A DNA stretch of 64,000 bases. It comes from Simmondsia chinensis (Eukaryota > Streptophyta > Magnoliopsida > Caryophyllales > Simmondsiaceae). The notes under the pieces were generated by a model. It worked only from the letters and a program-made list of their open reading frames with translations. It searched no databases and was not told the origin of the DNA. Positions 1-64,000 of this stretch are shown here, piece after piece; within the stretch, counting starts at the first letter, position 1; every line of letters starts with the position of its first letter. A program made the translations under genes and the position numbers. The stretch is taken from NCBI GenBank assembly GCA_018398585.1, contig JAGTTD010000009.1, positions 14,823,193 through 14,887,192 on the forward strand, in the 5' to 3' direction.

Positions 1-179
1 TAGGATTTTGTCAATTCATGTTCATGTCATATGCTTATTCATTAGCCTGTTTATATTATGTTAGGGCTTATCATAAATATGTGGTCAAGTTGATTATGTC
101 ATTTAATTTTTGTTAGGAATTTAAATGTTTTGTGCATTGATTAGGTACAACATTTTCTTATAATTTGATCCAGTGTACA

Positions 180-960
180 GAAGTTGGATTAATGCATCAC
201 AAATTAGCAGAATTTGTAAGAAGGGAGCTTAATCTTTCATTGATTTTTGTTATGCTAAAGCATTAACAAACACAATTGAATGTCCGTGTCTTAAGTGCAG
301 TAATAGAGGATGGCTGGGAATTGATCATGTTCACCAAAATATCTTGTCATATGCCTTCTACCTGGTTACATTATTTGGACATGACATGGGGAAAATCAAC
401 AAACAACTCAATCTGATGCACCTTATATGACATGGGTTATGCGATTCGGTGTTTACAAGAGGAATTTTCGTAGTTGTTCCATAGAGAGATGAGTTTTGAT
501 ATTTACAGGTCACTCGTTGATTGATTGATTTTATTGGTTCTGATTGGATTTCTTGCTTGTGGTCATTATATGAGTAAATTATATATTAGTATCTTGAGGT
601 TTAGTGTTTTGTGTTGAATTTGTTTTTCAATGTGGGATTTGTACTCAATTGTTGTAAAAAAGAATAACCAACCTACGTTTCTATATTTATTACAGAGTTA
701 TCAGAGGAAGGAAAGGCAGCTTGGGCAACCCAAATACATGCTCACACCACTAGCTCAAAGAGTTACTCGTGAAAGAAACAAGAACTTGTGAGTTTCTTTT
801 TCATACTGTACTAGCTAGTTACATATGCACATAACGAGTAAGTAGATTGCTTTATAGAGGGTGTATAACAAAAGGAATCCATACGAAGTTTGAGTTTTTT
901 GACATTGCACATGCCACTAAGGATGGATCTTATGTTCAACAAGATTCCAAGGAGTTTATG
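180..960 (+). pseudogene. CACTA-encoded protein remnant: transposase-associated domain then Ptta/En-Spm domain
   Basis: One frame from 180 to about 393 reads RSWINASQ, one stop, then SFIDFCYAKAL, IECPCLKCSNRGW and a final F-G-H-D-M-G. This is the pattern of the plant transposase-associated domain (RSWM start, FIDFA, CPCxxCxN, closing WHGE). After a non-coding gap that may be an intron, 690-790 and 855-960 read LAQRVTRERNKN and FFDIAHATKDGSYV, matching the Transposase_24 (Ptta/En-Spm) core. The protein family binds DNA in the nucleus for CACTA mobility. The reading frame is not continuous and no start is visible. Assignment by eye from motif order. Confidence 0.7.
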
Positions 961-1008
961 GTACAATTTGCATTTTGAGCATAACAATAGTCATTTATTA
1001 CATATGTA

Positions 1009-1070
1009 CAACAACAACAACAACAATTGACCCAGTGCCTCAAGGGCTCCTGCATATGCAGGATCCCGCT

Positions 1071-1102
<32 letters not shown>

Positions 1103-1172
1103 GGATGTACGCAGCCTTATCCCTTCAAGGTGTTGCCCTTAAGGGAGGCCGTGTTCGTGGACCCCCAACTTG
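1009..1172 (-). mobile_element. SINE copy A: Au-like body with (TTG)n tail, no 5S head
   Basis: Read on the minus strand it runs from TTGGGGGTCC through a central GGGATAAGGCTGCGTACATC and GAGCCCTTGAGGCACTGGG to a (TTG)6 tail, the layout of plant Au-type SINE bodies. It interrupts the CACTA protein remnant between the halves at 690-960 and 1170-2035. Unlike copies at 22816, 23539 and 41084 it stops where the 5S rRNA-like head would begin, so it is 5' truncated or a headless variant. A run of 31 G (1071-1101; C on the SINE strand) replaces the short C-rich stretch of the other copies. No clear target duplication was found. Confidence 0.75.
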
Positions 1173-2035
1173 AGAAGAAGAAAGGCAAACAGGCATAAAG
1201 CATTAAAGCACAGAAGTATAAGAGCAAGAGCAGTAAGAACAAAGGCATATGGTTATGATGCAGCTAGGAAAGATATTGAAAGGAAATTAGCTGAACTTGG
1301 CTTTGAATATGTTGATAATGCAAAGCTCGGTGAAATTGAACGTATGGTTATGATGGAGCTTATGGGTGAAGATAAGCTAGGAAATGGAGCTTATGGGTGA
1401 AGATAAGCTGGGAAAAGCACGTGGCTATGGCATTTGGTAACCAGAAGCCAAGTTACTCGGCTTAATCAAGAGTTGAAGAGAAAAAGAAAGGAAGACATAA
1501 GCACAAATCGGGATAATGCAGTCCTAAGCCGACTTGATAGCATGTAGAAACAGATGGATAGTGTGATACAAAGAAATAATATGTTAGTCCGAGCTTCATT
1601 GGTATTGACTTGGTCTGTTTGGTGGAACACAAATGCATCCAGCTGGGGATTCCTTTTTGGCGACTTATGTTGGTGGTATGTCCAAAACTCAAGTAAGAAA
1701 CTAATCTAAAACTTCTCCCTTTTGAGCTCTGTTTATTTATTTGGGGAAAGATAGACAAAAATTTCTAATTAGTAATTTTCATACTTTAGGGTGTTTCCAG
1801 AGCTTATAATTATACAAAATTTTCATTTAGTATTATCATACTTTGTTTAGAAAATGTTCTTGTGGCATTATTGGGCTTGTGGCAATACTTCTGTTTGTGC
1901 ATATTGTAGGACTTAGCTTTCTATTTTTCTCTTCTTTTAGGTTGGAGATGAATCAAGTGTTGATGATCGCATTACTCCATCACCCATTGGTAATGCTCAA
2001 CATGGATGACAGAAAGAGATCATCAAGAAGATGAA
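1170..2035 (+). pseudogene. CACTA accessory protein, C-terminal remnant
   Basis: Immediately after SINE copy A a basic stretch (RRRKANRHKALKHRS) leads into KLAELGFEYVDNAKLGEIER and GEDKLGKARGYGIW, the last resembling the G-R-V-R-G-Y-G signature before the coiled-coil tail of Ptta/En-Spm proteins. Further on, about 1622-1695, GGTQMHPAGDSFLATYVG reads cleanly and is followed by a plausible 5' splice site (GTAAG). A last piece near 1945-2010 reads GDESSVDDRITPSPIGN before a stop. The 20-base string GATGGAGCTTATGGGTGAAG-like motif occurs twice near 1352-1405, a small tandem duplication. Several stops break the frame. Confidence 0.5.
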
Positions 2036-2344
2036 GTTTGTGTTCAAGATTTCTTGGATTTTTGGGTTTTTTTTTTATATTTTCGATGTGATATACTAAG
2101 AATGTACCTATTGAATATTAGTATTGACTATTTATAAATGTACTTTTAATATTTTTTTGGAATTTTAATATTAATTATTTTGATCAATTACCATGGTTGA
2201 ATTTATATTGTGGTTTCTTTTTATAATTGGCAATATATGAAGGATTTATGTAGGGTTATAAAGGAAATTTAATTCTTAGTTATAAAAGAAAAAAATTCAC
2301 GAAATTAAAAGAAAAATATATGCACGCATAAAAAAATTATTTCA

Positions 2345-2640
2345 TTTCTTGACGCTTTCAAGTGTCTACATATAAAAAAAGAAAAAATTATTACAAAATT
2401 TAGCTTGTAAATTGCTGACGCTTTAAAGCGTCAACAATAAATTGACGCAGCTCTTATTGGCATTTTAAAGCCTTAAGAGTTTGTTGACGCTTGAAGGTGT
2501 CAAGAACTTTCTTGATGCTTTCAAGTGTCACTAAATATTTTCTGACACCAAAATTGAAGACACTTGACCCAAGCGTCAAGAATATTTTTCTCTGCGCTTA
2601 GAAGCGTCAACATTTTGCCTAAAAGTGTCAACATATGCTA
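2345..2640. repeat. Subterminal palindromic repeats of the CACTA element
   Basis: About eight variants of one unit are packed here. The best is GACGCTTTAAAGCGTC near 2416-2431, a perfect 16-bp palindrome; others read GACGCTTTCAAGTGTC, GACGCTTGAAGGTGTC, GATGCTTTCAAGTGTC and GCGCTTAGAAGCGTC. They end directly at the putative element terminus at 2641-2654. In CACTA elements such subterminal repeats are binding sites for the accessory protein; here that role is inferred from position and family knowledge. Confidence 0.72.
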
Positions 2641-2654
2641 TTTTTGTTGTATTA
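2641..2654 (+). repeat. Putative CACTA right terminus (degenerate TIR)
   Basis: TTTTTGTTGTATTA; the expected end is TTTTTGTTGTAGTG. Two substitutions at the extreme end would by themselves block transposition. Confidence 0.55.
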
Positions 2655-2655
2655 T

Positions 2656-4639
2656 TTCGGTAAATTGGTTAATCGAAATGGAAACAATCAATAACCATTA
2701 CCGTCCCAAAATGCCTCAAATTTATTTGGTTCAGTTAACCATATCGAAAATTAGGTATAGTTAAATGCATTTTTAGGTCGGTATTTCAAAAATTCGTTTT
2801 GGTGCTTAGGTTACCGGTTTTTTAACACCCCTAACTAGCCTTCTATATTAAATTCCTTGCCTAGTTACTTTACACCTCATTCATATTTTCTTCAGGATTT
2901 TTTTACATTAAATCATATTCAAAATTAGTCATTCTTTATTTAAACATCATAACTTTTGGACATTTTAGAAAACTATATCCAAAAATATAATTTTTTTTCA
3001 ATCAACCAAATACATTAACGCTGTTAGCTTTCTATTGACGCTACGTACCCATGTAATTTTACATTTTTTTAATATAACAAACAAGAGAGAAACTTGGCCA
3101 AAAAAAAAAAAAAAAAAAAAAAAACAAGAGAGAAACACACATGACGTGATTTTATTTCATAAAGTGGTACACTTTTATATGGTCTTTATATGTATGTCCA
3201 AATTTCACTAAATGCTTGTGTGTATAGAGATTCAAAAAAAAGTGTATAGAGTCAATTTAATTGTATAATACTTTACTAACTAAGTTATACACAAAGTAAA
3301 ATTGGGGCTCAGTTGAAAAATAGAGCTTTTCTGCTTCAACAAAGCCTTATTTTTATATAATTTAGTTATTTTAATCGTTAATGGTATTTTTATTATTTTA
3401 ATTTTGTAAGAAACAAGACTTGCATACATTGATAAAAATAATTAAAAAAATAACAAACTATAGAGGCTCTAAAATTTTTTAAAAGAAGCAAAAAAGAAAA
3501 ATTCATATATAACCAATAAAAATAAAGTCAAATAAATAGATAAAGGCCAATACGTAATATATTTACTCAAGAACGTCAAAATGCTATCTTTTAACCATTA
3601 ATAACTTTAACGAAAATAAAGTTTGAAAATACCAAGTCTCAATTTTAGTACTTCAAAATCAAAATTGGGGCTCCCCTCCTAATTTAGGTACTCAAATAGG
3701 TAAATTCATATAAAAAAAAGTTTGAAATTAAATAATATTAGAATTTTCGTGTTGTTAGAAAGTAGGCACATTCCTTACGTTTGACGTAGCTAATTACCCG
3801 AGGCGTTGACCCCTATCTACTCCTTCTTCGAGGCCCACCTGTCTCTTTCTCTTTTCTTTTAGTTCAGTTGAATGCATGGATATTCACAAATTTTCTTCAA
3901 TTTTAAGTACTTGTGTTATGCTTATTTATAATAATTTAATAAGTTAGACTACTATGGGGCTGATTGATAATAAGAAACTGTTTTTCTTTTTTTTTTTTAT
4001 AATCTCCAGTTTTTATTTTCCAGATTTATAACATAAAAACTAAAAAATTCGTTCGAGTGATTTATGTTTTCCAAATTTTATAAAAATTGAGAATGACACA
4101 TGATGTGATTTTAAATGTTGTTTTAAAATCGTATACTTACAAGCGTATGAGATCATCATAGCTAGATCAGGTATGCGAGTCGCATCCAAAGAGAAGCAGA
4201 GTTAAGTCGGATTTAGTTATTAATGAGCGGTTGAAATTTTTTTTTTTTGAATGTTTGTTAACTAAAATAGAAAAACTAAATATAAACTAAATATGTCAAT
4301 TCAATTGAGGTTAGTTTAGAAAATAAATTCAGAGTAGTTTTACTGGTATTCTGTCATTATATTATACTATGACAATGATTTAGGAGGCTTAGGCTACAAG
4401 CACTAAGCCTGGGCTAATATTCAAACTAGAGCTTAGAGTAATGAACTAGTATATAAGCATAGCCTATCATATCACCCTACGTATAGCATAGGTTATCTCA
4501 TTAGGACTACTTAATTCCTTTCTTGCTCCCAATTCAATATTAAACCTGAATTAATACTTAAGTTAAGACTTAGGGTAATGAACTAGTCTAAGGGTATTTG
4601 AAATTCAGAAAAATAACTAAAAATTAATGCAATTTGACT
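2656..4639. other. AT-rich intergenic DNA, no gene seen
   Basis: No credible coding region, RNA gene or long repeat is visible. Homopolymer A/T runs are frequent. The only structured item is the tiny poly(A) insertion at 3079-3136. Confidence 0.6.
3079..3136 (+). mobile_element. Minimal poly(A) retroposon insertion with 15-bp target duplication
   Basis: The 15-mer AAACAAGAGAGAAAC occurs at 3079-3093 and again at 3122-3136. Between them lie only TTGGCC and a run of A. Flanking direct repeats plus a poly(A) tail are the signature of target-primed insertion by LINE machinery; the insert would be an extremely 5'-truncated LINE or SINE. A local duplication with A-tract expansion is the alternative. 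Confidence 0.5.
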
Positions 4640-5400
4640 AGTAGGGGTAAAAAACAATATTATTCGCCTAGTAGTGGTAAAAAAAAAAAAAAAAACACAT
4701 TATTCTCCCGGTAGGGCTAAAAATCAACACTATTCGCCCGGTAGGGGTAAAAATCAACACAATTCGCTCAGTATGAGAAAAATAACATTATTCGCCCAAT
4801 AGAGGTAAAAAACAATACAATTCGCCCGATAGGGGTAAAATCAATACTATTCATCCAGTAGAAGTAAAGAACAACATTATTCGCCCAGTAGAGGTAAAAA
4901 CCAACACTATTCACCCAGTAGGGGTAAAAATCAACACAATTCGCCCAGTAGGAAAAAAAAACAACGTTATTCGTCCAATAGAGGTAAAAAAACAACATAA
5001 TTCGCCCAATAGGGGTAAAAATCAACACAATTCGCCCAGTATAAGAAAAAACAACATTATTCACCCAGTAGAGGGAAAAAATAATATAATTCACCTAGTA
5101 AGGGTAAAAATCAACACTATTCGCCTAGTAGAGGCAAAGAACGACATTATTCGCCCAGTAGAGGTGAAAATTAACACAATTCACCAAGTAGCGGTAATAA
5201 TCAACACTATTGGCCCAGTAGGGGTAAAAATCAACACAATTCGCCCAGTAGGAGAAAAAACAACATTACTCGCCCAGTATGAATAAAAATCAACACAATT
5301 TACCCAGTAGAGGTAAAAAACAACATTATTCGCCCAATATGGATAAAAAATAACATTATTCGCCCAATATGGGTAAAAATCAATACAATTCGCCCATATA
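4640..5400. repeat. Tandem minisatellite, about 29-30 bp unit, roughly 25 copies
   Basis: Units follow TTCGCCCAGTAGGGGTAAAA plus ATCAACACAA with small length and base changes. The array sits directly upstream of the TATA box and primer binding site of the gypsy element, so it probably belongs to its LTR. A long open frame on the minus strand here is only the repeat translated and is not taken as a gene. Confidence 0.85.
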
Positions 5401-5515
5401 ATAACAAAATAATGTAAACTTCTCCATCTTCACTTCTTTTAAGATACATTTAAAATTTAATTTGTGAGAAAAGGAAAAGGACACTTGTCCAACACTGAAA
5501 ACATCATCATACCAT

Positions 5516-5524
5516 TATAAATAG
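5516..5524 (+). promoter_or_regulatory. TATA box of the gypsy LTR
   Basis: TATAAATAG about 120 bp before the primer binding site, at the distance expected for a U3/R promoter driving element transcription. Confidence 0.5.
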
Positions 5525-5645
5525 AAAAAAAGGAGGAACGAAAGAAGGATGAGAAAAACCAAAGGGATAATGGGGATCTCGATAATCTTTAAGTAGCTTA
5601 AGTTTAGCTTCTTCTCAAATACCTATTAAACACCACAAACATAAT

Positions 5646-5661
5646 TGGCGCCATCTGTGGG
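5646..5661 (+). promoter_or_regulatory. Primer binding site of the gypsy element
   Basis: TGGCGCCATCTGTGGG directly before the gag reading frame. The TGGCGCC start is typical of plant Tat/Athila-group elements and pairs with a tRNA 3' end; which tRNA I cannot fix. Confidence 0.65.
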
Positions 5662-5673
5662 AAAAGAAACGAT

Positions 5674-6878
5674 ATGACCGAATTATCGAGATCCACGGAT
5701 CCCCCAACTCAAGATAATGAAGCCGAACATGTTCCAAAAAGTCAACTCCAAAATATACAAACGGTTTTAGAGCAAATAGTGGAAAACTTAATAGGACAAA
5801 AGCCCGAAGATAACTCGGACCCTAAAAATGTAAGGTTAGTAGAAGTTGAGCGTGATTACGCCCATGAACCTCAGCAAAAAGGAAAATCTGGAAAAAGAAA
5901 AGTTCATCATTGTGAACCCGATCGTGACAACAAAAATTCAGAAACGTAGAGATGGACCAGGACAGTATGGAGGACAAATCTACAACCAACATCAACAACG
6001 TGCACAAAAGCCAACCAGATTTTACCCATTCTCCGGAAGAAACAAAGATCTACTCAATTCCTGAAGTCCTAGGTATGTACTCTCCTTTTTCATTAAGAAT
6101 TATGTCTTTTCCGTCAACAAAAGTTAAGGTTCCCAAAATAGACCTCATTGATGGATCTCAAGATCTCGAAGACCATTTGTCAAGCTTTAAGTCTAGGATG
6201 TATGTACAAAACGCTTCAGAGGAAGTGTTGTGTAAATGCTTTCTAGCCATCTTAAAAAGAGTGGCCGATCTTGGTTTTCTTCCTTACCTCCAGGTTCAAT
6301 CGATGGTTTTGCCCAATTAGCAGAGCGCTTCTTTAGGCACTTCGTAAGTAACAAGAGGAAGAGAAAGACGGCTGCACAGTTGATGCGGTTACAACAAAAG
6401 GAATCCGAAACTTTAAGAGACTACGTTAGGCGATTTACTAAAGAAATGATAGATATACCACGATTAGCTGACAAAATCGCCATTGGCACCTTCATCAACG
6501 GACTAAAACATTCAGACTTTAAATTTTCCCTAGCTAAGAAGCAACCAAAAACCATTGACAAGCTATGGAGCAAAGCCAACAAATACATATCAGCCGAAGA
6601 TGTTATGACTGTGGCTGGTAGTCACTGGAAAGCCACAAGAAAAATCAGAAACACCTCACTTGACGAGGCCAAGCATGCCAGAGACGACTTTAAAACCAAA
6701 AATACAAGTGCAAAGACCTGCAGGACGTTTTGCTTACCAAATACAGGAAAATATGACACGTCGATCTTTCCCTTTTAAAAGAATGTCCTACAAGTCAAAA
6801 GCACCCTTCAATCCACAAGCTAAATCAAAATGGTGCGGCTACCATCAATTTTACGGCCATACCACGAAAGAGTGTTAG
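5674..6878 (+). pseudogene. Gypsy gag polyprotein (capsid and zinc knuckle), frame-broken
   Basis: The start MTELSRSTDPPTQDN follows the primer binding site by about 12 bp. After frame changes near 5950 and 6240 the retrotransposon gag core is clear: RFFRHFVSNKRKRKTAAQL, LRDYVRRFTKEM, FINGLKHSDFKFSLAKKQP (about 6320-6600). A zinc-knuckle-like motif KWCGYHQFYGHTTKEC closes it (about 6829-6876). Gag would package the element RNA in virus-like particles in the cytoplasm. At least three frame shifts or stops separate the pieces, so no functional product is expected. Confidence 0.85.
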
Positions 6879-6914
6879 GCAGGGAAGAAACTAACCCAGA
6901 ACAGTCAGGCTCAA

Positions 6915-7480
6915 ATGGCTAACCCTAGTATACATTCAAAGGAACCAGACTATAAAGCACTAATATCAGTACCTCCGAGAGAATTGATAGAACAACCTAA
7001 AAAGACGATTGCTATGATATCTCGAACTTTACATCCGGGTAACTCTTGCTCATCCAAATCAGAAAAAGAACGGCTAAAAAGAATCCAACCCCTGTTGGAA
7101 ATTACTTTTAATGAGGAAGACTTGAATGATTTTTGTGTCCCACTTGATGATCCACTAGTTATTACCCTTGAAATGGAGCAATATTGTGTACACCGGGTGT
7201 TAGTCGATCAACAAAGTGCGGTAAACGTACTCTTCTACCAGTGTTTTGAACAAATGGAAATGTCATATAGTGAAATTTCTTCGGTTCACTACCTTGTAGT
7301 AGGTTTCACAGGGGAAGCGATCAAACCACCAAGAGCAGTTGCCATGAACGTTGTATTTCTAGGATAAAAGGCTACTAGAAAAACTAGGATGGAATTCCAA
7401 GTTATACATTTACCCTCCCCTTATAATGTCATACTTGGTCGACCTTGCTTTAAATTGCACATGAGCTGTAATCTCTACCT
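6915..7480 (+). pseudogene. Gypsy aspartic protease region, catalytic motif lost
   Basis: The frame from 6915 reads a linker then LVITLEMEQYCVHRVLVDQQ, SAVNVLFYQCFEQM. In this family the corresponding string is VLVDGGSSADILF; here D-G-G/S has become D-Q-Q-S, so the protease is predicted inactive. The continuation after a stop at 7365 (TRMEFQVIHLPSPYNVILGR) is the usual sequence before the reverse transcriptase. Confidence 0.78.
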
Positions 7481-7839
7481 ATCACTTGCTGATGAAATTT
7501 GAATCGGACAACGGAGAAATGGCGGCCATTCTAGGAAACCAAAAAGTAGCTCGTGAATGCTATCACGTCTCACTGAAAAGTGATAGTTGCGAAGTCACAT
7601 CCGGGGTTTACACGGGAACTTAGCCTTTCCGGAGAAAGTGAATCCAAGGACTCGGACCAAGACTGGGGAAAATTAGAGGAGATAGAAGTGGAGGAAGGAA
7701 AAACTATAAAAGTAGGGTATTGGCTATCAAAGGAAATAAAGAAAGAACTGGCTTTGTTATTAAAGTATACCGAGACGTCCTTCCATATAACACCGATGAG
7801 ATGATAGGAATTAATCGAGACATCATGGTTCATAAACTA

Positions 7840-9030
7840 AATATTTTAGCAGGAACTTCCCATATAAAACAAAAGAAACTTTTGTGCAGAAAAAGGGGAA
7901 GTCATCAAAGCAGAGGTAAATAAACTATTACGATCAGGATTTATAAGAGAAGTTAGATATCCAGAATGGTTGGCCAATGTGGTGTTGGTGAAAAAACCGA
8001 ATGAAACTTGGCAAATGTGTATCGATTTCACATATCTGCACAAATTCTACCCAAAAGATTATTATCCCCTCCCCGAGATTAACCAACTGGTGGACTCTAT
8101 AGTGGGGAATGAGTTATCAGGTTTGTGGATGCTTTCTCAAGCTAGCACCAGATAAAAATGGATCCGCAAGACAAGGAGAAAACATCATTTGTTACTAATG
8201 ACGGAACCTACTGTTACAAGGTGATGCCCTTTAGCTTAAAGAATGCAGGTGCTACATATTAGCGGTTGGTTAACAAGGTATTCGTGCAACAAATTGGACA
8301 TAATATGGAATTTTATGTTGGCGATATGATTGTCAAGTCACGTGCTAAAGAAAATCATACAAAATACTTACAGGTGACTCTGCAAACCCTACGGGGAATA
8401 TCAAATGAAACTAAATCCCAACAAGTGTTCGTTCAGCATACCTGAGGGAAGTTTTTGGATTACATCATTTGTGCTTGAGGGATTGAGGCCAATCCGGTAA
8501 AAATAAAAGCCATTCAAGAAATGGAAACTCCGAAAATGATTAACGACGTACAGTGACTTACGGGACGGTTAGTCTCACTCAATAGATTTATCAGTAAGAC
8601 CGCTGAAAAAGCACTCCCATTCTTTCAAGTGCTAAGGAAAAATAGGGGTCAGCTATGGGATAAGGAGTGCGAACATGCTTTCCAACATGTCAAAGAACAT
8701 CTTGAACATCTTCCCTCTATGGCCAAACCCAACCCGGGAAAGATCTTGATTTTATATGTAGCGGCCACAAATAAGACCATTAGTGTAGTTCTAGCAGTCA
8801 ATCATTTGAAAGGACAAATCTCGATATATTTTGTCAGCCAAGTGTTAAAACAGGCTGAATTAAGATATCCTCTGTTAAAAAAAAATAGTGTTTGCCATTA
8901 TAATGGCCTCGAGAAAACTTCGAACTTACTTTTAAGCATATACTATAAGTATGCTTACAGATCAACCTGTCGAGAAACTATTATCAAAGTTAGAATGTTC
9001 GAGACGATTATTAGCCTAGGCTGTTGAGTT
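7840..9030 (+). pseudogene. Gypsy reverse transcriptase and RNase H, decayed
   Basis: NKLLRSGFIREVRYPEWLAN and ETWQMCIDFTYLHKFYPKD (about 7918-8060) are the reverse transcriptase fingers; PLPEINQLVDSIVG follows. The catalytic box at 8314-8325 reads Y-V-G-D instead of Y-[IV]-D-D, losing one aspartate. The thumb and tether (SRFLRKNRGQ-like, about 8590-8720) lead into a first RNase H with KPNPGKILILYVAATNKTIS. Several stops (for example near 8154 and 8262) and frame changes interrupt it. Confidence 0.85.
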
Positions 9031-9199
9031 ATCAGAATATGACTTACATTATCTACCGTGAACTGCCATAAAAGCACAAGCCCTGACAAACTTCCTTGGT
9101 GAATGCAATTTCAAGGTAGAGCCGAGTCCTGAGCCAGAAAATTTTACTAAGGATAAGAAAGGAAAGATTGACGATTCAAGTCCTAAGACGCTGGAAAAA

Positions 9200-9834
9200 T
9201 TCCTGATATGGAACATATTTGTAAATGGTTCTTCATGCCAAGAGGGTTCGGGGGCTAGAATTTTCATTGAAGATCCTAAAGGGGTGACATACCGTTACGC
9301 CCTACATTTCCACTACCCGCTAACTAATAATGAAACTGAATACGAGCCTTAATGCACGCAGCTGGTCTTGCCAAGACCGCTAGAGCTTGTTTTGTAAGAA
9401 TTTACAGTGACTCACAGATAATACTTAGCCAGGTAAACGGAGAATACGAAGTTAAGGAGCCTAACATGCTTAGATACCTTAAAATATTTCAAGAACTGGC
9501 CGCAAACTTTGTAAGGGTAGAGATAAAATACATCGATGGGAGTAATAATCACATAGCAGATGAGTTGAGCAAGTTAGATAGCTCTTGTCAGAAAGCTCCT
9601 AAAAACACTGAGGTAGTGATCAAACAGATATACCCACAAGATTCTGAAGGGGAAATCGTAAAGAGAGTACATTATCCCGGAATGTCACCAGGTTGGACAC
9701 GACAAGTACTTGAATATCTCTGCCACGCCAGCCAACCTTCGGATCCTCATGAAGCCAAGAAGTTAAGACGGCAAGCCTCTCGATTTGTGCTTATAAAGGA
9801 CCAGCTTTACAAGCGATATCACTGTCATTCCTAA
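9200..9834 (+). pseudogene. Second RNase H of the Tat lineage (RVT_3-type)
   Basis: WNIFVNGSSCQEGSGARIFI starts the domain; NNETEYE, RIYSDSQIILSQVNGEY and HIADELSKLDSS follow in order. This extra RNase H between pol RNase H and integrase identifies the Tat group. The first catalytic aspartate (normally YVDGSS) is N here, while the glutamate and the two later aspartates remain. One stop (TAA at about 9350) splits the domain. The end (VLEYLCHASQPSDPHEAKKL) is the usual linker to integrase. Confidence 0.85.
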
Positions 9835-9849
9835 CTCAAATGTGTAGAA

Positions 9850-10937
9850 ACAGATGAAGGACAAGAGATTCTAGAAGAAATTCATGAAGGCAAATGTGGA
9901 GGGCATATAGGGGACAGGAACTTTGCAAATAAAACTTTGCGAGTAGGATATTTTCAGCCCACCTTGAAAAAAGATGCCAAAGATTTAGTACATCATTGTA
10001 TAGCTTGCCAACGATTTGCCCCAATTTATCATGCCCCTCCCTCCACTCTACAGACTTTGATCAGTCCAGTACCTTTTGCACAGTGGGGAATTGATATATT
10101 GGGTGCCTTCCCCTTAGCCTCAGAACAAAGAAAATTCGTGATATAACAGCCATTGTTTACTTCACTAAATGGGTTGAAGTCGAACCAGTTGCAAAAATAA
10201 CAGACCAAGCAGCACAATGCTTCCTATTGAAAAATATTATTACTTGCTTTAGAGTACCCAAAATACTTGTGGCAGATAATGAATCCTAGTTTAGCTCAAC
10301 CAGATTCCGAGCTTATTGCGAAGAAGTGGGCATCAATTTTCATTTTTCTGCCATAGCCCACCCACAAAGTAATGGATAGATCGAGGCAGCTAACAAGGAA
10401 TATACTAAAAGAAGGTTAGATAAAGTAAAAAGTTTATGGGTCGAAGAGCTGCCCAGTATATTATGGTCCTACCGAACCACCTCAAAAAGAGCAACTGGAG
10501 AAACCCCTTTTATGTTAACATATGGAGCAGAAGTTATCTTACCAATAGAAATACAAAACCCTACTTTTCGTGTGAAGTATTACCATCTAGAAGAAAATGT
10601 GGCACTAATGGCAAACTCTCTAGATTTATTAGAGGAGGTCCGATCTGAAGCTTTATTACACATGGTAGCACAAAAACAAGCAATGGCAAAATATTTTAAT
10701 CGCAAAGTTAGGCCACGACAATTTCAGGTAGGGGACTTCGTTTTAAGACGCACAGAAGCTACAAGAAAAGGCACAAAATCTAAAAACCTCACACCTAACT
10801 GGGAAGGTCCTTATAAAGTAATCCAAGTCTTAGGAGAGGGAAATTATCAATTATGGCAACTAGATGGAACTGAGTTATCCTGGAGTTGGAATGCGCAAAA
10901 TATTACCCGTAATTACGCCACATTTTTAGGCATATAA
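9850..10937 (+). pseudogene. Gypsy integrase
   Basis: An HHCC zinc domain is recognisable (HEGKCGGHIG, then VHHCIACQRF). The core has first aspartate in QWGIDILGAFP, second in VADNES and glutamate in IEAANKEYTKRR, so the DDE triad survives, but in-frame stops lie after the first two strands (about 10143, 10288 and 10378). The C-terminal part from 10512 is open: FMLTYGAEVILPIEIQNPTF through NWEGPYKVIQVLGEGNYQL. It would insert element cDNA into chromosomes if intact. Confidence 0.88.
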
Positions 10938-11139
10938 TAACCTTTCTTTTTGTGTAAGCGTACCTTAGATGTCTTGTACATTTATAAATGCACGTTGAAT
11001 AAATGCTATAGTGGTTATGTAAAGCATAAAAGTGTTCTCTTTTTGTTGAATATCGAGAGATAAACTTAACTGGATAGATATTGGACACTTCCTGCATCTC
11101 AGGTAAGTCAAGTCATAAACAACAAAATGAAAAAGCAGG

Positions 11140-11345
11140 GAGATACAACCATTCGCCTAATAAGGGTGCAACCATTCACCTATTAAGGGTGCAACAATTC
11201 ACCTATTACGAGTGCAACCATTCACCTATTAAGGGTGCAATCATTCACCTACTCAAGGTGCAACCATTCACCTATTAAAGGTGCAACCATCCACCTACTA
11301 AAGGTGCAACCACTCACCTATTAAAGATGCAATCATTCGCCTATT
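11140..11345. repeat. Tandem repeat, about 23-bp unit, downstream of gypsy pol
   Basis: About nine units of ATTCACCTATTAAGGGTGCA plus ACC. The unit resembles the shared part of the 29-30 bp units at 4640-5400 (CGCC/CACC, then AGTAGGGGT/TTAAGGGT). Confidence 0.85.
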
Positions 11346-11434
11346 AAAGGTACGGTCATTCAAGGTGCAACCATTATTCTATTGTAACCATACACTTATA
11401 AACTATACGAAATAACACAACATTGTCAGTCAAC

Positions 11435-11800
11435 AATATGACTCTTCACCTATTAAAAAGAGAGCTATTATATACTTACCAATGACACGAAACAACACAA
11501 CATGACTCTTCACCTGTTAAAAAGAGAGCTACCATATACTCATCGATGGTACGAAATAAAACAACATGATGTTGTTAATTAAACAACAAAATGCTTCACC
11601 TGTTAAAAAGAGAGCTATCATATACTCATCGATGGTACAAACAATACAACATGAGGTTGTCAATTAACGATACAACTCTTCACCTGTTAAAAAAAGAGCT
11701 ACCATATGCTTATCAAGGATGCAAAACAATATGATGTTGTTAATTAAACAATACAACTCTTCGCCTGTTAAAAAGGCTATCATGCACCTGTTAAAAATAC
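11435..11800. repeat. Higher-order tandem repeat, about 63-87 bp units
   Basis: The block CTTCACCTGTTAAAAAGAGA plus GCTA recurs at about 11443, 11506, 11593, 11679 and 11758, separated by AACAACATGATGTTGTTAAT-type spacers. It looks like a longer unit that grew out of the 23-bp repeat. Hypervariable repeat-bearing 3' regions are known for Tat/Ogre elements. Confidence 0.8.
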
Positions 11801-12059
11801 AGCCATACTTTCAAACATATCAAAAAACTATACATTCTTATACAAAGTCAAGCATACCCATTAGTAAAACAAACTTCCCATTTGAACGTACAAGTGTCTC
11901 ACATACCAAAATACCTTCACCCATGTTTATCCATCATACAGCCAATAAAATCATCACACTACCAACAAGAAAAGAAGAGAGAATAAAAGAAAACTATAAC
12001 CTCATAAGACCTAAGCTCGCGAATGAGCATTGCCTCCAGCAAAGGGAGAAGCATCCCTC

Positions 12060-12880
12060 TGAGATAACTCCTCATTAATCTCATTAGTAATTTGAGAGAT
12101 TAAAGAATCTACCATAGGTTGAGTAAGTTGGGACCACCATCACCAAGCTTCTAGGATAAGCGAGCAAAAGCCAAATCCATGCCGGCTCAGTAAAAGTCAC
12201 TTTGGGTGATCTAAAATTCAAAGCTGGACTTAAAAGTAGCAACGGCCTCCTCGCAAGCTCAAAAAAGTGCAGCTCGAAGATTGTCAATCTGCACATCCTT
12301 ATTACGTAAATCTCATGCTTGACAGCAGTTATCAGCCCGCTCCTCATCCAACCTCCTTTGAAGCTGCTCCACTTCACGATGAAAGTCTTCTTGTTGCCTC
12401 AAAGATGCACTTCAAATGGCCTGGAGCTCCTTCTAAAGGTTCTAACAACGAGCTATGGCATCTGTACAAGATAAGGCCATTTGACTCAAATAACCCAGGA
12501 CACCTAGATGCAGCAAAAATAAGCCATATAAACACACCAAAAGTACGTAATAATACAAAGATGAAAAAGAAAAGTAGAGGAATGAACAAAGTAAGCACGA
12601 GTCATCACCACTGACAGGGTGAAAGAACTCCGAGGACGAATGGTCCCGGGAGGTGACAACTCTTCAAAAACTCTAAGCACAGATGCAAAATCTATTAGCG
12701 GAGGAGATGGCGGCAAATGAATGACAGCAGGTGCATCCAGTACGGCGAGATTTTGCACCGACTCGGAATGTGCCCGAACGTTCCTCCCTTCATGATGTAA
12801 GTCTAACTGAGTGGACTGACCCCGAGGATGTAGCTGTGTAATCTTGCTGCGTACGCGACGTCGAGCTGAATATGTTGCAG
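12060..12880 (-). pseudogene. Antisense ORF remnant of the Tat element
   Basis: The minus strand codes over most of this stretch while the plus strand does not. From right to left: a basic start ARRRVRSKITQLHPRG, HLPPSPPLIDFASVLRVFEE, a likely intron, then heptad-rich LRQQEDFHREVEQLQRRLDE, KDVQIDNLRAALF, EEAVATFKSS and AGMDLAFARLS. Stops interrupt it (about 12310, 12251, 12213). Tat elements are known to carry an antisense ORF between pol and the 3' LTR; its function is not established. The coiled-coil part is visible; no catalytic motif is. Confidence 0.6.
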
Positions 12881-13858
12881 GAATGAGAATTAAAATATGT
12901 AAATATAAAGTACATCAATACATAAGTAATACCTATAAATCCGAAAATTGAATAATACGACTCGAGTGCGGTATGACCAATAATATCGCTGATTTAAGAG
13001 TTAAAAATAATACGCCTAAGTAACACCCATAAATTAGTCAAACACTACGACAAATTAATAGTACTTCTATTGCAATTCATAATCGATCCACACACAAATC
13101 AATGAATCAATCAATAAATCTACTCAAGATAGTAGTATTTTATATTCAACTAGTAAAATCCTTACAAAATATAGAATTTACAAGTGTAGGATAGGGAAAA
13201 GTAGGGGAGAGATAGACCAGATATAGGAAGGAGGAGGGAGACTTAGAGAGAGAGGGGAAGAAAGACTCAAACATTTCATCATCCATGCCTCTTAACTATA
13301 CTTAATTCCCTTTGTATAGAGTTAGGGGAGGGGTGCAGTTAGAAATAAAGACTTAGCTCTTTGTGATGTTCGGAGTCAGTGTGCTTATACATCATTTTGG
13401 AGTTCGGTATGAGATGGATTTTGTTAGGATAAGCTGAACTCAAGCTCTGGCGACACGCTTGACTTGATATTTCCTGCAAGAGCAAACATGGCTGGCTAGG
13501 CTCGTTATAGACATGTAAAATGAATAGGCTAACATGAACCTTACTTGATAATAAGCAAAATAAGAATAAAATACTTAGCAGGATGAGTACGGATCCCAAA
13601 ATAATAAAAATGAGATGTAGGAGCTAAATAATACCATACCATCACCATGGTTCCTTCCCCATCATCGTCACCTTCATCACCATCATCATCCTCATACCCT
13701 TCACCATCTTCATCACCTTCATCATCATCCTCCTCCTCTTTCCATCTCTTCCCCTGCTTTGACCGAAAATCCCTTTCATTTATCTTCCAAATTTCGTAAG
13801 GATGAAGCAAGGTTTTGGGAAGGTGTCCATTGGGCACCTCCCCTCACGCATGTCACAG
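12881..13858. other. Purine-rich stretch and acidic-repeat minus-strand frame, unrecognised
   Basis: 13195-13275 is purine-rich (GGAGGGAG, GAGAGAGAGG). On the minus strand 13837-13640 encodes NGHLPKTLLHPYEIW and then a D/E/G-rich run from GAT/GAA triplets; about 13470-13340 reads EISSQACRQSLSSAYPNK after a good splice acceptor. This could be a decayed gene fragment or chance translation of a CAT/CCT-rich simple repeat. I do not recognise a family. Confidence 0.25.
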
Positions 13859-14196
13859 AAATGTGACATGTGGCGTTGTTCTGAGTAATAAGTTTTTTTG
13901 GTATTTCAGTGTCCGGTTTTCTAATTTAAGTCTAGTTTATAGTTGGTTAATTTTTATATATTAATCACTTGCTTATTATACGCGTAGCATCGAGGCTATA
14001 AGTACCGGGCGTGTAGGTACCGGGCGAGTATATACCGGCCATGTAGGTACTAGGGGAGTATATACCGGGCGTGTAGGTACTGGGGGAGTACATACCAGGT
14101 GTGTAACCCAAAATAATCATAACCTTCAATCCTTTTATAACTAATCGATCTGTATAAATTACTCACCTATCGAGCTACCTCCTATACTATAAACAT
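13859..14196. repeat. Long direct repeat, left copy
   Basis: Pairs with 14654-15027: both run from GTGACATGTG through TCTAATTTAAGTCTAGTTTA-like text, GCATCGAGGCTATAAGTACC, a tandem series of GTAGGTACCGGGCGAGTA units, and GTGTAACCCAAAATAA to TATAAACAT. The two copies could be LTRs of a small element (457 bp between them, containing ATTGGCGAAC just after the left copy), but no target duplication was found. Confidence 0.8.
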
Positions 14197-14653
14197 ATAG
14201 TCCCCTTGCTCCATTGGCGAACTTTGATTACTCCAAGTTCCACCATGGAGCATATTACATGTCGGTCTTTAACTATAGCTTGCTATTGCATAATGTTTGC
14301 CTGAGGGAAGAAGGTGTTCGCCATTCTATTTTTGCCCTTCGCAGTTGTCATTGATGTGTGTTTTGAACTTTACCTGAGGTTAGTAAAGTGTATGACCTAA
14401 ACAGGATGTGTAGTGAAGTGTCTAACGCTTAATATGGTGTTTAAGTCATTGGAGCTTGTAACTGGGCTATAACCCATCAAGAACCTTAATAGGACGTTTA
14501 ACTCAATCGTGGATCTTAATAGAGCGTTAAAACATCATTGATTTGAATAGAGTAGTCTTGGCGAATATCTTAACAACGTTATGTGAAGGTGAGTCTAACA
14601 TAATACTTACGGAGGATACTTAAACTGGACATGTGTATCTCCCATATTTGTTT

Positions 14654-15027
14654 GAATGTGACATGTGACGTCGTTTCAAGTAGTCGGTTATTTTGGTATT
14701 TCATGGTCTAGTTTCCTAATTTAAGTCTAGTTTATAGTTATGTAATTTTTTATATTAATTACTAGCTTATTATACTCATAGCATCGAGGCTATAAGTACC
14801 AGGCGTGTAGGTACCCGGGCGTGTAGGTACCGGGTGAGTAGGTACCGGACAAGTTATATTAAGCGACGACCATGTAGGTACTGGGCGAGTACATAGCGAG
14901 CATGTAGGTACCGGGCAAGTGCATACTGGGCGTGTAACCCAAAATAAGCATAACCTTCAATCCTTTTATAACTAACCAATCCATATAGATTATTCACCTA
15001 GCAAGCTACCTCATATATTATAAACAT
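14654..15027. repeat. Long direct repeat, right copy
   Basis: Second copy of the repeat at 13859-14196, longer by about 36 bp because its GGTACC-type tandem section has more units. The interval 14197-14653 has no recognisable gene. Confidence 0.8.
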
Positions 15028-15279
15028 TACCCTATTTATTTACACTTAAATTACCCCTCAATTAACTGCTATATTTTGGATTGCATCAACTTCATATCGA
15101 AATAAATTACAAATATAATCTAAACATACAACATCTATTCTTCTGATTGGTATAATCATTCAACAATTGATCGGTAGTTACTTATCGGACCTCGTTCATT
15201 CACATTTATTGGGACATATCCACCTCTACACCCTTTTATAAAACTGGATTATCGTTCTTATTAGGGACCACTGCATCTT

Positions 15280-15490
15280 CCTGTCATATGTAGCAAATAA
15301 TGTATCTGCTATGCCTTCCGTTACAGCACGATATAGAAATCAACTTTTGTGGCCTAAGTGGATAGTTCGGTATCGCTTTTAAAATTGATAACTTAGTCTT
15401 AATTACCCCAAAAGCTCGCTCTATCATATTCCACAAAGACGAGTATCTATAATTCAACAACTTATATGGTCCTCTTATGTGCATATTGAA
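15280..15490 (-). pseudogene. PIF/Harbinger transposase C-terminal fragment
   Basis: The minus strand reads LLNYRYSSLWNMIERAFGVI, KTKLSILKAIPNYPLRPQKL and ISISCC. Plant PIF/Harbinger DDE transposases end with FNLRHSSLRNVIERxFGVLK, PILKxMPxY and IVIACCTLHNFI; the match covers the catalytic glutamate region (the E of MIERAFG). Only about 65 residues remain; upstream of it, toward 15570, the match stops. The fragment lies directly left of the LTR element at 15572. Confidence 0.85.
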
Positions 15491-15571
15491 GATGGTGTTT
15501 GGTGGAGGGTTATGTGGGTATGTTGAAGGTGATTGAGAAAAAGTGATGTAGGAGTAAAGAAGGGAGTATAT

Positions 15572-16672
15572 TGTTAGAAAAATGATACAAGCTAAATATA
15601 AGTGTTGTCGGAAAATATTTTAACCCTGCCTATTTATTGACCATTTACTGTTATAAACCGTTTAGGGTCATTAAAATTGTGACCATTGGGAAATGAATTA
15701 ATAATATAGCCGTTGTAATTTATTACGTCCGTTATTTTATCAGATGGAAATTTAAAAACCCTACACCGTCAACGTCAATTAACGGCGAGTCATTTGGGTA
15801 CATCCAGTGAAGGCTTTACCTAAAACCCTCATCCATTTTCCTATAACCTCCACGTTCATTTTCGGAGGGCAACCTCCTCCGCTCTCTCTCTCTACCCTTT
15901 TCTCTCTCCTCAGTGATTTTATACCGATGAACCTCATCATCATTGACGCTAATCTTAGCTTCTTTGTATTCGAAGCTTACCCCAAAAGTAAAGGCATTTA
16001 GATGGTGCTGTGGAAGTACTCTCTGTCGAGACAACAATTGAAAAGATTTGGACAAAGTTCAAGGTGCTCCTATCCGGTAATTAACGAGTGCACGTTAAGA
16101 GTCGGATCGCGTTAATCCTGGAGGACGGCCGCCGGTTATACTGTGTGCACTGAAGCAGCGGCAAAATCGTCTTTTAGGACAGTGGCCTTTACTACGGCGC
16201 GATATCATCTTTTTGTAAGATCTTTCCAATTACTCTCTCCTTCGTTAAATGGTCTAACTACTCGTCGGTATTCTAGCATCCACGACACAGTACTTTCAGT
16301 ATTTAAATTAACTATCCCTTTTCATTCTTTCCGTCGTTATCATGGTGCCGTGTTTACGCATTACCTTACTACAACGTTATTGAATCTGTACGCAAATATA
16401 CTAAACACGTACCGATAATTTTCTGCAACATTTATAGTAATTTCTTGCAGCACTTAAGCACTTTTCAGCATATAACTGTTATTTTACAGCAATATATTTT
16501 ACAGCAATTCTCATTACTATTTTTCTGTTTTTTGAATTTTCCAGCAGCATTTTTAGCAGTATTTCAGCTGTATTTTTTAGCAGAATTTCTACATATCTTT
16601 TGTTGTATTTCTCGTTGTATTGTTGTAGTGTTTCTTTTGTATTTTGCTACGGTTGCACTATTATTTCTAACA
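15572..16672 (+). repeat. 5' LTR, 1101 bp
   Basis: TGTTAGAAAAATGATAC to ATTTCTAACA, with 9-bp inverted ends TGTTAGAAA/TTTCTAACA. It holds a CT-rich leader-like run (CTCTCTCTCTACC) near 15880. Relative to the 3' LTR it has one 15-bp extra unit near 16490 (AATATATTTTACAGC), which explains the length difference. Open frames in it are shared with the other LTR by duplication and are not taken as genes. Confidence 0.92.
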
Positions 16673-16779
16673 ATCTAAAAGAAGATTTGAATAAATCGAT
16701 CATGAGTAATTTGGGATTTGTAATTTGGTTGTTAGGGTTGAGTACTTTTGTATGTACGCTGGGCAAACAAGAAGAAAAT

Positions 16780-17074
16780 TTCTATTCGCAGTTTTTATTG
16801 ACCAAGAAAGGTTCGCTAGGAACGATAATGGATAGCGGCGCATTTGGAGAGCAAGTTGAGGAAGATTTAAGTTGCTAATACTGATATTAGCGTATTTGTT
16901 GATTCAGTATTGTCCCCTGAGGTGCCTATTGTGCTTTGCTTGTCTAACCATTTGCTTTTTGGAGTAGTAAGGATGTATTCTAGGAAGGTGAATTACCTCT
17001 TTGATGATTGCAGCGAGGCTTTAGTGAACTACCTCGTTGATCATTGCAGCGAGGCTCTGCTTAAGATCAAGCAA
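16780..17074 (+). pseudogene. Captured cohesin subunit fragment, RAD21/SYN (Rec8/Scc1) N-terminal domain
   Basis: Read with one extra base removed at about 16829, the strand gives FYSQFLLTKKGSLGTI, WIAAHLESKLRK, VANTDISVFVDSVLSPEVPI, VLCLSNHLLFGVVRMYSRKV and NYLFDDCSEAL. This is the Rad21_Rec8_N domain of plant alpha-kleisin, normally MFYSQF to SEALLKIKQ, which binds SMC3 in cohesin. Changes that kill it: the ATG codon is lost (AATTTC), a one-base insertion, a stop (TAA) after LRKI, and a 39-bp tandem duplication repeating NYLxDxCSEAL. It lies about 107 bp inside the left LTR. The following sequence may be captured intron, suggesting genomic rather than cDNA capture. Confidence 0.93.
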
Positions 17075-17101
17075 AGTCGTTGCAGACATCAAAGCAGTTA
17101 A

Positions 17102-19810
17102 TAATGATTCATATGTTTAGATCGGTAAAAATGAGACATCTAGATACGTGAGTCATTGCACTTGGAACTGTCAATTTGCTTTGATCTAGTTGGGATACCT
17201 AGTTTTGACGTAATTATTTGCCTAGATCTGTCATTTTGGTTCTCATAAATTCGGTGCTAAATTAGCTGATCATGTATCTCTAGTTTGATAAATGTCGAAA
17301 TGATGCCTTGGAAGCTCATCCCTCTAATTAGAAGGTTCAACAGTTCCCAAATTGGTCCTTTTTAGGAGAATTGAAATTAAATGATGTTTGATCAAATGGG
17401 TTTGCACCCTTCTGATCCAAATTGTCTGTAAATCAGGGTTTATGTGACATTGATGTGGCATGGAAAATCGTTGTATTTGTTTGAGTCGCTTTCGCTATTA
17501 AGATGAATTCACATTCATATGATTCATACCATAAGTTAACGAAATGTGGGGGTGTTGATTATTTTTCAAGAATTCATTGTGTATAACAATATTATTTGGA
17601 CTCCCAAAACATTTAAAAAAAAAAAAAAAAGAGGGAGGCAATGTGGGTTATGTCAATATAGTTAGCAATAGTGCTCCACCCTAATAATGGCATGCAAAAG
17701 ACCATATCTTGAAACATTTAATTTATTACTGAGTGTATGTCAAAAGTATACTCGAGGTGGCAATGTTTTTGAGACTGACCGTGCTTAATATGCTAAAATA
17801 AAAACAAAAAAAAAAAAAAATTTGTGTGTATTATATTTTAAAAGGATGCCCTGTAACTTGTGTGAAGGTCAATGGTTTGAATCCATTTAATGCCAAAATC
17901 AACATCTTTATTCTAAGTATAATGAGCGTGAGATAATTTGCTTGTATCTCAATGACACACTTATTTTGGCAGAAGTATGAATGTTGTGAATGCTACAAAA
18001 TCTTTTAAATTCATGGTTTGTAAAAGGCTTTGGTAAAGCTGATGTGTCTCATGTGTTTTCCATGACAATGTTTGAAGCAAGTTGGTATGTTGTCACTTGT
18101 TGCTTGAAATGATGATAAACATGTTGTTTGTGGATTATTTTCAAGCTGAATATGCTGCTACACATTTGGTTTGGGTTGTTGGCAGTTGTATGGTGCTACC
18201 CATATTGTCTATATAAAAATTATGGGCTATTAGCTGCTGCTTCATGCCAGGTTTTGGACCGTTCATGCTGAATTATGCAGTATTGGAGTAATACTTGTTG
18301 TTTATAATGTGCAGTTGCTGTATGTTATGCACATACTGCAGATTATGACATTTACTTGCTGAATGTTGATGCTCATATTGAGATTGGTGCTGTCCATATT
18401 GGTTTTGGACTGTCTATGGCTGAGAATGCTGCATCCTAACTGGTTGTGCTGTTTGGCATTGGTTCATGCTGGTCTAGTTTTGAATTATACAGTATTAGAA
18501 TGTCTTTGTTGAATTTTAGCCAAGAGTTGGGAAATATTGATATGTTTGAGTCATATGTGGACTTGTGTTGTCTTGGGAGACTTGTAGGTCCTTAGGCTCA
18601 TTGTTTCATAACTTCATTTGAAGTTTTTGGAAAATGGTAAGGTGTAGGTCATATGAAAACCTTGATTGGTCATAAGCTTGGTATTTAGCTTGTGCCTAGA
18701 TGCCTTGTTTGGTTATTGTCATATGTTGTGTGCTAACGTTGGCCGTTTGAATGACATACTATATGACCTTAGTGTTCATTTGATGAGAATAAAAATGTGG
18801 CATCACATCACAAGCCAAATATACCAAGGTAATTGATAGTATTATGTTTTTAGTGAATAACACAACACTCGTCCCTTTATATCATATGTTAGTGGTGGAC
18901 CATGTCTACAAACATTAATCCAAATAATGAATATTAAAGTGCTCTAATTAAGTTGTTGAAGCACTAGTGAAGTACTATGAATGGGATTTATCTTGTAGTA
19001 GAGGCTCCGTGTTGTGTTGGGTGTTTGTTCTCGTTGAGAGACATTCTACTAATTATAATATGTTTTTGACACCCTGCTGAAACCTGCATATTTTAGTTAT
19101 CCTCTTAACACTGAGTTGGCAGGTAGAAAAATATAACGGCATAAGAATGTAGTGTGAGACATTCCTTTGTAGGGGGCTGTAAGAGCACCCGAAAGCCTAT
19201 GAGGTATGTTGCCTGATCATAATCTTTTCTGATTATAGTATTCCTATCGTTGTTTGCTAGTTATGGCTAGCTCATGGAAATTCATTATGGTGGAAATATT
19301 ATTTGTCAATTGTCCAAAGTCGATGTATATAGCTTAATGATGCTAAGCACTTGGGCTTGAGAGTCTTGCAAAGGCTTGGGTTGTTGTAAGTTGAGTTGTA
19401 AAAGGCATCTTGTGAATTATGGTCTTATGAACCTCTTTCTCTTGATATCACCAAAACTTGGTACAATATTGGTAAGACATGAACTACCCTTAATAGTTAG
19501 GTCGCATGTACGCTAAGTACGATGAGAATGGGTATATGGTCCTTTGTGACCTAAACTAGTGATAATGTTTCACAATTGTGATGAGATGTGAAAGTGACAG
19601 CTTGCGGTATATGGTTTTCGTGCCAACTGTATATATGATATACGTACTATGTGAGTACTTGGGATGGAGATGTAATTTTACTAATATAATGTGTGCTCCA
19701 CTAATGTGTTATACTGACTCTTATTGAAGTTGGCAGGCGATGGAGCTAGTTGTTTAACAGCTCATTGCAGGTACCTCAATGTGGGGGTAAGAGCAACTTG
19801 TGATTGATGT
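17102..19810. other. Non-coding interior of the LARD-like element
   Basis: No gag, protease, integrase or reverse transcriptase motif is seen in any frame. 17100-17560 has the T-rich look of plant intron sequence and may continue the captured gene. Two poly(A) runs (about 17612-17630 and 17796-17820) might be remains of further insertions. 18040-18500 is rich in TGCTG and TTGGTTTTGG-like words. Confidence 0.55.
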
Positions 19811-20132
19811 TGGCAGTAGTCAACTATGAAGTATCGCTTTGTTGCAATACAGAGTTGAAGTGCCATTGTGGGGGTTTCCAGCTCCATTAGTGTCACTTTA
19901 CTGTGACAGTCAAGCTGCAATGGCTGTGGCAAAGAACAAGGTCTATAATGGCAAGAGGAGACACATTCGTCTTAGGCATAAGATCGTGAAAGATCTACTA
20001 GAAAGTGGAGTGATATCACTAGACTTTGTAAAGTCTGAAAAGAGTCTTACGGATCCGTTGACAAAAGGCCTTTGTCGTAGAATGATTGTAAGAACATCGA
20101 GGGGGAAGGGACTAAAGTTTGTACATGAATAA
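19811..20132 (+). pseudogene. Copia RNase H C-terminal remnant
   Basis: LVSLYCDSQAAMAVAKNKVY, NGKRRHIRLRHKIVKDLLES and GVISLDFVKSEKSLTDPLTK are the end of the Ty1/copia RNase H, with the aspartate of CDSQA kept. It precedes the 3' LTR by about 600 bp, as in intact copia elements, and fixes the element as copia-derived and plus oriented. Everything upstream of this piece of pol is missing. Confidence 0.92.
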
Positions 20133-20730
20133 ACTATGATATATCCAACCTGGGCTTATCAGGTTCAATGTGAAAAGTCATAGTTTCATTCAAGATATGC
20201 ACTGTGTTTTATGTTGTCCCTCCCTATGGTGTGACAGTGCGGAGACGGGTCCAATGCCGTATGTTGGCGGTGTGAGCACGACTTGCACATGACGGACACT
20301 GTCTGTATGTTACCAGGGGTAAGGTTGAGCTTTAGCTCTTAATGGACCCATATCCACATGTTCGGTGGTGTGCGGTAACACACACTTGATGGGATCCACC
20401 TATATAGGTGTGGGAGTCTGGCCGCTCCCTATGAAGGATTAAGACTTGCCTTCTAGAGCGCCTATGAACATCCAGGACGAGCGCATGGCCGATTAAAAGC
20501 CCCAAACCACAGGAGTTGCCGAGATCTGGAGTTCGGTTTGTGTCCAAGTGGAAGACTATACAACCCCTTGTGAGGTTCAAGACGAAAGTCACCTTACAAG
20601 ATGCTGGTCCTAAACTTGGGTTACACTAGGTGACGATTCAAGTTGTGAGACATCGGCACTGAAAAACTGAACTCCCTTTGCCCAACCTACTCTTCTTTAT
20701 TCTCTTCTGCTTGTATCCTTTGTGTGGGTT
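20133..20730. other. Copia 3' untranslated region before the 3' LTR
   Basis: Non-coding, moderately GC-rich. The expected polypurine tract directly before the LTR is weak (TGTGTGGGTT at 20721-20730). Confidence 0.5.
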
Positions 20731-21816
20731 TGTTGGAAAAATGATACAAGCTAAACATAAGTGTTGCCGGAAAATATTTTAACCCTGCCTATTTATTGAC
20801 CATTTACTTTTATAAACCGTTTAGAGTCATTAAAATTTTGACCGTTGGGAAATGAATTAATAATATAGCCGTTGTAATTTATTACGTCCGTTATTTTATC
20901 CGTTGAAAATTAAAAAACCCTACACCGTCAACGTCAATTAACGGCGAGTCATTTGGGTACATCCAGTGAAGGCTTTACCTAAAACCCTCATCCATTTTCC
21001 TATAACCTCCACGTTCATTTTCGGAGGGCAACCTCCTCCGCTCTCTCTCTCTACCCTTTTCTCTCTCCTCAGTGATTTTATACCGATGAACCTCATCATC
21101 ATTGACGCTAATCTTAGCTTCTTTGTATTCGAAGCTTACCCCGAAAGTAAAGGCATTTAGATGTTGCTGTGGAAGTACTCTCTGTCAAGACAACAATTGA
21201 AAAGATTTGGGCAAAGTTCAAGGTGCTCCTACCCGGCAATTAACGAGTACACGTTAAGAGTCGGATCGCGTTAATCCTGGAGGACGGCCGCCGGTTATAC
21301 TGTGTGTACCGAAGCAGCGGCGAAATCGTCTTTTAGGACAGTGGCCTTTACCACGGCGCGATATCATCTTTTTGTAAGATCTTTCCATTTACTCTCTCCT
21401 TCGTTAAATGGTCTAACTGCTCGTCGGTATTCTAGCATCCACGGCACAGTACTTTCGGTATTTAAATTAACTATCCCTTTTCATTCTTTCCGTCTTTATC
21501 GTGGTGCCGTGTTTACGTATTACCTTACTACAACATTATTGAATCTGTACGTAAATATACTAAACATGTACCGATAATTTTCTGCAACATTTACAGTAAT
21601 TTCTTGCAGCACTTAAGCACTTTTCAGCCTATAACTGTTATTTTACAGCAATTCTCGTTACTAGTTTTCTGTTTTTTGAATTTTCCAGCAGCGTTTTTAG
21701 CAGTATTTCAGCTGTATTTTTTAGCAGAATTTCTACATATCTTTTGCTGTATTTCTCGTTGTATTGTCGTAGTATTTCTATTATATTTTGCTACGGTTGC
21801 ACTATTATTTCTAACA
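20731..21816 (+). repeat. 3' LTR, 1086 bp
   Basis: TGTTGGAAAAATGATAC to ATTTCTAACA, followed by the target duplication TATAT. Nearly the same sequence as 15572-16672. Confidence 0.92.
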
Positions 21817-22815
21817 TATATAACAAATACTAGATAAATTGGCAATAGGTGTGAACATGTAAAAGGAGGTGGTGCCAAGTTTTGGAAAACACGGTGCTAA
21901 GTTTCAGAGAACATGGTGCCATCTTTAAAAGAAAAACTTAGAAAACTATTTTCCAAATTTATGAGAGGACAGAAAAACTGAAAAACTGTTTTCCAATTAA
22001 AAAATTAGACTATTGAACATATATTCTAATTTTTCAAGAAAATTTTCCAGAAAAACTGAAAAATTCTTTATTATCAAGTCCTATATGTTCCCTTTCATAG
22101 TCATAATATGCAATATACATATCCAAATTAAGTATAGTGAAAACAAGTCCATATATTATTTAAAAAATGTTTCTATATGTCATTCATAAGTTTGATTGTT
22201 AGATTGTTCTTAGAAGAGGCGCATCTTTCAATTTATTATGGCAAAGTAGTACTCCTCCCATAAGCCTTCAAACACTAATCCCCAGCTCCTCAGCTCAGCT
22301 CTACAAAGTATTCCTCAAACATGACTGCCCTTCACAAATATCAAAATAAATGAGAAACAATTAAATTGAAGGCAATTGTAAGAATTCCAAAATAAATCTC
22401 ATTAAAATCCTTAAATTGTAATTGTAACGGAAATGAAGAGGATCGGAATATGAGAGAAATTAAAACACACAAATAGGGATACAAGCAATTAATTGATATA
22501 TACATTAAATAAATTTGTAACTGAAACAAGAAATTAAAAGCCATTATTTAGAAATTAGAATAGATCTATAAATAAATAGTTCAATGACTGAAAATTATTT
22601 TAGTTTTCACGTTAACCAAAAAAAAAAAAAAAAAACCAAGAAGAATTACATTTATATAAATAGAGCACCTTGCTCCAATTTTTACACTAAATAGAGCACC
22701 CAACTATAATTTTTGGAATCCAGACAAAGTACAATTCTCTACAACTAATAATCTATCCAGGAAAAGGAGGCTTCAACCCGATGAAGAAGTACCCTCTCAT
22801 CAAAATTCATTAGCC
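21817..22815. other. Intergenic DNA with a TTTTCC-rich repeat at 21880-22095
   Basis: 21880-22095 holds GGAAAAC/GTTTTCC inverted words (GAAAAACTGTTTTCCAATT, TTAGACTATTGAAC) that recur at 46890-47100 in the intron of the oxidoreductase gene, so it is one copy of a dispersed, MITE-like family. The rest to 22815 shows no gene. Confidence 0.5.
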
Positions 22816-23070
22816 ATCAACAACAACAACAATAGATCCAGTGCCTCAAGGGCTCCCGCCTAAGCGGGTTTAGGAGGGTTGGATGTATGCAGCCTTACCC
22901 CTTCAGGGTGTAACTCTATCGAGAGGCTATTTTCGAGGACCCCCAACCTTCTAGGGTTGGCAATACGAGGACTTCCCAGGAGGTCACCCATTATGGTAGT
23001 ACTCTCACTCAAGCACGCTTAATTTTAGAGTTCTAATTAGATCTGGCGTATTAGTGTCTGGTAAATGAAC
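22816..23070 (-). mobile_element. SINE copy B: 5S rRNA-like head, Au-like body, (TTG)n tail
   Basis: On the minus strand the order is GGTTCATTTACCAG, then about 98 nt matching plant 5S rRNA (from CACTAA to CTCGTATTGC, including AATTAAGCGTGCTTGAGTG and ATGGGTGACCTCCTGGGAAG), then GCCAACCCTAGAAGGTTGGG, the Au-like body, and (TTG)4 at 22820-22832. The junction of head and body is the same as in the copies at 23539 and 41084. No target duplication is evident; the 5' side is disturbed by a 78-bp tandem duplication. Confidence 0.85.
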
Positions 23071-23207
23071 CCTTGTTTACACAAAGATTCTTGCTCTTAT
23101 TTGTAAAAGGTAAGACTACGTGGCTCAACTAGTGTCTGGTAAATGAACCATTATTTACACAAAGATTCTCGCTCTTATTTGTAAAAGGTAAGACTACGTG
23201 GCGCAAC
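23052..23207. repeat. 78-bp tandem duplication at the 5' edge of SINE copy B
   Basis: Two adjacent units (23052-23129 and 23130-23207) begin TAGTGTCTGGTAAATGAACC and end in a GTGGC-CAAC segment, with a handful of differences. The first 19 bases belong to the SINE head, so the duplication followed SINE insertion. Confidence 0.9.
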
Positions 23208-23522
23208 ATTTACTACATATTTACTATATATTTACATAGAAAATTACCTTAGCTCGGATGACAAAAAAAAATTATAACAGCTCAATTTGTTGACTTTGCC
23301 GGAGAAAATACCGACGAGTAACCTTAAAAACACATTCATCAGGACAGAGCAGCATGGATGGATTTATAAAGTGACATGATTTTATGCGAGTATACCGAAT
23401 AAAAAGTAAAAAATTTTAAGATATTTTTTGACTTTTTTATTTCCTAACCCCTTTTTTTGTAAATGTTTGGGTTCCTGCTCTAAAAAAACTTAACCCAATT
23501 TATCATACGAATTATTGCCTAA
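23208..23522. other. AT-rich spacer, nothing recognised
   Basis: No coding or repeat structure seen. Confidence 0.6.
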
Positions 23523-23538
23523 CATCTCAATAATTTAT

Positions 23539-24234
23539 ACAACAATGTTAGGAAAATGTCTCAAAATTCCTTGGAAGTTCAAGTAGGGATGCCGTGAGAA
23601 GGCCGATCGATCGATCGATCGGGAATGTTACCTAAGTTTGGGACGCCTGCAGTGAGCTCTCCAATTGATCGGGAACGGCGTTTTCACGCGGGTATAAAGT
23701 GTGACATAGGGTTTGTACGTTTGTATCCAAAAATATTCTTGTGAGGTTTCCCAGCTGCGGCACACCAAAATAGAGAGAGAGAAAATGAATGATTGTAATT
23801 CTTATTTTTGATTCAATAATAAAAGTTTCAATCTTCACCCGTGGTTTTCTCTCATTTCGATTGTAAAGGGTTTCCACGTAAATCCTTGTATCGTTTGTTT
23901 CTTTTCTCTTTTAGTTCATTATTTCTTGTATTGTCGTGGTATTTGATTCGGATTGCATAACGGGAGTAGAGTCTTTCCGCACAAACAATAACAACAAACC
24001 CAGAGCCTCAAGAGCTCCCGCATAAGCAGGGTTTGGGAGGAGTGAATGCACGTAGCCTTACCCCTTCATGGTGTGACCCTGCCAAAAGGCTGTTTCCGAG
24101 GAACCCCAACCTTATAGGGTTGGCAACACGAGAACTTCCCAGAAGGTCACCCATCTTGGTACTATTCTTGCCCAAGCACGCTTAACTTCAGAGTTCTAAT
24201 AGGATCCGGTGCCTTAGTGCTAGTAAATGAACCC
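23539..24234 (-). mobile_element. SINE copy C: 5S-headed SINE split by a solo LTR
   Basis: Outer flanks carry a perfect 16-bp duplication, CATCTCAATAATTTAT at 23523-23538 and 24235-24250. Inside, on the minus strand, come the 5S-like head (24234 to about 24125: CACTAAGGCACCGGATCC, GAAGTTAAGCGTGCTTGGGC, GTGACCTTCTGGGAAG), the linker GCCAACCCTATAAGGTTGGG, the Au-like body and a (TTG)-type tail. The tail is cut by an LTR insertion (23546-23983). Removing that leaves a unit of about 253 bp. Target duplication of this length implies LINE-type retroposition of head plus body as one unit. Confidence 0.9.
23546..23983 (+). mobile_element. Solo LTR of a copia-type element, 438 bp, inside SINE copy C
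   Basis: It starts TGTTAGGAAAATG and ends TTTCCGCACA, flanked by AACAA at 23541-23545 and 23984-23988. The strand is set by the typical R-U5 text CCCGTGGTTTTCTCTCATTT followed by TTTCCACGTAAATCC. A short GATC repeat lies at 23602-23621. The solo form results from recombination between two LTRs. Confidence 0.85.
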
Positions 24235-24250
24235 CATCTCAATAATTTAT

Positions 24251-25430
24251 TTTATTTAATTTAAATTGTATGAAAAATTTTAGACTATTTGTGTAATTAT
24301 ATTTTAGAAATAATTTCTACACATAACTATAATATTTATAATTATTAATTATTTACTTATCTATTCTATCCATGTATATGTTTTTAATCATGAATATGGA
24401 TTCTATACGATTAAATTTATAGATCTGTCTGATCTCAAATTACTAAAATATTCTTATTTAGTGCCTCAGATTAAAAAAAAAAAGATAAAAATAAATTAAA
24501 TAACAATTAACACTTTAAGTAAAAATTTTAGAAAAGGTTTAAGTTCTGAATTAACAGTGTCCTCTGTGGTTGTTTTTTTTTAAGACAAGCTCTATAGTTG
24601 TTTGTTACACCATATTTACTTCTAAATATCATACAATAATACCAAACAATATTCTAAATATCTTTCCAATTAAATTATAACTATCTTTTTTAGATATTTT
24701 AAACAATATTCCTCAGGTTGTAGCAATAACAAATGAACAACTCCAACATAGGGCAGCAGGAGTGCACAATAATAGAGGTAATTTATTGAAGAACAAACAA
24801 CAAAATAACACTAGAAGGCATATTAGACTGACGAAAGGCTCAAAAAATAAGTTAGCAATCTTCAGTGAGGACTGATGGAACTTTAGGGAAGAACGACCAT
24901 ACGACTTTTAAGAACGATGTTTCCCGTTAATTCTTAGAGAAATTGGTAAGAATAATTCCATTAAGTAAATACAAAATCTGAACAAAAGAAGAGCCAATAA
25001 ATAAAATAAGTTAATTATAATAATTTAGCCTAAATACATGCAAATGAGGAAACAAAACCTATCAATCTTCAATCTTAATCTATTACTAGTTTTTTTTCTT
25101 GTGAAATGCACGGACCGATTTGGTTACCTATATTGTATTTTTTTTTTTAATACTTATGTAAATAAATCGAATTCAATGTATATTTGCAATAAATTTTATG
25201 GTTGCAAGTATATCACAAAATTTAGTTTATTTTAAATAGGCTTCTTGCTTCTAAAAAAATGAAGTTGTTGGACAGTGTGGTGTTATTCTTCGAGGAAAGC
25301 TTTCTTTTCATGCCTTTTACTTTTTTTGTAGGATTTTTGGATGGGTGAATGCAGTGGATGTGATTGGTTTTGGCAATGGTTGTTTTTGAATTCAAATTTT
25401 AGGTTTGCGGTACTAACTTGTGATGTTTTT
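24251..25430. other. AT-rich intergenic DNA, no gene seen
   Basis: No credible coding region or structured repeat; several T and A runs. Confidence 0.6.
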
Positions 25431-26042
25431 TGTTAAATTTCCACCAAGCCTTTTTAGGCCCAACCCACGAGTCGGAATATACAAGGTTTACATATAAGCC
25501 CAAGTGGGGTTCCATCCTTAAATCAATTGGTAATAGGTGGAGTAACCCACTAGGCTTATAAGGTGATCTCTTCTCTCTAATAACTCCAATATGGGATTTT
25601 AATTATTATGTTCATATATGGAACCTCAACACTCCCCCTCACATGCGAGTCTACGACAAATGCAAAACTCACCTTCTCCGACCCACTTGGATCCAACATT
25701 CACTGGATAGGCCTCGGTGCAACAAATTCAAATGCACCCCTCTTTACGAGGACAAGTTGCAACAACACAAGACATCGGGATCATCAACCTGCTCTGATAC
25801 CATGTTAAGTTTTCACCGGGCCTTTTTAAGCCCAACCCATGAGTCGGAATATACGAGATCCACATATAAGCCCAAGTAGGGTTCCATCCTAAAACTAATT
25901 GGCAATAAGCCCAAGTAGGGTTCCATCCTAAAACTAATTGGCAATAGGTGGAGTAACCCACTAGGCTTATAAGGTGATCTCTTCTTTCTCACAACTCCAA
26001 TATGGGATTCTAATTATTAGGTTCACATATGAAGTCTCAACA
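25431..26042 (-). mobile_element. Complete TRIM element (miniature LTR retrotransposon), 612 bp
   Basis: Terminal repeats lie at 25431-25631 (201 bp) and 25803-26042 (240 bp), each TGTTAA...CTCAACA on the plus strand. The right one is longer because AAGCCCAAGTAGGGTTCCAT-type sequence is duplicated (39 bp). A tRNA-iMet primer site (GCTCTGATACCA, 25791-25802, reads TGGTATCAGAGC on the minus strand) abuts the right LTR, and a polypurine tract (CTCCCCCTC, 25632-25640) abuts the left. Flanks are TTTTT on both sides (25426-25430, 26043-26047). The 171-bp interior codes for nothing; the element is mobilised in trans. Confidence 0.92.
25791..25802 (-). promoter_or_regulatory. Primer binding site (tRNA-iMet) of the TRIM
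   Basis: Exact 12-base complement to the 3' end of initiator tRNA-Met, directly beside the LTR; it fixes minus-strand orientation. Confidence 0.9.
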
Positions 26043-26484
26043 TTTTTAGTTTTCTATACACCGTCATTGTAATTACATTAGTCAATCTTTGTTAAAAATC
26101 TTATTTGTGTTTAATACTTTTTTATTCTATTTAATCATGGTTTTATGGTTGTAATTACATTATATAATTTTAGTTTATTTTAAATAATTTTGGTCCTTAG
26201 TTTTTTGAAAAATTTTACATTTATATTTGAAATTATTGGATAAAAATTAGTTCATTGGTATTCATATACTTGAGATTTGATCTACGTAATTTCTAAAAAG
26301 TAACTGATGGATGTAATTTCTATTTAAAGAAAATAATTACACTTTTGAAGAAAAATGAGGAGTTTCTCTATGTAATATGTAGTATTATTGGGTTAAGCTG
26401 TGAAAATATTGTCACTTTAAAAAAACTTATTGCAGAAGCACATTTGTAAAAAAATGTTCTTAATATAATTATTTTTGTTGAAAA
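26043..26484. other. AT-rich spacer, nothing recognised
   Basis: No gene or repeat boundary seen. Confidence 0.6.
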
Positions 26485-27069
26485 TGATACAAGCCTGAAT
26501 ATAATCTAGGTCAAATCAATGGAATCTCAAGCAAAGTACTATATTTATATATATTTTGATAAAATACCCCCAAAAATGGAGGATTTACATTAAAGAAAAG
26601 GGAGAAGACATAGAAAGGAAGGGGGGAGAAATAGAGATCACACACACATGAATCCAACATACCCTAACCCTAATCCCTAACTCCTTATTTATAGAGGGAG
26701 ACCCCTAAAATATTTGAAAAATATCTAAGGGTGAGGTGGCACCCCACGGAAGGATTTAAAAGGGCCTGCTGAGTGACGCTGATGTGGCTTGGATGGCAGG
26801 TGAGCAGGGATGGGCGTGTTTTTTGGCATGTTGGCGGTAACTACATGCAAGCTGTTGTGACCCCCAAGTGCGGAAGCATGGCAGAAGGGATGGCGTAATG
26901 TGTCCTGGCAGTAATGGAAGAGAAGAGGTTGGCGGGCATGGGAATAAGGCATGCGGTTGGCGATAAGGTGATAGTTTGTGCATTGGCAGAAGCTTGGGAA
27001 GGCGGAGATGGCGGTAGCAGTAACCGTGAGGGAAGCCTTAGCAGCTAAGGGGTATTGAGGTGTGTATCA
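26485..27069 (-). mobile_element. Probable solo LTR, 585 bp
   Basis: Ends are inverted TGATACA/TGTATCA, flanked by GAAAA (26480-26484) and AAAAA (27070-27074), a one-mismatch 5-bp duplication. On the minus strand a TATA box (CTATAAATAAGG, about 26686-26697) is followed within 30 bp by telomere-like TTAGGGATTAGGGTTAGGG and a CT-rich leader, as in a U3-R-U5 arrangement. An outer border at TGTTG (26476) is also possible. Minus-strand frames over 26725-26983 fall in U3 and are not taken as genes. Confidence 0.5.
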
Positions 27070-27077
27070 AAAAAATT

Positions 27078-27377
27078 TTTAATTTTTGCTTCTATTTTTA
27101 TTTCAAGGAGAAGTATTATTTTTCTTCATCTGCTAAAAGAAGAAAAATAGTTTTTTTTTTTTTGTTTAAAATCATACTCTTTTTTTCTAGGTCAAACATC
27201 CTGAAACTGTGAAAAAAGTTGTTTCTTTCAAAAACAATACTTTTTTTTTCAAAAAATAAGTTTAGTCAAACATTTTCTTATTATTAGAAGATGCTTTCAA
27301 TATGATTATTTTTCTCCAAAATTTTTTAGTGTTTGCTTCTATTTCTATTTAAAGGTGAAATATTATTTTTTAAGAAG

Positions 27378-27452
<75 letters not shown>

Positions 27453-27540
27453 AAAATCACTTTTTCTCTAAAAGTTTTTTCCTACAAAACCATAACTTTT
27501 TTTTTCCCCAAAAAATAAGCTTAGCCAAATATCGTCTTAG
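27078..27540. repeat. AT-rich segment duplicated in tandem, about 240-bp unit
   Basis: 27078-27290 and 27318-27540 both run from AATTTTT...GCTTCTATTT through AGTATTATTTTT-like text to AAAAAATAAGYTTAGYCAAA. The second unit has an expanded (TA)n. Confidence 0.65.
27394..27449. repeat. (TA)n microsatellite, about 28 units, preceded by poly(A)
   Basis: Pure alternating T/A, with A17 directly upstream. Simple repeat. Confidence 0.95.
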
Positions 27541-28399
27541 TACTCCAAGAAGAAGTTGAATAGCAGCCTTCTAAAATTACTTGGTTTAGATATTGGAGGC
27601 TATTAGAGTAGGAGAGACTTTGCAATAATATATTGTATAGATTATCAACTTACTGTTTTTTTCAAAATCTTTCCCTATCCATTGAAGAGATTTTCCAATA
27701 AACACTCAAATTTAAAAGAACTCACCTTTTTTATAAACAGTTTAAATAAAATATTAAAGCTCACCTTTCTATATAATTATTTAAAAAAAAAATTTAGATA
27801 CTCACCTTTTATAAAATATTTTTAATGAAAAAAATGTTATTTAGAAAAACCCACATTAATGTATTATATATTTAATTAGAAAAATAGAGACAAAATCCAG
27901 TAAAAAAATTATTTTAATGAATTTTAAACAAACTAAGTAATTCAAAATAATTCTTCAGGTTTAAATTAAATCTTCATATAAAGATATAAATGAGAATATG
28001 TATCTAATTTGAAAAGAAGTAAAAAATACAAAAAATTAAAATATAAGAAGTCCAAAAATTTGAAAAGAGTTAAGTTGTTGTGCTGAGAATACACATGGAA
28101 ACACTTATATAAAATAATCTAAAAATCTCTTATCTATCTTCCATCTTTTAACTCTAAGTCCTCAAACCCCTTCCTTCTCTCATCCCTCTCATGAAAAAAA
28201 CATCTTTATTTTAATTTTAAATTACAAAAATATTTACTTTTTATTTTATATTATATACAATTCATTATCTATAGCATCAATAAATCCCTTCCTTTTCTCA
28301 TCCCTCTCATCACAAAAAACTATATTTTAATTTTTATTTTAAATTACTAAAATATTTATATTTTATTTTTATTATATATAATTCCTTATCTATAATATC
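27541..28399. other. AT-rich DNA, no gene seen
   Basis: Low-complexity A/T text; short repeated CTCACCTTT phrases near 27720-27805, no coding signal. Confidence 0.6.
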
Positions 28400-29460
28400 A
28401 ACAAAAATTACATATCTATTTCATATTCGCTAAAACATATTTTTAGGTATCACATATAACATTTATTACAAAATTATGATAAGATTTACAAAATTTCTAT
28501 GCTATTGGCCATTTAAAATTATTTTTAAAAAAAAACTAAAAAATAAACACTACAATAATTACATACAAAATTTATCATCTACAACACTTTTTTTCTACAC
28601 TAATAACTAGCAAATAAATAAAAAATAAAGAATTTATCATTTACGGCACTTTTTTTTTACACTAATAACTAGTAAATGAAAAAAAAAAAAAATACATTAG
28701 TTATGATTTTAAATTGAGTTATTAAAATTGTCCTTGCACCATCCAATTCCCTAAACTAAAAAATTCAAAAAACTACAATGACTTTTCCGCCTATGTTTCC
28801 CTGCACTAACCACTCACAACCCCCAAATGCCCCACTATTATTTATAATTTATTTTATTTGAAATCACAAAAATTGCATATCTATTTCATATTCAATAAAA
28901 ACACATTTTTAGATATCACGAAAACATTTATTACAAAATTCCAATGACATTTACAAAATTCCTATACCATTGGTCATTTAAAATTATTTAAATAGAAAAA
29001 AACCAAAAAAATAAACACTACAATATTTGCATAAAAAATTATCATCTGCAAAATTGTTTTTGCACCATCCAATTCCCTAAACTAAAAAATTCAAAAAACT
29101 TCAATGGCTTTCCCGCCTATGTTTCCCTACACTAACTACCCATAACCCCCAAATGCCCCACTATTATTTGTAATTTATTTTATTTTAAATCACAAAAATT
29201 ACATATCTATTTCATATTCTATAAAAACATATTTTTAGATATCACGAAAACAATTATTACAAAATTTCGATGACATTTACAAAATTCCCATGCCATGGAT
29301 CATTTAAAATTATTTAAAGAGAAAAAAAAACCAAAAATAAACACTACCATAATTATGTAAAAAATTATCACCTACAAAATTGTCCTTGCACCATCCAATT
29401 TCCTAATCTAAAAAATTTTAAAAACTGCAATGACTTTCCTGTCTATGTTTTCCTACACTA
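28400..29460. repeat. Tandem array with 326-bp period, about three copies
   Basis: The marker CCTTGCACC/TTTTGCACC ends at 28740, 29066 and 29392, exactly 326 bp apart, and CATATCTATTTCATATTC recurs at 28876 and 29202. An earlier, partly different copy starts near 28400 with an extra internal duplication (ACTAATAACTAGYAAAT twice, about 28604-28678). AT-rich, non-coding, satellite-like. Confidence 0.9.
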
Positions 29461-30429
29461 ACCATTTCTATTTACTCATATTTGTAGTATAATTTATATA
29501 TTTATTCATTTCAATCACATTCTTTTTATACTTAAACCACTTCTTAACAAAACGTTATGCTAAATGTTCCTAAGGTTGCTTGACTCAAAACCTTGTATGA
29601 TCATGTTTAAAGAATATTTGCTTTTCATTGAGGGTTTAATCTGTCTTCTTCTTCTTTATGAAGAAAGTCCCCACGCTTTTGTAATTCAACAAATTCCATA
29701 ACCAAAATCTTCATTCTCTTTCAAACAATTGCACAAATAAATATATTCTTAATTGTTTTGTTTTATAGCTTTACTCTTAAAAAATTCTATAGAAATCATG
29801 CTCTGGTTTTCCCCTAATTATTATGCTTTTTAAGGTCTTCTACATATTTGAGGTAGGCAATTTATCCATCTCTAAATTTTTTTTGCAAAACTAAATATAT
29901 AGAGAATTGTGGTAGACTTATTTTTTTTTCCCCGCATATGATTGCTTTAAAACATTAAAGGCATAAACAATTTCTAGGGCAACCTATTTGCTTGGAATTC
30001 ACCCCAATTGATTGAATTGCTGATCATAGTTTGATGTGATCGAAGATGGATAGTTATCCGAGTATTTTCTGATATTTATAGTACTGTCACTTCACCCTTT
30101 ATTGAGATTCGAAAATATTTAACTTTTGGAATATTTTATTAAATATATATCTTAAGTAGGAGTTACCCCTCTTTAAAAAGTTCAGGAAATGTCAAATTGT
30201 GTATCTTTAGCATGACACGTGGCCTAATAGTCAAATGACTTTCTTCCCACAAAAACTTCTTCCATACCTTCTTACAAAAACTACCTATCTGTCTTCTATC
30301 TTATACATTATTGCAAAGTCTCTACTTCTCTCAAAACCCTCCAATCTCCAGTTCCAAGCATTATAGGCCGTGACTTCCTTATTAGTAAGTTCACCCTTGC
30401 ATTTAAGTTGGAGACTTGCATTTTTTTTT
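29461..30429. other. AT-rich DNA, possibly the remains of a copia 3' LTR
   Basis: No gene seen. It lies where the 3' LTR of the copia element at 30430-35215 should be, but I could not match it to the sequence right of 35216. Confidence 0.4.
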
Positions 30430-30566
30430 AATTAACAAACTTTAGGCCAATTTCTGAGTCGACACATACCAATCTTATGAATTAGTTTCTCAAATGTTGT
30501 TGTTGGTAATGCTTTCGTGAACAAATCTGCCAGAGTCTCACTTGAGCAAAGTTGTTGAACATTTAT

Positions 30567-30890
30567 TTAACCCATCTCTTGAAGCTTGTGTGTAACGATG
30601 AACTTTGGTGAAATATGTTTAGTTCTGTCGCCTTTAATATATCCACCTTTGATCTGGGCAATACATGCAGCATTATCTTCATACAATATTATTGGACTCC
30701 CCCTGATCTTTGGAAGACAGCATTCCTCTTGAACGTATTGAATAAGAGATCTCAACCATAAACATTCCCTACTTGCTTCATGAAGTGCAAGTATTTCGGC
30801 ATGATTTGAAGAAGTTGTTGCTGCTGTTTGTTTGGTAGATCGCCAAGATATAGCAGTGTCACCATAGGTAAATAAGTATCCTACCTATGA
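30567..30890 (-). pseudogene. Copia RNase H end
   Basis: SLIQYVQEECCLPKIRGSPI, ILYEDNAACIAQIKGGYIKG and DRTKHISPKFIVTHKLQE: copia RNase H with the aspartate of YEDN kept. Upstream, about 30770-30890, the ASCREC-type start and STKQTAAATTSS-like serine-rich stretch before the domain are partly readable. Confidence 0.88.
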
Positions 30891-30998
30891 ATGACCTTCA
30901 TGTGGATCAGACAAATATCCTGCATCTGCATATCTAACCAATCTCGAATTTGATTGTCTCTGATAGTATAATCTTATATCAGATGTACCACGGAGATA

Positions 30999-32032
30999 TC
31001 AAAAGATATGTTTAATTTTGTTCCAATGCATTCCAGTAGGCGTTGAGCTATATCTTGCTAATAAATTAACCAAAAAGGCTATATCTGGCCTCGTATAGTT
31101 AGCAAGATACATCAGTGCACCTATTGCACTTAAATATGGCATTTCGGGGCCAAGAATTTCTTCATCATTCCCTCGAGGTCGAAAAGGGTCCTTATTTACA
31201 TCAAGGGACCAGATGACCGTCGAGGTGCTCAACAGATGTGCCTTGTCCATATAAAAACGTTTAAGCACTTTTTCTGTATAAGCAGATTGATGGACTAAAA
31301 TTCCATCAGATAAGTGCTCTGCGGGCCAAGACAATATTTTGTCTTTCCAAGATCTTTCATCTCAAACTCTTTATTTAGATATGCAACAGCTTGTTTAATC
31401 GCTTCAGGCGTTCCTACGATGTTTAAATCATCAATATAGACTGTGATTATAGCAAATCCAAAATTTGATTTCTTACTAAAAACACATGGGCTCACAGGAT
31501 TATTAACATATCCCTCTTTCAGAAGGTATGTACTAAGACGATTGTACTACATTCGCCCTAATTGTTTCAATCCATATAATAATCGTTGTAATTTGATTGA
31601 ACACAGCTCTCGAGGTTTTGAATTATATGCTTCTGGCATTTTTAGCCTTTCAGGAACTTTCATATAAATATCATTATCAAGTGATCCATACAGACAAGCA
31701 ATTACCACGTCCATAAGACGCATGTAGAGTCTTTTAGAGACTGCCGAGCTTATTAAAAATCTAAATGTAACTGTGTCCATTACAGGTGAATATGTCTCTT
31801 CATAGTCAATTCTTGGCCTTTATGAGAAGCCTTGAGCTACAAGTCGTGCTTTATATCTTACGACTTCATTCTTATCATTTCTTTTTTGCACAAAAACCCA
31901 CTTGTAGCCTACAGGTTTCGTATTTTCAAGCGTTTGGACTACAAATCCAAAAACTGTACGTTTCGAAATGAGTTTAACTCCGCCTGTATTGCTTCTTTCC
32001 ATTTCGGCATTCTTGAACAGATTTAGGGTCAA
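30999..32032 (-). pseudogene. Copia reverse transcriptase
   Basis: From the right: KPVGYKWVFVQKRNDKNEVV, RYKARLVAQGFS; then VVIACLYGSLDNDIYMKVPE, SIKLQRLLYGLKQLGRM; then FAIITVYIDDLNIVGTPEAI and FEMKDLGKTKYCLG; then YTEKVLKRFYMDKAH and SAIGALMYLANYTRPDIAF. The catalytic Y-I-D-D (31427-31438) is intact, but stops and frame shifts near 31800, 31545 and 31330 separate the parts. Confidence 0.92.
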
Positions 32033-32399
32033 GATCTTTACCTTATGTGGTTAAATCAGTAGCCACATTATAGGCGAACACTTGATCAATAATAGTTTTA
32101 TTTCGATTCCATCATATGCCAGTAATAGCATAGTTTATCCAAATTTCTTCATTCTCGACATTTTTATCATTTTCACAATTTTTAGGTATTTGATACCCTC
32201 TAGGAGCCATTTTGCCCTCAGTTTTTTTTTTTTTTTTTCTTGGATTTATATTTGTACCACTTTAGGGGTTTTCTCTTCAAGAGTTTTAATAAAGGAACCA
32301 ACTTGTTTATATTGCTCTCTTTTCTTTCTTGGGTTCTTATCTTTAGAACCAACAGGTATACCACGTTTCTGGCGTGCGGTAGACATACTTGCCAATGTC

Positions 32400-33310
32400 T
32401 TAGAAGACTGTTTGTTCGAAATATAAATTCGAACGGGGGCCATTCATAGCTAGGATATGTGACTTGGTCACTCTTTTCGTATCAACAAATGCATCTGGTA
32501 ATTGGTTCACAATATTTTGTAAATGAATAATCTTCTGGACTTCCATTTCACATTGATTTGTACGTGGATCAAAATGTGATGTGGATGATGCATTCCACAA
32601 AATTTGACGCTTTTTTAGCTTTAGTTTTTCTCTCCCCAATTCTGGGAACATTGTTTCATCAAATTTACAATCTGCAAATTGTACAATAAAAATATCTCTA
32701 GTCAATTGTTCAAGATATTTTATAATTGATGGGAATTCAAACCCAATATAAATTCCCAGTCTCCTTTGGGGTTGAGCAATTGGAACATACATTGTGCAAC
32801 CAAAATTTGTAAATGGGATATATTTGGTTCTTGACTAGAAACAAGTTGCAATGGGGAGTATTTATGATAAGCAGCTAGCCTAGCACGAATAAGTGCTGCA
32901 GCATGCAATATAGTGTGTCCCCATACAGAACTAGGCAGCTTTGTTTTCATGAGTAATGGTCTGGCAATTAGCTGCAGACATCTGATCAGAGATTCTGTAA
33001 GACGGTTTTGTGTATGCTGGTGAGCCACAGAGTGCTCAACTGTAATCCCAATTGACATACAATAGTCATTAAAGGCTTGGGATGTAAATTCTATTGCATT
33101 ATCAAGACGGATTTTCTGGATCACGTAATCTAGAAATTGAGCCCGTAATTGGATTATTTGTGCAAGGAGTCTCGCAAATGCCACATTATGAGTAGATAAT
33201 AGGCAAACATGTGACCAATGGGTTGAGGCATCTATTAATACCATAAAATATCGAAATGGTCTACATGATGGAGCAATAGGCCCACATATGTCGTCTTGTA
33301 TTCTTTCCAA
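32400..33310 (-). pseudogene. Copia integrase
   Basis: ERIQDDICGPIAPSCRPFRY starts the core (first aspartate in DICGP); second aspartate in IRLDNAIEF; glutamate in HTQNRLTESLIRCLQLIARP. The usual AESLIKRLQLIARPLL is recognisable. The C-terminal extension continues to 32400 with a frame change near 32790. Insertion enzyme of the element; the start of the domain (HHCC zinc part, about 33320-33480) is broken by stops. Confidence 0.9.
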
Positions 33311-33487
33311 AAATACAGAAGATTCAATCCCAATTTAAGTTGAGATGGCCTTGTAATCATTTTTCCTTAAGCACGGGCAGTACATGAAATCTCATCAGGT
33401 GAAAGAATCTTCTGGTTCTTTAATGAATGCCTATGAGAACTTTCGATGATTTTTCTCATCATTTTTACACCTAGATGGCCCAAACGA

Positions 33488-33892
33488 TCATGCCAATCGG
33501 GTTAATATGAATATAATATAACCCAGAAGAAAGTGCTGGCAATTTTTCACTATTTTCTTTCTTCCTGAGGTAAGCGATGTAATATAAAGATATTCTTCAT
33601 CACCCTCATTTATAGTTTCATTGTAATAACCATTGCGACGAATATCTCGAAAACTTATTAAGTTTCTTTGCGATCTGCTAAAAAACAGTGAATCGCGTAT
33701 GTTTAGTTTTATTCTTTTAGGGAACATAACATATGCTCTTTCAGAGCCTTCAACCAAATTTGAAATACCTGATATTGTAATAACATTTGTTTCAGCTAAT
33801 CGTAGCTGAGAAAAATATATTTTGCTTTTAAGGATAGTGTGTGTCGTTGCACTGTCTGTTAGACATAAATTTTCATATTTGATCAAATTCAT
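33488..33892 (-). pseudogene. Copia protease and pre-integrase region
   Basis: CLTDSATTHTILKSKIYFSQ at the start matches the copia aspartic protease site C-x-x-D-S-G-[AT]-T-H; here the glycine is alanine (D-S-A), which should abolish activity. ISGISNLVEGSERAYVMFP and NLISFRDIRRNGYYNET follow as in this family. Confidence 0.88.
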
Positions 33893-34258
33893 GTTTTTTC
33901 AAATATAAAATACATATGTATTAGTGGGATTCTATTTTAAAATTTCAAAATGACTTGAATATAATAATATTTTTGGATTTTATTGATAAAGTATAAAAAC
34001 ATAATATTGTATTAACACACACCAAACTATATTATTACATCAAAAGTAAGGCAAATTTTAGTACAAAAGATATAACTGAAAACATAAAAACTTTAGTCCA
34101 ATGTAACATTTTCATCGCCTATTAGATGATCAATTCTCCCACTAGCATCCTCAAAAAAATCAAAAATATCAAGATGTGTCACATCAAGTGGAGAATGATC
34201 TTCAGCGAAATTTGTTTCTGGGAGCTTTTCTTTCCCTTCCAATAATGCTTAATATAGA

Positions 34259-35120
34259 TTCACCAGATGGTCAGGTATACGACAGGTACACGACCAATGA
34301 CCTTTTGTACCACAGCGGTAACAACTCGTTTCAGCGTCTTATGATGAATTTTGCTTATAGGTTTTCTCCCCTTTATTTTTCTTTTCATTATTGCCGGACC
34401 TCTTAAGTTTTGGTCCATTTTGATTACCTCGTCCACGACCATAACCACGTCCACAACTACGGCCACGTCTGCGAACATGACCACGGTCACAGTTATATGT
34501 ATCATTTTTATGGGACACAACATTCAGTTCAAGGAATGGCTCTAACCCAATTAGTCATGACTGATGATTTTTAATTAACAATTTATTGTTTTATTCAGCA
34601 ACAAGAAGACATTGAATTAACTCTGATATTTTTTAAAAATTTTTTCTCGATATTGCTGCTGCAGGTGCATGTTCGAGACATGAAAAGTCGAAAATATTTT
34701 TTTCCAGCATATCCTCCTCAGTAATATTTTCACCGCATAATTACAATAGAGAGGTAATACTAAACATTGCAGAGTTATACTCGCTAATACTTTTAAAATC
34801 CTGCAATCGCACGTGAATCCATTCATAGCGAGCTTTAGGGAGGATCACATATTTTTGGAGATCAAACCTCTCTTTTAAATTAAACCAAAGGACAAGCGGG
34901 TCCTTTACAGTAAGATACTCGGCTTTCAATCCTTCATGGATATGATGCCTAGAAATATCATTACTTTTGCACGATCCTGCAGGGATACGCTATTACCCTT
35001 TTTAATTATATCTCCGAGATTCATAGCATCAAGGTGAATCTCAGTATCAAGGGTCCAGGGCAAATAATTCTTGTCACTTATATCAAGAGTAATAAACTCA
35101 AGCTTAGTTAAATTAGCCAT
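34259..35120 (-). pseudogene. Copia gag with zinc knuckle
   Basis: ATG at 35118-35120: MANLTKLEFITLDISDKNYL, PWTLDTEIHLDA, then KAEYLTVKDPLVLWFNLKER and YEWIHVRLQDFKSISEYNSA. Near 34320-34280 a CCHC knuckle reads CYRCGTKGHWSCTC, preceded by a GRGRG-like basic run encoded at about 34430-34490. Frame changes separate the parts. Capsid protein of the element. Confidence 0.85.
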
Positions 35121-35200
35121 TAAAAATCACAAAGGTTAGAAAATAAAAACTTTACCTCAAGTTTATGATAATCCTTAGCTTGGCTAGAGACTCGTGCTGA

Positions 35201-35215
35201 TAACGTGTCGCAAAA
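35201..35215 (-). promoter_or_regulatory. Copia primer binding site
   Basis: CTCGTGCTGATAACG on the plus strand, i.e. CGTTATCAGCACGAG on the element strand, a common plant copia site placed directly beside the LTR start TGTCGC at 35216. Confidence 0.75.
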
Positions 35216-35640
35216 CTAGGGATAAATTATACTCAAAAGGAAGAGAATACAAAAAAATTCTAAATATGCTTAAAGAAAAGTATCAGAACTAGGAAAATAT
35301 TATTTGTATTCGTTTTTTATCTCAATTTTCCTCTCGGCTCTCCCCTTCATTTCCTTCTTTCAATTTTGTTTTCCTTTTTTGTGTGTTTTTAGGAAGTGTA
35401 TGTACATGTATATATGTAACATAGGGGGTTTGATAGGTCATCTTTTAAGATGACATGTGTCCCCAATGCCTATTTATATATGTATATATACAAATACGTA
35501 AATAGATATTTTACATATATTTAATTTTCTATGATATTTAATAATATATAAACTCGAACATAAAAATTGTACCCAAAAATATCTAATATTTACAATATTT
35601 TTAATATATGTATACATATTTTCTCAAAAAAATTGTCTTG
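35216..35640 (-). repeat. 5' LTR of the copia element, right border not fixed
   Basis: Begins TGTCGCAAAACTAGGG beside the primer site; continues into AT-rich text with TATATA motifs. Where it ends to the right is unclear. Confidence 0.45.
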
Positions 35641-35677
35641 AAGTTCGTGTATATTTTAAAACAATTAACTTCCTCAA

Positions 35678-35714
<37 letters not shown>

Positions 35715-38141
35715 CAAGCAGTTTCCCATGCGATGCATAGATTACATTTATATTTTTAAGTCATAATTTATAGTTGTAAATGAAATCATCTTGAATAATA
35801 TAATAGTAATAAATTTGTATGACATGTTCACAATTTTTTTATAATTTCATTCTTATTTGCATATAACAGCATTTTAAAAATAAATCGTGATGAAATGTCA
35901 TAGTAGATTAGGGCATGTTTGATTTTGCGTTAAAACAATGGGATAATCTTTAATGGTGATGATTAACGGGATAATCATTACCCCATAAAAAAAATTTTCT
36001 TTTACCTTATTTGATTGTGCAACTTTAAAAGGAGTAATCTTTAACGTATAAATTTTTCTTTATATTTGGCTTGAGTATAATAGAACTTCTTTTATATTCA
36101 TATATTACTTTATTTTATACATTATTTTTTAAAATTTTTGATTTTAGTTAAATAAAATACGATGATTTATTAAAACAATGGGTAAAATCATCCCTATATG
36201 ATGAGCAATACATATATTATGTAGTTTTGTTAATTTATGTTCATTTTTGTGACTTTTATTGGCAGCAATTAAGACTTTTTTTGGAAATCTCCACTATTGC
36301 AAAAGAAGAAATGTAAGGAAAATTGAAAGCCTTCCACGTCAATTCTAACCTATTATAACTGAAATTATAAATGCTCATAAAATTTCATTTAAAATAGGTG
36401 ACACTCCAAGATGAAATTGAGAGTGTGAAATCAGAACATAATATTGCAATCTATCGGGTATCTCTTTTATTGGTCTTTCGCACAGTGTAAAATCAAAACA
36501 TAATGCGGCGGAAGCACCATAAAATTGATTTCAGAGTATGGGCCAAAATTGGGAAATTGAATTCACAGAAAAGGTAGCATTTTAAGTCAGATTTGCCAGA
36601 GATGTTTACATGCCAAGCCATGCTATTGCTTGATCCTTATGCGAACATCTCCAACGTTTGTGCCTCTAGGACTTGCCGTTTTCTCATATGTCATATTTTT
36701 CTTAGATTTTTTATTATAAAATTAAGAGAGCACTCTCTCATCTCTCCTTTTTAATGACAATTTAGGGTTTAGGCCTTATATTTTTATAACTCGGCTACAC
36801 AGACAAGTTGGTAGGACGGAGTCAGATATTCATGATCATCGGACCCCAACAAGTTGCAATAAGAAAGGATACCTAACTGTGACGTTCATCACAAAAGTCC
36901 ATTGGAAGGAAGAATGTCATTTTATGATGAATCGATTGAGAACAAGTACAATAATTCCACAAGAAGGACCGATAACAAATAATACAGTCACAACCCATCA
37001 AATATAACGCAAGTAAGAAACATTTTTTTACTATTCAAAAAAGAATCCCACAACTACTAATCATAACATACTTTTGCTGTAGGGGAGCAAACCAAATTAT
37101 CAAGATAGGACTATGAAGGGAGACAGGACATCAAACTTATTAGCCAACGATTTTGTAATTTTTTGAATAAGGTGTTCCATAATTTATTACAATGCGAATA
37201 ATTGAACATTAGTTTCTTCAACATAAACTTAATTTAGGTCGGTTGATACAAATTTCACAAATGCATAGTACAAAATAAATATCACTTGCTTATCGCACGG
37301 GAAGAAACCTAGTAGATTATAATAGAAGAGTCAATTAGCTTAACTAATACTCCCTATGAGGTAGTGTTTTAGGCTTGAGATGTAATTAATGTTACCTCAC
37401 ATCGAGAAAAGTTTAAGGGGACTTAGAAATGGTCCCTCTACAATTCATATTGTGTCAATTTAATTTTTAAAGTAAAATTTATACTAAGTTTTTAATGCTC
37501 CTGCTACAAGTTCAGTTAAATTGAGTTAATTGGTGGATTTATCCCAGGTTACTTATATCAAACATGACTATGCCGTTAAAAATTGCGGTTATAACTTGAA
37601 TTTGACCAAATGATTTGATTGATACAATATAAATTATTAAGGGACTAAATTAACACAAATAAAAATACAAAAACTAAGTCGACAAAATGAAAAAAATATA
37701 GAGACCATTAATGTAAATAACCCTTTATATTAACTATTATTTTTTTTCGAAAACATTTCCGGATTATGTTTTAGATATAGCTTATGGTGAGTTTGATCAT
37801 GTCACTAGGAATCATAATAAGTCAAGAGTTTCCATGTCGGGTCTTTATAGGACACTGATCCTCCCGAAATATCATTAACTCGTAACAAATGACCCACTAC
37901 TGAACAAAACGACTCTCATCAGCTTATCTAGACTTGTTGGCAAAATAGTGTCGAGAAAGAATTAACTGATAGAACACTTTATCTTCGTCCAGTTACATGA
38001 AATTCCCTGCCAAAAGGTTACTCTACCGAATGTAGTTTTGAAAAATAACAATTATTTTACAAGAAAAAACAACATTTATCTCCCAAATCCCTTAACAATG
38101 ATCTAAAACTCCCCCCTTTAAATATACAAACTTCCCTTCAA
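35641..38141. other. AT-rich intergenic DNA, no gene seen
   Basis: Contains a (GT)n(AT)n microsatellite at 35679-35714 and, at 35930-36200, two TTAAAACAATGGG words that may belong to an old MITE without findable ends. No coding signal. Confidence 0.6.
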
Positions 38142-38154
38142 ATATACAAACTTC

Positions 38155-38318
38155 TTTTTTTGAACGAATGGCAAGGAAGCCATGAGAACTACACAAGGAG
38201 ACAACCCTCCACGAATCCCCTCCAACCTCCTATTCCCCACGCTTAAGACAGGATTCGATCCCACGTCTCGGACACTACCTCCCAGAGAATTTAATTAGTT
38301 GAGCTAGCTGACGGTTTC
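38155..38318 (-). mobile_element. tRNA-derived SINE in the 3' UTR of the oxidoreductase gene
   Basis: On the minus strand it shows a tRNA-like box A (TAGCTCAACTAATTAA) and box B (GGGATCGAATCC) and ends TTCGTTCAAAAAAA. A 13-bp target duplication with one mismatch flanks it: ATATACAAACTTC (38142-38154) and ATATACTAACTTC (38319-38331). The right duplication overlaps the last two bases of the gene's stop codon, so insertion was just past the coding end, in the same sense as the gene. The tail could supply extra polyadenylation context. Confidence 0.8.
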
Positions 38319-38329
38319 ATATACTAACT

Positions 38330-38712
38330 TCATAATCTTTTACTTTCAGCACCAACAAATCTAGCCGGGCTAAAAGGGCTAAGATCAACAATACTGGCGT
38401 CACCATCTAAGACGAGCTCAGCTAGGGCGACCCTAGTGGCCGGCCCATTTAGGATCCCCCAACAACCATGTCCGGTTCCGATATAGCACCTTCTAGCACC
38501 GGGAAGCTCCCCTATAACTGGGATCCCGTCATCGGTGCATGGTAAGAAGCATGCTTGCTCTGCCTTCACCCGGGCTTCACCTTCTTTCAAATGGGTCGAC
38601 ACGTTTATAGCGACCCGTTTAAGCATGGATATGAATTCTGGGTTCGGCGTTACCTCCTCGGGATTGTTTGGTACATCCTCCCGCAATGACATGCCACATA
38701 TGTACACTTCCC
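38330..38712 (-). CDS. Exon 3 of the FAD-dependent oxidoreductase
   Basis: Begins after CCACAAG with GGGAAGTGTAC; the first two bases complete a glycine codon with exon 2, giving PRPTG-EVYICGMS. Continues with VKAEQACFLPCTDDGIPVIG, ELPGARRCYIGTGHGCWGIL and NGPATRVALAELVLDG to AESKRL and TGA. The GHGCWGILNGPATG-type string is the C-terminal FAD-contact region of the family. The polypyrimidine tract before the exon is a run of 20 T. Confidence 0.9.
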
Positions 38713-39922
38713 CTTGTGGAAAAAAAAAAAAAAAAAAAAGAGAGAAACATTCCAATCATAAGTTTTAAGTCAGAGTTGTGAAGAAGTGATGCAGCTAACA
38801 ACAAGAGATTTACTGAACATAAAAGATTTGATATTTTATTAGATTTTAATAGATTAATTGATAGTTTTAAATTAAAATATATCTTCAAGGTTAATAAGAC
38901 ATTTTAGTTAGTAGGATAATTATCTCTTTATTTATCCATTAGGGTTTAACTTTTTCTATAAATAGAGCTTTATAATTTATTATTTCAAGTTCTGGAGAAA
39001 TAAAATTGAGTTGAGTTTTTGAGTAGCAAGTTGTGTTATATCTGGATGAGAACAATATATAAGTATAGTGCACTTCCTCTCCTACCAATTGAACTTTTTG
39101 CTGGGAAAAACCAAAAAAAGACACAATAGAAGCATAAGATTGACGACAAACACCACATCGAACTTATGTAGAACTCTTACTCAACTAGAAGGGAATAAAA
39201 ATTACTCAAATGGGTACCTCACCTATTGTTGAATTTTTGAATTATAATCTTGAATTATAACCTAAAACGTGATCTCACTAACTACAAACTCAAATGGGTA
39301 CCTCACATCGAACTTATATAGAACTCTCAACCCAAATATAACTTTAGTTGAGATAAAGCTACAAACCTCCCGCATGCAATTTTGGACGCAAAAGCTGCAA
39401 ACCCTCAATCAAAACGATCCGAGCATGACTCTCTTTATGCACGGATCTACTACACACAAAATGCCCACATTCATTCTTCCTCAACTCTCCCCTACCCGAG
39501 GTACCTGTAGGCACCACTTACAAGATCACACAAAACCTCACATTTTCCTCTCCGATGGTGCTACTAAACATCAACGTATAAACCATTTTTTTTCAATCTA
39601 ATTCAATGCAAGGCAACAAATTTAAGCTTAGAAAATCTCTTCCAGATGACAAATTTCCAAGTCCTTAAAGCACTCCTGGAAAACCAATACCCTAAGCACA
39701 TTCCTCAAATACTGAGAAAACTAATACTATAATAAAAAAAAACATACTAATTTTTATATCAAAGATGCAAAATAATAGAGCAAGTTCCATTAACTAAGGC
39801 ACCGCCCAGATCTAGACGTCCAAGCAACAATTAAAACTGCAATTTCCCATGTCTTTGTTGCGCTCACCAAGGCCATTGTCTGCGATAAACAAAACTCAAA
39901 TGGCTCACATTAGTATTAGACC
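38713..39922. other. Intron 2 of the oxidoreductase, left part
   Basis: Non-coding. The phrase CACATCGAACTTAT plus GTAGAACTCT occurs twice (about 39151 and 39306), a small local duplication. Confidence 0.6.
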
Positions 39923-40476
39923 TAGGGATAACAATACAACAGGTAAAACCTATCATTCGCCAATACCCAACCCATATGAACCGTTACAAGTGCAAGTGAG
40001 GCAAGTAGTGGGCACGGGTTGGGCATACATGACAATAACCACCCCGGGTGTGGGAAGTGTGCGGGTAAATGTTGTACATGTCACGCCAGCCCCGCTCTCA
40101 ATCACTCCGGCCTACACCCACCATACCCATCTCATACCTACTCCAATCTGCTTCTTATTAATTTAAAAATAGAAAAAATATGTAATTAATTTAGCTACTC
40201 TATTTTGTGCCAAATCTCATAGGAAAATATTATTAGATTCTAAATAATTAATTAATATAGCAGTATGAATAACTATTTGGTACCTAGTGCGTAGAGGGTG
40301 GGTATTAAAGACTCATTTGATACCCGCGGGAAAAGGGCAAGCATAGGCATGAGTTTGTAATTGCTGGGAAATATATGGGTATATATTTCATGCCTGTGAC
40401 AGACAATGGAAGAGGTGGCGGGTACAAGTATGGCGGAGACATCCCTTGTACCCGCCCCACCATATGACCATCCCTA
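39923..40476. mobile_element. Non-autonomous hAT-like element, 554 bp, in intron 2
   Basis: Ends TAGGGATAACAAT (39923) and ATGACCATCCCTA (40464-40476), i.e. inverted TAGGGAT. Flanking 8-mers ATTAGACC (39915-39922) and ACTAAACC (40477-40484) match at six of eight positions, differing only by transitions. Subterminal CAGGTAAAACC and GGGGCGGGTAC are typical of plant hAT elements with a TAGGGRTGGCAA start. No transposase frame. Confidence 0.6.
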
Positions 40477-40874
40477 ACTAAACCTTTTAGCTTTTAGGCT
40501 ACATTCAAAAGGTGAATATGGGGTTCGAAAACCCTAGGAGCTTGACTAAGTACCAAGTGATACCTATAAATCCGAAAATTTGATAATCCAATCCAACCAT
40601 ATCCAAATAATAAGAGAAATCCGAAAATAAGCAGTTCAAGTACATCCAACAATAAAAGTTCTAAAACCGATTCTAGAAATACCAATTGGCCTTTCGGGTT
40701 GCAAATTTGGATTTCAGATATTGTGTACTTATATATTCGATTTATATTATATAATAAATTTAATGTCAAAAAAATATATGGATCACAAAATTTTAAAATA
40801 CAAACGGTTACTCATAATGCTTAATTGAATGCAAAAACCATTGTAATCATTATTACAACAGAATATATTAAACA

Positions 40875-41077
40875 TAGGGGTGTCCAAGGAAAACACGGAT
40901 GGAAAAGTTTGGAAAAATATAGTTTAAAGTTGTTTTTCGGACTAATCTAATAGACTATGGAAAACTAAAATACAATTCCCCAATTGGAAAACTAGTCTTT
41001 TAAGCAAGTTCTCTACTTTCATTTTCAATGGAATTCCAAGTAAAGAATAAAATTTTCAGTTTTTAAACACACCCCTA
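40875..41077. mobile_element. Small TIR element (MITE), about 200 bp
   Basis: Inverted ends TAGGGGTGT and ACACCCCTA; interior carries GGAAAAC/TTTTCC words like those at 21880 and 46890. Its right end was the target of SINE copy D. No matching 8-bp duplication. Confidence 0.5.
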
Positions 41078-41083
41078 GACTCT

Positions 41084-41316
41084 TCAGGTTAACACGCCGT
41101 CACCGGATCCCATTAGAACTCTGAAGTTAAGCGTGCTAGGGGGAGAGTAGTACCAGGATGGATGACCTATTGGGAAGTCATCACCCTCAGGCTGAGGGCA
41201 CTAGGAAACAGCCTCTCTTCAGGTTAACACACTGAAGGGCAAAGGCTGTGTACATCCCCCCCCCCCCCCCCCAAGACCCTGCGTAGGCGGGAGTCCTTGA
41301 GGCACTACGTATGTTC
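41084..41316 (+). mobile_element. SINE copy D: 5S-headed SINE with perfect 21-bp target duplication
   Basis: Flanked by the same 21 bases at 41063-41083 and 41317-41337 (TTAAACACACCCCTAGACTC plus T). On the plus strand the 5S-like head runs from CACCGGATCCCATTAG through GAAGTTAAGCGTGCTAGGGG and GTAGTACCAGGATGGATGAC to GGGAAGTC, then a linker with CCCTCAGGCTGAGGG, then the Au-like body GGAAACAGCCTCTCTTCAGG ... GGCGGGAGTCCTTGAGGCAC. The (TTG) tail is eroded to TATGTTC. A 17-C run (41256-41272) sits in the body. The string TCTTCAGGTTAACAC occurs both at the element's 5' edge (41081) and in the body (41217). Confidence 0.92.
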
Positions 41317-41444
41317 TTAAACACACCCCTAGACTCTACGGCACCTCTCATGAAACACTAGATTTAGGATTTGGATCATGCCATTAGAGCAAACAATTTC
41401 TTTGCAGCTACCCTCAGGGTTCGTAGGTCTCAACTTATCCTATT

Positions 41445-42129
41445 TGTTGGGTTCTAGACACCTAAACCCAATTTCAATCGACCACTCAAGCCAATATCAA
41501 TGACAGATATAAATCATAGGCACACCAACATCGCCAAATATCGACGACAAAATAGATATGCAGAAATAAAATCAACACCAAATATAAAGTGGAAAACCCT
41601 CCAGAGTAGAGGAAAAACCACGGGGCAAACTAACAGTAAAATCCACAATAGAAAATAGCAATTACAACGTTTATAGTTTCAAGATGTTTGCCCTAACTTG
41701 AAACCTACAAGCAAATTGAACGATACAAGGATTACCTCCCTAGGCCCGAGAACAATTGATTCTCCCGATCAATTAATTCCAATCAATGCCTAGAAAACCC
41801 GCTCCAAATTGCTCCAAGATCAAATCCCGATCTTCATCGATAATATCGGAATTTTTGAGCACCATCCACGGTCGTTGCTTTCTCACGTTACTTTTGGGAT
41901 TTCGCTATTCAGAGTTGCTGTCGCACTCTCTCTTTATTTGGGTTATATCTAGTAACCCTCACAAAACACAAATTGATAGTATATATACTATCCCAAATCC
42001 AAACAACCCTCATGGGTTTTTCAAACCAAAGTTCATGGGCTTAAGAGGCCCATACTTTCTCTCCCCTTTTTTTTCTTTAAATTATTATAACTTGTGGGCT
42101 GGACCACGATACATATTATGTACCCCACA
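41445..42129 (-). repeat. 3' LTR of the intron copia element
   Basis: TGTTGGGTTCTAG to TACCCCACA on the plus strand; preceded by CTATT. The open frame inside it also occurs in the other LTR, a duplication effect. Confidence 0.93.
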
Positions 42130-42147
42130 AATCTCCCCCTCCAACCC
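42130..42147 (-). promoter_or_regulatory. Polypurine tract
   Basis: AATCTCCCCCTCCAACCC on the plus strand, purine-rich on the element strand, directly beside the 3' LTR; primes plus-strand DNA synthesis. Confidence 0.85.
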
Positions 42148-42289
42148 ACCACAAGGAGAGAACTCCACATCAGACTACTTGGAATCAATACCAACCAACC
42201 TAATGCACAAGTCCAACTTGCTAGTAGGTACCACCTTAGTCAACATATCAACCATGTTCTTGTCAGTTTGAATCTTCTTCAGCATCATC

Positions 42290-43823
42290 AGCTTTTCTTC
42301 AATAACAGAATGCAACTAATGATATCTCGCATCAATATGCCTTGTGCGTGTATGATACATGGAATTCTTACTCAGGTCCATCGCACTTTGACTATCACAG
42401 AATACCACATACTCTTTCTGTTTCAAACCTAACTCTTAAAGAAACCTTTTCATCCACAACATTTCCTTCCCTGCTTCAACAACAGCAATATATTCAGCTA
42501 CAGTAGTGGAGTGAGCAACACACTTCTGCAACCTGGACTGCCAATATTCAGCTGCCCCTGCAAAAGTGAACAAATAACCCGAAGTAGATTTTCTACTATC
42601 GAGACATCCTGCCATATCAGAATCAGTCTACTCTTCAAGAATCGGTCCCGAGCCTCCAAAACTCAAACACTGTTTTGAAGTACCCCGCAAATATCTGAAG
42701 ATCCATCTCACTACTTCCCAATGAACTTTCCCTAGATTAGAAATAAATCTGCTCACAACACCCACGGCATGAGCAATATCTGGCCTAGTGCAAACCACAG
42801 CATAGATCAAAGACCTAACAGCAGAGGAGTAGGGAACAAAATCTCTTCTTTCTCTTTCTTGGTCACAGGATAAGACTGTTTACTCAATTTAAAATGTGAG
42901 GCAAGAGGTGTGCTAACTGGTTTAGCACTCTTCATGTTGAATCTTTCAAGCACCCGTTCAATATACTTTTCTTGTGACAACCACAACTTTCCAGCCTCTC
43001 TATCACGGGTAATCTCCATACCCAAAATACACTTCACTAGACCCAAGTCTTTCATTTCAAAAGACTTTGACAACTCCTCTTTAAGTGTTCGAATCATATC
43101 TGCATCTTGACCTACAATTAGCATGCTATCAACATAAAGCAGTAAAATAATGAAATTACCTACAGCGAATTTTCTTATATACACACAATAATCTGCAGCT
43201 GTTCTCTTGTACCCTTGACCAACCATGAAGGAGTCAAACTTCTTGTACCACTGTCTAGGAGCCTGCTTCAAATCATACAAGCTCTTTTTCAATCTGCAAA
43301 CCAAGTGCTCTTTATCCTACGCTTCATATCCTTCAGGCTGCTTCATGTAGATCTCCTCCAGCAAGTCATCATGGAGAAATGCAGTCTTCACATCTAACTG
43401 TTCGAGCACAAGATTCATACTAGCTGCCATACCTAGTACCACTCAAATGGAACTCATCTTCATAACTGGAGCGAAGATATCATCAAAGTCAATCCCTTTC
43501 TTCTAATTGAAGCCTTTCACCACCAATCGAGCTTTATGTTTCACAATTTGATCACCATTCTTTTTCAGCTTGAACATCCACTTATTCTGAAGTGTTTTTC
43601 TGCCTTTAGGAAGATCAACCAGCTCATAGGTTCCATTCTTCTCTAAAGAATTCATCTCTTCATCCATGGCTTTCACCCAATTATCCTTGTCTTCATGAGT
43701 CTGCACTTCTTGGTAGCTCTCTAGCTTCCCCTCATCAGTAAGACAAATATAATCAGAACTCGAATACTTCATAGACGATCGACGCTCTCCATCAAACCTC
43801 CTCACCTGAGGCTCAGCAGTCAC
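42290..43823 (-). pseudogene. Copia reverse transcriptase and RNase H
   Basis: From the right: DNWVKAMDEEMNSLEKNGTY, TLQNKWMFKLKKNGDQIVKH, KARLVVKGFN, a stop, then VCRLKKSLYDLKQAPRQWYK, FIILLLYVDSMLIVGQDADM, FEMKDLGLVKCILGMEI, and AVVCTRPDIAHAVGVVSRFI. The catalytic box at 43125-43136 is Y-V-D-S instead of Y-V-D-D. The serine-rich RNase H (about 42590-42290) has stops. Expected to be inactive. Confidence 0.93.
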
Positions 43824-44079
43824 TGGTTGAGGGGCTGGCTCCCCTTACTCAACACCATCTGTACCTGGAGCATCATCAACTGCAACCGGCTCAGTGTCAT
43901 TCTCGAGTTATGTCCCATCAAAGACCTGCTCTTCATTTGTGGCACCTGATGAAGATGAAATTGGCATAGTAACCGCAACACCAGTGGGAGCGCATGTAGT
44001 CTTCTCTGACTTGTCAAAATTAGCCATATTCTCATGTTCATGAAACACATCTCTGCTTCCCACGGTCCTTTTCTTCATG

Positions 44080-44909
44080 GGATCCCATAATCTGTAACCG
44101 AACTCCTCATCACCATATCCTACAAATATGCACAGAGTGGCTTTACTATCAAGCTTGGATCTCTATTCCTTTGGCACATGCATGAAGGCTTTGCATCCAA
44201 GCACCTTCAAGTAAGAATAAGAAATGTCTTTTCCAGTCCACACTCTCTCTGGAATGTCAAAATGCAAAGGAACTGATGGACCTCTGTTGATGATGTACAC
44301 AGCAGTATCCCAAAATGCCTTAGGTAGCTTCGACATTCTGAGCAAACACCTGATTTTCTCCACAATGGTTCTATTCATTCTTTCTGCGACACCATTATAC
44401 TGAGGAGTACCCAGTACTATTCTTTCATGGCGAATCCCATGCTTCTTGCAGTACCTTCTAAAATCTCGGTTAACGTACTCTCTCCCATTGTCAGTTCGGA
44501 GACACTTCAGCAAAATCACTGTCTGTCTCTCCACCATGGCGTGAAATTGTTGAAAGACTTCATATATCTGGTTTTTGGATCTCAAACAAAACAACCAAGT
44601 TTTTCGTGAAGCATCATCAATAAAAGTAACAAAATATCGATTTCCTCCTAGAGACTCCACCTCTATAGGACCACATACATCAGAATGTATCAATTCAAGC
44701 TTATTTCATTTTCGTTTCAACTATTTACCAAAGCTGACTCCGTGTTGCTTACCTAACAAACAATCATCACAAGGGTTCAGTGAAGGAATGAGAGACTTTT
44801 TAGCCAATATCTGCAACCCTTTCTCACTGACATGAGCTAGCCGTCTGTCCCACAAATTAGGTGAAGTATCATCCTCAACTACGTTCAATTCACCACCACA
44901 CACTGTCAC
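44080..44909 (-). pseudogene. Copia integrase
   Basis: LWDRRLAHVSEKGLQILAKK and CDDCLLGKQHGVSF form the HHCC zinc part; the core starts MIHSDVCGPIEVESLGGNRY (first aspartate), then LRTDNGREYVNRDF (second) and YNGVAERMNRTIVEKIRCLL (glutamate), so the DDE triad is intact. A stop between the zinc part and core (about 44700) and one after HVPKE (44162) break the frame. The sequence style matches TNT1-like elements. Confidence 0.93.
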
Positions 44910-45062
44910 ACGTGTCTAGCATAATGAACAACAAAGCTGTCTTCTGGCTACTATTAGTGACCCCTTCGTAAGCTTCCATTTTCCATCACCAAGATGATGT
45001 GTATAACCTTCTTTGTCCATAACATTCACAGAAATCAGATTAAGGCGCAATTTAGGAATATG

Positions 45063-45340
45063 TCACACAGTTTTCAAAGTAACAATGCAACCAGTACTAG
45101 TCTGTACACGGATATCCCCAATCCCAACAATCTTAGCAACACTACTGTTGCCCATTTTTACAGCACCAAAATCACCTGCTTTGTACGTAGAAAAATACTC
45201 TCTCTTGGGAACACAATGATAAGAAGCACCAAAATCAACAATCCATTCAACATCACGATCACATATATGATTGCACTCACCCTGAGCATAAAACAATGTT
45301 ACCTGGCCATCATTATCATCACCTGTCACTGTAGCTATAG
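45063..45340 (-). pseudogene. Copia protease
   Basis: VEWIVDFGASYHCVPKREYF: the copia protease site is D-S-G-A-S-x-H; here the serine is phenylalanine (D-F-G-A-S-Y-H), the aspartate kept. KAGDFGAVKMGNSSVAKIVG and VTLKTV follow as in Tork-type elements. Confidence 0.9.
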
Positions 45341-45394
45341 TCTTTTTATCATTTGCCTTATTTTGACTTGTTTCACCTTTTTGTTCTTTCTTCA

Positions 45395-45960
45395 GAAGAA
45401 AACAATCTCTTCTCAGGTGTCCACTTTTATGACAATGCCAGCACTATGGTTTTGCTCCTCTGGACTTAGACCTCTAGACTTATGAAGCCCCTTAGGCCCT
45501 CTACTCTTACTTCTGCCTCGGTTCTCAGTAACAAGTGCCTGCGCATCAGCACCCATCTCTCTTCTCCTTATCTCCTCATTAAACAAGCAATCTTTTACGG
45601 CACTCAAAGCCAACTTTCCATCAGAGCTGAGTTGCTAACAGTTAGTACCAAGGTCTCCCAACCGTTAGGTAGAGAACTTAAAAGGAACAAAGCCTGCAAC
45701 TCATCATCAAGAGTAATTTTCATAACAATCAACTGGTTAATAACATCCTGAAATTCATTCAAGTGTTCGGCCATTGATCGTCCCTCTTTCAATTTCAAGT
45801 TGACCAACTTCTTAATCAGAAAAGCCTTGTTTCGCGAATCTTTCTTTGATACCGACTCTCTAAACTTTCCATAATGTCTCGGCATTAGTCTCTCATGATA
45901 TATGGTGAAAAACACTGAAATCTACCCACTGTCAAATTGTCCCAACAGTTTTTCTATTCA
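45395..45960 (-). pseudogene. Copia gag with CCHC knuckle
   Basis: FRESVSKKDSRNKAFLIKKL, VNLKLKEGRSMAEHLNEFQD and LLSSLPNGWETLVLTVSNSA are the UBN2-type gag; CWHCHKSGHLRRDCF (about 45440-45395) is an intact CCHC zinc knuckle. Frame changes lie near 45610 and 45460. Confidence 0.92.
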
Positions 45961-46151
45961 GTTTCTCCCGTTCTTTATATGACATTTTTTTCCGGCCTAC
46001 CACTATCACCCTCAATCGGGTCATGTAAATCCTTACAATAAAGTAGGTCCTCCATCATTGGCTTCCAAATTGAATAATTTTCATCGGTCAATTTTATCAT
46101 TGTGCTACCCCTAGTACCCTCCATTATTATTCACAATAATTACGGACCTTA

Positions 46152-46163
46152 ACTCTGATACCA
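46152..46163 (-). promoter_or_regulatory. Primer binding site of the intron copia element
   Basis: ACTCTGATACCA, the reverse complement of TGGTATCAGAGT, one base off the tRNA-iMet site; three bases from the LTR. Confidence 0.88.
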
Positions 46164-46166
46164 CTT

Positions 46167-46847
46167 TGTTGGGTTCTAGACACCTAAACCCAATTCCAAT
46201 CGACCACTCAAGCCAATATCAATGATAGATATAAATCACAGGCACACCAATATCACCAAATATCAACGGAAAAATAGATATGCGGAATTAAAATCAACAC
46301 CAGATATAACGTGGAAAACCCTCCAGAGTAGAGGGAAAAACCACGGGCCAAACCGACAGCAAAATCCACTATAGTAAATAGCAATTACAATGTTTATAGT
46401 TTCAAGATGTTTTCCCTAACTTGAAACCTATAAGCAAATTGAGCGATACAAGGATTACCTCCCCAGGCCCGAAAACAATTGATTCTCCCGATCAATTAAC
46501 TCCAATCAATGCCTAGAAAACCTTCTCCAAATTGCTCCAAGATCAAACCCCGATCTTCACCGATAATATCGGAATTTCCGAGTACCGTTCGCGGTCGCTG
46601 CTTTCTCACGTTACTTTTGGGTTTTCGCTATTCAGAGCTGCTGCCGCACTCACTCTTTATTTGGGTTATATCTAGTAACCCTCACAAAACACAAATTGAT
46701 AGTATATATACTATCCCAAATCCAAACAACCCTCATGGGTTTTTCAAACCAAAGTGCATGGGCTTAAGAGGCCCATACTTTCTCCTTTTTTTCTTTAAAT
46801 TATTATAACATATGAGCTGGATCACAGTACATATTATATATCCCGCA
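46167..46847 (-). repeat. 5' LTR of the intron copia element
   Basis: TGTTGGGTTCTAG to TATCCCGCA, then CTATT. Partner of 41445-42129. Confidence 0.93.
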
Positions 46848-46889
46848 CTATTGTACATAAAGAAACTTTTGTGTCAGCAATGTAAGGTG

Positions 46890-47100
46890 GGATTAAAGCT
46901 TCGTTTGTTTTGGTGAAAAAAGGTTCCTATTTTATTAAGAAAATTTGGAAAACTGTTTAATATTGTTTTTCAAATTTGTGAAAGAAGAGGGAAAACTGGA
47001 AAACTATTTTCCAACTTTTTCAATTAGAAAACTGGACTATTTGATGGTCGTCTTCTTTTCCGTTGTTTGATACGCATTTTCTAATCTAACTAAAAAGATT
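46890..47100. repeat. TTTTCC-rich dispersed repeat in intron 2
   Basis: GGAAAACTATTTTCCAACTT and AATTAGAAAACTGGACTATT match the repeat at 21880-22095 in order and spacing. MITE-like; ends not set. Confidence 0.5.
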
Positions 47101-47168
47101 TTCAGAAGAAAAAGCTTTACCATCCAATGAATGGAAATTGACTTCCCTTGCAGGGGTGAGAAACTTAC

Positions 47169-47535
47169 CAGTAGGCCGAGGATAGACTTCAGGGTCAATG
47201 GGCCGGGCACCATGGACAGGATAATAACTCAAAAACAAGGCATGGGCCATAATAGAATTGGGCTGAATAGGGTCCAACACAATGCTATGGGCCTTAAGCC
47301 CATACACTCCAAATACGTCTTCACCCACCATCCCTATTTTACCCGTCCAAGGCCCAAGTGCTAGAACCACCGCTTCGGCCTCCATCACTCTCCCTCCCTC
47401 CACCACCGCGGTCGCCGCTCCACCACTACCTTCCGCTTCCGGTACCACCCTCTCTACCTTCCCCACCACCACCTCTGCCCCATACTTCTCCACCGCTACT
47501 TCCATCACTACCCTCGTAAAGAGGCCCGGGTGCAC
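47169..47535 (-). CDS. Exon 2 of the FAD-dependent oxidoreductase
   Basis: Begins after TTTGTACAG with VHPGLFTRVVMEVAVEKYGA and ends PEVYPRPTG at GTAAG (47164-47168). It holds AEAVVLALGPWTGKIGMVGE, the strand-loop near FAD in DAO enzymes, and GLKAHSIVLDP. No stop or frame break in 122 codons. GC-rich compared with its surroundings. Confidence 0.9.
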
Positions 47536-47683
47536 CTGTACAAATATAGCGTATCATGTTATGTCAATAATAAAATTGTATCAAACTCGTTTTACTTTAA
47601 AATTTCACTAAATATGGGATTTGTTTACCTTATTGATCACTATATTTATAAATTTATTCAAATTTTATCAATTAGGTAACCTC

Positions 47684-48483
47684 TGTTGAAAAATAGGGCA
47701 GATGGGTAATCAAAAATCTCAACCTCGAGAGGCAAAAGCTAACTCGAGAAGGGGGGCCAAATAAAACTTGAACTGACTTATAGAGGAACTTCGGCAGGAA
47801 GCCTCGAACTGAACACTATAGACCTCAAATTACAACAAACAGACTTAAGACATGGCAATAAAACAACTGAAATTAAAAGATTTAGAGTAGAAGGACTGAA
47901 CCAAGGAAGTTGCCACGCCGTGGAGTTCACCACTGCTCTAAGTCGTTTATGCCCCCGCTACGGCACGGGATTGTTAAACACTCCGACTCCCAAGGTTAAC
48001 ACAGCATCCAACACAAGAGTGTACTCTCGGGTGATGGGTTGGAGAACACCCCAACTTGCTTAGTAATCAGAGTATCGAGAAGGACTTAGAGAGATTTTAG
48101 AGAAGAAGAGAAGTATGTTTATGTGAATTCCGTGTGTAGAACAATGTTACGGCACGGTATTTATGGGAAAAATAGTTAACGCTAAAGCAAAAGCCAGTTA
48201 CGAAATGTGGGGAAGAAATCCAGCTTCAATTAGGAAGGTGGGTGGATATGGAGGACTAGAAGATCCGGCCACAACTAAGGCAAGAACGGTTATGAAAAGT
48301 GTGGGCGGTTACACGGTCAAAACGCATACTCGAGCTCGAACTTGCAGCCACGAATTCAAACTTGGAATAATGGATGTGACCTCGAGCTAGCAGCCTCAAG
48401 GTTGGTTAGGAGAGGACATATCAAGCTCGAACACATGCCCTCGAACTCCGTCCAGAGAACTCGCCTCAAGTTCGTTTCTAACA
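47684..48483 (-). mobile_element. Probable solo LTR between exons 1 and 2
   Basis: TGTTGAAAAATAGGG to GTTTCTAACA. On the minus strand a TATA-like CCCATAAATACC (about 48160) is followed by a CT-rich leader and a long R-U5-like stretch to the end, as in an LTR. Flanking 5-mers ACCTC and ACTAA do not match, so the borders or history are uncertain. It lies where about 70 codons of the oxidoreductase are missing. Confidence 0.5.
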
Positions 48484-48601
48484 ACTAAAATCACAAGGGC
48501 TGCAAAAAAACAAAATTCTTGGTTCGAAAAAATCCACCCCACACCATATCACGACGTGCCGGTCGGCCACAAGACTTTACCGAGGACAAGGACAAGGGGG
48601 C

Positions 48602-48844
48602 TTATAAAGTGGCTCTCTCCACTCTAGTACGCGCCAGCTCAGATAGGGGCCCACCGTCGCACCAATCAAGAGCGAGAAAGCCGCCGGCCTTGCCGGAGGC
48701 GGCGCAGGCGACCGACGATTGCTCGACGACGGTGACGGCGGCTCCTTTCTTGGAGAGGAAATAGGCTGCGCAGACTCCGATTACGCCACCGCCGCAGACT
48801 ATTACACGGCGGTGGACGTCGGGAGCGGTGGATTGCGAAGTCAT
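48602..48844 (-). CDS. Exon 1 of the FAD-dependent oxidoreductase, truncated
   Basis: ATG at 48842-48844. MTSQSTAPDVHRR, then the FAD Rossmann motif VIVCGGGVIGVCAAYF (GxGxxG as G-G-G-V-I-G), VVEQSSVACAASGKAGGF and LALDWCDGGPLSELAR. Homology ends near 48630; the frame then runs TRVERATL to a stop at 48602 without a clear splice donor. Confidence 0.85.
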   Translation of the reverse strand: MTSQSTAPDVHRRVIVCGGGVIGVCAAYFLSKKGAAVTVVEQSSVACAASGKAGGFLALDWCDGGPLSELARTRVERATL

Positions 48845-48895
48845 GACACGACGGAGTACGGCGGTGAGTTTTGTGGGGTTCGAGTGGCGGGATTG

Positions 48896-48936
48896 AAATA
48901 GGGGTAGGGGTAGGGGTAGGGGTAGGGGTAAGGGTT
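48896..48936 (+). promoter_or_regulatory. (GGGGTA)n G-rich repeat in the 5' leader of the oxidoreductase
   Basis: Five to six copies of GGGGTA and a final AAGGGTTGG, 55-90 bp upstream of the ATG. The template strand of the gene is G-rich, the transcript would be (CCCCUA)n. Four G-runs closely spaced can form a G-quadruplex; the unit is close to but not the plant telomere repeat TTTAGGG. Confidence 0.75.
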
Positions 48937-49273
48937 GGTGTAGGCGGTAAGCGCACGAGAGGGTTCGGATTTGTCTGAATTTCTTTTTTCATTTTAATTC
49001 ATTTAGTATTAAAATTATGTCATGTTTGAAGTAAGAAATTAGAACCCAGAATTTTAATTCTATTATTTAGTTTAACTATTCAAATTATAATTATAATTTT
49101 ATTACTCAATTCTATGAAATTAAATTTTAATTAAAAATTATACTTTCTAATTCCTTAGAGTAGAGGTAAGGAATTGCAATTCCATATAAATTTTATAGAC
49201 TCGAAACCCAAAATGACCGCACTTGATTAACCCAAATCTAAAATGACCCAAAATCGAATGACCTAGACACAAC
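48937..49273. other. Upstream region of the oxidoreductase and left flank of the hAT element
   Basis: AT-rich; from about 49200 it carries CCAAAATGACC-type words that continue at 63732-64000, which confirms both were joined before the hAT insertion. Confidence 0.6.
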
Positions 49274-49558
49274 TAGAGGTAGCCAATGGGCCGGGTCATT
49301 TTTTTCCCCCGTATAAATACTAACCACATTTCTTCATTCACCGCATAGCAATCTCTCCAATTCTCTTTTATCTACTTACATACAATTATTAGCTCTAAAT
49401 TTCTCAAGTTTGAAGTTTTAATTATGTTTTGTCCGTAGAAGCTTGTAGAAGTTCAAATTTCAGTTTTTGCTTAGGTAAAATTAGTGTCAAAATTTTATTT
49501 ATTTGTTATTTTTATTTGCATTCTTACTTGCATTTTGTAATTATAAATTAACAATATC

Positions 49559-51575
49559 ATGGCACATAATTCATCTTTATCTGGAGCTGGTCGATCCAGT
49601 TCTAGCTCTTCTCGACCTCCTAAAATTTCTAAAACGGGTAAAGGAGTTGAGCTTAATACCCAGGAACGTACTTTTTTAGAACCCGGTCCGTCACCTCCCT
49701 ACACAGACACCTGTGATTGGGAATAAGAACATCTCTACGAATAGGATTATCCTGAATTAGATGGTGCGGGACGTTCTGATCCCAAACCCACACCCACTAA
49801 CGATGAAACTGAAACCCCCACCTCTACTGGCAGTAGTAGACGCAATACTAGCGTTGTATGGAAACACTTTACACTAAATAGTCAACATAGTAAAGCATAT
49901 TGTACATTATATGATCCTACAAAAGTTTTCAGTCTTCCATTTAATAGTGGGACTTGCACTTTAAAAAGACACCTGCATAGAAGCCAACCCGAATTAAATG
50001 CAGATAAAACCAAAAAATTCTCGTACAACAAACGACTAGTACGCTTGCTAACTTTAAGTTTACAAATGAAGCTAACAAATACGAATTAATGAGATATATC
50101 ATTTCGGCTGAAAGGCTGTTTAGCACCGGTGAAGACCTTAGATTCGTCCGGTTCTATAAAACCACGTTAAACCCCACCACTTTAAGGGTTCCTCGGAACA
50201 CTTTGAACCGGGAAGCCTTTAGAAAATTTATAAATATGAAAAATAGCCTTCTAGATGTTTTAAAGGCGAACACAAGCATGTTTTTGTTTACGTCGGACAC
50301 GTGGAAGTTGAAATCCGATGTACCTTTCATGTGCATAATGGCACATTGAATTGATTCTTTCTATGTTATGCATAAATGAATAATTTATTTTTTTCTTCTT
50401 GAATATCCCCACAGTGCTCATGTAATCACATATGTCATTATAGACACATGCCATGAGTGGGGGATAAACTGCAAAATTTTTAACATTACTTTTGATAATG
50501 CTACTAATAACGATGCATCTGTTAAACAAATAATTAGGCATATGAGGCCCATATTAGATAGAAAATATTTTCATTTACGTTGCATCTATCATGTACTGCA
50601 TTTAATAATAATGGATGATTTACAACTTATAGATGTTTCTCTTATGTTTTTAAAAGAAGTAGTTAAAGCAATTAAGATATCTAAAATTAGGAAAAGAAAA
50701 TTTAAAAAACTTTGTGACACATATGGCATTCTTTCTTAAAAAAAAATCAATTAGATACATGTAATTGATGGTCATCTACAATTGATATGTTAGAAAGAAT
50801 CATACCATATAAAGATATCCTAATTGGATTTGTATAGCAAAATCCTTAGATCTAAGTTCTTTTAGTTTTGAATTTATAGATTGGAATGTAATTAATAAAA
50901 TCTGTAATTTTTTTGTTATTTTTAAAGAGGCTATGACCTTTTTTTTTTTATGTTGTTATCAAAACATTGCACAAGTAGATATTATTGCTTGGATAGTAGA
51001 TAACTCCTCCAACCCGTGCTGCAAGGTCCTATTGTCGTCACGAGGGAAAAAAATTTTAAATATTATTCTGAATTACCACTAGCATTTGTTATTGCCACCC
51101 TTTTTTATCCACGTTGTAAACTTACGGATTTGTAATTATTTGCTCTCCAATTTTTTATGCAGCATCTTTTATTGCTGGAGTTGATGAAAATTTACATAAT
51201 TTCTTTTCCGTGTATACTCGAAGATTATCATCTGATAATACAAATATTTCTTCTACATCATCTTTTTCGTCCTCTTCTAAAGGAAAATCATATGCGTGGG
51301 ATATGATGAACCGATTAAAGCCCAAACAAAGTCACACGTCATATGATGAGCTAAATTTGTACATGCGTTCGCCTATGCTCGACTTCAACCCGACATAAGC
51401 AAATCCATATTTTTGATATTTTGCAATGGCGGTGGTCAAATAAAACCTAATATCCTGTGTTTTTCACCATGGCATACGATATAGTAACGTGTCCGGTGTC
51501 TTTAGTACAATAGAGTGTGCTTTTAGTGCAGGTGGTAGATTGCTTGGATCAAATAGAGCGAAGCTAGCACTGGCC
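49559..51575 (+). pseudogene. hAT transposase, N-terminal and core part
   Basis: ATG at 49559: MAHNSSLSGAGRSSS. A BED zinc finger follows (VVWKHFTL, AYCTLYD, GTCTLKRHLHRSQPE); the second cysteine is Y, so the finger is damaged. RICESLEEPER-type core: MRYIISAERLFSTGEDLRFV, FLFTSDTWKLKSDVPFMCIM, FNITFDNATNNDASVKQIIR and RCIYHVLHLIIMDDL. Near the end DELNLYMRSPMLDF and TIECAFSAGGRLLGSNRAKL are the dimerisation region. Many stops and frame changes (first near 49724). It stops at 51575, where the copia element enters; the rest is at 63229. Confidence 0.92.
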
Positions 51576-53828
51576 TGTTGGGAAAAGTTATATTTTTGTT
51601 GGAAAAATAAACTATGATGCCGACTGTTGGGTTCACAATTCTCAAATATGGTCACAACAATAGGCACCTATTATAGCACTTATAGTAACAGACTCTTCTC
51701 TGTACCTAAGCCCCTGGTCGGAGAGTCATACTTCGTGACACCTCACGTGCCAGAGTTCCCGGGAATAGGTTTGTCTATATAAACCCTTTGCCCTAATACC
51801 AATTGTTGGGACGAATTTCAAAAATTCTTCCTAATTTTATAAAGTTTCCGCAGCGAAAGAGTTTAGAATTCATAATTATAAACCTAGAGTTGATTTAAAA
51901 TTCCTAATTTTAAATCTACAGATTTAAATTCATAATTTAAAATCTACAGATCTAAATTCATAATTTAGATCTACATGCTTTTTACTCTAATACATTCATA
52001 ACAATACATAAGCTTAAACATGTATAATAACAAATACTGTAAATAAATAGAATTGAAAACTAAAAGAGAAGAAAAGAAGAACATACCTGGAATTGCTTCA
52101 TTAATAAAGAAAACTAGAAAATACTAATAATCTTCAAAATTGAGACTCCACGATCTTCTACACAATGATCTCGAGCTGCCCAGAGGGTGGGCTCCAAAAA
52201 ATATTGAATTAAGGAAAGAAAAATTTCAACCGAAAATTTTTCTTTCCAGTTGGGTCTCCGAAATAATTTCGAGAACCCAAAAAAAATTTGTTTGATTGAA
52301 TGCCAAACCCTTAGAATTATGTACCTCTATTTATAGTAGTGTACCGGAGCGAACAATAACAAAAGTACTATGTGGAATTCGTAATTACCAAATCTAGTTG
52401 ACAAGCAAAACGCGTCGTTTAATTTAAACGCACAGTTAAAATGATGCGTTTTCATACAGGATCAATAGGCGTCTTTTTGTAATCATACCGCGTGTCATGT
52501 TTTGGGCCGCAATTGGTCGACACATGAGCACACGGATAGCCATGGGGCGCTGGTTCGTCCGTAGTGGTGCGCACAGATCGCCCCCTATTAAACACAGTTC
52601 TTTCTTTTTTTTTAATTTGTTTTTCACGTGTAAAAATTCATCTTATGAATTTTAATTCCCAAAAAATTATTTTTATTTATGTTTATAATTTTTATTCATA
52701 TCATGAATAATGTTTGGCAAAATTCAATTACCCATCTCATGCATAAATAATTCATCTCATGAATACATTAATATTTTTTCCGATGGCAATAAATATAGAG
52801 GCTTGCGCAGAGACCTCAGGGACAATTTAAATCTAGCTCCAAATGGATTAAATTAATGATATTATGAAATAATTTAATTACCATTTAATGAGACTTAATT
52901 CCACTAAATAAATCTCACTGCACTCAAGACTTAAACCATTGATTCGATATCTCCCTAATAGACTGTATTGATGACTACAAGCCATCCACTACATGTCCAT
53001 GACGAAGAATAAGTATAACTACTGCCAGTATTCTTCTCATAGGTTCTCCATTAGTTACTAACTCGCCCTTCACTGAATAATTCATTTATACTTGAACATA
53101 TTCATAGTATAAATTCCAAATGTCAAACATTTGGAATACTTAGGCCAAAGTTTTCGAACTATTCAAATATTTGCAAATTGACAAAGGGGACATCTGTATA
53201 TCATAAGACACTGTAGATTCCCTATTGAATACCTGATCCTTGTCACACTTCACGCCGCTACCCAGTGTACGTGGGAATTCAGTCATGCGTTTGGACCTTA
53301 CTTATAGCACACCAAAGTAACTATGCTCCATGCACAAGTCCAAAATACCCTCAGGATTTAGAGTCGTCGTTCAAACAGTACAATGTGAATCACTCATCTC
53401 CGTTAGTACTCTAGAAATAAGTAATTCACATGATCCAACTTAGTGTGTTAATCTTATTAAACACACTAACCTAATACTTTTGGATCTCCATCCACCTGAC
53501 CAAGACAAGTCATCTAAAGTGTCATGTTAGAGTGTTAACATACAAGTGGTCCAAACTTGTCTTCGATTACGAGCCTTTCAAACAACAATCCATACCATTT
53601 GTACCAAATCTATCTGTGGCTTAGTCTCATAAACTACTTAGAACAAACATGTAAATTATAGTCTGAGGACTACACTCATCTCATGGATGTCTCCCAAAAG
53701 AAAATTACATGCAGTATAAATGCTCGCTTACACAAATTTAACTAGAAAATGACTAGGATTTCAATTTTATTTATTAATTAAATAATATATCCAATATAAA
53801 TATGGATTTCATGATACTGTTCCTAACA
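51576..53828 (-). repeat. 3' LTR of the large copia element, 2253 bp
   Basis: Minus-strand TATA (CTACTATAAATAGAGG, about 52330-52345) divides U3 (52345-53828) from R-U5. U3 holds palindromes AAATTCAT-CTT-ATGAATTT (about 52634-52652), TTATTCAT-ATC-ATGAATAA (52692-52710) and ATTCAT-CTC-ATGAAT (52750-52764). Confidence 0.93.
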
Positions 53829-55100
53829 ATCTCCCACTTGTCCTAAATCCAATTTATGACAAAGTCCATACTCACCCCTTTTGAGTTTAAACCAAAGGTC
53901 TACTGAGTCTAACTGTTAGTAAGCTCGATTATTCTATTGTGAAGTCAGCAATACAATAATGCTTGACATTCCTCTCATTAATGGCTCCCACTCCAAGGGT
54001 AAATACATGCCCAAACGTCGAACATCTATCATTTTAATGTGATTAGAAGTCTTAAATAAGTATAGCCAACTGAAACCGGCTTGTCACTTCGAAATATCAA
54101 CATATACTTTTTAGTCCTTCTTAAGTACTAGAGAAAATGCTTCATTGACACCTAGTGCATCGGACCCGGGTTAGACTGACACCTGCTTACTATACCACAG
54201 CATAGCAAATATCTGGTCTCGTGCGCAGCATGGCATACATGAGGCTCCCACTGCCAAAGCATATGGAATATTCCTCACTGTTTCTCCTCTTGAGTTGTCA
54301 TAGAATACTGCTCTAAAGAGAAAAAGGAACTCCATGCCTGAAAGGTAAAAACCCTTTCTTAGAGTCCTCCATATAATACTTTGATGACATTTTGTCAATA
54401 TAAGTTGCTAAAGAAAGACCCAACATCCTACTCTTACGACATCGCAGAAGCTTAATCCTAAGAGTGGAGCTGGCTTCTCCTATGTCTTTCATATTGAGCT
54501 ATCATGACAACTAAATATTTATAGCTAATGACACCCCCACATCATTCCTAATGAGTAGTATATTATTGACATACAATACCAAGAAAGTCACTTCTTTCTC
54601 TCAATGTCATTTGTACACGCATGGTTTGTTCAAATTTTGCTCGAAACTATAAGGCTTAATTGCTTCATTGTGACTAAAAAGATCAGATTCAATGTCACGA
54701 TCAACCACTAAAAGTTCCCGCTATTAACCTGTCAGGTGTCCTGACAATCCTTCCACCACACCTAAGCTCTCGTGTACCTAGAACATTCTCGTTCCTATCA
54801 GTAGGTGCATCTAATGCATCCACTATGTCTTGAGTTGTGTCTAGCTATTTAGAATTAGTGTCATTTTCTTTTAATTCTTGTAATACTATTTTTTTTTTGT
54901 TTTTGTAGTTTACTTGCAAAATCCTTCTCTAAGTATTTAGCACTGTATTTACAAAAACCCTTTTTTTAATCAAAAACTATAGAGAAGACCGTCCTTGTTC
55001 CTTTTATTTGCAACACTATTCTACTGCGGTATACCTAGAGCAGAAAGCTGAGATCTTATCTCATTTGTAGTTTGGAAATCCAGAAATTTACTCGAAAAAT
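53829..55100 (-). pseudogene. Copia reverse transcriptase/RNase H remnants
   Basis: Starts on the right in broken text; about 54270-54150 reads the family string for the end of reverse transcriptase (PYALAVGASCMPCCARDQIF in one frame; SxMYAMxCTRPDICFA in shifted frames, then VSRYQSNPGPxH). A polypurine tract lies directly left (AATCTCCCACTTGTCC). Frames break every few dozen codons. Confidence 0.72.
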
Positions 55101-55159
55101 ATTCACCCCCTCGATCTGATCGAAGTGACTTAACTTGTTTACCTAATAGCTTTGAAAAT

Positions 55160-55558
55160 TCAACTTTCTACTCTTTGAAATTCTCCAAAAATGTCCGACT
55201 TATGTCTTATTAGGTAAACATATCCATACCTTGAGTAATCATCACTAAATTTGGTTAAGTACCCATACCCACCTCTTGCCTGAACATACATTGGTCCACA
55301 TACATCTATGTGAACCACCTCAAGTAAGTCACCAACCTTGTTGCCTTGACTCTTAAAGACAAACTTGGTCATCTTTCTTTCAATGCAGGATTTGCATATT
55401 GATAATAACCTTAAGTCCAATATTGGTCCATCTTTTACCAGTCTTTGGATCCTGTTGGAGTTGGTGTGATCTAAACATTGGTGCGAGGTGTAGGCATTAT
55501 CACTTTCAGGGTGTTTTGTTTTTAGAAGATTGAACAATTGAACTTGTGTTAGATTCAT
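55160..55558 (-). pseudogene. Copia pre-integrase and integrase core start
   Basis: CLDHTNSNRIQRLVKDG and CKSCIERKMTKFVFKSQGNK are the HHCC-containing pre-integrase part; LLEVVHIDVCGPMYVQARGG, YGYLTKFSDDYSRYGYVYLI the core with first aspartate and the DDYSRYG string. The frame ends before the second aspartate. Confidence 0.92.
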
Positions 55559-55859
55559 TTAAACAATTACTAGAGTTTTGATAAGAAAATAACATGAATA
55601 AACAATTTATTCATGTACATGTGCAAATAAATAATTTATTTCTCATATTAAAATTTTCATTATCAAAATCAACTGAATAACAATTATCGATTAACCGAAA
55701 TATAGAAATTAAATTCCTGTACAGCGAAGGTTTAAATAATCAATCTTTTAAAACAAAACTTTATCACTAAAGTCTAAGCTAACATCTCCTACACTTAAGA
55801 CCAATATTATTGTAATGTCCCTAATCATCAGGTACAACACCCATCGTGTGGCCTTTAGC

Positions 55860-56480
55860 TTAGCCTGAGCTCTTGCAACATATTACAGATATGGTCAGTT
55901 GAACCTGAGTCCACCCACCAGGAACCTGGTGGACTCTTAACTACGCATGACTCAACTAAGTGAAATATCGACATATCTCCATCAGATGGCTTAGCAGTTT
56001 TGCAGGAAGAGTAGCTATGTACTTAGCGTAGTTTCTCCTCTACTAACCTAGTTTTCTTGCAAAAGAAACACTTTTCTTTTGTTGACTTCTTTATAGACTT
56101 GGTTGTTACATTAGCAACCTTTTCCTTTCCTTTCTTTGCCAATAGGTCCCTTGTGAGTAATAACTAAGTCTAACTTGTTTATCTAGGCTAAGCAATTTGG
56201 TCCAATGAGTTCATTATGCATTGATAATCAAGTGAAGTTCACCAATCGTATCCAATTCAAAATACTGTAAAAGTAAACATTCATGTAACTGTCTAACAAG
56301 AGTCATATATGATGCAGTGATATTTATTCTTTCAATTAAGCATACACAATAAGTCAGATATCTACTAAACTGTACTATTATGCATACAATGATGACCCAA
56401 ACACACCACTCCTTACTCCTTAGCAGCGGGGTCGCACAAAGCCAGTTCGGGTGAGAACTATTCTTAATTAACACGTTTTC
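55860..56480 (-). pseudogene. Copia protease and gag remnant
   Basis: About 55925-55870 reads PPGSWWVDSGSTDHICNMLQ, a copia protease site with D-S-G intact. Right of it lie basic stretches and CFFCKKTR (about 56085-56050), a partial zinc knuckle. 56474-56214 has one open frame without recognisable domain, with YMTLVRQLHECLLL resembling gag. Confidence 0.65.
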
Positions 56481-56834
56481 TTGTAACTCTTACTAAACAT
56501 ATGATTAACTCACCACTTTATCTTAGTCTCTAACATGACACAACATAGCTCCTCGGGAGGCTAATGCATCACGCTAGTCAAGTGTAAACCATTACCTAAA
56601 CCTCCATACAAATACACGTAATACTCCATGGTAGCGTGGTCGCATCGCTTCTTTGCACTTTGGTTTATCCCAATAGAAATCTAACCCTGTAATTTGCAAA
56701 CCGACATCCTCCGCAGGGAGGTTTATCAATCTACTAGACCACTAGGCCAATAATGGAGACCTGGACATTAAAATAATTGAAACCTCGCTCCCACTTAATT
56801 TTTATAAATAGTAGTTTTTAATTAACTTGCATTT

Positions 56835-57480
56835 ATAATCTGAATTATCTCATAATCTCCTTTAAAATCTCATTCTAAAAATTAACCATAATTAACTAAT
56901 TAATTTATCTAAAACATTGTCATTTTACAATATAAATTATCTCATAATCTAACTTTAGAATCTGATTCTAAATTCAATCAATGAAATTAATTAATTAATT
57001 TTAATTAAAATAATACTAACATCTAATTTAGATTATCATATAATTTATCTTTTAGAATCCCATTCTAAAATTAAATCAATTAATAGAAATTAATTTTTAT
57101 TAAAACAGTACCATAAATTTAGATTATCTCATAATCCTTTTTTTTTAGAATCTAATTATAAAATTAAATTAATTAATAAAAATTAATTTCATTTAAAATC
57201 AGTAACGTTTTAAAATTTAGACTATCTCATAGTCTACTTTAGAATCTCATTCAAAAAGTTAAATGAGCTTAGATTATCTAATAGTCTAGTTTATAATCTT
57301 ATTCTAAAAATTTAAAATTTAACTTTTATTTTAAAAATAAAGTTAACTTAGACTATAGTCTATTTCAGAATCTTATTCTAAAATAATTTAAAATTAACTC
57401 TAATTTTTAATAACAGTGATGCACAACTTAGATTATCTCATAATCGAATTTAAAATCTCATTCTAAAAGGAAATTAAAAA
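56835..57480. repeat. Array of CTC-loop palindromes, leader of the large copia element
   Basis: Some 12-14 short hairpin units with a three-base centre: GATTAT-CTC-ATAATC, TAGACTAT-CTC-ATAGTCTA (57218-57236), TTTAGAAT-CTG-ATTCTAAA (about 56953), TTTTAGAAT-CCC-ATTCTAAAA (about 57050). Arms vary between units but mostly keep pairing. Alternating two hairpin types make a unit near 90 bp. Confidence 0.8.
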
Positions 57481-57500
57481 AATGCTGACGCCATGATGTC

Positions 57501-60403
57501 TGTTGAGCATAAAATTTTCACAAATTTAAGTATTATCTTTCGAAGCCGGTATTCAAATTTATTTATTTATTTAATTTTTTTTTTTTGCATATTATGGGCC
57601 AATAAGTGAACTCATACAAATTTAAGTATATCCACAAAATATAAAATGGGCTTAAAATTATGGTGCATGACATGCTAATTAAGTTGGCTTAATATGACAA
57701 ATCCAAAGCAAATGTGTTAGGGTACCTAGATCCCATTAAGATGGGCCTATCTGCCCAATCAAAATTGAACAAAATTTTTTTTTAAAAATGGGAGGGGTGG
57801 TTAAACGCCCATAAAAAGGGGTTCAGAAAAAAAAAATTAAAAAAAAAGAAAGAGGGAGGAGAGGAGAGAACCGTGAGAAAGAAAGAGAGGGAGAAAAGGG
57901 AGGTGATAGAAAGGGATCAGGAAAAGCAGGAAAAAAAAAAGGAAAACTCTAAAAAAGATCAGAAAGGTGTAAATTGAAAAAGAGAGAACAAGAGAGAAAG
58001 AGGTAAAGTTTCTTTTTATATACAAAATTTGCAAAGAATTTAAGATGTTGATACTACAAAATTTACTCTTTTTTATTAATATCTTATCCCTCTATTCTTG
58101 TTTATGTGTTCTATACTTCAAAATATATACTTTATTTCAAGTTGGTTTTACCTCTCTAAAGCAAAATTTTGATTCTTTCTAGTGAAATTTGAGAAACAAA
58201 ATTTTATCTCTCTCCAAACTAGGGAGAAGATTTGATCTTCTTTGAACTAACCTCTTTCACCCTTACTTTAAATTAGATTCGCCTGCTTTGTTTAAAAAAA
58301 AAAAATAGAAGTTCAAGAAAGAAATTTTGAGGTTATGGGGTTTCAAAAAAAAAAAAAAAGTGGATATTTAAAAAAAAACGAATGAAATTCTCAAGTCCCT
58401 CTTAAATTTTAAAGTGTTTTAATCCACGATGGATTGAAAAATCCTACATGGGGGTGTTTAACCCATGATGGATTGAAAAAGGGTATGTATTAAACTCGAC
58501 ATAAAAGAAAAGGGGTTGACTGCGGTTGCTAAAGTTTAAGAATCATATTAAGATTTCACTAGTTCAATTTCCAGAGCCACGTTTGCTTAATCTCGAAATT
58601 GGGCAATAGAAAATCCAAAATAAAAATGGTGAGTTCAGTCATGATCGATAAATATCAAGTACCGGAATCATGTGACTTGCGGCTACGGTTGATTCAACCA
58701 GGTTACAAAATAATAACACAAAATGATAAAAAATGGACCTCCAATTGAAATAATAATAAAAAAAAAAGAGGGCGAATGGGAAGACTTACCTGAAAAGTTT
58801 TTAGGGTGGGAATCGTTGGTCAATTAAATCAAGGACTACTTTGGAAATTCAAGCATGACATATGAGTTTGACATCGACTTTCTTTTTATAAGCAAAGAAA
58901 ATCTCAAGATTCAAAATTTAAAAATCACATCCCAAGTGAATCTATGCAGATCACAACAACAATTCAAAATTCAAACCAAGTTGCATATCCATGTCGATAA
59001 AATTGGGTGTAGATGTGCACATATAAAAAAAATTTTACTTATGGGTAATCCAAAAAAATACCTCATGAGCATAAAGTTGAACTACGAATGGCTTGATCTC
59101 TTAAGGGGTATGTAGGTAACCAAGTTCAGGTGCAACCCAAATAATAGAATAATTTATTTTTCTCTTGTGGGATTAATATTAAGTCAACATTCAAATTAGT
59201 TGACTCGACTCGATTTAACTCAGACAACCTAAACCAAATGACTTCTGCGTCCAACCCAAAACAAAATGCCTCTAATGCCCGGTCCAAACTCAAAATAACT
59301 TCCATGTCAAGACCTAAATTCAAAAGGACTCCCATGTCAAACCTAAACCCAAATTAAATTACATTTTGTACCCAAATATAAATTTAGAGCTCAAACTCAA
59401 ATTCAAAATAATCTAAACCTCAAATTGACTTTCATTCACACTTAAACCTAATCTTATGCCAAACTCAAATACAAAAAGAGCTTCTATGCCAAATTTAAAC
59501 TCAAAACCAAATTCCTAAGCCAAACTGACCCCCATTTTAAGACCAAATTTAAAGTAAATCCCACGTCAATTTCAAATCCTAAATGTTAAACCTAAGTCAA
59601 GATGTCCTCCAAATTCAATTTAAATTTAAATGACGTTTCTGTCAATTTTAAACCCGAGTCAAACCCCAAATCCAAATTAATATAAGTCAAACCCCAAATC
59701 CAAACCATTACGAGTCAAACCTCAAATCCAAATCAATACAAGTCAAACCCCAAATCCAAATTAATTTCAGATAAATTCCATGTCAAACTCCAATTCAAAT
59801 AAATTTCAAGTCACACCCCGGAATAAAAAAAATTAAAAAAAAAATGACTTTCCAGTCAAACTGAAACTCATGACTACTTTCAAGCCAAATAAATGGAGAT
59901 TGCTTCCAAACCCAAACCAAATTATTTCTCAACCAAACCAAAATGCAAATTTTCAAACCAAGTCCAAGTACCCAAGTCCAAGCTAAACCAAAACCAAATC
60001 AAATCCAACATGATTTCTAAGTCAAACCTAACCCCAAGCTAAACTCCAATCAAAAAGACTTCCAAATCAAACCTAAATCCAAAATACCTTTGAGTCAAAC
60101 CTAAGTCTAAATGATTCCGAAGCCAAGACTAAACACAAATAACCTTCAAATTGAACCTTCCAAAATACAAATAAACCTCAAACGCCTATTATGGACTTAA
60201 ACCAATTAATCGTCTAGTCATCTAGTCGATTGATTAAAACACAGACATGCTATTAGTCGGAATCAAATGGTATTCTCCTAAGGGAGATGTAACTAAGGGT
60301 GTACATCACTTTGAATAGGGTCGCTTCCCAAATTAATAAAATCTATGTACACCTTGTATATAGGAAAATTCATGTTTTGCAAATTCCATATTTTTGCTTA
60401 ACA
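57501..60403 (+). mobile_element. Apparent solo LTR, 2.9 kb, nested in the large copia element
   Basis: Ends TGTTGAGCA and TTGCTTAACA are inverted copies with one mismatch. On the plus strand a TATA box (CCATAAAAAGG, about 57810) is followed by a GA-rich homopurine stretch (57835-57960) as in a transcript start, and near 59100 GGGGTATGTAGGTAACC, a phrase common in gypsy LTRs. Flanking 5-mers ATGTC and ACATC match only partly. The hairpin-bearing leader of the host copia resumes on both sides, which supports an insertion. Confidence 0.6.
59150..60180. repeat. Degenerate CAAACC-rich minisatellite inside the solo LTR
   Basis: Units like AGTCAAACCCCAAATCCAAA plus TTAAT(A) recur; best between 59650 and 59780 at 31-bp spacing, fading to both sides. 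No coding signal. Confidence 0.7.
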
Positions 60404-60509
60404 ACATCAGCACAGTCCCGCTGACATTAGCGTTAACAGGTGCAGACGTCAACGTTAGCCTATCGCTGACAACCGTGTCAGTGTTTTTTTTTAATTTTTA
60501 AATTAAATT

Positions 60510-60705
60510 ATTTAATTTTAAAATAAATTGAATCTAATCTCATTAGATTGGTTTTATCCGATTTATAAAAAATAATTGAATCTAATCTCATTAGATCAAC
60601 TTTATCTAATTTCGTTAAAAAAATATTTAAATATAATCTCATTAGATCAATTTTATCCGATTTTATAAATCATGAATGAGAACGTATAATCTCATTATAC
60701 GAACA
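60510..60705. repeat. Second array of CTC-loop palindromes, leader of the large copia element
   Basis: Four units at about 55-bp spacing: AATCTAAT-CTC-ATTAGATT, ATCTAAT-CTC-ATTAGAT, a weaker ATAAT-CTC-ATTAG, and CGTATAAT-CTC-ATTATACG. The first and last have different but perfectly pairing arms around the same loop. Confidence 0.82.
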
Positions 60706-60956
60706 ACATAATCGCATATTAATAGATTGCTCCAAATTAATGATTAATTCATCAACGATTTAAACAATTTAAATCGTTACTTTATGCAATCATCTGAATT
60801 AACTATTAATTCATTATTGATTAAACAATTTAAATTGAACCGTCAAATTAAATTAACTTTCTTTCTTAATAAAATCTTTATTTTATTAAAGTATAAATCT
60901 ATTTATTCTGATCTTATTATACCTACTTATGCATATTATGAATGTAATCAGAGGCT

Positions 60957-60969
60957 AACTCTGATTCCA
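60957..60969 (-). promoter_or_regulatory. Primer binding site of the large copia element
   Basis: AACTCTGATTCCA; the element strand reads TGGAATCAGAGTT, two changes from the tRNA-iMet site. Two bases from the LTR. Confidence 0.75.
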
Positions 60970-60971
60970 AT

Positions 60972-63228
60972 TGTTGGGAAAAGATATATTGTTGTTGGAA
61001 AAATAAACTCTGATGCCGACTGTTGGGTTTGCAGTTCTCAACTATGATCACAACAATAGACACCTATTAGAACACTTAAAGTAGGAGACTCTTCTCTCTA
61101 CCTAAGCCCCCGGTCGGAGAGTCAAGCTTTGTAACACCTCACGTGAGAGAGTTCCCGGGAATAGGTTTATCTGTATAAACCCTTTGCCCTAATACCAGTT
61201 ATTGGGACGAATTTTAAAAATTCTCCCTAATTTTATAAAGTTTACGTAGCCGAAGGGTTTAGCATTCATAATTCTAAATCTAGAGTTGATTTAAAATTCC
61301 TAATTTTAAATCTACATATTTAAATTCATAATTTAAATCTATAGATCTAAATTCATAATTTAAATCTACAGATCTAAATTTATAATTTAGAACTACAGGC
61401 CTTTTACTCTAATACATTCATAATAATACATAAGCTTAAACAGGCATAATAACGATTACTATAAATAAATAGAAAAGAGAAAACTAAAAGAGAAGGAAAT
61501 AAAAACATAACTGGAATTGCTCCAAAAATAAAGAAAACCAAAAAATAATAATAATATTCAAAATTAAGACTCCATGATCTTCTACGCAATGACTTCAAGC
61601 TGCCTAGAGGGTGGGCTCCAAAAAATATTAAACTAAAAAAAGAAAAATTTTAACGGAAAATTTTTCTCTATAACTAGGTCTCCGAAACAATTTTCAAAAA
61701 TCCCAAAAAATTTGTTTGATTGAATGTCAAACCCTTGGAATAGGTACTTCTATTTATATTAGTGTGCCGGAGCGAAAAAACAACAAAAGTATGATGTGGG
61801 ATTCGTAAATTACCAAAATCCAGTTGACAAGCAAAACAAGTTGTTTAATTTAAACGCACAGTTAAAACGATGCGTTTTGATATAGGATCAACAGGCGTCT
61901 TTTAGTAATCAACAGGGCCGCGATTGGCCGACACATGAGCACACATATAGCCATGGGACAAGCCAGCGCGCAACATGGTTCGTCCGTAATGGTGCGTATG
62001 GATCGCCCCCTATTAAACGCAGTTCTTTCTTTTTTTTTTTTTAAATTTGTTTTTCACATGTAAAAATTCATCCTATGAATTTCAATTTTCAAAAAATTAT
62101 TTTATTTTATAATGTTCAATTTTTATTCATCTCATGAATAATGTTTGGCAAAATTAATTTACGCATCTCATGGATAAATAATTCATCTCATGAATTCTAA
62201 TATTTTTTCGATGGAAATAAATACAGAGGCTTGCGCAGGGACCTCAGGGACAATTTAAATCCAGCTCCAAATGAGTTAAATTAATTATCTCATGAAATAA
62301 ATTTAATTACCATTTAATGAGACTTAATTCCACTAAATAAATCTCACTGCACTCAAGACTTAAACCATTGATTCGATATCTCCCTAATAGACTGTATTGA
62401 TGACTACAACCCCTCCAATAGATGTCCATGATGAAGAATAAGTATAACTACTACCATTATTCTTCTCATAGCTTCTCCATTAGTTACCGACTCGCCCTTC
62501 ACTGAATAATTCATTTATACTAGAACATATTCGTAGTATAAATTCCAAATGTCAAACACTTGGAATACTTTGGCCAAAGTTTCCGAACTATTCAAATATT
62601 TGCGAATCAACTAAGGGGACATATGTATCTCATAAGAGACTGTAGATTCCCTATTGAATACCTGATCCTTGTCACACTTCACGCCGTTACCTAGTGTACG
62701 TGGGAATTTAGTCATGCGTTTAGACCTTACTTATAGTACACCAAAGTAACTAACGCTCCTTGCACAAGTCCAGAATACCCTCAGAATTTAGAGTCGTTGT
62801 TCAAATAATACAATGTGAATCACTCATCTTCGATAGTAGTCTAGAAATAAGTAATTCACATGGTCCAACTCAGTGTGTCAATCTTATTAAGCACACAAAC
62901 CTAACACTTTTGGATCTCCATCCACATGACTAAGACAAGTCATCTAAAGTGTCACATTATCGTCATAGCATACAAGCGGTCCAAACTTGTATTCGACTAC
63001 GAGCCTTTCAAAAAACAATTCATACCATTTGTTCCAAGTCTATCTGTGCCTTAGTATCATAAACCACTTAGAACAAATATGTAAATTGTAGTCTAAGGAC
63101 TACACCCATCTCATGGACGTTTTCCAAAAGAAAATCACATACAGTATAAATGCTCACATACACAAATTATTTATTAATTAAATAATATATCCAGAATAAA
63201 TCTGGATTTCAGGACATTGTTCCTAACA
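60972..63228 (-). repeat. 5' LTR of the large copia element, 2257 bp
   Basis: Partner of 51576-53828. Its U3 keeps the palindromes, e.g. TTATTCAT-CTC-ATGAATAA (62123-62141) and AATTCAT-CTC-ATGAATT (62180-62196). Ends TGTTCCTAACA, then TGGCC. Confidence 0.93.
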
Positions 63229-63383
63229 TGGCCACCTTAAAAATATCGGTGTGCTTGAAAGACTGGATGGCTGCAGCGGATAGAGACCAAGACCGACTGA
63301 AGTTGGGTTCATCAAGGGATGAAGAAGACGACCGTAACGCCAGTACAACAAGTACCGCTCCAACCGCAGCAAGTTTAGACTAA
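63229..63383 (+). pseudogene. hAT transposase, C-terminal end
   Basis: After the duplicated TGGCC the frame reads TLKISVCLKDWMAAADRDQD, matching the end of plant hAT transposases (ALVCLKDW), then DEEDDRNASTTSTAPTAASL and TAA at 63381-63383. It continues in frame from 51575 when the copia element and one TGGCC are taken out. Confidence 0.92.
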
Positions 63384-63712
63384 GTTATTTATATCGTTAT
63401 AATTTTATTTTAATATTTTTTAATAAAATATATTTTAAATTTTATATGACATTATTATATTGTTATAGTTGTATTTTTTAACAAGTTATGATATATTTTA
63501 TTTTACAAAATATATTTATAATTATGATTGTGGTATATTATATTTATATGTTATATTATTTTTCAATAAATTATAATTATTTTTTGGTCAAAATGATTAT
63601 ATATATTTATAACTTTATAATGTACCATTATGATTGATTGTATGTTATATTATACATATACATATTTTTTATATTTTTATTAAAAAAAGGGGCCTGGTCC
63701 AGCATGGCCCAT
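63384..63712. other. AT-rich 3' part of the hAT element
   Basis: Non-coding, TATATTATA-rich, running to the right inverted end. Confidence 0.6.
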
Positions 63713-63731
63713 GGCCACCACTAGACACAAC

Positions 63732-64000
63732 CTAAAATTTGACCCGAACCTTCAAATCATCAAACTCGAATGGCTTAACTTGAAATGAATGAAATCAACT
63801 TAACTTAAAGTCCCAAGTGACCTAACCCGATTAACTCGAAACTCGAGATAGCTCAAATCCAAAAACATGAAACCACTCGACTTGAATGTGGTGTAAATAA
63901 GCTGAGCCAAAGTCGAAGTGACCCAACTAAATTGACCCAGACTTAATATGACCCAAATCCAAAATGACTTGATCTATCTCAAACTCAGTCTAAGATAACT
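63732..64000. repeat. Right flank of the hAT element, degenerate GACCCAAAT-rich repeat
   Basis: Words such as TGACCCAAATCCAAAATGAC and AACTCGAA recur; the same style is found at 49200-49265 left of the hAT element. Runs off the window edge. Confidence 0.5.

Follow-up and report, generated by a model that had tools for sequence, protein, structure and literature searches.

A dispersed family of SINEs with 5S rRNA-derived heads and LINE-derived 3′ ends in the jojoba genome

SINEs headed by 5S rRNA sequence constitute the SINE3 class, which, according to excerpts of the respective papers, has been reported from vertebrates and some insects (PMC7245038) and from fungi (PMC5063351). Its members, among them zebrafish SINE3/AmnSINE, insect HaSE3 and fungal AfuSINE3, join a 5S head containing boxes A, IE and C to a LINE-like 3′ part (PMC7245038, PMC5063351, PMC3272025). 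The elements described here, from jojoba (Simmondsia chinensis), show the same layout but reside in a plant, and their heads match the host 5S gene at 94%. The springhare element Ped-1, as entered in Table 1 of PMC3747384, is of the same design, with a 5S rRNA head and a tail from BovB, a LINE of the RTE clade; it is an animal element, likened here by that description, whereas the jojoba elements pair a head matching their plant host's own 5S gene with a tail matching that of a plant LINE. The tobacco SINE TS parallels the jojoba family in being a plant SINE that shares its 3′ end and TTG repeats with an RTE-clade LINE, but the account of TS excerpted from the same source (PMC3747384) gives it no 5S head. 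Where a paper from 2024 about 5S promoters in plants touches on SINEs with acquired promoters, the relevant excerpt cites animals (PMC10853983). A search confined to the open-access literature, mostly titles and the beginnings of abstracts, showed no plant 5S-headed SINE among the papers listed.

The heads of the jojoba elements match 5S (RF00001) and not tRNA. In contrast, the TS head is tRNA-derived, and the Au SINE and the Angio-SINEs, reportedly treated by Seibt et al. in 2020, combine tRNA-derived heads carrying boxes A and B with an Au-like 3′ body. The likeness of the jojoba body to Au is a putative one, its label being that of the preliminary description of this locus. Cassandra TRIMs have two LTRs, each with a 5S sequence, and produce 5-bp target duplications. 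Excerpts of PMC10853983 and PMC7215508 describe Cassandra as a plant retroelement with a 5S-derived promoter region, a feature it has in common with the family here; it is an LTR element, however, while the jojoba elements lack LTRs, lie between long target duplications and end in LINE-derived sequence.

We consider it highly probable that the jojoba elements form a dispersed SINE family in which the 5S head likely acts as a Pol III promoter and the LINE-derived 3′ body and tail likely recruits the reverse transcriptase of an RTE-type LINE. By structure, membership in SINE3 is well supported; what appears new is that the element lives in a plant and has a plant LINE as its partner.

Copies B, C and D in the window

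The window, the whole 64,000-nucleotide stretch that was analysed, corresponds to C4:14823193-14887192 of the 831-Mb host assembly, which comprises 35 contigs. Three sites in it score at or above the gathering threshold of the Rfam 5S model, and these are the copies termed B, C and D (Table 1). Over copy D the RF00001 match spans 41082-41192 on the plus strand (61.4 bits). The preliminary description had assigned about 98 nt of this copy to 5S; the resemblance to 5S stands, but not the length, as the host 5S gene aligns by BLAST only to 41101-41179. Compared with one host 5S gene, copy D itself is identical at 87 of 100 aligned positions. The perfect 21-bp target duplication attributed to the copy is present, enclosing 41084-41316, and both of its arms are preserved in the duplicate loci L001-L003. 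In addition, the same 16 nucleotides occur at the 5′ junction of copy D (41080-41095), where they span the filler and its flanks, and within its own body (41215-41230). This repeat, also present in L002 and L003, suggests that the junction may bear the scar of a template switch at AACAC that preceded the joining of the 5′ end to the target.

Further copies had been reported at 22816 and 23539, with the same head-body junction as copy D. Both exist, as copies B and C, the two positions lying near their low-coordinate ends, which are the 3′ ends of minus-strand elements. They do not share the copy D junction: compared with D, they have a full-length 5S head, a different junction and a (TTG)n tail, and belong to another subfamily. 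The first nucleotide of copy C corresponds to 5S position 1, and the 16-bp duplication previously ascribed to this copy was located (Table 1). Approximately 700 bp lie inside that duplication, of which 438 bp behind the SINE tail are probably a solo LTR that inserted later. A 3′ transduction would be the other reading of the ~700 bp, but TG...CA ends and a repeat of 5 bp, TTGTT, favour a nested solo LTR. The duplicate locus L062 was considered as an empty site for this LTR and rejected, because the start of the LTR is present there with one base changed.

No target duplication was found for copy B by the automated search for flanking repeats (score 5). A tandem duplication of ~78 bp, seen by eye at window positions ~23052-23207 (minus strand), takes in the first ~20 bases of copy B and may be the reason that no target duplication is visible. 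Elsewhere in the window, a body followed by a (TTG)n tail stands without a 5S head, possibly as a 5′-truncated LINE copy. For each of copies C and D, contig C4 contains two near-identical duplicates (90-95%), one pair being inverted, and the region of the window appears to be segmentally triplicated, at 14.85-14.86, 15.33-15.35 and 15.73-15.75 Mb of C4.

Table 1. Features of the 5S-headed copies and related sequences in the window
Feature	Position	Strand	Basis or detail
Body-only copy, (TTG)n tail, no 5S head	1015..1174	-	sequence comparison
Copy B, LINE-derived body and (TTG)n tail	22818..22949	-	sequence comparison; no target duplication
Copy B, full-length 5S head	22950..23072	-	RF00001 45 bits at 22955-23074; C consensus aligns 23072-22830, 88%
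Copy C, 3′ target site duplication, 16 bp	23523..23538	-	read directly
Probable solo LTR nested in copy C tail, outside the SINE proper	23546..23983	-	438 bp, TG...CA ends, 5-bp TTGTT duplication
Copy C, LINE-derived body and (TTG)n-type tail	23984..24111	-	sequence comparison
Copy C, full-length 5S head	24112..24234	-	RF00001 75.1 bits at 24118-24238; C consensus 1-244 aligns 24234-23992
Copy C, 5′ target site duplication, 16 bp	24235..24250	-	read directly
Copy D, 5′ target site duplication, 21 bp	41063..41083	+	identical to 41317-41337
Copy D, filler TCAGGTT, 7 nt	41084..41090	+	not in D-type consensus
Copy D, D-type head	41091..41185	+	5S-derived portion ~41101-41180, containing boxes A, IE, C
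Copy D, LINE-derived (Au-like) body and tail, terminus GTATGTTC	41186..41316	+	D consensus against five LINE 3′ ends, 80-85% identity
Copy D, 3′ target site duplication, 21 bp	41317..41337	+	identical to 41063-41083

Family size and the 5S-derived heads

The elements number in the thousands and are scattered over both strands; they fall into two main subfamilies, each with a fixed junction. Searches of the host genome gave 6,678 first-look candidates with copy D as the query and 11,064 with copy C, and all of the 40 candidates scored for each query matched (40/40). In the D-type subfamily the 5S sequence ends near position 107 and is followed by CTCACCCTCAGGTTGGGGG, whereas in the C-type it is complete and continues through GTGTTGCCAACCCTATAAGGTTGGGGG. 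Both consensuses are ~240 nt long, and the copies are short and non-coding. Junctions were counted over the whole 831-Mb genome with 30-base patterns across each junction, allowing at most two mismatches; the patterns were built from the consensuses, and the counts therefore cover near-consensus copies only. The two subfamily-specific junctions occur 8,127 times (4,060 and 4,067 by strand) and 3,614 times (1,900 and 1,714), while the same 30-mers reversed occur nowhere in the genome (0 occurrences), which excludes a chance adjacency of 5S and body. Thus copy D, which the preliminary description had put forward as a genome query, has not a few but thousands of relatives with shared head-body junctions, and its reading that a plant SINE family carries a 5S-derived head and was moved as a unit is structurally supported by these counts together with the target duplications described below.

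A random sample of 20 stretches of 10 kb (200 kb in total), placed on 17 of the 35 contigs (545 of 831 Mb), contained eight copies with a junction, six of which attain the Rfam 5S threshold. Extrapolation from these 8 in 200 kb suggests a genomic total of ~33,000 copies, with a 95% Poisson range of 14,000-66,000. When the host 5S gene was used as the query in the same sample, all nine of its matches were followed by the body (eight by rule and L044 by eye), and a reversed-query control in the sample gave nothing but poly-C matches. At L067 (C15:19654863-19655267), a C-type SINE lies directly behind the TTG tail of an element with the same 3′ end, forming a head-to-tail dimer.

Aligned to the host 5S gene, whose copies are arranged in arrays on contig C8, both consensus heads proved ~94% identical over the aligned positions, with 108/115 positions matching one host gene in the C-type and 93/99 in the D-type. 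At the level of these alignments, the head consensuses retain the 5S internal control region and are without the host 5S terminator. Indeed, 5S positions 50-97 are identical to the host at 46 of 48 positions (C) and 45 of 48 (D), and the three promoter elements previously placed within the retained part are nearly intact in the consensuses: at the usual positions of the boxes in 5S, box A is identical at 15/15 and the intermediate element at 6/6 positions in both subfamilies, and box C at 17/18 and 16/18. TTTTT follows the host 5S genes at the three loci inspected, and TTTT is absent from both SINE consensuses; with the terminator lost, Pol III could read on into the body. ARAGORN finds no tRNA in the window, and no tRNA-derived head was identified, the heads matching RF00001. 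Likewise, the 200-kb sample yielded no relative of the body with a tRNA head, and its sole gathering-score tRNA match (L049:1513-1596) lies outside the body copies.

Target duplications and the LINE-derived 3′ end

Flanking repeats were scored for 47 independent copies (25 best D-type copies, 1 adjacent copy, 10 C-type, 8 from the random sample and 3 from the window), with the duplicate loci L001-L003, L061 and L062 excluded. The copies behind the consensuses and most of those in this set were picked as best matches to D and C and are thus biased toward young insertions. As a control, the upstream flank of one copy was paired with the downstream flank of another, in 2,150 pairings. A score of at least 10 was obtained for 34/47 copies, compared with 25/2,150 control pairings, and a score of at least 12 for 32/47, compared with 6/2,150; these counts become 33 and 31 without L067, in which the repeat is only the TTG tail motif. 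The repeats scoring at least 10 span 10-22 bp, and the target duplications are mostly 13-22 bp. Most stop within 2 nt of the first base of the element, and in the C-type that base is 5S position 1. The remaining 13 copies, B and C included, score below 10 in the automated search; copy C scores 6 despite its 16-bp duplication because the nested LTR displaced the second repeat. Duplications enclosing the body alone, an arrangement that the preliminary description had singled out for checking, were not what was found: the target duplications enclose head and body together, the 5S-body chimera having been inserted as a single piece.

In plant RTE LINEs and the SINEs associated with them, an excerpt of PMC13295347 describes a stretch of T about 10 nt before the duplication and a duplication that begins with T, typically followed by A. 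Before the 34 jojoba duplications (L067 included), T occupies 106 of the 170 positions from -12 to -8 (p = 5e-16 against a 32% background and 3e-9 against 40%), and the first duplication base is T in 23/34 of this same set. The second base is A in 11/34, without enrichment, so that the "TA" half of the RTE signature was not seen in the copies scored, which are SINE and not LINE copies.

The body of the SINE also led to its likely partner. Several body-only copies in the random sample have a common upstream sequence, which translates into the C-terminal portion of a non-LTR retrotransposon protein, and one such LINE copy, L060, encodes a reverse transcriptase (RVT_1, E 2.6e-27). At least 150 places in the genome match a 71-residue C-terminal piece of this protein, with identities of 92-100%, and the frames around some of them reach 680 codons. 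We read five LINE 3′ ends, those of the four longest open frames among the matches listed and that of L060 from the random sample. All five consist of a pyrimidine-rich untranslated region, then the SINE body, then TTG-type repeats. The SINE body and tail are 86-94% (C) and 80-85% (D) identical to these ends over 67-116 nt, with alignment scores of 57-127, compared with scores of at most 27 for shuffled LINE ends. By sequence alignment, the 3′ part of the SINE, body plus tail, matches the 3′ terminus of a LINE that is abundant in its own host genome.

Plant RTE-clade LINEs are stated to end in (TTG)n in an excerpt of PMC3747384, and 5/5 ends of the jojoba LINE have such 3′ repeats. The closest solved chains to the LINE protein are R2 and LINE-1 proteins, the best sequence match being an R2 protein. 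The (TTG)n end, the parallel with the TS SINE and a C-terminal motif of presumed RTE type suggest that the partner LINE is likely RTE-like, and this LINE, with its shared 3′ end, is the likely mobilizer of the SINE.

Mobilization, origin and implications

In the mechanism we propose, TFIIIA and Pol III would transcribe the element from the 5S start point (+1) through the body. The LINE protein would then bind the 3′ end common to LINE and SINE RNA, nick T-rich DNA and, by target-primed reverse transcription, insert the SINE RNA there. The initial chimera could have arisen when a LINE reverse transcriptase jumped from the 3′ RNA of the LINE onto 5S rRNA.

That the family is a genuine 5S-headed SINE family but is transcribed or mobilized otherwise, for example with the D-type served by a LINE with another tail, or that it is extinct and represented by fossil copies only, we regard as unlikely. 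The D-type tail (GTATGTTC with CTTT-like ends) is unlike the (TTG)n tail of the LINE, and the sampled copies differ from the nearer consensus by 4-17%. However, the best-matching copies, which were chosen by similarity and are thus biased young, are only 0.9-4.6% (D) and 2.9-7.8% (C) from their consensus, and the T-rich context extends likewise to the D-type duplications in the pooled set.

It is considerably less probable that the copies are independent 5S/LINE chimeric retropseudogenes, made by many separate template jumps with no self-amplifying family. LINE enzymes are able to make such chimeras, and more than one junction exists. In addition to the D- and C-type junctions, an old, diverged minus-strand copy at L044:3305-3402 has a third, in which the 5S 3′ end GTGTTGCACCC is directly joined to TTCAGGTTAGAG; its junction is perhaps close to the ancestral fusion. 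Separate jumps would scatter the junctions, though, whereas thousands of copies have one of two exact junctions, and the heads carry subfamily-specific changes at their 5′ ends and at 5S position 79. Least probable of all, and only barely conceivable, is a Cassandra-type TRIM or fragment, with 5S within an LTR and the Au-like sequence merely adjacent: Cassandra, with 5S in its LTRs, is widespread among land plants according to excerpts of PMC10853983 and PMC10886601, but the jojoba body matches a LINE 3′ end, the duplications that abut head and tail are mostly 13-22 bp (5 bp for Ajax and plant Helenus in the excerpted PMC10886601), and flanking LTRs, which the preliminary description had named as the sign of a Cassandra element, do not abut the copies examined, no LTR lying between element and duplication save the later one in the copy C tail.

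For this 5S-headed SINE family, likely mobilized by an RTE-like LINE, we lean slightly toward an origin within plants, independent of the animal and fungal lineages, by a jump of an RTE LINE reverse transcriptase onto host 5S rRNA. Such a plant SINE3 lineage, with at least two subfamilies and tens of thousands of copies, would supply the plant 5S-SINE speculated to be the source of the Cassandra promoter. The speculation, as excerpted from PMC10886601, is that Cassandra began as a 5S-SINE within an LTR, and a plant 5S-headed SINE family bears on it. The finding also has practical consequences. AnnoSINE, by its own statement, discards candidates nearly identical to Rfam RNAs, and annotation tools of this kind can miss 5S-headed SINEs; SINE heads and 5S arrays, in turn, could be mixed up in 5S counts. 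Finally, a head 94% identical to the host 5S gene, combined with a tail that matches a LINE found in this genome too, allows the idea that SINEs are born by capturing a head to be tested directly.
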